IMG/VR virus record: IMGVR_UViG_3300018426_000028
Coordinates: 1-52,931 of that record
Source: a virus
Length of the DNA: 52,931 nucleotides
Strand: one strand, 5' to 3'
Shown here: piece by piece, positions 1-52,931 of the stretch
Position numbering within the stretch: the first letter of the stretch is position 1
How the letters are laid out: the number at the start of each line of letters is the position of its first letter
Notes under the pieces: generated by a model
What the model was told of the DNA's origin: nothing
Seen by the model: only the letters and a program-made list of their open reading frames with translations
Databases searched by the model: none
Program-made: the position numbers and the translations under genes

Positions 1-956
1 GCACCAACATTTCCACGGAGTCTTTGACTCACACAGATATTTAGGTAGTCAACATAGATGATGTCTGGGATGAAGTTCTGTTTGACTTTCAGTTCTTCAA
101 GTAGTGTACGGAAGTGTCCAACGTGAGCAGAGGCAGTCGGATACTCTTTGATAATCAAACGTCCATCGATCTTGTTCTTGATCTTTTCGACCCGATCATC
201 AAACATTTTCTTAGACAGATCACGCAAGTCTGTGATTGGCACATTCATCATGTTGGCATCGATACGTTCTGCGATGCGTTCCTCTGCCATTTCCAGTGTG
301 ATATACAAAACATTCTTACTCTGTTCGATACAGGCTGCGGCACAGTGACACATGAACAGAGACTTACCAACACCAGTACCAGCAAGTGCCACATTGAGAG
401 TCTTGTTACTCAGTCCACCCTCGGTGATCCTGTTGAAGTAGTCAAGATCAAATGGCAATTTCTCTTCTTCTCGGTGGTAAAAATCATATCGCATGTCAGC
501 ATCAGCAACATAATCATGACCAACGTGGTTATCAAATCCTACGCTGAGTGCATCTGACAATATACTAGGCAAAGAATCTACGGTGTGTAGTTTGTCTTGA
601 CCATCGATGATTTGAATAGACTGCATGATGGCATTGTAAACTGCCTTATCCTTGCAAAACTTTTCTGACTGATCAACTAACCAATTCAGATCAGAAGAGA
701 CATTAGACAATCCATTGATAAGTTCTTCCGACTTGGCATACAAGTCTTCAGTAATTTTTCTATTGTTTTGTAAAGAGATTAGTAGAGCATTTTTTGATGG
801 ACATGCATTGTACTTTTGAAAATGTTCGGCAATTGATGCAAACACTGTTCTATGTTCTACATCAAGAAAGTAATCCTCTCTTAGAAATGCAATAACCTTT
901 CGTGCATATTCCTCATCAAATATCAGATTCGATAATATTTCTGTCTCTAATCTCAT
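1..956 (-). CDS. 41: Replicative DNA helicase gp41 (DnaB-like), 3' end off the window
   Basis: T4 gp41-type helicase that unwinds DNA ahead of the replisome and works with the primase. I translated it by hand from the ATG at 956; about 318 residues are present before the window edge, and T4 gp41 is about 475. A small N-terminal helical domain (about 1-150) is followed by a RecA-fold domain with Walker A AGTGVGKS (192-199) and Walker B IIYVDYLN (299-306). The missing C-terminus should hold the arginine finger and DNA-binding loops. Its start overlaps the small zinc-ribbon gene upstream by 41 bases, so it is probably co-transcribed with uvsX and gp43. The family call is firm; the symbol is by T4 homology. 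Confidence 0.93.
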   Translation of the reverse strand, partial: MRLETEILSNLIFDEEYARKVIAFLREDYFLDVEHRTVFASIAEHFQKYNACPSKNALLISLQNNRKITEDLYAKSEELINGLSNVSSDLNWLVDQSEKFCKDKAVYNAIMQSIQIIDGQDKLHTVDSLPSILSDALSVGFDNHVGHDYVADADMRYDFYHREEEKLPFDLDYFNRITEGGLSNKTLNVALAGTGVGKSLFMCHCAAACIEQSKNVLYITLEMAEERIAERIDANMMNVPITDLRDLSKKMFDDRVEKIKNKIDGRLIIKEYPTASAHVGHFRTLLEELKVKQNFIPDIIYVDYLNICVSQRLRGNVG

Positions 957-1092
957 CAATAAATTCTCTCTTTACATCTTCCACACATGGTTCACATAAG
1001 TAAACCTTATCATCTGCACTATTAAAACATATTGCAGGATCATTGTCAAGGTCTATCGCAGTTTCACAACGATCACAATTCACTGTAGGCAT
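916..1092 (-). CDS. 58-residue zinc-ribbon-like protein between uvsX and gp41
   Basis: Small gene absent from simple long-ORF lists. It starts with ATG at 1092, inside the 3' end of uvsX, and stops with TGA at 916, inside the start of gp41, so it overlaps both neighbours. The protein has two CxxC pairs (C6/C9 and C33/C36) separated by 23 residues, the spacing of a small zinc ribbon, and a charged C-terminus rich in D, E and R. Nesting between two replisome genes suggests translational coupling and perhaps a replication or recombination accessory role, but the function is unknown. That it is a real gene is supported by the cysteine pattern and tight packing. Confidence 0.72.
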   Translation of the reverse strand: MPTVNCDRCETAIDLDNDPAICFNSADDKVYLCEPCVEDVKREFIDEIRDRNIIESDI

Positions 1093-2134
1093 CTTTAATA
1101 TCCTCCTCGGTTACCTCTGCTTGCATGATAGAATCAGAAGAGATTAGGTATCTCTGAGAAATCCATTCGACAAACGTATCGTCTTTCAAAATTGGTAACC
1201 AGAATTCTTTCTGATATGTTTCTTTGGTGCGATACTTCTTACTGTCATCGCCATTTGCCGCAACTTGATACCATCCGTTACTGGGTTTCACAACATGACC
1301 AGATTCAAGTGCCATGTCCAGTAGACCAGACCACTTGCTGATACCACCTTCAAAAGAAACTTCGATTGGAATCTTAGACTTCTCTCTGACATAACGAGAC
1401 TTCTCAACATTAATAATAAAGTTGTATCCCGTCAAATCTGTGCCCGTCTTTTCTTGTTGACGGCCAATAATATAGATGTTGTCGGCAGAGTAGTAGATAC
1501 CTGTACCACCAGAGACGATATCTTTTGGGAACATACCAATCTCTTTGTAAGTATGATTGACAACTACAGCAGGGATATCTTTCAGTGTCAAGTGAGGAGT
1601 GATCATACGGAACAGAGACTTCATCTGTTTAGCACGAGTCATATCAGCCACTGACTTGCCATCAAGTGCATCTTCCACTTCCTTTTTAGATGCCAAGTTA
1701 CCAACAGAGTCAACGATAATCATCACACGGTCACCCCGTTCGATGTTATTCAACTGAGACATGGAGTCATGTTTCAACTGTTCGATGTCTGTGATTGGAG
1801 TATGTACAACTCGGTCAGTATCAATACCAAAAGATTGGAAGTAACCCTGAGGCGCACCAAACTCTGAATCATAGAACAGAATCACCGCATCATCATACTT
1901 GTCTAGATAAGACTTGGCAAGAAGCATAGCAAAGGCAGTCTTGAAGTGTTTGGAAGGCCCAGCGAACACCGTCAATCCTGGCGTAAGTCCACCATCAAGT
2001 TTACCAGAGAGTGCCACATTCAAAGCAGGCACAGATGTCTGGATCAAATCTTTCGTGTTGAAAAACTTGGAGTCAGTCAATACAGATGACTCTTTAATTG
2101 TGGAATTCTTTTTTAACTTATCAATCAAACTCAT
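1073..2134 (-). CDS. uvsX: UvsX RecA-like recombinase
   Basis: Strand-exchange recombinase of the T4 type, 353 residues (T4 UvsX about 391). It forms filaments on single-stranded DNA and drives recombination-dependent replication with UvsY and UvsW, both encoded at 24242-26169. The Walker A is the UvsX-specific GPSKHFKT (59-66), not the bacterial RecA form, and Walker B is VMIIVDSVG (137-145). The ATG at 2134 overlaps the gp43 stop by four bases (ATGA), indicating coupled translation. Downstream it overlaps the zinc-ribbon gene. There is no sign of truncation; the slightly short length is common in marine T4-like phages. Confidence 0.95.
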   Translation of the reverse strand: MSLIDKLKKNSTIKESSVLTDSKFFNTKDLIQTSVPALNVALSGKLDGGLTPGLTVFAGPSKHFKTAFAMLLAKSYLDKYDDAVILFYDSEFGAPQGYFQSFGIDTDRVVHTPITDIEQLKHDSMSQLNNIERGDRVMIIVDSVGNLASKKEVEDALDGKSVADMTRAKQMKSLFRMITPHLTLKDIPAVVVNHTYKEIGMFPKDIVSGGTGIYYSADNIYIIGRQQEKTGTDLTGYNFIINVEKSRYVREKSKIPIEVSFEGGISKWSGLLDMALESGHVVKPSNGWYQVAANGDDSKKYRTKETYQKEFWLPILKDDTFVEWISQRYLISSDSIMQAEVTEEDIKDAYSEL

Positions 2135-4638
2135 AAAAATAATCCTTCTAATGTAGCAACTGGTTTTGTATTCCAGTTCAAACTTTCAACAATTGTATTT
2201 AGTGGGTCAAGAAATGCTTTCTGAAACTGGGTATCATAATCGATGTATCGATGGAGATCGAACTCCTTCGGCATCAGACCATTGAAACCGACACAATTTT
2301 CTCGGACATGATTTGGTTCCTTGAGATACAGATACTTAATCTTGTCACCATCTTGAATCAACTGATACTTCTTTTCAATCTTCTGGGTGCGAACAAGGTG
2401 ATTATACACCAAAGCACCACGAACATGCATCGGAGTTCCTTTAGTGTAAACTGTTTCACGGGAAACATACTTATCAATGTTATTGCATCCACGAGGAAAG
2501 GCAATGTCTTCGGGAGGCATACTCTTAAACTTCTGCCATGTCTCTTCAACGTAGTCCTGCAACTCTTTTTCATCAGCACTGAGACACAGACTGACTGCCT
2601 CCTTCAACCAACTACGGACTGGTGCGGGAGTAGATGATCGAACAATCTCCAAACCCATCACTTTGAGTTTGGGTTCCTTGTATCGGACACCTTCGTTGTC
2701 CCACACATTCATTGCATATCTTTTCTTCGCAACCCAAATGCCAGTGTCAGCAATACCTTCACGTTTGAACACAATCTTCTTGTCAAATACATTCATGTAA
2801 TCACCAAGTTCCTGCATCCGGCCATTGATAACTGGTTCAAGTTTCTGGTCAACAAACTTGTCGAGGATGTCAATAATCTCATCGAATGGTTTGTCCTTCA
2901 GATGTTTCTCCACCATCGTATCCAGTGTCAAATAACAAGAGTCGGTGTCGGTGTAGAAAGAGTACACTTCATTATCTGTGCCAAGAAACTTGTTCATGAA
3001 TTCATCAATTACCTTGGCAGTGTCACGGATAATCAACTGACCCGTCAAAGTAATTGACTCTGCGATTCGCTCATCAAAGTATCGGAACCACTTGTTACCA
3101 ATCGCACCAAAGAGAGAGTTCAACTGAATTTTTCTTGCCATCTGAAAGTTGTGATACTTGGCAATGTCATTCTTGAGTTTAGGATTCTTTGTATCCTCAT
3201 ACTCTTGTTCTGCCTGTTTCATCAGTTTCTTATACCGTTGTCGGTCATCAAAAAACTTCTGAGTAATCTCTGCCATGAAACCCTGTTTGTCTTTTCTATA
3301 GAGATATCCATTAGCAGCCATGGACAACCCGCTATCTGCCAGTTTCAACTGATGTTTCCGTTCCAAGATACTGTCCACGGTACAGTCAATTGGTTTGTGG
3401 TTTTCTGCAAGCATCTCGGGAGATAGATTGTGTTGCATGATGATAGAAGGATACAGACTTGTAGCATCAACAGACACAACCCACTTGTATTTTCCTGTCT
3501 TGGGTTCTTGCACATAACCGCCTGGAAATCCCTTGGAGAAGTGTTCTTTCTTCTGGGGGATCATGATATTTTTTTCTAGCAGATGGTTATACAACAGGCA
3601 ATCCCATGTACGCACTGAAGAAAAGATGTCGTTGTAATTACACTTACAGTCATATGCCATCGTGATAATCAACTCAAGGAACTTCATCTTATCATCAAGT
3701 TCGTCAACGAGTTTGGTATCGATGATGTTGTAGTCGATGAACCTGTTCCAATCATTCTCATAAAACTCACGGAAAGTTTCAAACCCCGTGTCAAGTTTGT
3801 TCTTCCCAAGTTCTACTTCGGCAATGTAGTCGAGTCGGTAGGACTCTTGGAAAGTGTAAGTAAACTTTTTGTACAAATCCATGTAGTCCAGTTGGATCAC
3901 ACCCTTGATATCAATCTTCATGATCTCTCGGTTGTGTCCTCGCACCATACGTTTACGAGTCATGTTGTACGGACTGAGATTGTTCTTGGCATCATTGCCA
4001 AACACTCGGTCAATCCTGTTGACTAAGTATGGCATATCAAACTGTTCCATGTTCCATCCAGTAACAATGTCTGGATAATCACTTGCCCACCACTGCATGA
4101 ATTGTTCTAGCAAATCATATTCATCACTGCAATAGTGATAGGTCACGGGCAGTCCTTCGACTTCTTCTGACACACACTTCCATTCACCAGAACCCCATGT
4201 ATGGATTTCTTTGGTGGCATTGTCAATGACAGAGATAAGAAGAACCTCTTCGATGGGGTTCTCTACATCTGGGAATCCGTGTTCGGCGGTTGTCTCAATA
4301 TCGATGGACAAGATTTTCATTTGACTCATGTCAAATTCAATCGCACTTGGATACATTGAAGAAAGGTATTGATAGGTCAGATCGGTCTGACCGTAGATAG
4401 GATAGTTTTCGATCTTAGAATAATTATCTAAGAATTCTTTACAGTCAGCATTGTCTCCGAAAGTAATTTCTTTCAGACTTTGACCGTCAATAGATTTAAA
4501 TTGAGATGGTTCGGCAGACTTTACATAAAGTGTAGGGGCGAAGGGATGACGTTCCGTAAAACGCTTACCATTCCTCACGCCCCTAACTAAAATGGAGTTA
4601 CCGTATTGCCATGCATAAGTGTAGAAGTTTTGAGACAT
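2131..4638 (-). CDS. 43: DNA polymerase gp43 (family B)
   Basis: Replicative DNA polymerase with 3'-5' proofreading, 835 residues from the ATG at 4638; a TTG one codon upstream is less likely. Exonuclease motifs are DIET near residue 113 and YNIID near 303. Polymerase motif A is DATSLYPSI (about 391-399), motif B is KIQLNSLFGAIGN (about 503-515) and motif C is YTDTDS (about 562-567). All catalytic aspartates are present and the gene is unbroken (T4 gp43 is 898). It acts with the gp45 clamp and gp44/62 loader found upstream. A sigma70-like promoter lies at 4671-4699, and the stop overlaps uvsX by four bases. Confidence 0.96.
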   Translation of the reverse strand: MSQNFYTYAWQYGNSILVRGVRNGKRFTERHPFAPTLYVKSAEPSQFKSIDGQSLKEITFGDNADCKEFLDNYSKIENYPIYGQTDLTYQYLSSMYPSAIEFDMSQMKILSIDIETTAEHGFPDVENPIEEVLLISVIDNATKEIHTWGSGEWKCVSEEVEGLPVTYHYCSDEYDLLEQFMQWWASDYPDIVTGWNMEQFDMPYLVNRIDRVFGNDAKNNLSPYNMTRKRMVRGHNREIMKIDIKGVIQLDYMDLYKKFTYTFQESYRLDYIAEVELGKNKLDTGFETFREFYENDWNRFIDYNIIDTKLVDELDDKMKFLELIITMAYDCKCNYNDIFSSVRTWDCLLYNHLLEKNIMIPQKKEHFSKGFPGGYVQEPKTGKYKWVVSVDATSLYPSIIMQHNLSPEMLAENHKPIDCTVDSILERKHQLKLADSGLSMAANGYLYRKDKQGFMAEITQKFFDDRQRYKKLMKQAEQEYEDTKNPKLKNDIAKYHNFQMARKIQLNSLFGAIGNKWFRYFDERIAESITLTGQLIIRDTAKVIDEFMNKFLGTDNEVYSFYTDTDSCYLTLDTMVEKHLKDKPFDEIIDILDKFVDQKLEPVINGRMQELGDYMNVFDKKIVFKREGIADTGIWVAKKRYAMNVWDNEGVRYKEPKLKVMGLEIVRSSTPAPVRSWLKEAVSLCLSADEKELQDYVEETWQKFKSMPPEDIAFPRGCNNIDKYVSRETVYTKGTPMHVRGALVYNHLVRTQKIEKKYQLIQDGDKIKYLYLKEPNHVRENCVGFNGLMPKEFDLHRYIDYDTQFQKAFLDPLNTIVESLNWNTKPVATLEGLFL

Positions 4639-4670
4639 CAATCATAACCAAAATAATAAATCAAAGTAAC

Positions 4671-4699
4671 ATAGTATCACAACAGATGGTTAATGTCAA
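4671..4699 (-). promoter_or_regulatory. Sigma70-like promoter for gp43
   Basis: On the minus strand a perfect -35 TTGACA (4694-4699) is followed by 17 bases and then TACTAT (4671-4676), four of six matches to the -10 consensus. It sits about 30 bases before the gp43 ATG and touches the stop region of the upstream gene. The expected start of transcription is near 4664. It would let gp43, uvsX and gp41 be read independently of the Hsp20 side. Confidence 0.6.
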
Positions 4700-4702
4700 T
4701 CC

Positions 4703-5089
4703 CTATCCTTCAAATTTTGGTGTCCTAGAACTAGTAGAAGTAGCAGTGTGTTGGAACTTTGCTTCGTATTCCAACTTAATATCTGCCTTTGGTTCAAAGA
4801 CATAATTTATTTGACCGTAGGGGACAAACAAAACCCCTTCACTAGCAGGAGAACAAGGAACAAAGACTATTCTAAATACTCCCTCCCTATTCTTCTCGTC
4901 AGATTTATAGTGAATTTCAGCTGGGTTCTGAACCATCCATCGGTTACCCTCTTTATCATCGGAAAGATATCCAATGATATCTTGCGTACAACCCTGAAGT
5001 TTAATACCAATACTAACTGGTTTACTAGGAGGTTGTGGGGTTTCCACCACTTCTTCATTCAAATTTGCATCTACAATTTCTTCACTCAT
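4703..5089 (-). CDS. Conserved-looking protein of unknown function upstream of gp43
   Basis: 128 residues starting at the ATG at 5089. An acidic, proline-containing leader of about 22 residues (E/V/P-rich) precedes a compact region of alternating hydrophobic strands (SIGIKLQG, RWMVQNPAEIHY, FRIVFVPC, GVLFVPYGQINYVF), which suggests a small all-beta domain. The tail is Thr/Ser-rich. I see no catalytic motif and no membrane segment. It lies between a 43-residue membrane protein and gp43, in the same direction. The pattern of an N-terminal KP-x-SI plus a small beta barrel loosely resembles the protein at 23857-24261, but I cannot establish homology. Function not assigned. Confidence 0.75.
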   Translation of the reverse strand: MSEEIVDANLNEEVVETPQPPSKPVSIGIKLQGCTQDIIGYLSDDKEGNRWMVQNPAEIHYKSDEKNREGVFRIVFVPCSPASEGVLFVPYGQINYVFEPKADIKLEYEAKFQHTATSTSSRTPKFEG

Positions 5090-5105
5090 AACAATATAGT
5101 CTCCA

Positions 5106-5237
5106 TTAAGCTACAGTTTGTAGACCAACAACTGAATAAATCATTACTGCTAGAGTTCCCAAAACAAATACTGTTTCGGTTACCTGTTCACAGAATCGTC
5201 CATCACAATCCTTGGCCATTTGGATTAAAGTTTTCAT
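5106..5237 (-). CDS. 43-residue single-span membrane protein coupled to Hsp20
   Basis: Short gene with ATG at 5237 and TAA at 5106. The start overlaps the Hsp20 stop by four bases (ATGA), and a GAGGAAA ribosome site lies just upstream in the Hsp20 tail, which strongly supports translation. The protein has a charged N-terminal half with two cysteines (C11, C16) and one hydrophobic helix from about residue 22 to 42 (VFVLGTLAVMIYSVVG). It probably sits in the host inner membrane. The function is unknown; candidates are a holin-like or membrane-stress protein, with nothing to choose between them. Confidence 0.6.
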   Translation of the reverse strand: MKTLIQMAKDCDGRFCEQVTETVFVLGTLAVMIYSVVGLQTVA

Positions 5238-5713
5238 TTTTCCTCTTTGAGAAATTTTGGGTTAGACTTTTTGTTTACTAGGATTTCACGAGCCTTTTTC
5301 TCTTCGGGAATAATTTTTTGTAGAGTGATATTCAACATACCATCTACAAAGTCAGCACCAAGTACTTCTACATCTTCCGCTAGTGCGAAAGTGCGAGTGA
5401 AGTTTCTTGCGCCAATTCCTTTGTGGAGATATTCTCTCTTGTCTTCTCCACGATCTTGAACACCTTGAACAATGAGTTTGTTGCCGGTGGGGACAACGTG
5501 GATATTGAATTCATCTTCAGTAAAACCAGCGCCGGCAATTTCTATGATGAAATTTTCATCATCTACCCGAACGATATTGTAGGGGGGATAATTGTTGGCA
5601 ACTTCACTACAGGTTACAAGGTTATCAAATACCGAGTCAAAACCAATAGTGAATGGGCGATACTGATCCATAATTTTGTCGATGTCGGCGACACCAAATT
5701 TGCGTGTGACCAT
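5234..5713 (-). CDS. hsp20: Small heat-shock protein Hsp20 (IbpA-like)
   Basis: 159-residue alpha-crystallin-type chaperone that holds unfolding proteins. The N-terminus (FTIGFDSVFDNL) matches the IbpA/Hsp20 leader. The alpha-crystallin domain spans about 40-145, ending with the strand containing FVDGMLNITLQK, and a short Lys-rich tail follows with an IPEEKK motif. Hsp20 is a hallmark accessory gene of marine T4-like phages and usually sits beside regA/gp62, as here; it is thought to help capsid or scaffold folding. The ATG at 5713 has GGAG ahead of it. The stop is coupled to the 43-residue membrane protein. Confidence 0.93.
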   Translation of the reverse strand: MVTRKFGVADIDKIMDQYRPFTIGFDSVFDNLVTCSEVANNYPPYNIVRVDDENFIIEIAGAGFTEDEFNIHVVPTGNKLIVQGVQDRGEDKREYLHKGIGARNFTRTFALAEDVEVLGADFVDGMLNITLQKIIPEEKKAREILVNKKSNPKFLKEEK

Positions 5714-5743
5714 AATAGTCTCCTTTTCAGCGAGTTTAAATTG

Positions 5744-5795
5744 CGTATCCCTTACGGCGATACGATAATATATATAAGACTTCTTGCCTTATATA
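5744..5795. other. Two small stem-loops between regA and hsp20
   Basis: The 83-base gap holds two inverted repeats: TATATAAG (5771-5778) with CTTATATA (5788-5795), a 9-base loop, and CGTATC (5744-5749) with GATACG (5759-5764). On the minus strand the first follows the regA stop but is not followed by a T-run, so a terminator is not supported. It may attenuate transcription or protect the mRNA end. Confidence 0.4.
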
Positions 5796-5796
5796 A

Positions 5797-6213
5797 TTAT
5801 TTTTTCCTACCAATATTGTATTTAGTGACCAGAGTCCAATCGTTTTTCTCCTTGTAAGGCAGAATCTTGATCTGACTCATTGGTGCTAATTTTTCCTCTG
5901 CAATAGGACTGCAAAGTTCAATCAGACCCCAATCACTCAACAGTTTGGCAATCGAGTTTCTTCTCATCAAATCATTGTCACTGAGTTCAGCAGACTTACC
6001 ATCAAGAGCAAAGAGCTCTTTGAAATGGGTGATAAAATACCTACCCTGCTTGTGCAAGATATGACAAGATTGATATAAGACTTTTTCTTTTTTGGATGCA
6101 ACACCTATTCTAGATAGGGTTTCTCTCACTTTCAAAAAGTCATCATCATTTTTTAATTTTATTTCCACTGGAGTATAATCTGGAAAATTAATAGCAAAAA
6201 AATCTTCACTCAT
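5797..6213 (-). CDS. regA: RegA translational repressor
   Basis: 138 residues (T4 RegA is 122). RegA binds the initiation regions of phage early mRNAs, including clamp and clamp-loader genes, and blocks their translation. The diagnostic stretch FLKVRETLSRIG...KVLYQSCHIL (about 26-55) and the DWGLIEL segment near 100 match the T4 protein closely. The extra length is an N-terminal extension of about 16 residues before the VEIKLK strand. It lies directly downstream of gp62, as in T4. A T4-type late box at 6256-6263 could restart its transcription late. Confidence 0.93.
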   Translation of the reverse strand: MSEDFFAINFPDYTPVEIKLKNDDDFLKVRETLSRIGVASKKEKVLYQSCHILHKQGRYFITHFKELFALDGKSAELSDNDLMRRNSIAKLLSDWGLIELCSPIAEEKLAPMSQIKILPYKEKNDWTLVTKYNIGRKK

Positions 6214-6255
6214 TTTAAAGTTACCTTCATAATTATTATTATTGTTTATGAAGAT

Positions 6256-6263
6256 TATTTATA
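6256..6263 (-). promoter_or_regulatory. T4-type late promoter box upstream of regA
   Basis: The minus strand reads TATAAATA, the exact consensus recognised by gp55-RNA polymerase in T4. It lies in the 55-base gap between gp62 and regA, with a predicted start near 6250 and a leader of about 37 bases to the regA ATG. Confidence 0.6.
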
Positions 6264-6268
6264 AAATG

Positions 6269-6715
6269 CTAATTTTTCCCACCCTTATTTAATAGTTTAA
6301 TAATAGACTGGAGGTCATCATCGGATAATATTCTCAGAGCCTCAATCGCCTTGGTATCAGTGTACCCAAAATATTCTTTCACGATCTCAACATTACTTTC
6401 CCGCTCGGGTTTGATCCACTTGTTAAATCGTTTTTTCTTACGAACTATACCGATCAGGAAATCGTACTGCATCTTCTTATCTATGTGTGGTCTAGAATTC
6501 ATTTCATTTGCCACATGTACAGTATCATTACCATGAGACAGAGACTTGTTTACCAAAAATGGATTATACTGTTTCTCTGACCAATCATCTACAATCAGAT
6601 TCTCTTTGGTATAAGTAATGCTATTTGTAAAATCAAATGGACTAATAGACTTCTTCTTTGTCTGATAGTCCTCTGGATTGTAAGTTGGTTTGGGTGTTCC
6701 TAAATCTTCAAGCAT
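6269..6715 (-). CDS. 62: Clamp loader small subunit gp62
   Basis: 148 residues, shorter than T4 gp62 (187). With gp44 it forms the loader that places the gp45 clamp on DNA. The sequence has the marine-phage gp62 features: SPFDFTNSITYTKENL (25-40), a central DWSEKQYNPFLVN segment and a helical C-terminus. There is no ATPase motif, as expected for the small subunit. It is encoded between gp44/TauD and RegA, matching T4 gene order. The ATG at 6715 lies inside the 3' end of the 49-residue gene, so translation is likely coupled. Confidence 0.85.
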   Translation of the reverse strand: MLEDLGTPKPTYNPEDYQTKKKSISPFDFTNSITYTKENLIVDDWSEKQYNPFLVNKSLSHGNDTVHVANEMNSRPHIDKKMQYDFLIGIVRKKKRFNKWIKPERESNVEIVKEYFGYTDTKAIEALRILSDDDLQSIIKLLNKGGKN

Positions 6716-6857
6716 TTTTATCTACAACACTCACTTTGTATTTGACTGATAGTTTCTTTGCAGTGTCTATCCAGTAAGCACGCCACTGTGGATCAATGGT
6801 ACGTTTACTAGCTTCCAGACAATTTTTTATTCTTTGTATCGCCAACTTTTTACTCAT
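6708..6857 (-). CDS. 49-residue basic protein between the TauD-like gene and gp62
   Basis: ATG at 6857 overlaps the oxygenase stop by four bases (ATGA), and TGA at 6708 overlaps the gp62 start by eight bases. This tight two-sided overlap is the main evidence that it is translated. The protein is basic and Lys-rich, with a predicted helix containing PQWRAYWIDTAKKLS. It has no known motif. Position in the clamp-loader operon suggests a small replication accessory protein, but this is inference. Confidence 0.6.
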   Translation of the reverse strand: MSKKLAIQRIKNCLEASKRTIDPQWRAYWIDTAKKLSVKYKVSVVDKNA

Positions 6858-7651
6858 AACTTCACCTTGGAATAATCAAATGCGATGCGATGCAACACTC
6901 TATTCTCCATGTTGTCGCACTCCCACCTCTTGTGAATAGTCAACCACTGTTCACTAATAACAACATCACCATCTTGCCAGTGATGATCGTACCTATACTT
7001 ATCTTGCAATACATGTTCCTTCAACCAATCCATAGTTTCTTCAAACTGAGGTTGTTCATATTCTACTATACCAAATATCTGTAGGAAAGGAAAGTAAAGT
7101 CCAGTTTTTCCTGCTTCATTGGTATAGACTAATGGGAATGGTTTATCTGTAGCATGATGTTCAATAAAAAAATCACTTTCAGAATACGAACCAGTTTTAT
7201 ATCCCAAGGTAATATGAAGTTTGTTGATTCTTTTTTTATCTTTGTCGGAAAGGTCTTCATATGCCTGTCGCATGTCAATCCAACTGGTACAACTACCAAC
7301 AGTATCCTTGACACCATGCAACCAAATAAGTGGAGCACGATCATAACTGCTTGCCTGATTGGCATGCCAGTCAAGAGCAGAGGTGTGACCAAACAACCCA
7401 GGCTCGCCGTGTTGATTCTTCTCACCAGTGACCCGAATGATATGATCATTGACTGCAATATGCTCACCACGTTCGCCTGGCTTGTTCTGCAACTGCTGAC
7501 ACTCACCAATCATTTGGCAAAACCTAACCTCATCATCTGGGGTTAGATTCTGATTACGAAAGACAATCACACCGTGATCAAGAACTTCTTCTGCAATTGC
7601 ATGTGCTACTGATTCGGTTGCTTTTGTTAAATCGTATTTTGCAAATCTCAT
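6854..7651 (-). CDS. TauD/TfdA-like Fe(II)/2-oxoglutarate oxygenase
   Basis: 265 residues, the size of TauD. The family oxidises small molecules using Fe(II), O2 and 2-oxoglutarate. The double-stranded beta-helix core is visible, with H96 in DWHAN, distal H240 in TIHKRW, and R251/R255, which match the TauD distal His and its two oxoglutarate-binding Arg at +11 and +15. Unusually, the first metal motif reads H-A-N rather than H-x-D. The gene lies between gp44 and gp62 and overlaps both neighbours by four bases, a position known from marine T4-like phages. The substrate is unknown; nucleic-acid or amino-acid oxidation are possibilities. Confidence 0.85.
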   Translation of the reverse strand: MRFAKYDLTKATESVAHAIAEEVLDHGVIVFRNQNLTPDDEVRFCQMIGECQQLQNKPGERGEHIAVNDHIIRVTGEKNQHGEPGLFGHTSALDWHANQASSYDRAPLIWLHGVKDTVGSCTSWIDMRQAYEDLSDKDKKRINKLHITLGYKTGSYSESDFFIEHHATDKPFPLVYTNEAGKTGLYFPFLQIFGIVEYEQPQFEETMDWLKEHVLQDKYRYDHHWQDGDVVISEQWLTIHKRWECDNMENRVLHRIAFDYSKVKL

Positions 7652-8577
7652 TTCATATCCACGTTGGCCATAATATCAACAAGACATGCTGTAAGATTAA
7701 TTTCTTGGTCAGCAACAAATGCCGACTTGTACTGGTAGTCAGCAATCAACAACACCAAGTGAGGAACCTGTACCACTTTGTCCATCAGAGTATCATAGAT
7801 TTTACGATACAACCCTTGTGGGTCGGTGTCTACATTGTTAGCAACCCACTGGCGCATCTTCTTGAAGTCTTTGTCCTTGAGACTATCACACAATCCCTTC
7901 ATGTTGACTTCAGCAATGTTACTCAGAATACCTTCATCAATTGCACCAGACTTTGAGTACCGTTGTAGTTCGTTTAGCGTCCTACGATAGTCTGGGAAAT
8001 ATTTCATCAGAAGTTCAGCAAGAACTTTTTCTGAATACTGAATACCTTCTTGATCAAGGATGTCAGAGATACGATTCATGAAGGCAGATGCCATCTGAGG
8101 TTTCTCTTCTTTCTTGAGTTTGAATTCTACCACCGTTGTCCGACTATGAAGCGGTTCGATGATTCGATTCTTGAAGTTACATGTAAAAATAAATCGACAG
8201 TTCTTGGAGAACTCTTCGATAAAGGCACGCAACGCTGGTTGCGTAGAGTTGGGGTTTAGATAGTCCGCCTCGTCAAGGATAACTACCTTGGTCTTACCGC
8301 CGAAACTGACCGTACTTGCAAAGTCCCTAATCTTTGTTCTGAGAACATCAATGCCGGACTCATCCGATCCATTGATAATGATGTAGTCACATTCTAATTC
8401 ATTACAAAGAGCACGTGCCACTGTGGTCTTGCCTGTACCGGCAGTACCACAGAGCAACATGTTAGGAATTTCTTTCTGGTCAACAAAAGATTGAAATACA
8501 TCCTTCAGTCTATTTGGGAGAACACACTCCGAAATAGTTTGGGGTCTGTACTTCTCCACCCAGAGAAATTCATTCAT
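7648..8577 (-). CDS. 44: Clamp loader ATPase gp44 (RFC-like AAA+)
   Basis: 309 residues from the ATG at 8577; a GTG one codon upstream overlaps the previous stop. Clamp loader large subunit that hydrolyses ATP to open gp45. Walker A is GTAGTGKTT (44-52), Walker B is VVILDEAD with DEAD at 102-105, and a sensor 1 FTCNF lies near 131-135. The typical RFC SRC box is absent, replaced by SRTTVVEF. The C-terminal helical collar runs from about 210. It is coupled upstream to a 53-residue gene by TGATG and downstream to the oxygenase by ATGA. Confidence 0.95.
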   Translation of the reverse strand: MNEFLWVEKYRPQTISECVLPNRLKDVFQSFVDQKEIPNMLLCGTAGTGKTTVARALCNELECDYIIINGSDESGIDVLRTKIRDFASTVSFGGKTKVVILDEADYLNPNSTQPALRAFIEEFSKNCRFIFTCNFKNRIIEPLHSRTTVVEFKLKKEEKPQMASAFMNRISDILDQEGIQYSEKVLAELLMKYFPDYRRTLNELQRYSKSGAIDEGILSNIAEVNMKGLCDSLKDKDFKKMRQWVANNVDTDPQGLYRKIYDTLMDKVVQVPHLVLLIADYQYKSAFVADQEINLTACLVDIMANVDMK

Positions 8578-8738
8578 CACCGTATCCTTTTTTCAAGAAC
8601 CTCAATCTGTTGTTGTCGTTTCTCTTCCCACTTCTCTTCGGTGCGATCACCTTTGGGGAAAAACTTGGCACTCTTGAGGTTTTCAAGTGCCACCATACGC
8701 CGACCACGAGCGTTCTTACTTCTCCATGCAGAAGCCAT
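8577..8738 (-). CDS. 53-residue charged protein upstream of gp44
   Basis: ATG at 8738 is preceded by AGGAG, a good ribosome site. The TGA at 8577-8579 shares a base with the gp44 ATG (TGATG), so gp44 translation likely depends on it. The product is very basic at the N-terminus (RSKNARGRRM) with a Glu/Lys/Gln helix at the end (WEEKRQQQIEVLEKRI), possibly a coiled coil or nucleic-acid binder. No domain is recognised. It fits the small conserved genes found between replication genes in T4-like phages. Confidence 0.65.
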   Translation of the reverse strand: MASAWRSKNARGRRMVALENLKSAKFFPKGDRTEEKWEEKRQQQIEVLEKRIR

Positions 8739-8746
8739 AATACTCC

Positions 8747-9352
8747 TTATCCAATTTTATCCTTTGTACCAAGAGACTCTTCCAGATTGAGTTCTAATTG
8801 ACTGCCGCCAACTGGACTCTCGTTCATAATGTATTCAAACATCGTAGCTGGATCAGAAACTTCATACGGATCATTTTCAACGTTGTCTCCAAAACCATCT
8901 TCAACAAAGGCTTTTTCAACAACACCATCATTCAAAAGTACCGAGTATCTCCATGATCTTTGGCCAAATCCAAGATTATCTTTGTCAACCAACATCCCTA
9001 TCTCAGAAGTAAACATACCAGAACCATCTGGAATAGGTTTAACTCCATTGATCTGTTGATATCGGAACCACATGTTCATAACAAACGAATCATTTACAGA
9101 TAAACAATAGATTTCGTCAATACCTTTTGACCTAAACACTTCATAGTTTTCTTCATATCCAGGCAACTGGAAAGCAGAACAAGTTGGAGTAAATGCCCCA
9201 GGCAATGCAAAGATAATTACCCTCTTGTCCCTAAACAAATCACCAGAAACTACATCTTGCCATCGATATGGATTAGTACCACCAACGGATTCATCACGAA
9301 CCCGTGTTTTAAAAACGACATCCATTGGAAATCGCTGTCCTACTTCAATCAT
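8747..9352 (-). CDS. Peroxiredoxin of the Prx5 / type II family
   Basis: 201 residues. Peroxiredoxins reduce H2O2 and organic peroxides through a thiol. The signature PGAFTPTCS (51-59) places the peroxidatic cysteine at C58, with T55 as the conserved partner. The following segment, GYEENYEVFRSKGIDEIYCLSVND, is typical of Prx5. C83 is the only obvious other cysteine in the core, so the enzyme may work as 1-Cys with host glutaredoxin or thioredoxin. A Glu/Leu-rich tail of about 25 residues extends past the usual domain. It lies between gp45 and the gp44 operon, implying expression with replication genes. The family is clear; the physiological substrate is not. Confidence 0.92.
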   Translation of the reverse strand: MIEVGQRFPMDVVFKTRVRDESVGGTNPYRWQDVVSGDLFRDKRVIIFALPGAFTPTCSAFQLPGYEENYEVFRSKGIDEIYCLSVNDSFVMNMWFRYQQINGVKPIPDGSGMFTSEIGMLVDKDNLGFGQRSWRYSVLLNDGVVEKAFVEDGFGDNVENDPYEVSDPATMFEYIMNESPVGGSQLELNLEESLGTKDKIG

Positions 9353-9363
9353 TTTAATTCACC

Positions 9364-10020
9364 TTACTGAGTTTTTGAACTTGGGTCAAGTGCCAACCAA
9401 TAGGTTCTTTCACTATTGGAAAACATCATTACTGGTTTTGTGCCAATGGTCACATCGTATGTGTCTGGAATGATCTTCAATGATTCAATTGACAACCTAG
9501 CATCAAATTCCAAATCACTATCACCAAGAACTGTCGTAAAAGAATTACTCTTGGGGGTATTTGGATCACCAACAGACATTAATACCTGTTGTCCATTGCC
9601 AACTACTCGCAAGAATGGAGCAGAGATGGCAGATGCAGCACGATAAATTGTCTGAATATTTTCTTTGGCGATATGAAATGTGTAGAGTGGTTCTACTTCA
9701 ATCGAGCGATCTGGTGCAGCTTTAATCACAGACGGTTCAGCATAGTAGAATTCAAACTTGCCAGCATTAGTTTGTACCGTGACAGATTCATCTCCAAACT
9801 GGAGATCAGCATTCTCATCCATAGTCAACAAAGACAAGAACTGATTCAAATCATAGATGGCAAATTCTTTGGGGAAACTTTCTGTTACCGTGGCACGGCA
9901 CAAAATGTTCATTGAGTTTGACACAGTAGCAAGAGTTTGTCCCTCACGAACCAAAAGATTCGTATTGATAGAGGCAAAGTTCTTAAATGTGTCGAGGGTT
10001 GGTTTGGAAACTTTCATCAT
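9364..10020 (-). CDS. 45: Sliding clamp gp45
   Basis: 218 residues (T4 gp45 is 228). The trimeric clamp tethers gp43 and, in T4, also activates late transcription by contacting gp55 and gp33. The start MKVSKPTLDTFKNFASINTNLL is the characteristic first strand-helix, and the alternating strands of two clamp domains continue to the end. The ATG at 10020 has GGAG six bases upstream; a second ATG at 10017 is possible. It has its own sigma70-like promoter at 10046-10074. Confidence 0.93.
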   Translation of the reverse strand: MMKVSKPTLDTFKNFASINTNLLVREGQTLATVSNSMNILCRATVTESFPKEFAIYDLNQFLSLLTMDENADLQFGDESVTVQTNAGKFEFYYAEPSVIKAAPDRSIEVEPLYTFHIAKENIQTIYRAASAISAPFLRVVGNGQQVLMSVGDPNTPKSNSFTTVLGDSDLEFDARLSIESLKIIPDTYDVTIGTKPVMMFSNSERTYWLALDPSSKTQ

Positions 10021-10045
10021 AATATACTCCGATCAAACAAATTAC

Positions 10046-10074
10046 ATAATAACAAATAAAAAAGGAAAAGTCAA
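10046..10074 (-). promoter_or_regulatory. Sigma70-like promoter for gp45
   Basis: Minus strand TTGACT (10069-10074), a 17-base spacer and TATTAT (10046-10051), five of six matches in each box. It starts just past the stop of the upstream gene and would give a leader of about 20 bases before the gp45 ATG. Confidence 0.65.
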
Positions 10075-10076
10075 GA

Positions 10077-10445
10077 TCAAATTTCAAAAGGTTTTTCCAA
10101 AATTTCATTTTCTGGCAAACTACACTCAATCCCATGCTTCTTGTGATATTCTAGAAGACATGGGAAAGAGGTAATTGGAATTCCGTTAAACGGTTCATCA
10201 CTGATCAATTCTTTAAACTGCCTTTCATAATCATTGTAGTGTTCTTCATCATCAAAAACCATTGTCCACTTATAAGTCAATCCATCAGATGAAAACGTAC
10301 TATGGGCCTCAACTCTTTCTTGTTGTCTTAACCAATCATGAAATATCTGTGATGCTTTTTTGTGTTCAACAGTTCTTTCTTCTGATTGTTGATACCATTT
10401 TGTACTAAGTGTAGGTCTTTTTAAAACATACTCAAGTTTATACAT
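10077..10445 (-). CDS. Unknown protein, paralogue of the next gene upstream
   Basis: 122 residues from the ATG at 10445, which overlaps the upstream stop by eight bases; an upstream TTG extension is unlikely. The pattern is an N-terminal strand YKLEYVLKRP, a KASQIFHDWLRQQE helix, a DGLTYKWTMVF strand and a DDEEHYNDYERQF helix. The neighbour at 10438-10773 has the same order of elements (AFQDWL, DGNTVYCDIMF, NEDAYDDYTSAW), so the two appear to be tandem duplicates with an alpha/beta fold. There are no catalytic residues I can name. It is co-transcribed with its paralogue from the late box at 10810. Confidence 0.75.
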   Translation of the reverse strand: MYKLEYVLKRPTLSTKWYQQSEERTVEHKKASQIFHDWLRQQERVEAHSTFSSDGLTYKWTMVFDDEEHYNDYERQFKELISDEPFNGIPITSFPCLLEYHKKHGIECSLPENEILEKPFEI

Positions 10446-10773
10446 TTTCCGTAGTATGAGCAATGGTGACGTTATTTGTCGTACAATAATCTAGGAAAGC
10501 CTGATCTTGGAATTGGTCTTCAAGACCAGCTGATGTCCAAGCAGAAGTATAATCATCGTATGCATCTTCATTAGCAAACATGATATCACAATAAACGGTA
10601 TTGCCGTCTGGTTCTGCATCAAACACCACATCAGCTTCGTCTCTACCAGTCAACCAATCTTGAAATGCAGACGCCTTGGTTTCATAGGTTGATCCTAAGA
10701 GGTCAGCTGCCCAAAAAGGCCACTCTACACTCTCAGATTGACGGGTAAATGTAATTCTAATTCGATAAGCCAT
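10438..10773 (-). CDS. Unknown protein, paralogue of the next gene downstream
   Basis: 111 residues from the ATG at 10773, chosen because GGAGAG lies at the right distance; an in-frame TTG further up lacks this. Acidic and aromatic, with strand YRIRITFTRQ, helix AFQDWL, strand VYCDIMF and helix EDAYDDYTSAW, mirroring the protein encoded just downstream. It is the first gene after a strong terminator and a TATAAATA late box, so it is probably expressed late. Function unknown. Confidence 0.78.
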   Translation of the reverse strand: MAYRIRITFTRQSESVEWPFWAADLLGSTYETKASAFQDWLTGRDEADVVFDAEPDGNTVYCDIMFANEDAYDDYTSAWTSAGLEDQFQDQAFLDYCTTNNVTIAHTTENV

Positions 10774-10809
10774 TATTCTCTCCAAAAGTTAAATGGTAAT
10801 TTACTCTCT

Positions 10810-10817
10810 TATTTATA
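10810..10817 (-). promoter_or_regulatory. T4-type late promoter box
   Basis: Exact TATAAATA on the minus strand, directly after the terminator at 10826-10876 and about 37 bases before the ATG at 10773. The terminator-then-late-promoter layout separates the paralogue pair from the cobS transcript. Confidence 0.65.
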
Positions 10818-10820
10818 ACA

Positions 10821-10890
10821 AAAAAATCGGGGACTGGCGAATTGAGAGAGAGTGAGAGAGGCCGCCAGTCCCCGATCCGCCCTAAGGCGG
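10821..10890 (-). terminator. Rho-independent terminator with 14-bp stem, plus adjacent short hairpin
   Basis: Arms ATCGGGGACTGGCG (10826-10839) and CGCCAGTCCCCGAT (10863-10876) pair perfectly over 14 bases around a 23-base purine-rich loop. On the minus strand the stem is followed by seven or more T residues (10821-10827). A second GC hairpin, CCGCC (10877-10881) with GGCGG (10886-10890), lies just before it, at the end of the DUF3310 gene. Together they should stop the cobS-DUF3310 transcript. Confidence 0.9.
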
Positions 10891-10898
10891 AACCTTTA

Positions 10899-11174
10899 CT
10901 ACTGTTCTAAGTCATGAACATGTAGTGCAATTAACGCATAGTGCAGTACTTTTAGCAAGTCTTTACGGTTCTTGCCCTCTTTTTTACCATACCTTTGCGT
11001 ATATTTGATAATATTACCAAGGCAAAATCCTTCGCCATGTCCAGTATCTATAACAAACTCGGTGGTTTGTACTTTGTTCTGAGCATAGTGTTCATCATAT
11101 GTACTATCAACATATGCTTGAAGGTCAGCGATCAGCTGACCCTCATTGTATTTGTAATCTTTCTTAGAAGTCAT
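10899..11174 (-). CDS. DUF3310-like protein
   Basis: 91 residues from the ATG at 11174, which overlaps the CobS-like stop by 11 bases; the longer upstream reading frame merely shadows cobS. The C-terminal half matches the DUF3310 pattern: GEGFCLGNIIKYTQRYGKKEGKNRKDLL followed by a His-containing helix. DUF3310 proteins are widespread in phages, sometimes annotated as nucleotide-kinase- or MazG-like, but their role is unproven. It is the last gene before the strong terminator, so it is co-transcribed with the CobS-like ATPase. Confidence 0.82.
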   Translation of the reverse strand: MTSKKDYKYNEGQLIADLQAYVDSTYDEHYAQNKVQTTEFVIDTGHGEGFCLGNIIKYTQRYGKKEGKNRKDLLKVLHYALIALHVHDLEQ

Positions 11175-12348
11175 AGTTATCTGCCTCTGGGTTGTCATCA
11201 TTCTGGTCTTCAGCAGGGGCATCAAGATCAACACCAGCATCAACCTTGGTGTAAAGATCGATGAAGGCAGACTTGGTGTCAGTGTCGAAACGGTTGACAC
11301 ACAACTGAATTGCCTTGAGGCGATCTTTGAACATGGCGTATGCCTTGACAATGTGTTCTAGACGGCGGGTTGAAACCAACTCATCAATGCCACCCTCATA
11401 GAAAGTCTTTCGGATCACATCAGCCCACAGTACCAACTTGTCGGCGAATTCATCATCAACGCAGTCAGCGACTTCCATCTTGTTGAGAACAATTTTTTTC
11501 TCTTGAGCGGAAGACGGGTATTCCTGTTCAACCGTGATTGCGAATCGTTCGAGGAATGCCTCATCAAGAACCTGAGCACCCATGAACTTACCGTCATCAG
11601 AACCACGGCCCTTGGTGTTCGCAGTAGCGATCACATTGAAACCAGAGGCGGGAGTAACAACTTCGCCAGTCTTTTTGTTGAAGTAGGGTTTGCCTTCAAG
11701 GATTGCCTGTAGACACATCAACTTGTTTGATCCACGATCAATCTCATCAAGGATCAAGACAGCGCCACGTTTCATGGCAGTCAGCACAGGGCCTTCACGG
11801 TAAACTACGTTACCATCAACCAACGTATTGCCACCGATCAGATCATCTTCATCGGTCTCAATCGAAATGTTGACACGGATTGCCTCACGTTTGAGTTTGG
11901 CACAAACCTGTTCAACCATCATGGTTTTACCGTTACCCGACAAACCACAAATGAATGTAGGATAGAACATACCAGACTTGACAATGTTCACTAGGTCACG
12001 ATAGAAACCAAAAGGAACATATGTTTTGTCAGCGGCAGGAACTAGGTTTTCAATTTCCACAGCAAGTTTCGCCTGAGTTAGAACCCTAGAAGCAGCAGCG
12101 GCCACTGGTTCGGGTTGGGTTTGAATAACCGCCACTGGTTTGGTTGGTTTGGGCATTGACACAACTTGGCCAACCATCTCGGGGTTAAACTGATTGCGGC
12201 CAACCTTGGCCTCTTTGAAAAACCACATCGGGTTTTTGAGACCAGCCTCACGGGCGATATCCATAACTTCAGATTTTGAGAAAATACCCGTCTGGTTGTT
12301 AGACTCAGCAAGGGCGGCCATCAGTTGATCTTTCTGTTTAATACTCAT
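11164..12348 (-). CDS. cobS: CobS-like AAA+ ATPase (MoxR-type)
   Basis: 394 residues. An N-terminal helical region (FSKSEVMDIAREAGLKNPMWFF, about 23-44) resembles CobS, then a Pro/Ala-rich linker leads to the AAA+ domain. Walker A is GLSGNGKT (135-142) and Walker B is LILDEID (198-204), with an ATANTKGRG sensor and a C-terminal lid. In bacteria CobS partners CobT in cobaltochelatase; the same AAA+/VWA pairing occurs in MoxR, NorQ/NorD and CbbQ/CbbO, which remodel target proteins. The next gene upstream is a CobT-like VWA protein and no CobN is visible. An acidic C-terminal tail may bind a partner. Own promoter at 12390-12418. Confidence 0.88.
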   Translation of the reverse strand: MSIKQKDQLMAALAESNNQTGIFSKSEVMDIAREAGLKNPMWFFKEAKVGRNQFNPEMVGQVVSMPKPTKPVAVIQTQPEPVAAAASRVLTQAKLAVEIENLVPAADKTYVPFGFYRDLVNIVKSGMFYPTFICGLSGNGKTMMVEQVCAKLKREAIRVNISIETDEDDLIGGNTLVDGNVVYREGPVLTAMKRGAVLILDEIDRGSNKLMCLQAILEGKPYFNKKTGEVVTPASGFNVIATANTKGRGSDDGKFMGAQVLDEAFLERFAITVEQEYPSSAQEKKIVLNKMEVADCVDDEFADKLVLWADVIRKTFYEGGIDELVSTRRLEHIVKAYAMFKDRLKAIQLCVNRFDTDTKSAFIDLYTKVDAGVDLDAPAEDQNDDNPEADNYDF

Positions 12349-12389
12349 AATTTACTCTCTCTATTAACTCAATCACTCAACATACTACT

Positions 12390-12418
12390 AGCTTACTACA
12401 TCCCGAAGCAGAAGTCAA
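12390..12418 (-). promoter_or_regulatory. Putative promoter for the cobS-like gene
   Basis: Minus-strand TTGACT (12413-12418) with 17 bases to TAAGCT (12390-12395), a weak -10. The case rests on the flanking block: TTTTCGC, three variable bases, GCCCCTTGACTT, one variable base, TGC is shared with the cobT promoter at 14793-14821. The rest of the gap between cobT and cobS holds no gene. Confidence 0.5.
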
Positions 12419-12467
12419 GGGGCTTGGCGAAAATAATTGAATTTTCTTTCCCTTTGAAATCAACAAC

Positions 12468-14765
12468 TTACGCAACCATATCAATAAATCGATTGATAAA
12501 GTGGCGGGAATTGGTCTTTTTGGACTGAAATTGGCGGAATCCACGCAGAATATCTGACTTCTTTTCGGACTTTACTTCCAATTCAGCATCATCAATTTTG
12601 AGATCAGAACCACCTTTGATAAGGAAAGCCTGATCATATCCCCATGCACTATCAAGTGGCAGGTAATCTTTTTTCAACCAAGTGCTTTTGTATACGGCAT
12701 CAAACTCAGCGGTATCCCATTGATACGGATTGAGGGTTACCCAATTGTAAGCATTTTTGACATCGCCACGTTTTTTACTGGTGATCCAGAAGTTTACCAT
12801 GCGGGAACCCGTAACTTTTTTGAACATGGCAATACCAGCGAGAAGAGACATCTCTTTGCCAATACGGTAACGTGACTGATAAACTGCGGCGGGTTGTTTA
12901 ACCACAACAGAAGTAGTGCCACGTTTTAGAATGAGTTTAGTGGCGAAAACTGATTTGCGATTTCTCCAGCCATCATCTCTGATATTGTCACCCCAAATTT
13001 CATACTCATCAGTGTTACCGCCATCGGAAAGAACAATGGTGTTAAGCACTTCGACACGATTGCGGTCTTTGAATTCTTTGGCAAGATCAGTAGCAATGAT
13101 CATAGCACCGGCAAGGGGGGTAGAACCCAACGACAAGTGTCGAGGAAGATCGGCATAATTGGCAAGACATCCATTGTGTCGGTTAGAACGCCAACGACTA
13201 CCATAATTAGCCCAAGTATCAGCGTAAATCAAAAGACTTTCAAATTGTTTTTTGTAGTCACTGGGTGAAGATTCTGAAGTGATTAATTGAATCATACCAG
13301 TGCCAGGATTGATGCAAATTTCATTTTCAGAATTTGACTGGCGAACACCTTCTCTCATATCCATACCACAAACAAAACCATATACATCAAATGGGATGCC
13401 AACTTTTTTGCAGAAGGAAACTTGTATCAATAACTGTTCAATTGTGCCAGCCATATGTTGAGCCATAGAACCAGACATATCAAGAATCATGAACATGCCG
13501 TGGTTTTTGCCAGAAGGCGTGACAGTGTTTGACAAGAACAAGTCTTCGGTCAACTTGTAGGCCCACAACTTATCTTCATTGAGTTTGCCAGTATTGTGAA
13601 CCTGTGCCTTGCGTAACTCAGACGCCTTGCGCTTCATCTCAAACTGCATGACCAACTGATTGATGGAAGACTTGTTTTTAGATCGAAACGCATCAGACAA
13701 ACTTTTACGATAGGCTTTTGCCTCATCGGCAGAAACTTCATCATAATAATTTTTTGTTAGTTTGAACTCAAAGTCCCAAGTTTTTGAGACGGGGATTACA
13801 TGGTGTTTGCGACTGATAAACTTGGGGAAGTAAGCGGTGAAAACTGATTCACTGTCAGACTCCAAGAGGCGACTTTCATTTTGACGGAAACTTCTGTCGG
13901 TTTGCGACATGGGTTCGCCATCTTCAACAGGCGATTCACTTGATTGACTTGATTGTGATTCAATCGGTTGATCAGATTCAGACTGTTCGGTGTCAGATTG
14001 AGAATCAGATTCGGAATCAGTAGACTCGGCAGATTCGGAACTGTCATCGGACTCTTCGCCAGTGGTCTCACCAGATTGGCCATCGCCCTCGGTGGGATCA
14101 TCAGTATCTTCGGCGTCATCGGACATTTCCATTGAGGAACCTTGACCCTCGACTTCTTCACTGTCATCTTCGCCAGCGGCAGGAGCAGGCTGTTCCTGTT
14201 GCTGATCTTCCATATCTTCCATTGCGCCATTATAAAGATCATTGGCAATGTCAACTACATCAGACCATTCCTCAGCAGAATCAATGCGAGCGAGAAATTC
14301 TTTCTCGGAATCGGAAAACTGAACATTGAGGAATGAACCAATCTTGTAATGAAGATTGATACGATCAATCAGAGGCAGGGTGTTGACATCTTTATCAGCA
14401 ACACCGAAAAAATCTTTGTCGAATAGGAAACGATAACCCTTGTAGAATGATTTAACAAGGCCGGGGTATCGTTGCTTGACTAGTCGTTCGTTGCGAGCGT
14501 CTTCAATAACATTTAGGAATGACTTGAAACCAGCACCTTGATCACAAACAGCATCATGCCATCCTTCAGCGGGGGTGACCAAACCGTGGCCAACTTCATG
14601 TCCGATCAGAAGATCGTAAACATAGCCGGGCATATCTTTCCAATTGGGAAGAATAATTTTGCGGTTTTTAAGATCGAACGCTGCGGTAGGAACATTAGCA
14701 TGTTCTATCGCAAGGTCTTCGGTGGCCAACAACTTGGCGAGATAGGACTTGGATTCAATATTCAT
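12468..14765 (-). CDS. cobT: CobT-like protein: zincin metallopeptidase-type N-terminus plus VWA domain
   Basis: 765 residues. The N-terminus carries HEVGH (56-60) and an NVIEDARNE helix (85-93), the HExxH plus Glu arrangement of gluzincin-type peptidases. Residues about 185-300 form a long Ser/Asp/Glu/Gln linker. A VWA domain follows with a MIDAS DMSGS near 429-433 and, further on, a segment with LSLGSTPLAGAM and TIVLSDGGN. CobT shares the acidic linker plus VWA layout; the N-terminal zincin is unlike a bare chelatase subunit. The neighbouring AAA+ gene should be its motor. It could chelate metal, remodel proteins or cleave them; the sequence favours the latter two only weakly. Own promoter at 14793. 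Confidence 0.85.
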   Translation of the reverse strand: MNIESKSYLAKLLATEDLAIEHANVPTAAFDLKNRKIILPNWKDMPGYVYDLLIGHEVGHGLVTPAEGWHDAVCDQGAGFKSFLNVIEDARNERLVKQRYPGLVKSFYKGYRFLFDKDFFGVADKDVNTLPLIDRINLHYKIGSFLNVQFSDSEKEFLARIDSAEEWSDVVDIANDLYNGAMEDMEDQQQEQPAPAAGEDDSEEVEGQGSSMEMSDDAEDTDDPTEGDGQSGETTGEESDDSSESAESTDSESDSQSDTEQSESDQPIESQSSQSSESPVEDGEPMSQTDRSFRQNESRLLESDSESVFTAYFPKFISRKHHVIPVSKTWDFEFKLTKNYYDEVSADEAKAYRKSLSDAFRSKNKSSINQLVMQFEMKRKASELRKAQVHNTGKLNEDKLWAYKLTEDLFLSNTVTPSGKNHGMFMILDMSGSMAQHMAGTIEQLLIQVSFCKKVGIPFDVYGFVCGMDMREGVRQSNSENEICINPGTGMIQLITSESSPSDYKKQFESLLIYADTWANYGSRWRSNRHNGCLANYADLPRHLSLGSTPLAGAMIIATDLAKEFKDRNRVEVLNTIVLSDGGNTDEYEIWGDNIRDDGWRNRKSVFATKLILKRGTTSVVVKQPAAVYQSRYRIGKEMSLLAGIAMFKKVTGSRMVNFWITSKKRGDVKNAYNWVTLNPYQWDTAEFDAVYKSTWLKKDYLPLDSAWGYDQAFLIKGGSDLKIDDAELEVKSEKKSDILRGFRQFQSKKTNSRHFINRFIDMVA

Positions 14766-14792
14766 ATAACTCTCACTCTCAAATACATGTAT

Positions 14793-14821
14793 AGTATGAC
14801 AGCTATCGAGGCAAAAGTCAA
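14793..14821 (-). promoter_or_regulatory. Sigma70-like promoter for the cobT-like gene
   Basis: Minus strand TTGACT (14816-14821), a 17-base spacer and CATACT (14793-14798), followed by a GAGAGTGAGAG ribosome-site region before the ATG at 14765. It shares an extended upstream block with the cobS promoter. Confidence 0.65.
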
Positions 14822-14887
14822 GGGGCCCAGCGAAAAAAGATTTCCTTATAAATCAAGGGCTTACAAATTTTTTTCAATTTTTTTCGA

Positions 14888-15256
14888 TCAAATCCGCTCA
14901 AAATAGCGAGTTACGGCGAGAATTTTCTCGATTTGTTTGTCAATTATGGCGGTTCTATTGGGCCAGTGAATGTAGTCCTTTTCGGGGTTCTTTTTGAGAT
15001 TCTGCAACAGGGGCAGGATCAGCAGTTCTACATCCTTCAATTTGCCACTAACATCGGCCTCCAACAGGGCTCGGTGTTCGTTTATCATGCCAGTATTATC
15101 GGCAGACAGGATTCTGGATTCCAATTGTTCTAGTTTATCCATGATCGAATCCAAAGACCCCTCGGGCAATGTAGCCTGTACAGGTTCGGATGGGACGGTT
15201 GTACTGGTAGGTACGTCATCTACCGCAGTAAAACCAAAATCGAAATCATCTGACAT
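14888..15256 (-). CDS. Unknown coiled-coil protein at the end of the IscU operon
   Basis: 122 residues. An acidic, Thr/Pro-rich N-terminus (about 1-32) is followed by helices with heptad-like leucines (SIMDKLEQLESRIL, LEADVSGKLKDVELLILPLLQNL) and a C-terminal helix. There are no cysteines or catalytic motifs. It lies nine bases after IscA in the same direction and before the cobT promoter, so it is the last gene of the 23080 operon. The coiled-coil nature is inferred from leucine spacing; the function is unknown. Confidence 0.75.
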   Translation of the reverse strand: MSDDFDFGFTAVDDVPTSTTVPSEPVQATLPEGSLDSIMDKLEQLESRILSADNTGMINEHRALLEADVSGKLKDVELLILPLLQNLKKNPEKDYIHWPNRTAIIDKQIEKILAVTRYFERI

Positions 15257-15265
15257 CTATTTCTC

Positions 15266-15592
15266 CTAGACGGCGAAACTCTCTCCACAACCACAGTGTG
15301 CGGTTGCCTTTGGGTTGGAAATTTCTATGCCGCTGTTGATACCCTCTCTCTTAAAATCTATCAAAGACCCAGAGAGGTACAACAAACTTTTTGGATCAAT
15401 GAAAACTGTTACGCCGTGTTCTTCGACTACAACATCTTCTATAGATTGGTGATCGGCATACTCAATAACGTACTTGAATCCAGTACACCCACTCGGAGTG
15501 ACACCCACTCTCACACCCAACCCTCTTCCACGTTCTTGTAATTGTTTTCCAATCCAATCAGCGGCTTGTTTGGTGATCTGTATCGTTTCCAT
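15266..15592 (-). CDS. iscA: A-type Fe-S carrier protein (IscA/ErpA family)
   Basis: 108 residues, the normal size of IscA/SufA/ErpA. These proteins pass Fe-S clusters or iron to target enzymes. The three ligand cysteines are present: C36 in SGCTGFKY and C100/C102 in the HCGCGESF end motif. The start METIQITKQAADWI is typical. Its ATG lies 35 bases inside the end of the iscU-like gene, so the two are co-translated. All signature residues are intact, which argues for a working protein. Which family branch (IscA, SufA or ErpA) it belongs to is not resolvable by eye. Confidence 0.95.
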   Translation of the reverse strand: METIQITKQAADWIGKQLQERGRGLGVRVGVTPSGCTGFKYVIEYADHQSIEDVVVEEHGVTVFIDPKSLLYLSGSLIDFKREGINSGIEISNPKATAHCGCGESFAV

Positions 15593-15965
15593 GCTTCTCT
15601 TGATAGTTTTTTATTGCCGCCTTGATTGCATCTTCGGCAAGTACACTACAATGAATCTTTACAGGCGGGAGTGATAGTTCTTGAGCAATTTCTGTATTGC
15701 GGATTTTTCCTGCTTCGTCAAGGGACTTTCCTCTAACCCATTCTGTGAGTAGTGATGAAGAAGCAATAGCACTGCCGCATCCGTAAGTTTTGAATTTAGC
15801 GTCTTCAATAATTCCGTCATCCGATACTCGGATTTGCAACCGCATAACGTCTCCACACGCTGGAGCTCCGACCATGCCAGTTCCGACAGTTTCATCATTT
15901 TCGTCAAGTTTGCCAACATTCCTTGGGTTCTCGTAGTGATCTAGTACTTTATCTGAATAAGCCAT
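15558..15965 (-). CDS. iscU: Fe-S cluster scaffold IscU
   Basis: 135 residues, full length. IscU builds [2Fe-2S] clusters with cysteine desulfurase IscS and hands them on with HscA/HscB. Ligands C37, D39 (GAPACGD), C63 (YGCGSAIASSS), H105 and C106 are present. The LPPVK sequence (99-103) that HscA recognises in bacterial IscU is kept, suggesting it plugs into a host ISC machine. No IscS is visible in the window. The C-terminus beyond residue 125 is a short polar tail. It sits between peptide deformylase and IscA in an operon with gp46/gp47. Confidence 0.95.
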   Translation of the reverse strand: MAYSDKVLDHYENPRNVGKLDENDETVGTGMVGAPACGDVMRLQIRVSDDGIIEDAKFKTYGCGSAIASSSLLTEWVRGKSLDEAGKIRNTEIAQELSLPPVKIHCSVLAEDAIKAAIKNYQEKHGNDTDHQTSR

Positions 15966-15973
15966 GTCTATAT

Positions 15974-16489
15974 TTATGCAGCACTAGACTTCAACATCTT
16001 AATTTTTTTGTTTTGTTTTTTCACCTTTTTCAAAGCCCTATCTAGTTGCAGTTTACCAACTCTTTGCAACATGTTTTGTCCTAACATATGATCATATTCA
16101 TGCAAAACAACTCTAGCCCAAAGACCATCAAACTCTTCCATAACAATTTCTTGATTTTCATTTTGATATGAGAGTGTACACTTTTCTGGTCTTTTGACTC
16201 TCAACATCAATCCAGGCGCACTCAAGCAACCCTCTTCCATCATTACAACAGTGTCACTATGAGAAACTAGTTCTGGATTAAAGAATATCCATTTTTTTGC
16301 ACCAGCACCCATAGTAAATACCCTAGCATTCAACCCAACCTGATTTGCAGACAATCCGATCCCGCCCAAAGACTGCTGTCTTTTCCAAATCTTATCTCCA
16401 AATTCTTCTGCATTTTCCCAATCCACAAACTCATTAGGCGGAACCTTTAGCATGGGGTGGTTAAGGGGAAGTAATTCTAAATCGCTCAT
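15974..16489 (-). CDS. def: Peptide deformylase
   Basis: 171 residues. Removes the N-formyl group from new proteins using Fe2+. The three family motifs are GIGLSANQVG (43-52), EEGCLSAPG (85-93, metal ligand C88) and HEYDH (130-134, usually HEIDH or HEFDH), giving a complete active site. The C-terminus is Lys-rich. Phage deformylases occur in several marine phages and are thought to support heavy late protein synthesis. Start overlaps the gp46 stop by four bases (ATGA); IscU follows after an eight-base gap. Confidence 0.95.
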   Translation of the reverse strand: MSDLELLPLNHPMLKVPPNEFVDWENAEEFGDKIWKRQQSLGGIGLSANQVGLNARVFTMGAGAKKWIFFNPELVSHSDTVVMMEEGCLSAPGLMLRVKRPEKCTLSYQNENQEIVMEEFDGLWARVVLHEYDHMLGQNMLQRVGKLQLDRALKKVKKQNKKIKMLKSSAA

Positions 16490-18156
16490 GACATCACCGA
16501 ATAGTTTTGTTTCTTTTCAAATTTAATCTGACTTCTAAATTTATCAAACAGTTGATCACCCTTGTGGCTGATAACAAATACATTTGCTTGATCACCGATA
16601 GTATTTAGTAGTTGCATAACATAGTCTGTACCATTATTATCCAAAGAACTGTCAAAAACTTCATCCAGTATCAACAAGTTTGTACTAGCACTGTTCTTCA
16701 TCTTGGCAATTGTTCTCCATGTGAACAAAAGAGCCAAGTCAATACGTTGTTTCTCACCCTCGCTGAAGGATGCGTAACTAAATTTATCTCGGTGTCTAGA
16801 TTTGATTGTCTCATTAAACTTCTCATCAAGTTCAAAGTGTACAAAGAAATCCATCGACTGCAAATACTTATTAACCAGTTTATTGATAGCCGGTAAGTAC
16901 TGTTTGATAATTCTAGTTTTAATACCAGTGTCTTTCAATAGATGTGAAACAGCCAAATTATAATGTTGTTCTTCATTCTTGGCAGAACGCAACTCATTCT
17001 TGGATATAACTTCCTTAGCCATCACTCTTAGTTTCTTTTTTTCGTCACTAATATCAGTAGAATTTGTTTCCGCATCAGATAACATATCTTTTAATTTTTG
17101 TTTGTATCTTTCTTGTCCGATGATGTCAGATTGTACAGAAGATATTTTATCGGATATATTTTGCCACTTCAATAATGTACTAGCAACATCATCATATTCC
17201 TTCTCCAATCCCTTTAAAGATTTTTCCAGAGAAGATATTTCTTCTGATTTAGTATTTGACATATCATGTTTGAAGTCTTCGCAAATCTCCTGTTTACATG
17301 TAGGACAATCACTGTTCTCTTCGTAAAACTTTAACTCTTTTTCTGCTCTTTTAATATTGGTTGAGAATTTTTCTCTGAAGGAATCGAGTTCTCTTTTTCG
17401 TTTCTCAGGTTCACCCAAGTCTGACTTCTCAGCCTCATATTTCTGAAGTTGTTGTTCATTATTCTCAATTGATGTTGTCGTCTCATTTATAGACTCCTTA
17501 ATATTGTCAATCTTGGTTGCTTTATCTTTCTCCAAAGTATCAATATAATTTTTCTGAACTTTGGTTTTGTGTTTAGCAAGTTCTACTTCAGATTCTATTG
17601 TGCGAATATCTTCTTTTAGAATGTTCATCTTTTCTTTTAACAAAACATTCATAGTAGTAAAAATTTGTATGTCGAGAATGTCTTCAATGATCTCTCGTCT
17701 AGATGCAAGAGGCAGCTGCATGAAGGGGGTGAAAGAGGCACTACCCAAAATAACAATCTGAGTAAATGACTTGTAGTTTAACTTGAGAATACTTTCTTCA
17801 AGATACTTTTGGGTGTCTCTGAGTGCCGCATCTTGGTCTAGAAACTTATCGTTGCAGTATATCTCAAAGACATTTGGTTTCATTCCACGAATTACTTTAT
17901 ACTGTTTTTTTCCAACAGAGAATTCAATTTCAACCAACATCTTTTTACTGTTAATTGAGTTTACAAGTTGTGGCTTGTTAATACTTCTAAATGGTTTGTT
18001 GAATAATACAAAACACAAAGCATCAAGACAGGTAGACTTACCACTGCCGTTCTCACCCACAATAAGTGTCGTGGGGTTGCGGGTAAAATCTATCTCAGTA
18101 AAATTATTGCCAGTGGAAAGAAAGTTTTTCCACCGCAATTTTTGAAATATAATCAT
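16486..18156 (-). CDS. 46: Recombination endonuclease subunit gp46 (SbcC/Rad50-like)
   Basis: 556 residues (T4 gp46 is 560). ATPase of the gp46/47 complex that resects DNA ends for recombination-dependent replication and host DNA breakdown. Walker A is GENGSGKS (34-41), a coiled-coil arm runs to either side of the zinc hook CPTC (284-287), and the C-terminal lobe has the signature SFSEGEKQR and Walker B LLILDEVFD. It overlaps its neighbours SGNH hydrolase and deformylase by four bases each. Its partner gp47 is separated from it by the SGNH gene. Confidence 0.95.
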   Translation of the reverse strand: MIIFQKLRWKNFLSTGNNFTEIDFTRNPTTLIVGENGSGKSTCLDALCFVLFNKPFRSINKPQLVNSINSKKMLVEIEFSVGKKQYKVIRGMKPNVFEIYCNDKFLDQDAALRDTQKYLEESILKLNYKSFTQIVILGSASFTPFMQLPLASRREIIEDILDIQIFTTMNVLLKEKMNILKEDIRTIESEVELAKHKTKVQKNYIDTLEKDKATKIDNIKESINETTTSIENNEQQLQKYEAEKSDLGEPEKRKRELDSFREKFSTNIKRAEKELKFYEENSDCPTCKQEICEDFKHDMSNTKSEEISSLEKSLKGLEKEYDDVASTLLKWQNISDKISSVQSDIIGQERYKQKLKDMLSDAETNSTDISDEKKKLRVMAKEVISKNELRSAKNEEQHYNLAVSHLLKDTGIKTRIIKQYLPAINKLVNKYLQSMDFFVHFELDEKFNETIKSRHRDKFSYASFSEGEKQRIDLALLFTWRTIAKMKNSASTNLLILDEVFDSSLDNNGTDYVMQLLNTIGDQANVFVISHKGDQLFDKFRSQIKFEKKQNYSVMS

Positions 18157-19001
18157 AAAATAGTCTTTAGTCGGGGAACAATTACTTGTTCAGCATATAT
18201 GTCATGTTGTTCTGGGGTGGGGTGTGAGGGAGAATTTCTATCTCTTTCTCTACCAAAGGCAAGTTGTTCCTTAAAAGGTAAATCGGTGTTATCAAAACAC
18301 CATTCAAACTCACCACTCGGTATGAAAGAATCCCAATCAATAAGTTTTACTAACCAATTTACTTCTGGATGTTCCCAAGAACTTTTAACAAAGGCATCAT
18401 CAATGTATTTTGCAAAAAAGTACTTGATGTTATTTCTCTTTAAGAATTCTTGGAGGGTCAAAATACTTTTCATGGTATTAACAACACGAGAAACATCGGT
18501 AAGAAAAAACTCCTCCAACATAATACGGCCAAGATCGACATACCTTCTTGTATATTCTGGGTATAAATTTGAATTTGGATCATCTAGGTTTTGTGATATC
18601 CACCCAACATTTGTGGGAGAAAAGGGAACCCAGTGTCCGTCTGATCCCTCTACAAATTTTACTACAGAAGGAACTGCTTTTCCTTGTGGCAAAATATCAT
18701 CTCTATGATCTTCTCTGTAATATTCTGCTCTGTCTGCATGAGACCACATGACTCCTACAACAATTTCATCCGCACCAATGCCAGACTCTATCATACGTTG
18801 AAGAACATGGAGAACATTCATCAATATTAGATTGTTGCCTATCGCCGGTATCCCAGTGTTCATTCCTACCATGTTCATCTTTGAACACACGGACTCTGGC
18901 CATGAAACGTTTAACATGTTTGAAGTAAATGAACATCCACCAGCAACAAAGTATTTTTGTTCTGGGGATTTGTTTGGAATTTTTACATACTGAATTTTCA
19001 T
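18153..19001 (-). CDS. SGNH/GDSL-like hydrolase
   Basis: 282 residues with no signal peptide. Block I FVAGGCSFT (18-26) puts the nucleophile serine at S24, and the C-terminal NSPSHPTPEQH (256-266) matches the catalytic His block, with H260. Middle motifs such as GIPAIGNNLI (the block II/III Gly and Asn) are present. SGNH enzymes are esterases or acetyl-transferring enzymes acting on sugars, lipids or cell walls. It is inserted between gp46 and gp47, coupled to gp46 by ATGA and three bases after gp47. Close genes encode a glycosyltransferase and a cytidylyltransferase, so a sugar substrate is plausible. Confidence 0.78.
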   Translation of the reverse strand: MKIQYVKIPNKSPEQKYFVAGGCSFTSNMLNVSWPESVCSKMNMVGMNTGIPAIGNNLILMNVLHVLQRMIESGIGADEIVVGVMWSHADRAEYYREDHRDDILPQGKAVPSVVKFVEGSDGHWVPFSPTNVGWISQNLDDPNSNLYPEYTRRYVDLGRIMLEEFFLTDVSRVVNTMKSILTLQEFLKRNNIKYFFAKYIDDAFVKSSWEHPEVNWLVKLIDWDSFIPSGEFEWCFDNTDLPFKEQLAFGRERDRNSPSHPTPEQHDIYAEQVIVPRLKTIL

Positions 19002-19004
19002 TGT

Positions 19005-20057
19005 CTATTCCATATGTTGTGCTTCAACATAGAGTGTTTGCACAACCGATGTAAGTTTTTCTCTGTCCAAGTCGGTAACAGTATTGCTAATGTAGTCCCT
19101 AAGTAATGTCATTGTATCATCTATAGCAAGTTCTACATCATCGCCAACCGCATCATCTTCAAACTCAGAGAAGTCTTCTACGATTTTTAATTCTACACAG
19201 TTGCAAGTATACAAAGAATCAACTAGTTTGTCAAACTTTAGGAAGTTCTCTTTCTTTACCACAATAAGCTTAACGCAAGAGCCGACAAGACCAGAAAGAT
19301 CAAAAGAGCTGTCTCCGTCCATATCGTTATAGAAGAGTTTGTGAAACATTCTGTAGGGATTTTTGATAAAATCCAGTTCGTTCGATTCCGTATCGTAGAT
19401 GTGAAATCCTCTGTCATCATCGAAATCAGACCATGTAATCTCATAAGGATTGCCAAGATAAGTAATGTTATCCCTAGAAGAACGATGATGGAAATGCCCG
19501 CTGCAAACCAAATCAAAATGATCAAAGGCATCAGTATCCATTCCGTGAGGGTTTGGTACACCTTTGTACATTTGGAACCCAGTAAACTCAAAATGCCCAA
19601 AACATACTTTGGCATCCGTTGACTTAACAGCATCCATTGTAGTTGTATAATTGTCACTACATATCCAAGGGACGAATAAAATTTTTCTTTCATCTAACGT
19701 TATCTCCGTAACTTCTGGGTAGACATGGATATTGTCATACTCCTTCAACAACAATTCCAAAGAGTTTACGTCATTGGTATTTTTATAATATGTGTCATGA
19801 TTGCCTGGAATCATGTGCAAAGTCATACCAAGGCGTTGTGCCTGCCCAAAAAAATACTCCTTGCATGATTTGAGTGTGTTGAAGTTTACAAACTTCCTTC
19901 TATCAAACGCATCACCCAAATGTACAATAGTATCTATATTGTTTTCTTGTAAATATGGAAAAAAATACTCATCATAGAATTTCTTAAAATACGCATCAAA
20001 CGCAAGACTGTCTGATCTAGCACCAAAGTGCGTATCAGTAATTAGTGCAACCTTCAT
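19005..20057 (-). CDS. 47: Recombination endonuclease subunit gp47 (SbcD/Mre11-like)
   Basis: 350 residues (T4 gp47 is 339). Metallophosphoesterase nuclease that works with gp46. Metal-binding motifs are DTHFG (D8, H10), HLGDAFDRR (D49), PGNHD (N86, H87, D88), FGHFEF and SGHFHH, all complete. The C-terminal half is a capping and DNA-binding region of low conservation. It overlaps the upstream glycosyltransferase stop by four bases. Confidence 0.95.
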   Translation of the reverse strand: MKVALITDTHFGARSDSLAFDAYFKKFYDEYFFPYLQENNIDTIVHLGDAFDRRKFVNFNTLKSCKEYFFGQAQRLGMTLHMIPGNHDTYYKNTNDVNSLELLLKEYDNIHVYPEVTEITLDERKILFVPWICSDNYTTTMDAVKSTDAKVCFGHFEFTGFQMYKGVPNPHGMDTDAFDHFDLVCSGHFHHRSSRDNITYLGNPYEITWSDFDDDRGFHIYDTESNELDFIKNPYRMFHKLFYNDMDGDSSFDLSGLVGSCVKLIVVKKENFLKFDKLVDSLYTCNCVELKIVEDFSEFEDDAVGDDVELAIDDTMTLLRDYISNTVTDLDREKLTSVVQTLYVEAQHME

Positions 20058-21040
20058 GCAATAGCCTTATTCATCATGTGTGCAAACATGTCATAGTATC
20101 CACCCTTTGATAGTAGCACACTCTCATAGTTTCTTCTGTATTCAGAAAGTTTATCTGCCATAACAGACGGGTTCTTTAGTTCGATAACCTTTTCTCTAAA
20201 ATCTTCAAAGTCCTGCACCCTTTGCCAGTCATCAATATTATATGTATTATTCTCATCATAGTTCTGGTAAACAAAAGGAATCATACCAATCGCCAGGGCC
20301 TCAACATACCTTGAAGTAGTGGCGGTAGGGTCTTTCCAGTTGAAACAAAGTGTTGATCGGCATGGTTCTAGTTTTGGGTACAACTGATTCCAATTTTTAA
20401 TCCACGCAGACTGTCTTTTCATTCCAGAGGGAAACCCACCTATCAAAACAGTAGAGATGTCTGGGTCTCTGTAAATCTTTCGCAATACTTTGCCACGATC
20501 ACACCCGTCTTTCATTCGACCCCAATAACCAAAGTCGTGGTTATGTGTTCGTCCAAACATTTCAGATATTGCATTTTCAAATCTATCACGAATAAAATGA
20601 TACTTCATTCCGTGGATGTTGCCTGGAAAATCAATTTCATCTATGACAACAAATTTTTTGACGTTTGGCAGAAAACTCCTATAAAGTTCTTCGGTGTCAC
20701 CTCTGTCACTTCTCCAAATGATCACTGTTTTACCATCAAAGAAAGGTGCAATCTTTTCAATATGGGACTGAGACTTTGCCAAGTCTTTGGGGTTCATTTG
20801 TAACTCACCATGATATCTAAACTCACTATCACTAGGAATTACAATTACATCTGCCCACTCAATAGACTCTGGTGTACGGACTGGTCGAGTATGGTCAAAA
20901 GAAATATTGTATGTGCCATACTCATGTTGTGGATTATTTCTCATCCACTGTACATAGTTCTCCAAGAAACTATCCAACACAGTTTCCAGTGGGCCATTGT
21001 ACTTTACATTAGATCGCAATCTGGCACAAGCAATTTTCAT
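20054..21040 (-). CDS. Putative glycosyltransferase (GT-B-like)
   Basis: 328 residues. No DxD motif of the GT-A type. The C-terminal segment SRYVEALAIGMIPFVYQNY (about 243-261) resembles the nucleotide-sugar binding E-x-x-x-x-G-x-x-P pattern of GT-B enzymes. The N-terminal half has Rossmann-like strands (ADVIVIPSDSE, KTVIIWRS, KKFVVIDE). It is encoded between gp47 and a cytidylyltransferase with four-base overlaps on both sides, so the two may act together: one makes an activated precursor, the other transfers it. The acceptor could be DNA, a phage protein or a host glycan. The family call is moderately secure. Confidence 0.65.
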   Translation of the reverse strand: MKIACARLRSNVKYNGPLETVLDSFLENYVQWMRNNPQHEYGTYNISFDHTRPVRTPESIEWADVIVIPSDSEFRYHGELQMNPKDLAKSQSHIEKIAPFFDGKTVIIWRSDRGDTEELYRSFLPNVKKFVVIDEIDFPGNIHGMKYHFIRDRFENAISEMFGRTHNHDFGYWGRMKDGCDRGKVLRKIYRDPDISTVLIGGFPSGMKRQSAWIKNWNQLYPKLEPCRSTLCFNWKDPTATTSRYVEALAIGMIPFVYQNYDENNTYNIDDWQRVQDFEDFREKVIELKNPSVMADKLSEYRRNYESVLLSKGGYYDMFAHMMNKAIA

Positions 21041-21432
21041 GATAACTTCACTCGGTCTCGCAAACTAGTGGAAGAAAAAGAGTGTTTCCTATTGGTGAAT
21101 ACAACAGGTATGTTTAATTCGTCACCAGTAAATCTTTTGTCCCTATAATCTTCACCGACAAACCGTACATCAATTTTTTTAGTGACAAGAATATCCATCA
21201 GGCATGTCTCACTTGAGTACGGAATAATTTCATCCACATACTTCAACCCGTCCAGTTGTATAAATCGTTCGTATACAGACTGCACCGGCGAGTTCTTACC
21301 TTTTCTGTCTAAGCTGGGGTCAATCTGCAAACCAACAATCAAGTAATCACATTTGCTTGATGCCTCTTCCAGCATCACAACATGTCCAGCGTGCAACAAA
21401 TCAAATGCACCACAAGTAAATCCAACTATCAT
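21037..21432 (-). CDS. Cytidylyltransferase-like nucleotidyltransferase
   Basis: 131 residues, the size of TagD/glycerol-3-phosphate cytidylyltransferase. Nucleotidyltransferase signature GAFDLLHAGHVVML (8-21) with HxGH, and the C-terminal SSTSLRDR (119-126) that matches the ISSTxxR motif. Such enzymes make CDP-activated alcohols or sugar phosphates (CDP-glycerol, CDP-ethanolamine, ADP-heptose-like). It is translationally coupled to the glycosyltransferase downstream and the DruA-like gene upstream. The exact substrate cannot be read from sequence. Confidence 0.9.
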   Translation of the reverse strand: MIVGFTCGAFDLLHAGHVVMLEEASSKCDYLIVGLQIDPSLDRKGKNSPVQSVYERFIQLDGLKYVDEIIPYSSETCLMDILVTKKIDVRFVGEDYRDKRFTGDELNIPVVFTNRKHSFSSTSLRDRVKLS

Positions 21433-22541
21433 CGTATAATATCTATCTTATCAATCGTGTCACGGTTCCATACCTCCAACTCTTTTCTTATTCTACCATC
21501 AGAATGGAGGTTGTTGTATCTCTTGGTGGCCAGTTTCTTCCACCACTTAATAATTTCTGGCAGTTCAAATCTATCAAAGTTTTCTGCCTTTGTCAATGTG
21601 TCTGTTTTTCCAAGTAACACATCTTTCACGTTGGAGTATCCATACTCTGACATGTAAAACCGTTTGTTTGTTGTTACATCAGTGGATGATTTGATAGTGT
21701 CGGTAAATCTTTTGTACTCTTCGGCATCATGTTCCTTGAGAGATGCCTTAACAATCCCAACCATCTTGGTTTGATACTTTAGTTTGCGACTAGATGCACC
21801 CTTGTGAATCAAAGGTTCTCCGCCGTTTCTTTCCTCAAACCAATCTCTTAGGTGAAAGTATATATCTTCACCCATAGTCAACAAAAATGATGACATGGTG
21901 TCACCCTTGTATCTTAGATAAGGGCGCATACCATCATACATAGATGCACCCTTTATGTTGCCATAAAGAGATGTCGTCTCAAACAAACAAAACTCCGTGT
22001 CATACTTCTTGTTCAACATCCTGCGAACATCATGGGAACAACAGATTGCAGCCATGAGTTTACCCCCAAGATAGTTGAAACCAAAAGGTTGAACGGGCAC
22101 AATGTTGAACCCCATGATTGCACGTTGGTTGAAAATTCCCAGATCGGGAACACCGCCGAGGTAGTCGTTTCTGGGTTTTGAGTTGATGAGGGGGGAACCC
22201 ATCTTAATAAACCCAACGGCTTTATTGGTGTTTGTTTCTTTGACAATCAGTTTAAGAGTTTTACCTGGCGCCTCATCGGGGGAAAACGAAGCGGTCATCT
22301 CCAACATCTGATCAAAGATTTCATTGTTCATTTGAACAACTTCAAAGTCCAAGTCCTCAGGCGGTGTGTCCCATAACTGAAACATATCGTCTTCAACACT
22401 CATACCAAACAGGGGCGGAGGCAAAGCCTTCACCCGTTCAATTTTTCTTGCACGAAAGTAATCGTCTATCCTTCCAAACTTGGAAAAATAATCAATAATT
22501 AGCTTGCTCGCATACAGCGAGTCTTCTTTGGATAGAATCAT
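21429..22541 (-). CDS. Unknown protein with DUF4338/DruA-like core
   Basis: 370 residues. The central region (about 100-240) runs as a strand KAVGFIKMGSP, an Arg-containing segment IFNQRAIMGFNIVPVQPFGFNYLGGKLMA, then KKYDTEFCLFETTSLYG, GASMYDGM and YKGDT. This order resembles the DUF4338 domain of DruA: a conserved Arg, an LAS-like helix, R/KYG followed by LxET, a G-x-x-Y block and G-x-T. I made the comparison by eye, so it is a suggestion only. The C-terminal third is basic with a YGYSNV motif. It lies in the gp46/47 operon and overlaps both neighbours by four bases. Confidence 0.5.
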   Translation of the reverse strand: MILSKEDSLYASKLIIDYFSKFGRIDDYFRARKIERVKALPPPLFGMSVEDDMFQLWDTPPEDLDFEVVQMNNEIFDQMLEMTASFSPDEAPGKTLKLIVKETNTNKAVGFIKMGSPLINSKPRNDYLGGVPDLGIFNQRAIMGFNIVPVQPFGFNYLGGKLMAAICCSHDVRRMLNKKYDTEFCLFETTSLYGNIKGASMYDGMRPYLRYKGDTMSSFLLTMGEDIYFHLRDWFEERNGGEPLIHKGASSRKLKYQTKMVGIVKASLKEHDAEEYKRFTDTIKSSTDVTTNKRFYMSEYGYSNVKDVLLGKTDTLTKAENFDRFELPEIIKWWKKLATKRYNNLHSDGRIRKELEVWNRDTIDKIDIIR

Positions 22542-23080
22542 ACAGCAGTCATGAATTGTGGAATAGGTCTATTAGTCCACTTAGAGAAGTGTGCTTTGTA
22601 TTTGCGATAGTAAGCTTGATATGCTTCAACAAAGTCATCACATTTTACATCATCTGGCATTGCTTGTGGTATCTCGGTCATTGGCCCGTCTGGAATATTT
22701 CTTGGTACTGACTTGAGTACATCACCGAGTTTTGTCCAACATGCATGTTGTTTACCATAACGATGTGTATATTCTTTTGCAAGTGATTCCCACAACCCAT
22801 ACAACCAGATATAGTTTGCCACGGTGGTTCTTGTCCAGATGGCAGTAGGATGATTGATGTGAGATGCTTTATACAATGTGTTTTCCATCATATCATCTGG
22901 ATGTTTCCATCGCTTGATGTTTCTACCATTAGCAGTTTTGCCAAGATAGATAGTACCATCTAACACACGATGTGCAGTAGACAACAGTTGTGGATATTCA
23001 ATGTTCATTTTCACAACGTGTTTGTCGTTGTGAAGTTTTGCAGCTACAGTGTAGTTGCGGTCAAGTCCAAATGCATTCAT
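22538..23080 (-). CDS. Conserved phage-type protein of unknown function, first gene of the operon
   Basis: 180 residues. Features are LHNDKHVVKMNIEYPQLLSTAHR near the N-terminus, ASHINHPTAIWTR (73-85), EYTHRYGKQHACW and a C-terminal PQAMPDDVKCDDFVEAYQAYYRKYK. The spaced His residues in DKHVVKM and HINHP suggest a metal or phosphate site. I recall similar proteins in many T4-like and other phages without assigned function. A role in DNA repair or nucleotide metabolism is possible from its companions but not shown. It has a perfect consensus promoter at 23107-23135 and a GGGGG region upstream of the ATG. Confidence 0.75.
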   Translation of the reverse strand: MNAFGLDRNYTVAAKLHNDKHVVKMNIEYPQLLSTAHRVLDGTIYLGKTANGRNIKRWKHPDDMMENTLYKASHINHPTAIWTRTTVANYIWLYGLWESLAKEYTHRYGKQHACWTKLGDVLKSVPRNIPDGPMTEIPQAMPDDVKCDDFVEAYQAYYRKYKAHFSKWTNRPIPQFMTAV

Positions 23081-23106
23081 AATATATACCCCCTAGTATT
23101 TGTATC

Positions 23107-23135
23107 ATTATACATATGTTGAGAGCAGATGTCAA
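23107..23135 (-). promoter_or_regulatory. Perfect-consensus sigma70 promoter for the 23080-to-14888 operon
   Basis: Minus strand TTGACA (23130-23135), a 17-base spacer and TATAAT (23107-23112). The -35 box overlaps the gp55 stop. The predicted start is near 23100, and 20 bases later comes the ATG at 23080. Eleven minus-strand genes follow with overlaps or short gaps and no terminator until after the unknown protein at 14888. Confidence 0.85.
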
Positions 23136-23722
23136 GAGTCTTTTAAAGCGTTAATTTTTTCTTTAGCTAAGTCCATTGCTTCCTTGTCATTGAAGTATTT
23201 TGGTCTGCGTTTCGGAACATTCTTAGATTGATCGGCAAATTTCTCGTTCATCTTATCAGACTCTTCAATTTGTTTCTTCATATATTCAAGAAATTCATTT
23301 GATCCACCGTCCTCTCCGAGTTCATCTAGAATACCATGCAAATCGAGACTCTGAATGTATCGATATTTTGTATCTAGTTGTTTCTTTTCTTTTTGAATAC
23401 GCCGAAGAAAAGCATAATAAGTGATCTGTGTAAAATACGCAAAGGGGTTCTTGGATTTTTCTGGGTCGAAGTTATGAATATATGTGATACAATTTTCAAT
23501 ACCATCAAGGATCATTTCTTCTCGGAAGGTGTAGTTTACAAAGTTAGATTTGTAAGCCAAGTGATTTGCAATCTTAACGAAACACTCACCGATGTAATTT
23601 GACACTCTCGGTTTAGGTTCGCCTTTCTTTTCGGCTTCATTTACTTGTTCTCTGTATTCTATCATTGCCGCCAAAAACTCTTTGTTGTTGACGTAATGTC
23701 TGTTCTCAGTTTTTTTGCTCAT
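23132..23722 (-). CDS. 55: Late-transcription sigma factor gp55
   Basis: 196 residues (T4 gp55 is 185). It directs host RNA polymerase to TATAAATA late promoters, several of which are present in this window. The core NPFAYFTQITYYAFLRRIQKEKKQ (about 96-119) is the sigma region 2-like segment characteristic of gp55, preceded by YVNNKEFLAAMIEY. The C-terminus is Lys-rich and may contact the gp45 clamp. It has its own strong sigma70 promoter (23753-23781), consistent with early or middle expression. Confidence 0.95.
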   Translation of the reverse strand: MSKKTENRHYVNNKEFLAAMIEYREQVNEAEKKGEPKPRVSNYIGECFVKIANHLAYKSNFVNYTFREEMILDGIENCITYIHNFDPEKSKNPFAYFTQITYYAFLRRIQKEKKQLDTKYRYIQSLDLHGILDELGEDGGSNEFLEYMKKQIEESDKMNEKFADQSKNVPKRRPKYFNDKEAMDLAKEKINALKDS

Positions 23723-23752
23723 AATAAAAGTCCTTTAATACTTTATAACACA

Positions 23753-23781
23753 AGTATAATTTATTTTATAATAAATGTCAA
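23753..23781 (-). promoter_or_regulatory. Sigma70 promoter for gp55
   Basis: Minus strand TTGACA (23776-23781), 17-base AT-rich spacer, TATACT (23753-23758). The start is expected near 23746, 24 bases before the ATG at 23722. Its -35 box lies 17 bases from that of an oppositely directed promoter. Confidence 0.85.
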
Positions 23782-23798
23782 TAGTGTTTTGAAAGCCC

Positions 23799-23827
23799 TT
23801 GACAGGTGCTCAAAAAATCATTATAAT
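23799..23827 (+). promoter_or_regulatory. Perfect-consensus sigma70 promoter pointing antisense
   Basis: Plus strand TTGACA (23799-23804), 17-base spacer, TATAAT (23822-23827). The start is expected near 23834. No plus-strand gene follows; it reads into the 3' end of the minus-strand gene at 23857-24261 and toward uvsW. Its flank CCCTTGACAGGTGCTC resembles the minus-strand promoters of cobS, cobT and the 23080 operon. Confidence 0.7.
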
Positions 23828-23837
23828 TAGGATGTGC

Positions 23838-23862
23838 CATTAAGGGATATTAAGCCTTAATG
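23838..23862. other. Stem-loop across the stop codon of the 23857 gene
   Basis: CATTAAGG (23838-23845) pairs with CCTTAATG (23855-23862) over eight bases with a nine-base loop. On the minus strand it covers the TAA of the 134-residue gene but lacks an adjoining T-run. On the plus strand it would be the first structure of the antisense transcript, followed by a T-rich stretch. Confidence 0.5.
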
Positions 23863-24261
23863 AATTTGATCATTTCCTTTATCTTTTAAAGAATTCATAA
23901 ATTCTTCTATGGACAAACCGTCTTCAAATTCTGGTTCAAAGTCGTCCATGGCGTCCATAAAATCCAACCCTTCTTTTTTGTCTTCCATATACCCCTCGGT
24001 CATCTTGTAGAATCCCTCTTCATAATGCTGACTGAGCGGCGAAATAGAAATAATTTTATCTTGTTTAATAGAATAAAATTCGGAGTCGGTGAAAGCAATC
24101 CAAGGGCGCAAAGACAAAGCTTCATGTGTGGAGTTAATTTTTACTCTAGTAACTTCTAGAGGTATGGTTGTTTCTAGATGTGTTTCTGATTCAGATACAA
24201 TACCAGCAATAAGCTGCATGCCGTTATCTAAACAAATAATACTAGGTTTGCATTTTACCAT
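23857..24261 (-). CDS. Unknown protein, possible small beta-barrel with acidic tail
   Basis: 134 residues. The N-terminal 85 residues look like an LSm/SH3-like barrel: KPSIICLDNGMQLIAGIV, then THLETTIPLEVTRVKIN, LSLRPWIAF and YSIKQDKIISISPLS. The C-terminal 50 residues are strongly acidic (DFMDAMDDFEPEFEDG). Start overlaps the uvsW stop region by 20 bases, so it is the last gene of a uvsY-uvsW transcript. Similar barrel-plus-acidic-tail proteins occur in marine T4-like phages without known role. The fold is inferred from the strand pattern only. Confidence 0.75.
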   Translation of the reverse strand: MVKCKPSIICLDNGMQLIAGIVSESETHLETTIPLEVTRVKINSTHEALSLRPWIAFTDSEFYSIKQDKIISISPLSQHYEEGFYKMTEGYMEDKKEGLDFMDAMDDFEPEFEDGLSIEEFMNSLKDKGNDQIH

Positions 24262-25756
24262 TAGAGTCTATCCTTATAACTTTGTATTCAAAATTTTCTT
24301 CATTGTATAATTTAATTCTTTCAAGGACATGATTTAAAGTATAGTTCTTTTTTGACTTCCATGATAAATCATCACCAACATCAAACAAGTTACAACTTGA
24401 CTTGTCGTTCCCCTTTCTCAACCCCCTACCAATAGACTGCAAGTTTCTAATCCTGCTTTTACTTGGAGAGGCAAACACTACATTGTGTAGGTTTCTAATA
24501 TTTATACCAGTAGAAAATGTACCATATGAGGCTACAATTATAGTGTCTTTTGATTGTTCCGTCAACTCACGAATCTTCTCCCTTTGTTCCGTCTCAGTGC
24601 CTCCGAAAACAAAGTACACCGATTTATCAGTCATTCCTTTTATCATCTTGTATAAGACATCGCCGTGTTTCTCTACATACTGATATAAAACCAACGTATT
24701 GCCCTTCTGAGAGGTCGCCAGCTTCGCCAGGATGTCATTGCGTTCTGGGTTAGATACTAGGAAGTCCATTTCCTCTTGATAAGACATTTTGGATACAAGT
24801 TTTCTTTGTTCATCTGGGTATCCAATTATCATACAGATGATTTTAAGTTCTGCGAGTTCCTTTTTGTCCATCAATTTTTTGGTTGAGGTCACCTTGAATA
24901 CTGGCCCAAACACACCCTCTAAGACAAGTTTGTGTGTCTTTGTGCCGTCTAGCGTACCAGTAGTACCTATTCGGAAACGAGCGTTTTTACATTTGTCCAT
25001 GAGTGTCATCAAAGACTTCGCTTTGAATAAGTGTGCCTCATCACCGTAGACCACATCAAACTGACTGAACCATTCTTGTGGAAATTTGTATATAGATTGC
25101 CATGTAGAAATAACTACATCGGCGTTGTTGGATTTTTCTTTCCCGCCATAAATTCTGTGACAGTGTTTTGCCACGTTGAACCCGTTGTTACTTGAGTAGT
25201 CTCGGAAGTCACCGTACATTTGTTCTACCAGTGAGGTGGTGGGTACTACGATCAACTGTTTGCGCCCCAGAGCTTGATGATATCTAATCAACGAGTAAAT
25301 GATAAGTGACTTACCAGATGCAGTCGGCGACAACAACAGAGTCCTACCAGAGTTTATCGCCTCATGAATAGCAGACTGTTGGTAGTCTCTGGCCTGAATA
25401 GGTTTCTTTTGACTGTGAAGTTTAAGGACATTACAAAACTCGGATACTTCTTCTTTAGAAATCTTTTCACCGAATGGTTCAAGATCGATCTGAATCTCAT
25501 ACTCTAATTGTTTGGCAAACTTAATAAGATAGGGAACCAAACCAATATAGAGTTCGGCCTTGTTCACATTGTACAAACGAATTTTGCCATCCCAATACTT
25601 GTTTCTATAGGATGGCATAAACTTGGCGCCAGGTACTTCAAATGTAAAGAAGTCTGATATCTCCCGTCTGATACTATCAGATGCTTCTACATAAACATGA
25701 ACGTTGTCTTTTTGTTTTACCCAGATCATATGAGCCCAGATTGCATTTTCGTCCAT
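24242..25756 (-). CDS. uvsW: UvsW DNA helicase
   Basis: 504 residues (T4 UvsW is about 587). Superfamily 2 helicase that unwinds R-loops and branched DNA and helps switch replication from origin to recombination mode. An N-terminal DNA-binding domain (about 1-115, with PGAKFMPSYRNKYWDGKIRLY) is followed by Q-motif RDYQQSAI, Walker A SPTASGKSL (143-151), DEAH (239-242), GTTGTLDG, and motifs V/VI TGINI and SIGRGLRKG. It overlaps uvsY upstream by 31 bases. Complete. Confidence 0.95.
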   Translation of the reverse strand: MDENAIWAHMIWVKQKDNVHVYVEASDSIRREISDFFTFEVPGAKFMPSYRNKYWDGKIRLYNVNKAELYIGLVPYLIKFAKQLEYEIQIDLEPFGEKISKEEVSEFCNVLKLHSQKKPIQARDYQQSAIHEAINSGRTLLLSPTASGKSLIIYSLIRYHQALGRKQLIVVPTTSLVEQMYGDFRDYSSNNGFNVAKHCHRIYGGKEKSNNADVVISTWQSIYKFPQEWFSQFDVVYGDEAHLFKAKSLMTLMDKCKNARFRIGTTGTLDGTKTHKLVLEGVFGPVFKVTSTKKLMDKKELAELKIICMIIGYPDEQRKLVSKMSYQEEMDFLVSNPERNDILAKLATSQKGNTLVLYQYVEKHGDVLYKMIKGMTDKSVYFVFGGTETEQREKIRELTEQSKDTIIVASYGTFSTGINIRNLHNVVFASPSKSRIRNLQSIGRGLRKGNDKSSCNLFDVGDDLSWKSKKNYTLNHVLERIKLYNEENFEYKVIRIDSNGKMQT

Positions 25757-26169
25757 TCAACAGCAGTCTTGATATCCCAACCTCTGCCATTCAAACTGCG
25801 AAGTACTCTGTCTAGAAAATCAACAGTAGTCTCTAGGTAGTAAACTTTATCTTGTTGTTTGATAACATCTGAATCACTGTCTAGTTGATCTCGCATATCA
25901 GACCTAAGAATGGCATTTTTTCTCCAAGGTTCCCACCCCAGAGAATCAAGTTCTTCTTTGGAAAGTTCTCCACGATAGTAATCTGACTTTACTCTTTCAA
26001 GTCTTTTTAAGTCAGCGACTGCCTTTCGGAGTTGGAGTTTTGTGTTTGCTAGAATCGTTACATACTTTGAGTGCAGTATGGGAGTCCTAGTTGACTCCCC
26101 ACCCAAATCTAATTCATCAAGTTTGCAATCTTCAGCCCACATAGACTGAAGTTCAATAAGTGTAGCCAT
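25726..26169 (-). CDS. uvsY: UvsY recombination mediator
   Basis: 147 residues (T4 UvsY is 137). Loads UvsX onto gp32-covered single-stranded DNA. Helical, with a Lys/Arg-rich centre (QLRKAVADLKRLERVKSDYYRG) followed by helices to RSLNGRGWDIKTAVEW, matching the T4 C-terminal 'RGFAIK' element. It overlaps uvsW by 31 bases and follows gp3 by 16 bases. This gp23-gp3-uvsY-uvsW order is the marine T4-like arrangement. Confidence 0.9.
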   Translation of the reverse strand: MATLIELQSMWAEDCKLDELDLGGESTRTPILHSKYVTILANTKLQLRKAVADLKRLERVKSDYYRGELSKEELDSLGWEPWRKNAILRSDMRDQLDSDSDVIKQQDKVYYLETTVDFLDRVLRSLNGRGWDIKTAVEWTKMQSGLI

Positions 26170-26185
26170 AATAAATTAACCAAAT

Positions 26186-26773
26186 TTAACCAACAGATTT
26201 AATATTATATATTCGATATTTAAAGGAAGCTAATCCAACAAAGTAAGGGGAGTCTCCTGCTGACTGATCAAAGTCCAGTCCAGACAAAGCAACTGGAAAC
26301 GCATCTCTGAAGACAATCTCTATGTTAGGATTGTCATTTGAATCTAAGACAAATAAACTAGCATCACTTACTTGGGCAATTGCTTCTTGTTTATCTTTCC
26401 TAGCACTCTGCGTTCTCCATTTTTGAGTATTAACATAGTCGGTGAACTGTCTGTGTTTTTCTGGGAATCCAAGACCAATCATCCAGTTATACAACTCTTT
26501 ATAATTTGTCATATCCTCTTGAATCAAAAAACGAATGTTTAAATCACCAAAGGTAATTTTGTCGCCTGGATATGGAATATCAGATAATGGGGTATTCTGT
26601 ACTGGAAACCCCATATTTACATCTGGAATGTTTGCTCCCTGACAAAAGAATGCAACATGCGGGATGTTATGCACTTGGAATTTAAATCCATTCGGCCGCA
26701 AATAGTCTAATTCTGAACCAGACTGAGAAGTATATGTGCCGTTATTTACCGAAATGGTTGGAGTGTAAGCCAT
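26186..26773 (-). CDS. 3: Tail completion / tail tube terminator gp3
   Basis: 195 residues (T4 gp3 is 176). gp3 caps the tail tube and stabilises the sheath at its top. The key stretch FGDLNIRFLIQEDMTNYKELYNWM (about 75-98) matches the gp3/gp19/gp54 tube-fold pattern, as do the strand RPNGFKFQVHNIPH and the C-terminal FKYRIYNI strand. It sits between the lipoprotein gene and uvsY, the usual gp3 position in marine T4-like phages. Alternative labels would be another tube-fold protein such as gp54. Its start shares bases with the lipoprotein stop (TAATG). Confidence 0.82.
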   Translation of the reverse strand: MAYTPTISVNNGTYTSQSGSELDYLRPNGFKFQVHNIPHVAFFCQGANIPDVNMGFPVQNTPLSDIPYPGDKITFGDLNIRFLIQEDMTNYKELYNWMIGLGFPEKHRQFTDYVNTQKWRTQSARKDKQEAIAQVSDASLFVLDSNDNPNIEIVFRDAFPVALSGLDFDQSAGDSPYFVGLASFKYRIYNIKSVG

Positions 26774-27126
26774 TAAAGACCTCTATTCTGTTTAGGATGC
26801 CATCTTCCATACATACAGTGAACCAACTCATGACCTATAAATTCTGGTTGATAGGACACCGCTGGGTCAATGATATAAATGGTGCAGTTGTTTGTAGCTG
26901 GTGACACTTTTCCAAATGCTGCAACCTTCTTCGCAGTCTCTTTGTCCATGTGCTTAGAAGCTTCCTTTTCCATGGCTTTTTCACTTTCTAGCACCACAAT
27001 CGTGACACCCAAAGAAGTCTTTTCATACTCCTTTTCCTCAAAATAATAATCGTCTGCACCCTTTTTCGGTGATTGGTCACACGATGCAAGGAAGAGTAAC
27101 AACACTGGCAGTATTAATTTTTTCAT
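26773..27126 (-). CDS. Lipoprotein with HExxH motif
   Basis: 117 residues. The N-terminus is a clear lipoprotein signal: KK, a hydrophobic run LILPVLLLFLA and lipobox LASC with C16 as lipidation site. The mature part carries GHELVHCMYGRWH (98-110) with H99, E100, H103 and a nearby H110, resembling a zinc-protease site, although the third ligand spacing is not that of metzincins. A TATAAATA late box ends only five bases before the ATG. Expected location is the host periplasm, attached to a membrane. Possible roles are superinfection exclusion, envelope disruption or an outer-membrane spanin-like part; none is proven. Confidence 0.82.
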   Translation of the reverse strand: MKKLILPVLLLFLASCDQSPKKGADDYYFEEKEYEKTSLGVTIVVLESEKAMEKEASKHMDKETAKKVAAFGKVSPATNNCTIYIIDPAVSYQPEFIGHELVHCMYGRWHPKQNRGL

Positions 27127-27131
27127 GCCAC

Positions 27132-27139
27132 TATTTATA
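27132..27139 (-). promoter_or_regulatory. T4-type late box immediately before the lipoprotein gene
   Basis: Exact TATAAATA on the minus strand. In T4 late promoters transcription begins about six bases past the box, which here falls on the A of the lipoprotein ATG (27126). The mRNA would then have almost no leader. Confidence 0.55.
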
Positions 27140-27153
27140 ATGATTGTGAGCCA

Positions 27154-27202
27154 TAAAAAAAGGGACTCCGAAGAGTCCCTTAAAACGATCCCTTATGGGG
27201 AT
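27154..27202 (-). terminator. Tandem terminators after gp23
   Basis: The strong one pairs AAGGGACTC (27160-27168) with GAGTCCCTT (27173-27181). On the minus strand the loop is TTCG and seven T residues follow. A weaker hairpin, ATCCC (27188-27192) with GGGAT (27198-27202), precedes it and is followed by TTTT. They should sharply end the abundant capsid transcript. Confidence 0.92.
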
Positions 27203-27210
27203 TCTTTTTA

Positions 27211-28485
27211 TTACATCAGGTTAGTAACCTTGACTGAACGGTAGTACTGGTTACGATCAGCAGTGAAAGTATCTGCGTCAGTAGCACCACCATCAGTAGT
27301 AGTGACGTAAGGGTTAGCAATCATACCGTAACGAGTCTTGAAGCCAATCTTGGGCTGGAAGGTGTTAGGATCGATTGCCCGTACCATCTGGAGAGGTACA
27401 TAGGGGCAGTAGAACAGACCGGCGTCATAAGGTGAAGTACCCTTGTAACCCGCAACGTAGAACTGAGCAGAAGCACCAGTGTTTGCAGAGTAAGGATCAA
27501 TGTATACCTTATAACGACCATTTAATACACCAGCAAAAGTGTTACCAGTGTCGTCAACATTCAGGTTCGTGTTCAACGCAGGGTTGTAATCAAGTACACC
27601 AGCCATAGACAGGGCAGAAGCAACATCTGAAGAACAGATGATGAAGTTACCCTTCCCTCTACGAGTGTCTTGTGCAATTACGTTAGCATCTCTTTCGATG
27701 TTGAAGAGAAGACCCTTGAATCTTTCAACAGACCAGCGACCATTTGAATCTACGTCAAGGTCGAAAGTACCAGGCGTTGCAGTAGAAGCAGCACCAGTCT
27801 TAGCGACTTTGTAGATTGTACGGATCACTTCACGGTTGATTTCAGCAAGGATTTCCTGAGACAGAATGTTTGACAACTCTGACTCAGCGTCCAGACCGTG
27901 AACTGCCTTGAGGTCTTGCGCCAATTCGACAGTGTATTCTGCCTTCAGAGCACGAGACTTAGCAGTTACAGTGGTCTTCTCGATTGAGAATGCCATCTGG
28001 TTCAGTGTAGTACCACCCGAATCACCGAATACTTCAGCGGCGTCACGAGTTACACCAGTACCCGTGGTGTAAGCACCATCAACGGGGTTAGAACCAGCGT
28101 GAGTACCAGTACCAGAGAAGTCTGTGTCAGCTTCGTTGAACAGAGCTTCATCACCAGTCTGTGAATCATAATGCGACTTCATCGCAAAGATCAGACCAGT
28201 AGGGCCAGTCATAGGTTGAACACCAGCAACGTCATATGCCATCAGGTTAGGCAACGCACGGCGAACGAGAGAGATCAGGATCGGATCGTAGGTATCGATC
28301 TCACCAGACATGTTGTTAGCGTGTACCGCTTCAGAGAAAACGGCTTTCTCTTCACGGAGAGCCTTTTCTTGGTTCTCCAGAATTACAGAAGTTACTGCCT
28401 TACGATAAGGGTCAGTAATCTCTTGCAGATCGGGATGATCCAGAACAGGACTCCACTTTTTTTGGATTTCTTCGGAAAGATACAT
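27211..28485 (-). CDS. 23: Major capsid protein gp23
   Basis: 424 residues; T4 gp23 is 521, and marine forms are shorter. Forms the hexamers of the prohead and is trimmed at the N-terminus by the gp21 protease. The start SEEIQKKWSPVLDH, the segment RRALPNLMAYDVAGVQPMTGPTGLIFAM and the C-terminal PKIGFKTRYGMIANPY are hallmark gp23 sequences used to identify T4-like phages. It has a late promoter at 28526, a strong AAGGAG ribosome site and tandem terminators after it, fitting very high late expression. Confidence 0.97.
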   Translation of the reverse strand: MYLSEEIQKKWSPVLDHPDLQEITDPYRKAVTSVILENQEKALREEKAVFSEAVHANNMSGEIDTYDPILISLVRRALPNLMAYDVAGVQPMTGPTGLIFAMKSHYDSQTGDEALFNEADTDFSGTGTHAGSNPVDGAYTTGTGVTRDAAEVFGDSGGTTLNQMAFSIEKTTVTAKSRALKAEYTVELAQDLKAVHGLDAESELSNILSQEILAEINREVIRTIYKVAKTGAASTATPGTFDLDVDSNGRWSVERFKGLLFNIERDANVIAQDTRRGKGNFIICSSDVASALSMAGVLDYNPALNTNLNVDDTGNTFAGVLNGRYKVYIDPYSANTGASAQFYVAGYKGTSPYDAGLFYCPYVPLQMVRAIDPNTFQPKIGFKTRYGMIANPYVTTTDGGATDADTFTADRNQYYRSVKVTNLM

Positions 28486-28525
28486 TGTAGTCTCCTTGAT
28501 TTTGGTTTTTGTTTTTACCTAAGTT

Positions 28526-28533
28526 TATTTATA
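28526..28533 (-). promoter_or_regulatory. T4-type late promoter for gp23
   Basis: Exact TATAAATA on the minus strand, in the 54-base gap between gp22 and gp23. It gives a leader of roughly 35 bases to the gp23 ATG. Confidence 0.75.
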
Positions 28534-28539
28534 AAAGTT

Positions 28540-29760
28540 TTACTTTTTGATTTGTTTTGAAATAGCCTGAGCATACTTATTGATAGATGAACTTTCCTCA
28601 AGGAAACTAGAGTCAACTGTATCAGTCAACTTTTCATCTTCAGTTTCAACACTTTGTTTGGGGAAATAGTTTTCCTTAACAACGGAAACCTTTTCAGCGA
28701 ACAACTCTGAACTACCGAAGTCTACATCAACAAGAAGTGAAGACAGTTTTTCTGATTCTGTCATTGTCAAATCTTCTGAGGCCTCAGCGATGATTTTCTC
28801 ACGCATCATTGTCTCTTTCTCAGAAGAAAGGGCAACTTCACGCTCGATACTCTCGTTGAGTTTTGACTTTAGTTCTTCGATTTCGCTTTCCATTTCACCA
28901 AGTACATCGTACTTTTCTTCGGGCACTTCAATGTAGTGTTCGGTGAAAACAGTTTTCAGAGACTTGATAAAGTCTTCTGTAATTTCTGTGCGGAGACCAC
29001 GCTCAATGGCGAGCTCGTTCTCTTTCATCCAGTTCTCAGCAACATAGTTGAGGTAAGAATCAATTTTCTCAACCATTTCTTCTTTGAACTGTTCTTTCTC
29101 GGCAGCAAATTCTTCAGCAAGTTCTGCCTGAATTGATTCGATCTCATTGGCAAGGCGAGCAGTAACAACTGTCTCGAAAAGATCAGCAGCCTTAACCTTG
29201 AAGTCTTCTGAAAGATGTTCTTCGTCAGCAAACAGATTCATGATGTCGCCTTCAAAAAGATTTTCGGAATCGTCTTCTTCTTCTTCGATTTCCTCTTCTT
29301 CTGCAACAACTTCTGTTTCTTCCTCTTCAGAATCAACTTCTTCTTCTGAAATTACTTCGTCTTCCTCAGACTCTTCTACTTCTTCTCTTGCAACGTTGCC
29401 CTTAGATGAAGCCTGTGCAACTACTTTGCGGGGGTCTTCTTCATCTTCAAAGTTGGGGGCATCGCCTGCACCTTGGTTTGTAAGCTCACCAGACTGACTC
29501 ATCTTGTCAGCAGCAGCCTTACCTACAGAAGATGTCAAACCACCATGCTTGTCACCTGTACCAGAAAGGTCTTGCATTTCTGGTGAAGGGTTAGAACTGC
29601 CTTGTGTAGGATTCTTGGAATCACCAGGCGTTGCATTGGGCTTCAGATTTTCCGCCGCAGCCTTCTCTTCCAGTTCATTGACTTCTTCAGCAAGGTCAAG
29701 AGCTTCTTCAATCTCTTTGCCTTTCTTGAGAAAGTCTCTGATTTTACTTTCTACGCTCAT
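28540..29760 (-). CDS. 22: Prohead core scaffold gp22
   Basis: 406 residues (T4 gp22 is 269). Internal scaffold of the prohead, degraded by gp21 before packaging. The N-terminus SKIRDFLKKGKEIEEALDLAEEV is typical. Residues about 120-170 are an extreme Glu/Asp tract (EEE runs), followed by long amphipathic helices to residue 350. The extra length relative to T4 lies in the acidic tract and in a Gly/Ser/Asn-rich region at about 40-110. Position directly before gp23 and after gp21 is diagnostic. It has its own late box at 29796. Confidence 0.9.
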   Translation of the reverse strand: MSVESKIRDFLKKGKEIEEALDLAEEVNELEEKAAAENLKPNATPGDSKNPTQGSSNPSPEMQDLSGTGDKHGGLTSSVGKAAADKMSQSGELTNQGAGDAPNFEDEEDPRKVVAQASSKGNVAREEVEESEEDEVISEEEVDSEEEETEVVAEEEEIEEEEDDSENLFEGDIMNLFADEEHLSEDFKVKAADLFETVVTARLANEIESIQAELAEEFAAEKEQFKEEMVEKIDSYLNYVAENWMKENELAIERGLRTEITEDFIKSLKTVFTEHYIEVPEEKYDVLGEMESEIEELKSKLNESIEREVALSSEKETMMREKIIAEASEDLTMTESEKLSSLLVDVDFGSSELFAEKVSVVKENYFPKQSVETEDEKLTDTVDSSFLEESSSINKYAQAISKQIKK

Positions 29761-29795
29761 GATTTTCTCCTTTGAGATTTTGCGTTACTGATAAT

Positions 29796-29803
29796 TATTT
29801 ATA
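29796..29803 (-). promoter_or_regulatory. T4-type late promoter for gp22
   Basis: Exact TATAAATA on the minus strand in the gp21-gp22 gap, about 36 bases before the gp22 ATG at 29760. Confidence 0.7.
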
Positions 29804-29808
29804 CAAAA

Positions 29809-30462
29809 TTATATTTTAGATAGACGATCTAGGAATGAACTAAACACTGCAAGTTTCTGTTCCTCCAGTTCACGAGAACTAGACTTTTTAATAACAGATT
29901 GTGCAATGTCCATTTCTCTTTCAGTCCATACACCGTTTATCATCATCCATTCTTTGTTCTCCATAATACCTCTAACAAAGGCATCTGGAGCAGAAGGGTC
30001 TGCCACGATATCAGCAGCAGTCGAAAGAACAAAATCATCTTGTACTTCGTTGATGCCGTTCTTCTCTTTAAGTGAACCAAGACCTCTTGAACTCACTCCG
30101 AGTTGTGCGCCTTCATCCATTAAATTCTTAACGATATTCCCCATAGGAGTGTCTAGGATTTTTGCCTTGCCAATCCAGTTATCGCCATCTTCTTTCAAAG
30201 AAGTAATCATATGAGATACACGATCTAGATTCAGAGTCGGGCCTTCTGGATGACCCAGTTCACCCATCGCTCTCTTCTTGTCGATCTGTTCGGTTCGGTA
30301 TCTATCTACTTCTTTACGCATAATCTCCTTGGGATAAGAACGATTATTGCGATTGGTGATATTAGATTGCAAGAAAACACCTTCAATGTAAAGGTTTCTC
30401 TTACCATTTTTTTCTTCTGAGATATATTGAATATCTTCAGTAACTTCCGTAATTAGTTTCAT
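29809..30462 (-). CDS. 21: Prohead core protease gp21
   Basis: 217 residues from the ATG at 30462 (T4 gp21 is 212); a longer in-frame extension only shadows the upstream gene. Serine protease that matures the prohead by cutting gp22, gp23, gp67 and itself. MGELGHPEG (66-74) holds the catalytic His and GVSSRGLGS (122-130) the nucleophile Ser region, both characteristic of gp21. TAATG links it to the upstream gene, with AAGGAGG close by. Confidence 0.93.
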   Translation of the reverse strand: MKLITEVTEDIQYISEEKNGKRNLYIEGVFLQSNITNRNNRSYPKEIMRKEVDRYRTEQIDKKRAMGELGHPEGPTLNLDRVSHMITSLKEDGDNWIGKAKILDTPMGNIVKNLMDEGAQLGVSSRGLGSLKEKNGINEVQDDFVLSTAADIVADPSAPDAFVRGIMENKEWMMINGVWTEREMDIAQSVIKKSSSRELEEQKLAVFSSFLDRLSKI

Positions 30463-30848
30463 TAGCCTAGGCCTCCTTGATCTTGATGTTGCTGCGGGCC
30501 AAAACCAGAAACCTTTGACAACTCCAACCAAAGAACTGCATCACCGTTTGAAATTGCTACGTCAATGTCTTGATCATTTTCTGTGTTCTCTACCCAACCA
30601 TACCAATCGGTGAAACCAGTGCCGTGGACATGCATGATATCAACACTGTTACGAGAGATAGTTACTGAGGCGTTTTTGTCACAGTTCCAATGTACTCTTG
30701 TGATATTAACTTCTGGAGAAGTGGCGGTCTCGGTGGATTTTTTAATATCTACGTCAAGATCAATAGAACCACTATCCCCACCAGTACCAGAACAACGAAC
30801 AACGGCCTGTACTTGGGTCAGTTTTAAATTGGATTTAGCGAATGCCAT
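30462..30848 (-). CDS. Unknown beta-rich protein in the head gene cluster
   Basis: 128 residues, Ser/Thr/Asp-rich with alternating strands (SNLKLTQVQAVVRC, SIDLDVDIKK, VNITRVHWNC, ASVTISRNSVDIMHVHG, DVAISNGDAVLWLELS). There is no signal or membrane segment. Two cysteines (C19, C56) are present. The C-terminus is Gly/Gln-rich. Encoded between gp21 and a Lys-rich small protein and coupled to gp21, so a virion or prohead component, perhaps a decoration protein, is a fair guess from context only. Confidence 0.72.
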   Translation of the reverse strand: MAFAKSNLKLTQVQAVVRCSGTGGDSGSIDLDVDIKKSTETATSPEVNITRVHWNCDKNASVTISRNSVDIMHVHGTGFTDWYGWVENTENDQDIDVAISNGDAVLWLELSKVSGFGPQQHQDQGGLG

Positions 30849-30860
30849 CTATCGTCTCCG

Positions 30861-31205
30861 TTACTTTTTCTTGTGGTTACCGTGAGATGATTCTTCAATC
30901 ACCTCAAGAGCATATGTTTCGCAGTGCTCAATACCATGTTCAAACATGACTTTGTACCACCAAACGTTTCCGTTAGCATCTGGTTCCGCATGTTCACCCA
31001 TAATTGGTTTTCCTTCACCAAACTTGGGATGTACCACCTTTGTAGCACACATGTGAGTCAGTTTAGGTTCTTCGGAACCACCCTGTTTGGGTGGAGTCTT
31101 ATCCCCTTCGATGCCATCTTCAGCAGGATGGTTTGCAATAGGTTCTTCTTTTGAAACCTTCTCTACGGGTTTAGCTTCTTCACGGAAATCTCTAAACGTC
31201 TTCAT
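30861..31205 (-). CDS. Unknown small protein of the prohead cluster
   Basis: 114 residues from the ATG at 31205, overlapping the gp67-like stop. The start MKTFRDFREEAKPVEK resembles the N-terminal tags seen on small prohead proteins of marine T4-like phages. A Pro/Glu-rich linker follows, then a compact domain with KVVHPKFGEGKPIMGEHAE and VWWYKVMFEHGIEHCETYALEV, a KOW-like beta pattern. The tail is His/Lys-rich. Function is unknown; expression with head genes is clear from the overlap. Confidence 0.7.
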   Translation of the reverse strand: MKTFRDFREEAKPVEKVSKEEPIANHPAEDGIEGDKTPPKQGGSEEPKLTHMCATKVVHPKFGEGKPIMGEHAEPDANGNVWWYKVMFEHGIEHCETYALEVIEESSHGNHKKK

Positions 31206-31461
31206 CTGACTCTTCCTCTGATTCTTCTGGGGTTGCTTCCAAACCCATCTTCTGCATTTCTGGATCATTAAAAATAGCAGGAGCAATTTCGGATTTTCTT
31301 ACCGCAAGCATGTCATCAGCACGTTTGTTCATCATTGCAAAAAAATCATCATTAGCACCAGCGAGGTCACCATCAGCCCATTTATCCATCATCTGTCTGA
31401 TAGAATCTTGAGGACTAACCTCGTCCTGTACTTCCAACTCTACTGTTTCTGCTTCACTCAT
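31192..31461 (-). CDS. 67: Prohead core protein gp67-like
   Basis: 89 residues from the ATG at 31461, with GGAG upstream; an in-frame TTG is less likely. Small and acidic, ending in an ESEEESDEDV tail as in T4 gp67 (80 residues). A central helix (AGANDDFFAMMNKRADDMLAVRKSEIA) resembles the gp67 helical half. gp67 is an essential scaffold component cut by gp21. It follows gp20 with an eight-base overlap, the T4 gene order. Confidence 0.75.
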   Translation of the reverse strand: MSEAETVELEVQDEVSPQDSIRQMMDKWADGDLAGANDDFFAMMNKRADDMLAVRKSEIAPAIFNDPEMQKMGLEATPEESEEESDEDV

Positions 31462-32962
31462 TTGAATCTCCAATCACATTATCTTCTGGTTGACTTGCTC
31501 CAATCTGTTTGTCCATCAAAGCAATTTCTTCATCGGTAAATCTCAAGATGTTTTTCTGAACATACTCTTTACTGAACAACTGTCCAACGAAAGGTGCAAC
31601 GTTATTCAAAATTTCTATTCTACTTCTCAAAACCTCTTGTTCTTTTGACTCTGTATAGTAAGCATCTGACGCAAACTTATACTGAATACTTTCTCGCAAT
31701 TCTGGCCATTCTGATTCATTTATGACTCCTTTGAGTATCAACTGAGTCTTTAATAGATCATCAAACACACCAGAAAATCTTCTTCTTAACTTAGAAATAA
31801 ACTTTGTAAACTTTAATTCATCTCTAGTAATCTCAGCAGATCGACCAAAGTTTAATCCAGTTTGTTGTTCTAGTCTAGAGATAGGAACGTTAAGAGATTG
31901 ATACAACTTCTTCTGGAAGTAGTTTACGTCTTCAATCTCACCCAAGTTTTGTCCGCCAGGCAATGTTTGAATCTCCGTACCTCTGCCACCTTCTTTTCGT
32001 GGTAACCAGAAATCTTCAAGCATTGACATGAACTTCTTGTCGTCTCTAATTTCTCCAGTCTCGGAATCGTAAACCAACTTATTACGATACCTATTCATAA
32101 CATCTTTTAGATACTGTTCCGCCTTATTAGTAGGCAGGTTGCCAACATCTATATAAAAAATTCTTCTTTCTGGAGAACGTGTGATACGATAAATCACTAC
32201 AGCATTCTCCATCATCCTAAGTTGGTTAGCAGGACGAATTGCCTTGTGCAAAAAGGACAGAGGTATATTTCTGTCCTGATCTACTAGACCAGATGTGCAA
32301 TAACACACCGCATCTTTACTAACCTTGATTGCTTTGTCGTTAGCAACATCTGTTTTATACATCTGGTTGCTATTCAGAGCAATACCTTTTTCATCATAAA
32401 CAAAATACTCGTTGACTTCTTTTACCAAAGTTACCTGAGTCTTTGCATCTTTTTCCTTTTTAATTTCCCTGACCTTTCGGATTTTCCTTGGGTCAACGTA
32501 TCGAATGTCTTTAATCCCATCTTTGGGTTTAGTACCATCCACTACTTTGTGGAAATAAATTCTACCATCAATGTACCATCGTCTGAAATAATCTTGAGCT
32601 TTAGTATTAAAATCCAAGATAGTCATGATATTGTTAAACTCTTCCGCAATAGCCTTCTTGACAGTGGCCGGTTGAGAAACATTATCCAGATCGATCTGTA
32701 CTGGTTTTTCATCATCAAAGTTTGATATAGCATCGTTGACCACATCTTCAATAGCTGCGTCAACATCTCCCATCATGGAGATATCTCTATATCTTTTAAT
32801 TAGCTGACTTTCATTATTGGCAGTACCTTCAATATCAAAGTATGTGCCGTAATATCCACCAGCCTTAATAGCCTCAAGCGATCCGTCATCATGGGGAGCT
32901 ACGAAAGACTTCTCTCCCTTAGATGGTTTGGATCGCTCGATTGTGTATCCAAACAATTCCAT
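31454..32962 (-). CDS. 20: Portal vertex protein gp20
   Basis: 502 residues (T4 gp20 is 524). Dodecameric portal that initiates head assembly and conducts DNA. Characteristic stretches include RYRDISMMGDVDAAIEDVVNDAI (about 56-78), VVIYRITRSPERRIFYIDVGNLP (256-278) and DFWLPRKEGGRGTEIQTLPGGQNLGE (about 315-340), the last being the conserved region often used as a cyanophage marker. Complete, with no insertions of note. Confidence 0.96.
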   Translation of the reverse strand: MELFGYTIERSKPSKGEKSFVAPHDDGSLEAIKAGGYYGTYFDIEGTANNESQLIKRYRDISMMGDVDAAIEDVVNDAISNFDDEKPVQIDLDNVSQPATVKKAIAEEFNNIMTILDFNTKAQDYFRRWYIDGRIYFHKVVDGTKPKDGIKDIRYVDPRKIRKVREIKKEKDAKTQVTLVKEVNEYFVYDEKGIALNSNQMYKTDVANDKAIKVSKDAVCYCTSGLVDQDRNIPLSFLHKAIRPANQLRMMENAVVIYRITRSPERRIFYIDVGNLPTNKAEQYLKDVMNRYRNKLVYDSETGEIRDDKKFMSMLEDFWLPRKEGGRGTEIQTLPGGQNLGEIEDVNYFQKKLYQSLNVPISRLEQQTGLNFGRSAEITRDELKFTKFISKLRRRFSGVFDDLLKTQLILKGVINESEWPELRESIQYKFASDAYYTESKEQEVLRSRIEILNNVAPFVGQLFSKEYVQKNILRFTDEEIALMDKQIGASQPEDNVIGDSNE

Positions 32963-32988
32963 AATTTACCCTAGTTACTGAGACTATA

Positions 32989-33504
32989 TTAAGCTACATC
33001 GTAGGATGTATACTGGAAAGTCACCGTAAACTCTTCAAAAATATCATTTTGTGCATAGTTCAATGCGATTTCTGACATCTGAATCGGAAACGCATTGCGA
33101 AGGGTGTAAACACCACCAGGCAATACAGCGTCATTTCGATCTAGATGTTCAACAATAACATCCGTTTGGTAATCACGAGGTGTAAGAACACCAGTGTTGT
33201 CTTCACGATTATTCATTCCGTCCATCCATTGTTCAAATGGTGTTCTAAGACTGAACTCAGAATCGTTTACAACCGTAATTGTCCACGGATCAAAGATACG
33301 TTCACCAGCCAACTTAACCTCACGACCCCTATACTGAATGATAGCGGGGTTTACGTTGGATGCTGGTAACGCAGCGCCCGTTACAAGCAGACTATAAGAG
33401 GGATCAACACCAGCCACATAAGAGGGAAAACCAAGTTTCACTCTAAACTGGTTAGGTCTTGCACCTCCGGCGCCAAGTCTTGACTTAAACTCTTCAATAT
33501 TCAT
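32989..33504 (-). CDS. 19: Tail tube protein gp19
   Basis: 171 residues (T4 gp19 is 163). Forms the inner tube of the contractile tail. The start NIEEFKSRLGAGGARPNQFRVKLGFPS and the FDPWTITVVNDSEFSLRTPFEQWMD segment match the tube fold. Encoded between gp18 and gp20 as in T4. The upstream box AATAAATA (33529-33536) is a one-mismatch late promoter candidate. Confidence 0.93.
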   Translation of the reverse strand: MNIEEFKSRLGAGGARPNQFRVKLGFPSYVAGVDPSYSLLVTGAALPASNVNPAIIQYRGREVKLAGERIFDPWTITVVNDSEFSLRTPFEQWMDGMNNREDNTGVLTPRDYQTDVIVEHLDRNDAVLPGGVYTLRNAFPIQMSEIALNYAQNDIFEEFTVTFQYTSYDVA

Positions 33505-33528
33505 CTAACTTTTCTCCTAACTTTCTGT

Positions 33529-33536
33529 TATTTATT
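33529..33536 (-). promoter_or_regulatory. Possible late promoter for gp19 (one mismatch)
   Basis: Minus strand AATAAATA, differing from TATAAATA at the first base, 25 bases before the gp19 ATG. Position is plausible; strength uncertain. Confidence 0.4.
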
Positions 33537-33543
33537 CTTACTA

Positions 33544-35514
33544 TTAAGCGCCAAGTTCTTCAAACGAGATGCCAGTTCTAGTAGCAATAAACGTCAGCGT
33601 GATGAAGTTAATAGACTTAGCAGGTTTAACGTAAATGTCAGCTCTAAATTCATTAGAGTCAACAACCTGTGGAGTGTTATTTGTCTCGTCACAAACTACA
33701 CGGAAGTCGTAGATACCTCTGCGACCCTGTACGTCTCTCAAGAACGGTTCTACCAGTGCAACAAACTGCGCTCTTGTGAATGCATCGTTGAATTCAAACA
33801 ACTGGAATTTAGCAGCAGTTGCAATTGCTTTCTCAAGAACAATAAACAATCTGCGAACGTTGATTCTATTGAAGGCAGAAGGTTTACCCAACATAGTCTT
33901 GTCACCGAAAAGAACGATACCAGCTTCTGGTGTGTTCATTACGGGGTTAATTCCTCTAGAGTACAGTGTGTCTCTAGCAGCTTTTCTCGGAGACCATGCA
34001 AGTTTAATTGCATTTTTAATGATGCCACGATTCAAACCAGCAGGAGAGAACCAAGGATCATTCCCCTGATCAGTAACAACACAACAACCAGCAACGTCAC
34101 CATTAAGGGGAACATATACATATCGGTCATTGTACTTGTCATACTGATATTTCCAACCACTATCGAAAACACCATAAGATGATCTAGTATAAGCACCAAA
34201 GTCGGCCTGACCAGTAATGTCTGTAAGTTCGTCACCCTCGTTATTAACAACACTTGATCTCTGCGGCGAGATAAATGCAAGACAGTCTTTACGAACTTCA
34301 GCGATATTGTCAAGAACAAAATCACCAACAGTTGTTGGATGTGCTGAAGTCAAGACAAGAGCAACATCAACCAATTCATCATTGGCGAACAGGAGGTATC
34401 CATCTTGAATATCTCCAGTTGCCGGATCGTCATCAACACCACCACTCAAAGAAAGAGACTGGTCTGTGTCACCTATCACCAAAGTGTCAAAGACGATTCC
34501 GCCAGAAGCACCAGCAGTACTTTCGCCCCAGTTTGAACCAACAGTAGGATGATCCATCCACCAAATATACTTAGAACGATCATTGATTACGTTCTTGTAG
34601 TAATTGGTCTGGTTGAGATCGTCTTTAGCATCTCTTGCTTTAGAAACGCCTGCAAACTTCTCAAGGATAGTACCAGCACTACCACTGATGCCACCATCTT
34701 CATCGATGACAATTATGTGCATTTCATCGTATGAAGAACCGTTTTTCTCAGCCCAAGTTGTAGATGTGGGGATTGAATCAAACTCGTCTCTGTATACCCA
34801 CTCCGATGTAGGAAGAGAAGCGGTAGCAGTCAAAACTACATCGGTTTCTCCACCCTGACCATCGTCTTGTTTACAATTAAGAGTTACGGTTGGAGCAGTA
34901 ATGTAACCGAAACCAGAATTGGTAACAGTGATGGCATTCACTACACCGGCAGTGATAGTTGCTGTTGCAGCGGCATTGATTCCACCAGCAGGAGCATCAG
35001 CAATATTTACTGATTCTACGCTGAGGATATCAACGTTGTTGGCCTGACTGCTATCTACTGCAATACTTTTAATACTTGTAGTAGTGATTGAGGAAATGTC
35101 AGCCATCTCCACTTTAATGTTATTGCCAAGTGAACCAGCATATTTTGCAGCCCAAACACCGACAGAGGCAGCACCATTTGCAAACTGTTCTTGATAATTA
35201 TCTTCGTTGGTGATCAAAAGGCCTGATGCGTCAGCAGTAGCATTTCTAGCAGCAGTCCCAACTTCTCTTACAGTTAAAAGATTTGATCCGTAAGCCAAGA
35301 AACTAGCAGCGGTCATAAAGTCATAGTAGACTTCGGTAGTAGGCCTACCAAATCTTTCTACCAAATTATTTTCTGAATCAATTTGTACAATTTCGTGTAC
35401 GGGGCCCCACTGAAAGTTACCAACAATTCCACCAATCGTAGTTGCGACTGCTGGAACAACGTTGGTAAGGTCTCTTTCTTGGACTAAGACGCCAGGTGAA
35501 ATCTGGAAAGCCAT
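33544..35514 (-). CDS. 18: Tail sheath protein gp18
   Basis: 656 residues (T4 gp18 is 659). Contractile sheath subunit. The N-terminus SPGVLVQERDLTNVVPAV and the C-terminus with RRLFIVLEKAIATAAKFQLFEFND and QGRRGIYDFRVVCDETNN are the conserved sheath core that forms the interlocking mesh. Residues about 180-233 carry an inserted beta module with AVVNAITVTNSGFGYITAPTV-type pattern, similar to one in gp15. Late box at 35569-35576. Confidence 0.95.
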   Translation of the reverse strand: MAFQISPGVLVQERDLTNVVPAVATTIGGIVGNFQWGPVHEIVQIDSENNLVERFGRPTTEVYYDFMTAASFLAYGSNLLTVREVGTAARNATADASGLLITNEDNYQEQFANGAASVGVWAAKYAGSLGNNIKVEMADISSITTTSIKSIAVDSSQANNVDILSVESVNIADAPAGGINAAATATITAGVVNAITVTNSGFGYITAPTVTLNCKQDDGQGGETDVVLTATASLPTSEWVYRDEFDSIPTSTTWAEKNGSSYDEMHIIVIDEDGGISGSAGTILEKFAGVSKARDAKDDLNQTNYYKNVINDRSKYIWWMDHPTVGSNWGESTAGASGGIVFDTLVIGDTDQSLSLSGGVDDDPATGDIQDGYLLFANDELVDVALVLTSAHPTTVGDFVLDNIAEVRKDCLAFISPQRSSVVNNEGDELTDITGQADFGAYTRSSYGVFDSGWKYQYDKYNDRYVYVPLNGDVAGCCVVTDQGNDPWFSPAGLNRGIIKNAIKLAWSPRKAARDTLYSRGINPVMNTPEAGIVLFGDKTMLGKPSAFNRINVRRLFIVLEKAIATAAKFQLFEFNDAFTRAQFVALVEPFLRDVQGRRGIYDFRVVCDETNNTPQVVDSNEFRADIYVKPAKSINFITLTFIATRTGISFEELGA

Positions 35515-35568
35515 GTTGTTCTCCTTCGTATTTTGGTTTAAATACTAATAAATAGTGTTCCTGAGAAT

Positions 35569-35576
35569 TATTTATA
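35569..35576 (-). promoter_or_regulatory. T4-type late promoter for gp18
   Basis: Exact TATAAATA on the minus strand, overlapping the gp17 stop and lying 55 bases before the gp18 ATG. Confidence 0.7.
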
Positions 35577-37200
35577 AAAAATCTTTTCTCTCATCTGCCC
35601 ACATCCAGTAGTCACCATCAATGACCTCTGCCTCTACTTCAAGTCCATTTTCTATGAACCCGAATGGAGTCAGATCGGTTTGTATTGATCTCATTTGAGC
35701 GTTATACAATCCTTCTCGTATATCTACATCTGTTAAGTCTTTGAAGAACTGTTGAGTTGATAGCCACGCAAACAAAACCATACACATGGCCAAGTCATCG
35801 TGATAACCTTCATCAGCAGAAAAGGAACCAGCCTTCTCTACGAATGTTGATAGTTCATTAATGCAATCAGCATCCCAAACTAAAAACTTACTTTCTTCTA
35901 TTAAACTTTTTAAAGCAAGACAACCCTGCCTTTTTACAGCCTTCGATGTTCTGACACCGAGAGTTGTCTGTTTTCCAAATCCAGGCGATACATACTGTTT
36001 ATTTTTTTCTTGTACCGTACTAAAAATATTTTCGTATTCTAGTTCTTGGTGCAATATGTCAACTACTTGTTGACCGATATCGTTATTCTCAATCAATACA
36101 TACGCATTATTATAGTCTTTTGCCACTCTTGCAATAAAGTCTGGATACAGGAGCGGCGCCACCTTGTTGTCTCTAAACTTTCCAACAACACGGAAAGGCA
36201 TTTCTGTAATATCAACAACAACAAAAGCAGAAAAATCTCCACCTATTCCCCTTGATGTGTCGGTTGTGATTACATAATATTTATTTTCTTTCGGTTCTTC
36301 ATAAATGTCTAGTCCATCTTTCTTATATATGACCTCTTTGGAAGACATCATAGACAGTGCTTTACCACTAATCAGAGTGTTGGTTGACCCCAAGAACTCA
36401 CATAAAACTTCCTGATTGTACTTTACTTCACCGAGAAGTTTAAACTGTTCTTCTGCCCACTTCTCATCTCTGCCTGGGATTTCGGTGTAGTGGATGAACA
36501 TATTTTTAAAACCATTGGTTCCCTTCTCCGATTCGTTCCAGAATTTCCAGAAGTGATTGTAACCCAACGGGGTAGATGTCAAAAGAATCTTTGTAGTTTC
36601 ACCAGCAGAAATAGTAGGATATACGGAAGCAAAAAACTCATCCGCAATGTTGTTTGGAATGATCGCCGCCTCATCAATGTACAACCAGTTTACAGACTTA
36701 CCACGAATACCAGATGTCGTTGTAGCAGAGGTGAATACCCGAGAACCATTCTCAAGATCAACGTCACCCTTGTTCCAAGTCTTTACGCCTTGTTGCATCC
36801 ATATAGGCAAATTTTCATACATGATTTGATATCGAGACAGAACCTCTCTCGCAGCAGCGGTCTTGTTTGCCATGATTGCCACCATCTTGTTGTCTTGAAA
36901 GATAGTGTAATGCAAAATACAAGCAGCTGCGGTGATCGTTTTGCCTTGCTGACGACCTTCCATCAAGATAGTCTTACGATTATTCATAATAAAATCAACT
37001 TTATTTTTCTGACAATCGTATAGTTTAAAAGGTTGCAAACCTCTATCAAGAGTTACAATCTTGCAATAGTTTTCTATGAAATAGATGGGGTCTTCGGAAC
37101 ACTTAACAAACTCTGTCAGTTGTTCTTTTGTGAAATCGTGTTGATATCCAACTGGTTTGAGATTTGGGTTTCCGTGATAGGAGGTATCAATCTGGCTCAT
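35572..37200 (-). CDS. 17: Terminase large subunit gp17
   Basis: 542 residues (T4 gp17 is 610). Packaging motor and headful nuclease. Walker A is GRQQGKT (82-88), Walker B is WLYIDEAA (172-179), a coupling motif LLTSTPLG follows, and the RNase H-like nuclease starts at VITTDTSRG (about 308-316) with further acidic residues near VLIENND and DEGYHDD. All motifs are present. It overlaps gp16 by 14 bases. Confidence 0.96.
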   Translation of the reverse strand: MSQIDTSYHGNPNLKPVGYQHDFTKEQLTEFVKCSEDPIYFIENYCKIVTLDRGLQPFKLYDCQKNKVDFIMNNRKTILMEGRQQGKTITAAACILHYTIFQDNKMVAIMANKTAAAREVLSRYQIMYENLPIWMQQGVKTWNKGDVDLENGSRVFTSATTTSGIRGKSVNWLYIDEAAIIPNNIADEFFASVYPTISAGETTKILLTSTPLGYNHFWKFWNESEKGTNGFKNMFIHYTEIPGRDEKWAEEQFKLLGEVKYNQEVLCEFLGSTNTLISGKALSMMSSKEVIYKKDGLDIYEEPKENKYYVITTDTSRGIGGDFSAFVVVDITEMPFRVVGKFRDNKVAPLLYPDFIARVAKDYNNAYVLIENNDIGQQVVDILHQELEYENIFSTVQEKNKQYVSPGFGKQTTLGVRTSKAVKRQGCLALKSLIEESKFLVWDADCINELSTFVEKAGSFSADEGYHDDLAMCMVLFAWLSTQQFFKDLTDVDIREGLYNAQMRSIQTDLTPFGFIENGLEVEAEVIDGDYWMWADERKDFL

Positions 37201-37621
37201 GGTCTATAACATTCTCATTTTTTTCATCACGAATTGCTTTAAGAATATCGCTGGTAGTACCAGCAAAAACTATATTATTTTGTGTTTTTATGAGGGGTTT
37301 CTCAACACCAGACTTGACATCTATGCGATTCTTTTTCTCTTGAATCTCCATGACATCTTTTGCCTGTTCACCCATTGTCTTGATAATCTGACCAGCAACC
37401 TCGTATGCTCTAGGGTTATCGCTGTTCATTGCAACATTCAAAATGCCTTCAGCAGCCTGTTCGCTATAGGCCATTGCTTTCTCAAGAGTTTGTCTAGCCT
37501 TTTGGAAGTCGGTATCAACATCGTTGTTACCAGTTTCGGCCGGAGGTTTCACTTGATTGGTTTCCGTAGAAACCGTTTGAAATGTTTTATCTAGAGCGTC
37601 AAAAACTTTATTTCTGCTCAT
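37187..37621 (-). CDS. 16: Terminase small subunit gp16
   Basis: 144 residues from the ATG at 37621; a GTG directly before it is an alternative (T4 gp16 is 164). Ring-forming DNA-recognition partner of gp17. Central coiled coil with the conserved TLEKAMAYSEQAAEGILNVA and NPRAYEVAGQIIKTM segments, flanked by polar tails. It lies between gp15 and gp17 as in T4. Confidence 0.88.
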   Translation of the reverse strand: MSRNKVFDALDKTFQTVSTETNQVKPPAETGNNDVDTDFQKARQTLEKAMAYSEQAAEGILNVAMNSDNPRAYEVAGQIIKTMGEQAKDVMEIQEKKNRIDVKSGVEKPLIKTQNNIVFAGTTSDILKAIRDEKNENVIDHEPD

Positions 37622-37629
37622 CACATCAC

Positions 37630-38631
37630 CTATTCATATACTTGTTCAAATTCTTCAATGAACCTATATGGTTCATCCTTGTATGGGTTTGGATTGTAGT
37701 TCGGTGGTTCCTCAAAGGCAACGGCAGGTGGTGTTATGTATCCAGAACCAGCATCGTCAATGACAATTTTTGTCACAACTCCATTTGTAATTTCTGCGTG
37801 TGCTCTAGCGTTACCATCTATAGTTATATTAGGTGCGCTTTCTGTATATCCTTCTCCACCATATTCTATTTCAATTTGACTAACAGAACCGTTTTCTATA
37901 GATGCAGTTGCTACTGGCAAAGTACCAGTGACCTCAAACCCAAACTTGATATGTGGGCCTTGCATATCTGGATTTTCGTATGTTCTTGCAATAGACTTTT
38001 TGATGAAACCTTGGTTCTGTATAAACCCATAGTAATTAAGTTTCATCGTAAAAGTCAAAGACCACACAATACTTTGTCTTGCCGCAAAATCTCCTTCATA
38101 CTGATCTTCAAAAGTTACGCTGTCCAGTACAATTTTTATGTCTCTTTTGATTCCCATTTCTGGTAGATCATTAACCGTCACACTAAAATCTGGATTGAAG
38201 TATGGTAGAATCTGTTCTACAATCTGTAGTGCATCTTCTTGGTTTTTAGAAAAAATATATAATCCCATTTGCATATCATATGGAGTAGATACGAAAGACT
38301 TTCTATATGTGTTAGAATCATCTCCATCACCAACAGCAATGGTTTTTTGTACCTGTGATATTTTTCTACTGGGATCAAAATTAAATCCAAGAATCTCAAA
38401 CCCCATTCTGGGGAGAGATATTGCTACCTCACCTCTGGATTCTGCATCAGGAACCTGTGCAATACGAGACAGAAATTTTTGTTTTGGTGAGTAAGCAAGA
38501 GGCACACGAAGATTCTGAGCAACATCACCATCGGCATTTCTTCTTTCTATCTGAATATTATTAAAGATAGTGCCGAAAGCTATGATTGCTTTCTTTGTAT
38601 GTTTGTGATAAAATTGTCTATTCTGAAACAT
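37630..38631 (-). CDS. 15: Tail sheath stabiliser / tail terminator gp15 with extra beta module
   Basis: 333 residues (T4 gp15 is 272). Caps the tail and joins it to the head. Start FYHKHTKKAIIAFGTIFNNIQIERR, then LRVPLAYSPKQKFLSRI, is the gp15 hallmark. Residues about 240-307 contain two repeats of a beta pattern ending in GEGYTESAPNITI and GSGYITPPAVAF, followed by a Pro/Tyr/Glu-rich tail; this part is extra relative to T4 and resembles a module in gp18. Shares bases with the gp14 stop (TAATG). Confidence 0.9.
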   Translation of the reverse strand: MFQNRQFYHKHTKKAIIAFGTIFNNIQIERRNADGDVAQNLRVPLAYSPKQKFLSRIAQVPDAESRGEVAISLPRMGFEILGFNFDPSRKISQVQKTIAVGDGDDSNTYRKSFVSTPYDMQMGLYIFSKNQEDALQIVEQILPYFNPDFSVTVNDLPEMGIKRDIKIVLDSVTFEDQYEGDFAARQSIVWSLTFTMKLNYYGFIQNQGFIKKSIARTYENPDMQGPHIKFGFEVTGTLPVATASIENGSVSQIEIEYGGEGYTESAPNITIDGNARAHAEITNGVVTKIVIDDAGSGYITPPAVAFEEPPNYNPNPYKDEPYRFIEEFEQVYE

Positions 38632-39377
38632 TATCTTAACTCACCAAATGGGTTGACTTCACTGAAATCAAGAATATCTTCTAAGTCTTGCAGTGTATCA
38701 AAATCTGTGTTGTCGGTATTGGCCAATGCTTTTTGTGCAGCAAATTCTTCCAATATAAGAGTCCCATTATCTTCAAGTACCAATGCATTACCATCTTCAA
38801 GTAGAAACTGAAATGCCAACATATCGATTGACTGTTCATCTGCAACAACATCAAGATCGCCAATACCAGTGTCGATGATTTCAGAAGAGTACTCGAACAA
38901 TTCGCATTGCAATTTGAACACATAAATCTTTCCTAATTGATAGAAAGGATTTTGAAATTCTACATATTTAATCTCAAAGATAGAACCAGTCTTTTCAAAA
39001 TATAACAAGTCACCTTCTGCTGGTCTTGCGTCCAACTGAAAGTCTCCACCAGTAGTGACAACCATTTCTTCCCATCTTCTCTTTGACAGAACAAATGTTG
39101 CAGAATCTCTAATTTCTATACCAAACTTTGTAAATAAATCTCCCTCACCTTCAAACCCATCTACGTTTTCTAAATACATTTCTAGAGGATAGGCTTGTGT
39201 AAACTTAGACAATGCATCCTCATCAAGAATCAGGTCTCTGTTTACAATTGTTCTGGGAAGATAGTAAACATCGTGGCCGTAAATTTTGAGACTTTCAATA
39301 ACTAAGTCTTCAACCAAACGTTGTTCGTTTGTTGTACCAGATGTGTTTCCAGATTGGAAATAGAAGTTAGTAGCCAC
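38631..39377 (-). CDS. 14: Neck protein gp14
   Basis: 248 residues with a GTG start at 39377 (T4 gp14 is 256). Head-completion protein that joins heads and tails with gp13. N-terminal FYFQ followed by TNEQRLVEDLVIESLKIYGHDVYYLPR is the gp14 signature; WEEMV and a FVLSKRRW segment follow. C-terminal region is acidic and contains LLEDGNALVLEDNGTLILE, a short beta repeat. Located between gp13 and gp15 as in T4. Confidence 0.9.
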   Translation of the reverse strand: MATNFYFQSGNTSGTTNEQRLVEDLVIESLKIYGHDVYYLPRTIVNRDLILDEDALSKFTQAYPLEMYLENVDGFEGEGDLFTKFGIEIRDSATFVLSKRRWEEMVVTTGGDFQLDARPAEGDLLYFEKTGSIFEIKYVEFQNPFYQLGKIYVFKLQCELFEYSSEIIDTGIGDLDVVADEQSIDMLAFQFLLEDGNALVLEDNGTLILEEFAAQKALANTDNTDFDTLQDLEDILDFSEVNPFGELR

Positions 39378-39380
39378 GAT

Positions 39381-40340
39381 TTACCCCACCATGAAGGAAG
39401 GAGGCAACTCGTACTTTAATTGCATTTCTTCTTCTATCTGAGATATCTCTTGTACTGCCTCTTGATAGATGGTTTCACCATTAAGAGTAACTCCGCCCGG
39501 CATTTGGATGCCTTGGAATTTTTTCATATTTTCACCCCACTGTTTCTTGATTAATGCGGTTGCATATCTCTTTAGAAACATGTCATCGTAAACCTCGGTG
39601 TATTCACTGGGGTCTAATATTGCATAAGCTTCAGCTACAATATAGTCTCCAATGTCATATGTCTCTGACAAGTCTGCATCAATATGCAGCTTGTTTGTTT
39701 TTCTGTTCCACCTAATCTGTCTTTCGTTTCGGAACAGTTGTTCAAGAGTTGTCATGTGACTCTTTGTCATTGCGTAGTATGTGACATCAGCAGACAACAA
39801 GTTGTATAGATCATTCAGTGCAAACTGGTAGTCAACATCAAACAGTCCGTCTGACTTTCCTCCCACCAAGGAACCAAACTTAAACAATCTTACAATATTT
39901 AGGATGTTATTGCTGATAGGGACATATCCATTCTCAATGTCCCCCTTAGTATATGGGGTCGAAGAAAGAGTAGCAGTATAACCAGAAGTATTACCAGTGA
40001 TAGTTTCACTGGCAGCCCAAGTTCCCTTACTTTCTTCTACGGAGATGTCGTTTCCGTCCAAGGATACTATATTCGCAGTGGCCCCAGAAGTATTCCCCGT
40101 GATTAGTTCACCAACATGAAAGTTGCTAGCCAAAGAAGCCTGTAGGTTTACAGTAGAACCCGTCAGTTTATGTTTGACGTAAGTTCTTTCCGTACCATCA
40201 AAATGATATTCTTGCCAAAATTGTAATGCGTCATCAATTCTGTCTGAGATTTGATCTTCATCGACATTTATTTCAATGACGGGAAAACCAAGTCTTCTCA
40301 GACAGTAATCAATGAGCTCCTGGCGACTTGATAAAGCCAT
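39381..40340 (-). CDS. 13: Neck protein gp13 with inserted repeat module
   Basis: 319 residues (T4 gp13 is 309). Head-completion protein. The start SSRQELIDYCLRRLGFPVIEINV and the later FQFALNDLYNLL/YYAMTKSHMTTLEQLFRNERQIRWN type segments are diagnostic. Residues about 58-126 hold an insertion with two near-identical motifs, GELITGNTSGATA and SETITGNTSGYTA, a beta-repeat also seen in marine phage structural proteins. First of the neck genes, directly after the fibre cluster. Confidence 0.9.
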   Translation of the reverse strand: MALSSRQELIDYCLRRLGFPVIEINVDEDQISDRIDDALQFWQEYHFDGTERTYVKHKLTGSTVNLQASLASNFHVGELITGNTSGATANIVSLDGNDISVEESKGTWAASETITGNTSGYTATLSSTPYTKGDIENGYVPISNNILNIVRLFKFGSLVGGKSDGLFDVDYQFALNDLYNLLSADVTYYAMTKSHMTTLEQLFRNERQIRWNRKTNKLHIDADLSETYDIGDYIVAEAYAILDPSEYTEVYDDMFLKRYATALIKKQWGENMKKFQGIQMPGGVTLNGETIYQEAVQEISQIEEEMQLKYELPPSFMVG

Positions 40341-40352
40341 TCAACTCTCCTA

Positions 40353-41540
40353 TCAGGAAGCATCAGCAGCGTATAGTCTCGCTTCAAGTTCTGCAATAGC
40401 TGCTTGAACGAATGCAGTCGTTGCAATCTGTGTAGTGTCAGTGCCTGTTGTAGCAGTAGGAGCGGTTGGAGTACCTGTCAGTGCAGGTGAAGCCAGTGCA
40501 GCCTTATCATCCAATTGTGTCTGAATATTGCTTGTTACACCATCAACATAGTTGAGTTCTGTTACAGTTGAAGTCAAACCTGTAAGTGTTACAGCAGTGG
40601 TCGCATTTGATGCTGTACCAGTCAAGTCACCAGTTACGTTACCCGTTAAGTTTGCTTCAACTGTTCCTGCTACAAATGTCTCAGAACCAATTGTCCACTT
40701 ATCATTAGTTTCGTCCCAAAGTAATGTGACAGAAGTAGACCCACCACGAGAAATACTGAGTCCAGCATCTTCCGTTGGACTTCCAGAGGTGAAGTTACTG
40801 TTAAGAACCAGAGTGTTGTCGGCAATGTTTACAGTTTCAGAGTTTACAGTAGTTGTTGTTCCAGAAACAGTTAAACTACCAGTAACAGTCATGTCATCAT
40901 TAACCGTGACATTACCAGTTCCGTTACCACTCAATACCAAATTAGTATCGCTACTATAAGTTGTGATCTGATTTACTTTGATATTGTTTGCAAAGGTAAT
41001 ATCGTTACCAGCAGAGTTGGTGATATTCTCACCGTCCGTAATCTGTAACGTACCCTTAACTTGAATAACACCCGTACCAGTGGGATCAAATTCAATATCA
41101 CCCGTACCAGATGTTTGTACACTAACATTCTGATTGGAGTCAGCAGAAATTGTAATTGTACCAGAGTTATCTGATACCACCTGTTGTCCGTTTACATACA
41201 GAGACCCCGGCCCAACATAGACATCTGCCCACTGTTTTGATGATGAACCGAGACTTCTTGTGTTGTCTGCATCAGGAACGATGTCCTGATTTACCGATGA
41301 GAGAAATGTTCCAACTCTAGCATCCGTGTACCAAAGATTTGTAGAACCTTCAGTGATATCGTCTGTATCTGTAATTCCAGCAAGTTCCGAGTAAAGAGCG
41401 AGTCTAAATCCGCCTGCTGTTGAACCGTCATGAACACGCAACGTATTATTGGTAGTATCATAGGAAATCTCACCTTCTGCTCCAGTGAAGCTACCGTTCT
41501 GCGTTGCTGTTCCCCGTCTAAATTGTACCTGTGTTGGCAT
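40353..41540 (-). CDS. Fibre-like virion protein
   Basis: 395 residues, Thr/Gly/Ser-rich with few aromatic residues. N-terminal module (1-50) with QVQFRRGTATQNGSFTGAEGEI and HDGSTAGG resembles the N-terminal domain of Mtd-type fibre proteins. The middle contains repeated T-V-T-G-S-L/T-V-S-G-T patterns of beta-helical fibres, and the C-terminus (QTQLDDKAALASPALTGTPTAPTATTGTDT) is the common tail-fibre repeat, ending with a short helix. Encoded beside gp13. Exact fibre type cannot be told. Confidence 0.8.
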   Translation of the reverse strand: MPTQVQFRRGTATQNGSFTGAEGEISYDTTNNTLRVHDGSTAGGFRLALYSELAGITDTDDITEGSTNLWYTDARVGTFLSSVNQDIVPDADNTRSLGSSSKQWADVYVGPGSLYVNGQQVVSDNSGTITISADSNQNVSVQTSGTGDIEFDPTGTGVIQVKGTLQITDGENITNSAGNDITFANNIKVNQITTYSSDTNLVLSGNGTGNVTVNDDMTVTGSLTVSGTTTTVNSETVNIADNTLVLNSNFTSGSPTEDAGLSISRGGSTSVTLLWDETNDKWTIGSETFVAGTVEANLTGNVTGDLTGTASNATTAVTLTGLTSTVTELNYVDGVTSNIQTQLDDKAALASPALTGTPTAPTATTGTDTTQIATTAFVQAAIAELEARLYAADAS

Positions 41541-41567
41541 AGTAGTTTCTTCCTATAATCTTATAAT

Positions 41568-41795
41568 CTAAAATGTTCCACCATCTAGCGAATCTACCTG
41601 AGCGCCAGGTATAGTGGCACTAGAATTAAGATTATTTAAATCCGCTCTGAGATGTTCTATTCCTCCCTGAGTAGTACCATCGTGTACTACCAGAGCCTTT
41701 TTGGTTGTGTTGATAGTTATCTCGCCCTCTGCACCAGTAAAACTGGCGTGTTGGGTCGTAGTACCTCTTTTAAACTGAACTTGCGTGCCAGCCAT
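41568..41795 (-). CDS. Small protein: Mtd-like N-module plus DGGTF tail
   Basis: 75 residues. Nearly the whole protein is the same N-module as the 395-residue fibre (QVQFKRGTTTQHASFTGAEGEI, VHDGTTQGG). It ends with SLDGGTF, a terminus shared with other proteins in this cluster. It may be a short virion adaptor or cap. Independent start with ATG at 41795; no frameshift links it to the next fibre gene. Confidence 0.75.
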   Translation of the reverse strand: MAGTQVQFKRGTTTQHASFTGAEGEITINTTKKALVVHDGTTQGGIEHLRADLNNLNSSATIPGAQVDSLDGGTF

Positions 41796-41807
41796 CTCTC
41801 TTTACCC

Positions 41808-42116
41808 TTATGATAATGCGCCCAAATCTTCGGTTGCTAAAGTACCAGTAGGTGTCGTTTTGCAATCAAAACTATTTTCAATAATTACTCCAAAAGCATC
41901 TGAATCTGGGTTGGTCAAACCACCATAGTCACCAGTTGGAAAGACTAAATTTGGATCACTTATGGAAAAATTTGCAATAGTAACAATATTATCAGCAGAG
42001 TCACGAACAAAAATCTTTTTATCAGCGGTATTTACTGCAACCTCACCCACCACCAAATCACTGGTAGTTGGTAAAGAAGATGCAGTTTCGCTTCTTTTTA
42101 ATTTAATCGTTGCCAC
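41808..42116 (-). CDS. Small virion-type protein with the shared N-module
   Basis: 102 residues with a GTG start at 42116 and GGAGAG at the right distance. N-terminus ATIKLKRSETASSLPTTSDLVVGEVAVNTADKKIFV is a divergent copy of the module at 41568 and 42424. The rest is Asp/Thr-rich without motif. Likely structural, role unknown. Confidence 0.72.
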   Translation of the reverse strand: MATIKLKRSETASSLPTTSDLVVGEVAVNTADKKIFVRDSADNIVTIANFSISDPNLVFPTGDYGGLTNPDSDAFGVIIENSFDCKTTPTGTLATEDLGALS

Positions 42117-42372
42117 TTATCTCTCCAGCAGAAAAATTAGCAGGTTGTTTTTTAAATTGACTTGGAGGAGAAACTTTCGGTGTTTTTTCTTCAACCTTTT
42201 TTGGTTGTACTAAAACCTTTTCCTCTGTCTCTTTATTTTCAACCGTCTCCAATCTAGTTAGTTTTAAATTTGCAAACTCTAATTGAGATTTCAACAAAAT
42301 GTTTTCTTGTTGTAACTCATTTACTTTAGTAGCCAATTTGTTCACATAAGTTTGTAAAAATTCTTCATCCAT
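42103..42372 (-). CDS. Short coiled-coil protein in the fibre cluster
   Basis: 89 residues. Residues about 5-50 form a leucine/isoleucine-spaced helix (LATKVNELQQENILLKSQLEFANLKLTRLE), a good coiled coil; the remainder is Lys/Pro/Glu-rich and unstructured. Start ATG at 42372; its end overlaps the next gene by 14 bases. Could trimerise fibres or act as an assembly factor; this is inference. Confidence 0.7.
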   Translation of the reverse strand: MDEEFLQTYVNKLATKVNELQQENILLKSQLEFANLKLTRLETVENKETEEKVLVQPKKVEEKTPKVSPPSQFKKQPANFSAGEISGND

Positions 42373-42394
42373 TATATGTCTCCATAATATTAAT

Positions 42395-42413
42395 GGGGGG
42401 ATAAACTCCCCCC
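42395..42413. other. GC stem-loop between fibre genes
   Basis: GGGGGGA (42395-42401) pairs with TCCCCCC (42407-42413) around TAAAC. The stem is very stable for this AT-rich genome, but no T-run follows on the minus strand, so it may be a processing or attenuation site rather than a terminator. Confidence 0.5.
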
Positions 42414-42423
42414 GTCAATTTAA

Positions 42424-43812
42424 TTAGTAAGAACCGCCATCAATAGCAAGTTCTACCCACTCTGGTGTCCCATTGTTAGAACGTAGGTAGTAACCATCAG
42501 CTCCAGCAGCAGTAGCCTGAATTGCACCAGTACCGTTACCAAAAAGAATACCGTTGCTGGTCAGTGTAGTAGCACCAGTACCACCATCGGCAACTGCGAT
42601 TGCGGCAGACAGACCAGAAACAGTACCACTGGTCAAGTTGCCTTCGATGTTAGCAACCAATGTTGCAACTGCATAACCAGTTGAACCAGTGTCTACTGTA
42701 GTAGTAGGAGCAGACTGAGAGTCCTTAAACAGTTTCCACTTACCACTGTCAGACGCATCACGGAACAGACCAGCGTACAGGTCTTGTGAACCAGATGTGT
42801 CATACAGACCGTAGAAACCAACGTCCACTGAGTCGGATGAATTGTTGCCAGAAGCCAACTTGAACAGCGGGTCAGTAACGTCCAAGTTTGTGGTGTTTAC
42901 TGTGGTAGTTGTACCGTTTACAGTAAGGTTACCAGAAACCGTCAAGTTACCACCAACAGTCGGGTTAGTTGCAAGACCAACCGTGACTTGGTTGTTAGAA
43001 ACCGCAGTTGTTACTTCGTTCGCAGTACCAGCAAAGGTAAGAGTCTCACCACCGTTTACCGTATCAGTTGTACCACTGTCAGCAGCGACATCAAAAGACG
43101 TTGCAATCGCAGCGGTAGTTGCAGCAGTGATACGACCCTGTGCATCAACCGTGATTACGGGAACAGCAGTTGTAGAACCGTAAGATGAGGCAGTAACACC
43201 AGAAGCAGGCATACTGATTTGACCGCCAGACTTAGAAAGAGTGGAGTCAACACTAATTGCAGCCTGTGCTCTTGCGTCTGTGTAGTAGAGGTTAGTAGAA
43301 CCTTCTGCTAGGTCATCGGTATCGTTGTCAGAAAAATCGTCAGCATCAGCAGCAGGAGCCCAACTTGTACCATTGTACTTCAGTACTTGACCAGAAGTCG
43401 CACCAGATGTTGAAACGTCACTAAGGTTGTCAATTGCAATGGTGATATCAGCAGAACCATCGAAAGACTGACCAGCGATGTTACGAGCAGTTTCCAAAAC
43501 TGTTGCATCTGAAGCAGTACCATTTAGGTCAGCAGTAATAGTACCAGCAGAGAAGTTACCAGAACCATCTCTCTTGACAATCTTACTTGCAGTATTTGCA
43601 TCAGTAGCACCATCTACTGCATCGGTATAGTACTTACCACCGATTGCATGAATAACCTGTTGTGAACCAGAATCAAGAGACTCAATGTACAGTTTGGCGC
43701 CCGCACCATCTCCAGACTGATCTTCTGCATAAGCAAGTTCTCCCTGCACCAAATCACTGGTGCCTGGAGCAGCGCTTCCACTCGATCTTTTGATTTGAAT
43801 TGTTGTTGCCAT
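42424..43812 (-). CDS. Large fibre-like virion protein
   Basis: 462 residues, Ala/Thr/Gly/Ser/Asp-rich. N-terminus TTIQIKRSSGSAAPGTSDLVQGELAYAED is again the shared module. Middle has DNLSDVSTSGATSGQVLKYNGTSW, a common phage fibre repeat, and EGSTNLYYTDARAQAAI, also found in the 395-residue fibre as EGSTNLWYTDAR. The C-terminal NNGTPEWVELAIDGGSY echoes the DGGTF ends of two small neighbours. Probably a tail fibre or whisker subunit. Confidence 0.8.
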   Translation of the reverse strand: MATTIQIKRSSGSAAPGTSDLVQGELAYAEDQSGDGAGAKLYIESLDSGSQQVIHAIGGKYYTDAVDGATDANTASKIVKRDGSGNFSAGTITADLNGTASDATVLETARNIAGQSFDGSADITIAIDNLSDVSTSGATSGQVLKYNGTSWAPAADADDFSDNDTDDLAEGSTNLYYTDARAQAAISVDSTLSKSGGQISMPASGVTASSYGSTTAVPVITVDAQGRITAATTAAIATSFDVAADSGTTDTVNGGETLTFAGTANEVTTAVSNNQVTVGLATNPTVGGNLTVSGNLTVNGTTTTVNTTNLDVTDPLFKLASGNNSSDSVDVGFYGLYDTSGSQDLYAGLFRDASDSGKWKLFKDSQSAPTTTVDTGSTGYAVATLVANIEGNLTSGTVSGLSAAIAVADGGTGATTLTSNGILFGNGTGAIQATAAGADGYYLRSNNGTPEWVELAIDGGSY

Positions 43813-43854
43813 TTAGTTTCTCCCAATTAAGGTTTGTTTTTTGTTATCTAAAAT

Positions 43855-44085
43855 TTAAAAAGTTCCACCATCAATACTGTTTACTTGGACATCTGCCGAA
43901 GTCAGTGGAGCAGCTTCCCAATTTCCTGAAGCGGCATTATAAACAAGAGTCTCTCCATCCTGTGCGTCAGTAACATCAACACCAGCAAGACCTTCTATTC
44001 TAGTAGAAGTCTGAGTTTTAGAGTTAGTAGTAGTAGTAACTCTTTTTGTAGATGTGGGCGTATTAACCCTTACTCTGACTACCAT
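43855..44085 (-). CDS. Small virion-type protein with DGGTF tail
   Basis: 76 residues, Thr/Ser/Val-rich. N-terminal half is basic and Thr-rich; the second half has DAQDGETLVYNAASGNWEAAPL, a typical fibre linker repeat, and the end SADVQVNSIDGGTF matches the terminus of the 41568 protein. ATG at 44085 shares its bases with the previous stop (TAATG). Likely a structural adaptor. Confidence 0.72.
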   Translation of the reverse strand: MVVRVRVNTPTSTKRVTTTTNSKTQTSTRIEGLAGVDVTDAQDGETLVYNAASGNWEAAPLTSADVQVNSIDGGTF

Positions 44086-44411
44086 TACCTAGTTACCTCT
44101 GGGGTTACTGTAATAATGCCTTCTAATATCCTCAGTGTTTCCGAGGGGTCTTCAATTTCTAAATCATAAACATATCTACCAGCTTTCAAAGCACTTGTTT
44201 GTGCTGAAGTTAAACTCATTGTAACTTCTCCAGTCAAATCAACTTTGCTCGTTGTAAAAGCTGTATAAGTATTAGTATAATAACTCTTTCTAAGTTGAGC
44301 TCTAGGAGTATATAAAGACAAGTCTTTTGGACTCCCATCATCATTAGTTAGGTCAATCGACAAGGCAAAAGTTGTTCCCTGATCAATTACCAAATTTTGT
44401 ACAGTAGCCAT
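44085..44411 (-). CDS. Beta-sandwich virion protein, first gene after the late promoter
   Basis: 108 residues. ATVQNLVIDQGTTFALSIDLTNDDGSPKDLSLYTPRAQLRKSYY resembles the N-terminal baseplate/fibre adaptor domain (BppU-N-like) seen in marine phages. Strands continue to the end (GRYVYDLEIEDP, GIITVTPEV). First minus-strand gene of the structural transcript, with a late box at 44435. Confidence 0.75.
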   Translation of the reverse strand: MATVQNLVIDQGTTFALSIDLTNDDGSPKDLSLYTPRAQLRKSYYTNTYTAFTTSKVDLTGEVTMSLTSAQTSALKAGRYVYDLEIEDPSETLRILEGIITVTPEVTR

Positions 44412-44434
44412 TTATGATTCCATCTTTTACAAGT

Positions 44435-44442
44435 TATTTATA
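44435..44442 (-). promoter_or_regulatory. T4-type late promoter for the fibre and neck transcript
   Basis: Exact TATAAATA on the minus strand, in the 45-base divergent gap between the minus-strand structural genes and the plus-strand glycosyltransferase island. I see no equally good promoter on the plus strand in the same gap. Confidence 0.68.
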
Positions 44443-44456
44443 AGAAAAAGAAACTT

Positions 44457-45185
44457 ATGAAATCCGTGATAACATTGAAGTTTGGAGACAAATATAACTC
44501 CAACGATGTCAATTGTATTTATGATAATTCAAATATTTACAGACATGTCTGTATCACAGACGATCCAGCAGGATTAAATCCCAACATAGAAATTATACCA
44601 ATAGATTCTGATACCGATGGATGTTGGGAAAAAATAAAAATTTTCAAGAATGATTGGGTTGGGGATTGCCTCTATCTAGACTTAGATGTTATAATACAGG
44701 GTAGTTTAGATAGGTTGTTTAATCACTGTTCAACACCGACAATATGTTATTGCTATTGGAAAAATAAAGATACTCATGAAACCAAGAATAGAAGATACCA
44801 ACGAGAGATGCCATACCTTGGAAATGGACTATCAACTGATCCGTGGATGCAAAAATGGAAAGGTCTTTATAATTCCAGCGTAATGGTTTGGAATGGGAAT
44901 GATGCAAGATACATTTACGATCATTTTGAAAAAAATGATGAATATTTCATGACTAAATATTGTGGTGATGATAGATTTTTATATCATGAAAATATGTTTG
45001 ACAATGTATTTCCAAAAGGATTAATCTATTCGTTGACGGGAGGCGTAGATTTAGACACGGACGTATCTCCAAGAGGGTATCAAATAAAACCAGACTATCC
45101 AATAGTTTTGTTAAACGGTAACGAACCAAAAGAAGAATTGAGAAAAAAATATTATGATGCACTTTCTCTGCATGAAATGGGGTAA
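44457..45185 (+). CDS. Glycosyltransferase-like protein (GT-A), copy 1 of 4
   Basis: 242 residues, first gene of the plus-strand island. Start VITLKFGDKYNSNDVNCIYDN matches the KWGNKY start of the three following genes. GT-A nucleotide-sugar motif LDLDVIIQ with DLD at 75-77, then YNSSVMVWN (about 141-149), a substrate-side motif of these enzymes. It ends with Lys/Glu-rich helix. It overlaps the next gene by 29 bases. It likely transfers a sugar; donor and acceptor are unknown, but the neighbouring fibre genes make virion decoration attractive. Confidence 0.8.
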   Translation: MKSVITLKFGDKYNSNDVNCIYDNSNIYRHVCITDDPAGLNPNIEIIPIDSDTDGCWEKIKIFKNDWVGDCLYLDLDVIIQGSLDRLFNHCSTPTICYCYWKNKDTHETKNRRYQREMPYLGNGLSTDPWMQKWKGLYNSSVMVWNGNDARYIYDHFEKNDEYFMTKYCGDDRFLYHENMFDNVFPKGLIYSLTGGVDLDTDVSPRGYQIKPDYPIVLLNGNEPKEELRKKYYDALSLHEMG

Positions 45186-47877
45186 CAAATACTCGGCAGA
45201 ATATGTAAACAATTTACGCAAGATGGTTCAACAGAACTATACGAAACGCCACAAGTTTATTTGTTATACCGATGACCCAGATGGAATAGACAAAAATATA
45301 ACCATTAGATCAATTCCCAGAGTTGACCCACTTCATCCAGACTATTGGTTTGGCAAAGAGAACTGGTGTTGGGATAGGTCGAAATTCTTAGTATTAAACT
45401 CTCACCGATGGTTAAAAACCAAGGGGCCTTTTTGTTATTTAGATTTGGATGTTGTAATTCAAAACAACATCGATGAAATCTTTGATCTTTCATCTACTCC
45501 TCACATGTTGTATTCTCACTGGGAAGACCCCAGAGTACTAAAAGACAGACGTTTCACTGACATTAGAGGTAGTCTGTACAATTCTAGCGTGATGTTGTGG
45601 TGCAATGATGAGGGAGAAAAAATTTACAATGATGTTCTAAAACACAAGAACACCGTATTTAAAACCTTTTGGAAGGGAACCGATAACTATTATCCATATC
45701 GTGAACACGATGTGGTTGGTGATAATTATTGGTCTTTCCTTCCGTCTGATTGGGTATACTCTTACAATAGAGGACAACAATATCCAGATAATGTGACAGA
45801 ACATCTGTATAGAGAAACGGCAAAGTTTTGTATATTTGATAACCCAGTTGTACCAAGCAAAGGTCAATTCATAAAACCACATGAAGTCAAAGACTATAAC
45901 ATTCTTATACACTGGCATGGGAAAACTGAGTTTGAAAAACTTTGGATGCCAAAGTTTCCAGAAAATTTCTTTACTAAAAATAAACACACAGAAAGAATTG
46001 ATACTCTGATAAATGATGCAAACTCTTACGATCCTTTTGTAAAACAGATTGAATCCAGACACCTAGAAACCATCAAAGAACTTGATGGAGACTTGATTTC
46101 AATGCACAAGAAATTCTTGGCAGACTTTCCCACCGATCCATTTTTGTTGGACGGAGATGAATCTTTATACTGGAACAAAGATGTAAATGGAATCTATGAT
46201 TTCTATAAGGAAAGATATGTTTACAAGATGCACAAGGTTGTCTTTGATGTTCTTATTGATAAGTTCTACAAGGACTTACCAAAAATAAAAGAGGATTGGG
46301 AAAAGTACAACGACAAGTTTGATAGCATTAAGAACTGGTCTCAGTTTGATTCTATGACGGATGACACACTAGAAAAAAACTACATGGATCAAAAGATCGT
46401 AAGCAGACTCAGACATATGTTGGATGAGAATGATCTGACATCTTTATCAAAACAAATGATAGAGTACTTCCCAGAGTTAGAAACTCTGAAAGAGGACACC
46501 ATTCCAAATATCAAGGAAAAGTTCCCAGAGTTAGAAAAAGAAATTTCAGACTTCACATTTATTAGAAGAATAGAATCTCATCACAGAAAAATAATTAAAG
46601 AGATATATGAAACTGGTGATATGATTTCTATGCACAAAAAGTTTTTGGCTGATTTTCCAGAAGACAAGATATTGCAGAACGGAGATCAATCACTGTATTG
46701 GAATAAAAACGTTGATGGAATCTATGACTTCTATAAAGAAAGGTATATATCCAGACAACACAAAATTGTTTATGAAGAAGCAAAAGAATATGGGCCGGTG
46801 AGATACTTCTGGAACATCAGCTGGCTACAGTGTTTTGCACTGTATCGTAGACTGTGGCATAAAAATGAACTGCCAAAAATAAAAAAAGAGTTCATGAAAA
46901 ATGTTAGAATGTATGGGATGCAAAGATTATTCTGGGATGCAGATGACGGTGACATCCAGAGTTTATACCGCAGATACTACATAGACAATCTAAAAGAGTT
47001 GTTCTACAAACAAGATTATGAAGCAGTATTTGAAAGACTGTATAACATCATGCCAAAGGATGAACTTTTGGGAATCTTGAAACAAGATAACATATCAGAC
47101 GATACTCTAGTTAAGTATTTCCAAATGCATGGGGAACAGTACTCTGATATGTATCGAGGACTATATGAAGATGGAGCCCCAGAAGGAGCCTTGGTTCAAT
47201 TAAGTAGCAAAAGAAACGATACCAATGACCCGTACAATGATTTATTCTTAACAGAAAACGAACATACAATCTCATCTATCAGAAAGATTTTCGATAGGTA
47301 TAGAGTCAATTGGGTTACGCTTATGTGTGAATTGTCAGACCCTACCAAATCAGAACACTTTGAGGAAATCTGTAAATACTTCCAAGACAATGGGATTACC
47401 GTTACGGTTCAAACATATGATCAAACGTTTATCAAACCAACTTGGGTTGATAAAATAGAATATATCGATCATCCGCAACAGACGGAAAACATTCCCATAG
47501 TACAAGAAACTATCGCCAGTGACATCCCCGTAAACTTGGAAACGTTAAAGATGTTCAAACAAAAGGACGAGGTTCGTAGACCAAAACCAAAGGCGAAGAA
47601 GTCCGAGGCAGTCTGGTGCGATGCAAGAAAGAGTGGATATTTTTATGTTAGTGCTGACAGTGGCGCATATCCGTGTGCCTATATAGCAAGAGATGTATTA
47701 GAAAGTAGATTATTACCCTATCATCCACTTGACTACACATACAATTCGCAGTATAATAGTTTAAAGAATTTTACTGTTGGCGAGATAATTTATAGTAACG
47801 ACTTTGAAAATGTTAGTCAGAGTTTAAAAAGAAACCCCCTGACTATTTGTAATAAAAAATGCGGAGGGTGTAAGTGA
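45157..47877 (+). CDS. Glycosyltransferase - repeat region - SPASM-like fusion, copy 2 of 4
   Basis: 906 residues. Residues 1-280 are a GT-A domain (CMKWGNKYS start; DLD at 96-98; YNSSVMLW). About 299-545 holds two copies of a helical repeat with ISMHKKFLADFP, SLYWNK and GIYDFYKERY, then more aromatic helices (RYFW, YRRLWHK, YRRYY). From about 700 the region ELSDPTKSEHFEEICKYFQDNGITVTV looks like the second half of a radical-SAM barrel but lacks CxxxCxxC. The end has Cys 821, 840, 898, 902 and 905, a SPASM-like auxiliary Fe-S pattern. Start chosen at the second ATG to match paralogue N-termini. Overlaps copy 3 (GTG/TGA). Confidence 0.78.
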   Translation: MHFLCMKWGNKYSAEYVNNLRKMVQQNYTKRHKFICYTDDPDGIDKNITIRSIPRVDPLHPDYWFGKENWCWDRSKFLVLNSHRWLKTKGPFCYLDLDVVIQNNIDEIFDLSSTPHMLYSHWEDPRVLKDRRFTDIRGSLYNSSVMLWCNDEGEKIYNDVLKHKNTVFKTFWKGTDNYYPYREHDVVGDNYWSFLPSDWVYSYNRGQQYPDNVTEHLYRETAKFCIFDNPVVPSKGQFIKPHEVKDYNILIHWHGKTEFEKLWMPKFPENFFTKNKHTERIDTLINDANSYDPFVKQIESRHLETIKELDGDLISMHKKFLADFPTDPFLLDGDESLYWNKDVNGIYDFYKERYVYKMHKVVFDVLIDKFYKDLPKIKEDWEKYNDKFDSIKNWSQFDSMTDDTLEKNYMDQKIVSRLRHMLDENDLTSLSKQMIEYFPELETLKEDTIPNIKEKFPELEKEISDFTFIRRIESHHRKIIKEIYETGDMISMHKKFLADFPEDKILQNGDQSLYWNKNVDGIYDFYKERYISRQHKIVYEEAKEYGPVRYFWNISWLQCFALYRRLWHKNELPKIKKEFMKNVRMYGMQRLFWDADDGDIQSLYRRYYIDNLKELFYKQDYEAVFERLYNIMPKDELLGILKQDNISDDTLVKYFQMHGEQYSDMYRGLYEDGAPEGALVQLSSKRNDTNDPYNDLFLTENEHTISSIRKIFDRYRVNWVTLMCELSDPTKSEHFEEICKYFQDNGITVTVQTYDQTFIKPTWVDKIEYIDHPQQTENIPIVQETIASDIPVNLETLKMFKQKDEVRRPKPKAKKSEAVWCDARKSGYFYVSADSGAYPCAYIARDVLESRLLPYHPLDYTYNSQYNSLKNFTVGEIIYSNDFENVSQSLKRNPLTICNKKCGGCK
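46051..46780 (+). repeat. Two ~70-residue repeats in the GT-SPASM fusion
   Basis: Copy 1 (46051-46250) and copy 2 (46573-46780) encode matching peptides: ES-R/H-H, ISMHKKFLADFP, G-D-x-SLYWNK, GIYDFYKERY, HK-x-V. Spacing is 522 bases. The DNA is clearly diverged, so the duplication is not recent. Confidence 0.85.
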
Positions 47878-48692
47878 GAGTAAATTATGTATGTTGCAAG
47901 TGGGGAACAAAGTATGGCCCGCACTTCGTCAACAGATTAAAAGAAATGGCGAAAAGAAACACGCCAGAAGAATTTGAATTTTATTTTTATTGTTACACGG
48001 ACAATTCAGATGGATTTGACTCTGACATCAATGTTATACCATTTCCTGATATTCCTAATATTCATCCTAAGTATTGGTTTGGGACTGAAGATTTTAAGTA
48101 TGGTATGGCACGTTGCTGGGATCGTCCTAAAACTTTTGTTTTCAATACTCATAATTTTGCTGACGATAAACCTACTGGGCGCTTTGTTTTTTTTGATCTT
48201 GATGTTATTATCCAAGGTGATCTTACACCTGTCCTAACATACAACATGGAAAGACCCACTAAGATGAAGTCTTGGTGGCAAGACCCAAGACCGATGACCA
48301 CACGGCAATTTAAATTGGCCCACGGTGCATATACGAATGGTTCTTGTCAAGTGTGGTCAGATGATCAGTGTGAGTGTATCTGGAATGATGTATTAGAGAA
48401 TCAAGAAAAAATTTGGTTCACATACACCGATGGAACCGACAACTATCACTCTTGGAAATGGGGTAGGTACGGCGAAGACTTGTGGGATCACTTCCCTTCT
48501 TGGATGGCATACTCATATAACCGTGGTAGGTCATGGGATGAAGATGATTTGAACGTTGGAATCTACAGACCAAACTGTATCATATGTGTGTTCAATGTTG
48601 ATCTTTTGCCTTTTGAAGACAAAAGTAGAGGTCACACAAAACAAGATGAACTCGCAGACCCTCAACTACTAAAACATTGGACTGGTGAATGA
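47874..48692 (+). CDS. Glycosyltransferase-like protein (GT-A), copy 3 of 4
   Basis: 272 residues with a GTG start at 47874, preceded by GGAGG and overlapping the previous TGA by three bases. Start VNYVCCKWGTKYGPHFVNRL; FFDLDVIIQGD with D108/D110; GAYTNGSCQVW in place of YNSS. Contains CWDRPKTFVFN and several Trp-rich stretches like copy 2. Couples to copy 4 by ATGA. Probable sugar transferase of the same family. Confidence 0.8.
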   Translation: MRVNYVCCKWGTKYGPHFVNRLKEMAKRNTPEEFEFYFYCYTDNSDGFDSDINVIPFPDIPNIHPKYWFGTEDFKYGMARCWDRPKTFVFNTHNFADDKPTGRFVFFDLDVIIQGDLTPVLTYNMERPTKMKSWWQDPRPMTTRQFKLAHGAYTNGSCQVWSDDQCECIWNDVLENQEKIWFTYTDGTDNYHSWKWGRYGEDLWDHFPSWMAYSYNRGRSWDEDDLNVGIYRPNCIICVFNVDLLPFEDKSRGHTKQDELADPQLLKHWTGE

Positions 48693-49363
48693 ATATTTAC
48701 ACTGTTAAATGGGGCAACAAATATATTGCTTCTCATGTAAATCAACTCTATGAGAGTTGTAAGCAACATATAAGTTGCGACTTTGACTTCTATTGTCTAA
48801 CAGAAGATTCAAAAGACCTAGACCCCGCTATAAAAGTATTGTCATTTCCAGGCGGAAACAAACTAGAAAAGTGGTGGAATAAGATGTATCTGTTTGATGA
48901 TACTATTGTTACACAAAAAGGCGAAAAGATGTTCTTTGACTTGGACGTAATCATCCAAAAGAACATCGATGATATTGTAAACTATGATCCAGAAGATTGT
49001 CTGTGTTTTGTAAAAACATGGTGGCACGATCTAGAAACACAGTACAGGGACACTAGACACATTCCACACAAGTACACTGACTTGAACTCATCTGTGTTGC
49101 GCTGGAATGACAGTCTAAATACTAGAGAACTGATCGAATATTTTAACAAGTATAAGAAACAAATACTGTGGTACTATCGAGGCCTTGACAACTTCTTCTA
49201 CAACAGAAGGGTGGTAAAAACAAAAATGTTTCCACTAGGATGGGTGTACAGTTTTAATCAGGGATATGTTTTTCCGCATGACATAGAAAGACATACATAC
49301 AGAGAACTACCATATATTTGTATATTTGACTCAATGGGAAAAAGTGAAGATGTTAAATTCTAA
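48689..49363 (+). CDS. Glycosyltransferase-like protein (GT-A), copy 4 of 4
   Basis: 224 residues. NIYTVKWGNKYIASHVNQLYESC start; FFDLDVIIQKN with D84/D86; LNSSVLRWND near residue 134. Same fold and order as copies 1-3. ATG overlaps the copy-3 stop by four bases, and its own stop overlaps the next gene by 14 bases. Likely functional as all GT-A motifs are kept. Confidence 0.8.
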   Translation: MNIYTVKWGNKYIASHVNQLYESCKQHISCDFDFYCLTEDSKDLDPAIKVLSFPGGNKLEKWWNKMYLFDDTIVTQKGEKMFFDLDVIIQKNIDDIVNYDPEDCLCFVKTWWHDLETQYRDTRHIPHKYTDLNSSVLRWNDSLNTRELIEYFNKYKKQILWYYRGLDNFFYNRRVVKTKMFPLGWVYSFNQGYVFPHDIERHTYRELPYICIFDSMGKSEDVKF

Positions 49364-50033
49364 TTTTATCAACAACTATAAAAACTGGGGCGAAGCTCTA
49401 CATATTATCGAAAAGAAAATGCCACATAAACTGGCAGACTTCAGACAATCTTTGTCGGAAAATAATATGGAAGCTAGTGTCTGGTGTGTAGAAGAACTAA
49501 AAAAATATCTTGAGGAGTATTACACAAAAACTGGCAACCTAAGAATTCTAATTCTAAACTCTTGGTTGGGGATTCCTATGGTTCCTCTTCTCTGTGAAAA
49601 TCTAGACGTATCACAGATTCACATGGTTGACTTGGATGAAGAGTCAATCGAACTGTCAAAAATTTTTCATAAACACTACGCCCAAGAAAAATTTGTCAAC
49701 ATCCGTCACTGGAATCTTGATGTACCATTTGAATTTGAAAACTTAAACAAGATTGAAGTTGATGTGGTAATTTGTATTCATACTGAACAGATGTATCCTC
49801 TGCAAGAACTCAATGGAAAAAATGCACAAGCGGTTTATGCAGTACAGAATTCAAATGTGGTAGAAGAAATGTACGGTATCAACTGTGTCGGATCAATTGA
49901 AGAGCTGAAAGAACAGATGGGAATATCCGAAACTGGATACGAAGGAACAAAACAACAGACATACTTCTCTTGGGAAGGAAAGAAAGAATATGATCGTTAC
50001 ATGATCATCGGGCAGAGAGAGGGTTTCTTTTAA
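49350..50033 (+). CDS. Rossmann-fold protein, methyltransferase-like
   Basis: 227 residues from the ATG at 49350, chosen over an upstream TTG that lies inside copy 4. Central LRILILNSWLGIPMVPLLCE, IHMVDLDEESIELSKIF and NIRHWNLD look like methyltransferase motifs I, II and III, but the Gly-rich loop is degraded (LNSWLGIP). VDVVICIHTEQMYPL follows where motif IV would be. Last gene of the plus-strand island. It may methylate a sugar or peptide, or bind a nucleotide without catalysis. Its stop overlaps the convergent gene's stop. Confidence 0.65.
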   Translation: MLNSNFINNYKNWGEALHIIEKKMPHKLADFRQSLSENNMEASVWCVEELKKYLEEYYTKTGNLRILILNSWLGIPMVPLLCENLDVSQIHMVDLDEESIELSKIFHKHYAQEKFVNIRHWNLDVPFEFENLNKIEVDVVICIHTEQMYPLQELNGKNAQAVYAVQNSNVVEEMYGINCVGSIEELKEQMGISETGYEGTKQQTYFSWEGKKEYDRYMIIGQREGFF

Positions 50034-50635
50034 CCCTCGATGTCCTCTACCATCATTTCCCACATAGTTTTGTCGGGAATAACAAACCCTATTGTTTGTC
50101 TTGGACTATTTGATCCAGCACAGTGCCAATAGGGTTCTTCCTCTTTACCACCATAATATCCAACCTTTGCAGACCAACCAGGCTGGTCATTGATCGTTTT
50201 TATTTTACCATCTTCTAGGTGTTTAAAAAATCCACCCCCGTCACTATGAGACAGAAGTATGTTATAGCCTGGACAATCCCAGTTATTGTGCCAAGACATA
50301 AATCCACCTACGGGATAATAAACGTGGACTGCGGTAAACTTTGCACCAAGATATGCTGATAGATTTTTGCTGAAGTCTAAAGATTTTTCTCTGGCTTCTT
50401 TTGGAACCTTTGCAGTTAGGTGAAAGTCACATACCTTAGCAAACTCTGGCGGGCCTTTATGTTTGTTTCCCTTTGACATAACTTCATTAAGATATTCTTG
50501 AGAGCAATAATATTCCATATCATTGTCTCCAATCCGTCTCTCATCAAAAGATAGATCAAAGTTTTTTTTGTTGAACCAAACAATGTAGTCTTCAAGAATC
50601 TTATTTAATTCTTGATTGATGGTTATGGTTTGCAT
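50030..50635 (-). CDS. 2OG-Fe(II) oxygenase-like / cupin-fold protein
   Basis: 201 residues. YYPVGGFMSWHNNWDCPGYNILLSH (106-130) and EPYWHCAGSNSPRQTIGFVI (167-186) give H116, N118, H171 and R179, matching the H-x-D...H...R frame of 2OG oxygenases except that the acidic ligand is Asn. Middle GWSAKVGYYGG is a beta-strand pair. Similar proteins occur in marine T4-like phages near structural genes. It may hydroxylate a protein or sugar, or have lost iron chemistry. Converges with the plus-strand island. Confidence 0.62.
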   Translation of the reverse strand: MQTITINQELNKILEDYIVWFNKKNFDLSFDERRIGDNDMEYYCSQEYLNEVMSKGNKHKGPPEFAKVCDFHLTAKVPKEAREKSLDFSKNLSAYLGAKFTAVHVYYPVGGFMSWHNNWDCPGYNILLSHSDGGGFFKHLEDGKIKTINDQPGWSAKVGYYGGKEEEPYWHCAGSNSPRQTIGFVIPDKTMWEMMVEDIEG

Positions 50636-51320
50636 TTAAAGTTACTCTTCCCAATGTATAATGAGTGATAACAACATCTTGTCCCACAAGTTCTTCTGGT
50701 CTTTGACCCATACAAAAGTTCCATCTGGCATCTGGTTCTGGGAACTCACCAACTTTTATTTTATCTTTGTGGTCTGTTTTATTTAGTAGATACCACATAG
50801 TAAAGGTATCCCAAGGTTTCACCATGTGCGTGTATGGACTAGGATCATAAGATGGTTTTATTTGTTCGCAATAATACTCATACCAATCATCCATGAGGTC
50901 AACTGTTTTTGCGTTCTTTTTATAAACAAAAACACCACAGTGATAAACCATTTCTTCCGTATCATTTAGTTTTGTTATTTTAGCATTGTATGGACGATTT
51001 TTGGTAAAGATAATATCGTTGTTGCCTATAAAACCAAAGACATCTTTGATATCTTCATGTTGAATGTAAGTATCACAATCAATATACATGGTGATATCAT
51101 ATGGAGTTCTTGACAAAGCCCACAACTTTGTTCTAACATGATTGGGGATGTCGGTTATAATATGATCAAAGATTTCGTGGTCTTCTTCTTCAATCCATTC
51201 TTCTAGTGCGAATAAAGTTATTCTTGCTTCTGGATTAAAGTCGAGGAGCGAAAGAGCTGACTCTTTGGCGGCGAGATAATATTCTTTTCTCACCGTTGCA
51301 ACGTATAGATATCCGTTCAT
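50601..51320 (-). CDS. Glycosyltransferase (GT-A type)
   Basis: 239 residues. GYLYVATVRKEYYLAAKESALSLLDFNPEA is the N-terminal nucleotide-binding half, and MYIDCDTYI (about 96-104) carries the DxD metal motif. MVYHCGVFVYK follows at the acceptor side. The motifs fit GT-A enzymes acting on UDP- or GDP-sugars but differ from the KWGNKY copies. Ends 35 bases into the next gene; start overlaps the upstream stop by four bases. Confidence 0.82.
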   Translation of the reverse strand: MNGYLYVATVRKEYYLAAKESALSLLDFNPEARITLFALEEWIEEEDHEIFDHIITDIPNHVRTKLWALSRTPYDITMYIDCDTYIQHEDIKDVFGFIGNNDIIFTKNRPYNAKITKLNDTEEMVYHCGVFVYKKNAKTVDLMDDWYEYYCEQIKPSYDPSPYTHMVKPWDTFTMWYLLNKTDHKDKIKVGEFPEPDARWNFCMGQRPEELVGQDVVITHYTLGRVTLNANHNHQSRIK

Positions 51321-51754
51321 TCAGAATTAGAGATAGCTTCTTGTAATAAAAGTGTTGCGTAAGCCTGAACCTCAACAACGGTTTTAGCTTTTCTAAGAAG
51401 TTTTTTTAATTCTTTGTTGGGAGATTCTTTGATTAGATCAATCTCAAATGCTTCAAGTTTCATCTCAAAGAGAGTTTCTTGTTTGATCCGATTGATGTGA
51501 ACTTCTCTAGCTTCTTCAGCCTTCTTTCGATCTTCATCTAAATTTTCTTCATAAAGTTTGGTATTCTCATCAAGAACTTCTTCACCAAACTCTTCCATGA
51601 TATTATCAAAATCTTTATTGACAAGACCCTCTTCTGGGTTGCCAGCATTAATATTACATTGATGATATCTTTCTCCGACAAGAATTTCACACCATACTCG
51701 GCGAGTTTCTTTATCGACCCATCTAGGATTTTTGTACTTGGGGAGGTCTGACAT
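51317..51754 (-). CDS. Unknown helical protein next to structural genes
   Basis: 145 residues from the ATG at 51754, with AGGA five bases upstream; another ATG at 51766 lacks a site. N-terminus SDLPKYKNPRWVDKETRRVWCEI, then a Glu/Lys-rich helical middle (about 55-115) and a helix KLLRKAKTVVEVQAYATLLLQ. No enzyme motif. Context next to a virion protein suggests a tail assembly or structural role, but this is weak. Confidence 0.68.
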   Translation of the reverse strand: MSDLPKYKNPRWVDKETRRVWCEILVGERYHQCNINAGNPEEGLVNKDFDNIMEEFGEEVLDENTKLYEENLDEDRKKAEEAREVHINRIKQETLFEMKLEAFEIDLIKESPNKELKKLLRKAKTVVEVQAYATLLLQEAISNSE

Positions 51755-51771
51755 AATATTCCTCATAATGT

Positions 51772-51806
51772 AAAAAAATAGTGAGTGTCACCACAACACT
51801 CACTAT
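51772..51806 (-). terminator. Rho-independent terminator with 11-bp stem
   Basis: ATAGTGAGTGT (51778-51788) pairs perfectly with ACACTCACTAT (51796-51806), loop of seven. On the minus strand seven T residues follow (51772-51778). Ends the transcript of the Tyr/Gly-rich virion protein. Confidence 0.9.
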
Positions 51807-51822
51807 TATATATGTCAATTGA

Positions 51823-52797
51823 TTAAGCGGTTCTCAAGAAAAGTTGTTTTGTTTCTTGTGTAGAAGATGAAGACTGAATCGTAGCACCAGCATAGTAACC
51901 AGTATATGTACCAGAATAACTACCAGCATAAGACCCGTTTAAATATCCAGAGAAGAATCTGTCATAGTAACCAGTATATGTACCAGTATAACCACCCGCA
52001 TAATTTACATTTGTAATATCTTTGAGGTTGTCTGTCATTGTTCCACCCATTTGAACCCATGTGCCTGGGTCTGTGGGCGAACCAGTCTGAACAAGATATG
52101 TTCCTACACCAGAAGAGATAATTCTGTTTCTAAAACTATTATCCAGCGTTTCTACATCAGCAACTGACATTTCTGTGACATTACCAAAGTCATCAGATTT
52201 TAACAGGAGATTACTATCAGTACCAGCATTAGTGGTAACACCAGTTTTTTGCCACAAATAATATGAGACAGTTGTGCCATCTGTCTGAGTATCAGTGATA
52301 GTATATCTAGCAGTCCACGTTCCTCCAGCCGGAGAAGATGTGTCAATTTTATACTGACCTACAGTATTAGCATCTTCTGATACCATCGCATTAATAACAA
52401 TATCTAAAATTTCTGTGTCAATTTCTCCATCACTACTTTCTTCTACTCCAGACCCATTCCATCTCAAAGGCCTGGTAGGATTTTCTGATAAAACAGTATT
52501 CACCTGACCGAAAGTGTTTGTAGTAGTGCTAATAGCGCCACTTGCTGGATGAGCTCCAACCGATTCCTGTCTCACTCTATCCGAGAAAGAACCAATGTTA
52601 GTAACTCCAGCAGAAAGACTTCCAGTAGTTACTACGAGTTCGGCAGTACCAGTTCCATCAGTATCAGTTGCAAACTTTGATGTAATAACACCAGCAATTT
52701 GGTTTGCAATTTCGGTATTAGTAAGCTCACGAAATCCTTGCAAACCATCTGCGGCAGCTGGATATGAACCTGCTTTTAGTGTTATTGGGCCAGCCAT
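51823..52797 (-). CDS. Virion structural protein with Tyr/Gly repeat tail
   Basis: 324 residues, Thr/Ser/Gly-rich, no cysteine. The N-terminal half has GFRELTNTEIANQIAGVI, a motif common in marine T4-like virion proteins. Residues about 268-312 consist of short Y-x-G-x-Y-x-G units (YAGGYTGTYTGYY, YAGSYSGTYTGYYAG), which should form a flexible or beta-rich fibre segment. Ends with a polar tail. RBS GGAG before ATG 52797. Confidence 0.8.
   Translation of the reverse strand: MAGPITLKAGSYPAAADGLQGFRELTNTEIANQIAGVITSKFATDTDGTGTAELVVTTGSLSAGVTNIGSFSDRVRQESVGAHPASGAISTTTNTFGQVNTVLSENPTRPLRWNGSGVEESSDGEIDTEILDIVINAMVSEDANTVGQYKIDTSSPAGGTWTARYTITDTQTDGTTVSYYLWQKTGVTTNAGTDSNLLLKSDDFGNVTEMSVADVETLDNSFRNRIISSGVGTYLVQTGSPTDPGTWVQMGGTMTDNLKDITNVNYAGGYTGTYTGYYDRFFSGYLNGSYAGSYSGTYTGYYAGATIQSSSSTQETKQLFLRTA
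51891..51986. repeat. 24-bp direct repeat inside the Tyr/Gly-rich tail
   Basis: The 24-base segment 51891-51914 is repeated exactly at 51963-51986, 72 bases apart. It encodes the YTGYY unit. Exact DNA identity points to recent duplication or gene conversion. Confidence 0.85.
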
Positions 52798-52808
52798 CTA
52801 TAAACTCC

Positions 52809-52931
52809 TTAGTTAATCAATGTACCACTAGAGTTGAACACAGCGAGTCCACGATGTCTGATCCAATCTGTAGTATCTTTGCATGTCAAAGTAAATGTTG
52901 TATGTGCGGGCAAAGTTACCGCAACGTTAGA
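52809..52931 (-). CDS. C-terminal end of a further virion-type protein (partial)
   Basis: Forty codons plus TAA; the start lies beyond the window. The tail reads VTLPAHTTFTLTC and GLAVFNSSGTLIN, the beta-strand ending common in marine T4-like structural proteins. Only ten bases separate it from the next ATG, and the AAGGAG ribosome site for that gene follows the stop directly. Confidence 0.65.
   Translation of the reverse strand, partial: SNVAVTLPAHTTFTLTCKDTTDWIRHRGLAVFNSSGTLIN

Follow-up and report, generated by a model that had tools for sequence, protein, structure and literature searches.

The window analyzed here, 52,931 nucleotides (positions 1 to 52,931 of IMG/VR record IMGVR_UViG_3300018426_000028), derives from a T4-like myophage, in which terminase, portal, tail sheath, major head protein, and DNA polymerase genes were identified on the minus strand. 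The nearest named relatives of the head genes are from Methylophilales, Pelagibacter, and Synechococcus phages, at about 70% DNA identity. On the plus strand lies a conserved five-gene glycosyltransferase (GT)/methyltransferase operon, the second gene of which encodes a protein of 906 amino acids (Table 1). An earlier sequence-only reading had delimited this open reading frame correctly in both coordinates and length; an extra ATG, at 45154, lies ahead of its start. An identical protein is present in other records, up to 165 kb long, and its relatives are found on viral contigs, mostly those of marine T4-like phages. The order GT, fusion gene, GT, GT, methyltransferase-like gene holds in all sampled contigs of the same arrangement (type A, below) that are long enough to show it. 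The operon is flanked by opposite-strand genes, several of which resemble tail fiber genes, judged by repeats alone. On the minus strand, 50030-50635 resembles a 2OG-Fe(II) oxygenase on visual inspection, with no Pfam support, and the overlapping 50601-51320 has a weak GT8 match (E=0.021).

Table 1. Operon genes, domains, and motifs in and around the gene for the 906-amino-acid protein (window coordinates)
Feature	Position	Strand	Basis
Upstream operon gene, stand-alone GT	44457..45185	+	phrog_1962, E=1.1e-15
Complete fusion gene: GT8-like domain, helices, pseudo-radical-SAM half barrel, Twitch tail	45157..47877	+	906 aa; ORF and homologues
GT-A (GT8-like) domain, ~residues 1-262	45157..45942	+	Operon paralogues, phrog_1962, fold matches
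DxD motif D96-L97-D98 in GT-A domain	45442..45450	+	Invariant among full-length fused relatives
Helical repeat copy 1, residues 294-364	46036..46248	+	Self-comparison; single copy in shorter relatives
Helical repeat copy 2, residues 468-540	46558..46776	+	Self-comparison
Pseudo-radical-SAM half barrel, strands 1-3, ~residues 675-770	47179..47466	+	Profile and alignment with intact relatives; secondary structure from models
NDTxxx[FY]ND loop, residues 687-695	47215..47241	+	Occupies place of intact relatives' CxxxCxxC SAM-cluster loop; 9-column gap
CELSDP, residues 724-729	47326..47343	+	Corresponds to strand-2 GxxGDP in phage radical-SAM proteins
Twitch domain (SPASM type, one cluster), residues 816-906	47602..47874	+	PF13186, intact radical-SAM/Twitch profile, and alignment
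C821, ahead of beta-hairpin	47617..47619	+	Sequence and alignments
C840, behind beta-hairpin (PC motif)	47674..47676	+	Sequence and alignments
C898-x3-C902-G-x-C905, past last helix	47848..47871	+	Intact relatives have CxxxCG here (CSAICGKC in L242)
Downstream operon gene, GT paralogue	47874..48692	+	37% identical to residues 2-259 of the 906-aa protein
Downstream operon gene, GT paralogue	48689..49363	+	phrog_1962, 2.4e-9
Downstream operon gene, methyltransferase-like protein	49326..50033	+	Weak Pfam matches, under cut-off

The N-terminal part of the protein was originally read as a GT-A domain, and the searches agree. Residues 1-262 share 37, 32, and 37% identity with the products of the three neighboring genes, and the phage GT family phrog_1962 matches the protein itself with E=0.0036 (1.1e-15 for a neighboring paralogue). 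In the full-length structure model (mean pLDDT 74.5), this domain matches the LgtC and glycogenin folds with probability 1.00, and phage GT8 proteins were also matched. The Pfam GT8 profile (PF01501) gave no match to the protein, and among the isolated phages searched, matches were confined to its GT part. With the modeled GT-A fold and the DxD motif, residues 1-262 would belong with the GT8-type enzymes, and the GT is apparently active, as its fold and DxD motif look intact. Residues 256-670 are almost wholly helical in the same model and hold the two helical repeats that had been recognized from the sequence, which are 63% identical over 73 amino acids (E=1e-31). Relatives of 735 to 840 amino acids have one repeat copy, and those of about 465 amino acids have no helical region.

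The tail had no convincing match when the single protein was searched against Pfam, PHROGs, NCBIfam, and PDB sequences; its affiliation was established via relatives and a purpose-built profile. A PHROGs scan with seventeen family members returned a weak radical-SAM match in two (E=1.7e-4), and one scan of cellular genomes returned no relatives of the C-terminal part. The profile was built from 35 intact radical-SAM/Twitch proteins collected from phage contigs and was compared with about 1,170 decoys (791 other ORFs plus reversed and shuffled sequences). It scored 47.7 bits over the whole match to the 906-amino-acid protein, against 6.4 for the best decoy, and 38 to 51 bits in all 18 family members tested. 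On its own, the Twitch part scored 29.9 to 45 bits (best decoy, 6.1); for the half barrel, scores were 6.2 to 18.6 bits across members, with 15.1 for the protein studied here (best decoy, 5.6). Because the half barrel is weak on its own in some members, its support comes from collinearity with the Twitch match, and the two matches are collinear in nearly all of the 35 intact relatives. Aligned by hhalign, the family and the intact profile correspond over 220 columns (probability, 97.2%; E=3.6e-11). A chance cysteine pattern is ruled out by the alignment and by the profile scores relative to the decoys.

The joint alignment with intact relatives locates what has been lost. A 9-column gap falls at the CxxxCxxC loop, directly after strand 1; strands 1-3 and their helices are retained, and the second half of the barrel (strands 4-6, about 70 residues) is absent. 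The sequence-only reading had described a degenerate radical-SAM segment devoid of CxxxCxxC, and this is borne out, as the motif occurs outside the terminal motif in 0 of 118 distinct relatives; its identification of the segment as the second half of the barrel was mistaken, since it is strands 1-3 that remain. Compared with the radical-SAM superfamily (PF04055), the family lacks the SAM-cluster CxxxCxxC, and its sequence shows descent from radical-SAM barrels; having strands 1-3 only, the protein does not amount to a partial (beta/alpha)6 barrel. Among the 17 fused relatives aligned, N76, D77, T78, N83, and D84 of NDTxxx[FY]ND are invariant. One-for-one replacement of the SAM-cluster cysteines by asparagine was considered; the alignment favors loop loss, the exact register there being uncertain. 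The NDTxxx[FY]ND loop is conserved in the fused types and is a putative new binding site.

Cysteines 821, 840, 898, 902, and 905 lie at the positions first listed for them and, together with C724 and C739, are invariant or nearly so in the 17 fused relatives. The Twitch cysteines pair one for one with those of intact relatives, C905 corresponding to the last cysteine of CSAICGKC in L242, and the pattern of the fused family, C-x13-[G/S]-x4-C...CxxxCG, is the same five-cysteine set found in the intact radical-SAM relatives. The Pfam search reported no PF13186 (SPASM) match for the 906-amino-acid protein; many relatives matched under the cut-off (E from 0.002 to 0.09), and three attained it (G006, G013, and L358, the last with 21.8 versus 21.5 bits). 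By the published definition, a Twitch domain holds one auxiliary cluster and a SPASM domain has seven cysteines and two auxiliary clusters (PMC6231123), and the tail is therefore a Twitch domain: it has a cysteine on each side of the beta-hairpin and three past the last helix, and five cysteines rather than the seven of CX9-15GX4C-gap-CX2CX5CX3C-gap-C. The first half of the latter pattern, CX9-15GX4C, is present in relatives, with S for G in the protein studied here. Thus, the SPASM-like cysteine order proposed from the sequence reflects genuine homology to Twitch/SPASM domains, although of the single-cluster and not the seven-cysteine kind. The hairpin and helices of the Twitch domain are seen in the full-length model, the alignment for which included Twitch fragments of intact relatives, so this part of the model is not independent of them. 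A model of the C terminus from the family only was poor (pLDDT 53); with it, Foldseek found no match below 0.001, and many of the more probable matches were radical-SAM proteins.

Relatives were found by pattern in limited collections, and operon arrangements were found via loci carrying the downstream GT, so that the counts given here are lower bounds. The same operon occurs in three arrangements: type A, that of the 906-amino-acid protein; type B, in which a protein of about 465 amino acids joins the GT directly to the tail; and type C, with a stand-alone GT and a separate protein of about 500 amino acids. In type C proteins, the match to the intact profile runs from position ~42 to ~306-329 of 338 (E of ~1e-26 to 1e-32), which corresponds to the barrel beyond the cluster loop; these proteins hold on to most of the barrel, and CxxxCxxC is also absent from them. 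Their N terminus is weakly similar to the GT domain (best E=3e-5) and reads TPN at the DxD position. All five tail cysteines are kept in 82 of the 118 distinct relatives; 22 have Cys-Cys-His-Cys, and the remaining 14 are incomplete or broken off at contig ends. The expectation that the cysteines would be conserved in homologues thus holds for all five in the fused family, and it holds only in part in the distant type C (separate-gene) branch, where Cys-Cys-His-Cys is seen. In L390, L398, L400, L401, L413, L415, L421, L424, and their relatives, HNEQGGxC (or a close variant) stands in place of CxxxCGxC, giving the Cys-Cys-His-Cys set. When the Twitch domains are placed in a tree, the three types group in one clade (support, 99/96) apart from the intact proteins, with a warning from the tree tool of long branches meeting. 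That the cluster loop was lost only once is, on this sequence comparison, likely, not proven. A protein that is separate in one lineage and fused in another is a classical sign of joint working; the type C protein, separate there but joined to the GT in types A and B, is therefore a sign that GT and tail cooperate.

Several phage contigs in the collection have unusual arrangements of radical-SAM genes. A phage with the identical 906-amino-acid protein has seven in a row (L217:6910-18087, minus strand, equivalent to ~136.9-148.1 kb of G001). The four of these L217 genes that were tested with NCBIfam are N_Twi_rSAM (NF033640; E of ~1e-89 to 1e-111). The SPASM cut-off is exceeded by four of the seven genes, in which the SPASM domain is N-terminal. 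A radical-SAM core and a Twitch-like domain occur as overlapping ORFs in different frames in L227 (682-1461 and 1436-1705), L228 (866-1672 and 1647-1916), and Pelagibacter phage Mosig (L231; core, 426-1061; Twitch-like, 1054-1392), which represent split genes or frameshifting. In Campylobacter phage CP220 (L332, 1300-8729), five radical-SAM genes lie side by side with an amidinotransferase-like gene and a nucleotide-diphospho-sugar-transferase-like gene.

We consider it probable that the protein is a GT8-type glycosyltransferase with a catalytically dead radical-SAM/Twitch tail that carries a predicted Fe-S cluster and serves to dock the acceptor or a partner. The tail descends from intact radical-SAM/Twitch proteins common in T4-like phages, with the loop for the SAM-binding [4Fe-4S] cluster gone and, in the fused line, the second barrel half gone as well, as the alignment indicates. 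Given known radical-SAM chemistry, the loss of the cluster loop means that SAM radical chemistry is not expected in this protein. The four canonical Twitch ligands and the fifth cysteine have been retained under strong purifying selection, and the domain most likely binds one Fe-S cluster. Twitch and SPASM domains have a substrate-binding role, and for this reason we propose that the tail holds the acceptor or a partner protein, or brings it into position, so that the GT domain can transfer the sugar. Retention of the pocket in most relatives suggests that it may be useful for that transfer. The enzyme probably acts together with the operon's other three GTs and its methyltransferase-like protein, and the product may be a glycan built or capped on a phage protein, a host protein, or the surface of the host. 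More tentatively, this could be a class of GT that relies, for its activity or its choice of acceptor, on an Fe-S cluster handed down from a defunct radical-SAM enzyme, an auxiliary cluster put to the service of group transfer.

The main rival to iron is zinc, because a Cys-Cys-His-Cys branch exists. Cys-Cys-His-Cys is a common zinc ligand set, and its presence in the distant separate-gene branch counts against the Fe-S reading, as it fits zinc or an altered cluster equally well; in addition, no radical chemistry any longer needs the cluster. Nevertheless, the fused family retains the exact five-cysteine Twitch pattern of the intact radical-SAM relatives, and we regard it as unlikely that the Twitch domain has become a structural zinc knuckle. 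We are somewhat more doubtful still of a role for the tail as an Fe-S or oxygen/iron sensor, turning the GT on or off as the redox or iron status of the infected cell changes. Conservation of all candidate ligands in the fused family, and the direct joining of the tail to an apparently active GT, would suit a sensor, whereas no regulatory domain or regulatory gene is seen beside the tail gene, and the only potential measured for a fully ligated Twitch cluster, that of BtrN, is awkwardly low at -765 mV (PMC9012708).

It is also improbable that the tail works in trans, with the Twitch domain docking to, or lending its cluster to, an intact radical-SAM enzyme of the same phage and thereby coupling radical chemistry with glycosylation. 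Several of these phages encode 7 to 9 radical-SAM genes, some encode the radical-SAM core and Twitch domain as separate overlapping ORFs, and Campylobacter phage radical-SAM genes adjoin a GT-like gene, but the conserved operon contains no radical-SAM gene. The suggestion in the sequence-only reading of a remnant of a peptide-modifying enzyme, if taken as functionless and decaying, would accommodate the loss of the SAM-cluster loop and half the barrel, yet it is contradicted by low dN/dS in every domain and is scarcely credible. Every domain of the protein is under strong purifying selection (where synonymous sites are unsaturated, dN/dS is ~0.02 to 0.10 for the GT, the helices, the half barrel, and the Twitch domain and reaches 0.18 for the linker), the cysteines and the NDT...ND motif are invariant, and the tail is present in every sampled operon whose gene is uncut.

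The closest known systems each share only part of this architecture. The intact phage radical-SAM/Twitch proteins (such as L261 and L242; PF04055 plus PF13186, related to phrog_21308) have barrel strands 1-3, a GxxxDP motif, and the Twitch C...PC...CxxxCG in the same order; they differ in possessing the SAM-cluster loop with CxxxCxxC, GxxGDP, and the whole barrel and in having no GT domain. The GT8 enzymes LgtC and glycogenin, as well as phage phrog_1962, share the GT-A fold and DxD motif and have no radical-SAM or Twitch tail. BtrN, MoaA, and SkfB share the cysteine layout of the tail, with a cysteine on each side of the beta-hairpin, cysteines past the last helix, and one auxiliary cluster (PMC6231123, PMC9012708), but they are active radical-SAM enzymes without a glycosyltransferase domain. 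In pelagimyophages, which are likewise T4-like marine phages, a GT-rich host-recognition cluster near the tail fibers contains GT8-type genes and radical-SAM cassettes, and modification of the host O-antigen has been proposed; the portion of that paper drawn on here makes no mention of a GT/pseudo-radical-SAM fusion (PMC7029224). Searches of Pfam, NCBIfam, PHROGs, and PDB sequences gave no such fusion with a Twitch tail, nor did the literature that we found describe one, in keeping with the initial impression that no standard enzyme has this layout.

A SPASM protein without SAM function is not in itself a new idea, because NCBIfam has a pseudo-SAM/SPASM model, TIGR04347, for a haloarchaeal protein that, by the name of the model (from which we know it here), is a SAM-less radical-SAM relative keeping its SPASM domain. 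TIGR04347 matched an intact phage radical-SAM protein and not the family described here, and we know of no fusion of it to a GT. What is new is the GT fusion, the stepwise intermediates, and the phage setting. The function of SPASM/Twitch auxiliary clusters has long been in question, because these clusters always adjoin a SAM radical site. With the SAM site removed and the auxiliary pocket kept and fused to an enzyme of another kind, the role of the pocket itself becomes directly testable, and the glycan-modifying operons of marine phages gain a domain architecture that is absent from the libraries searched.
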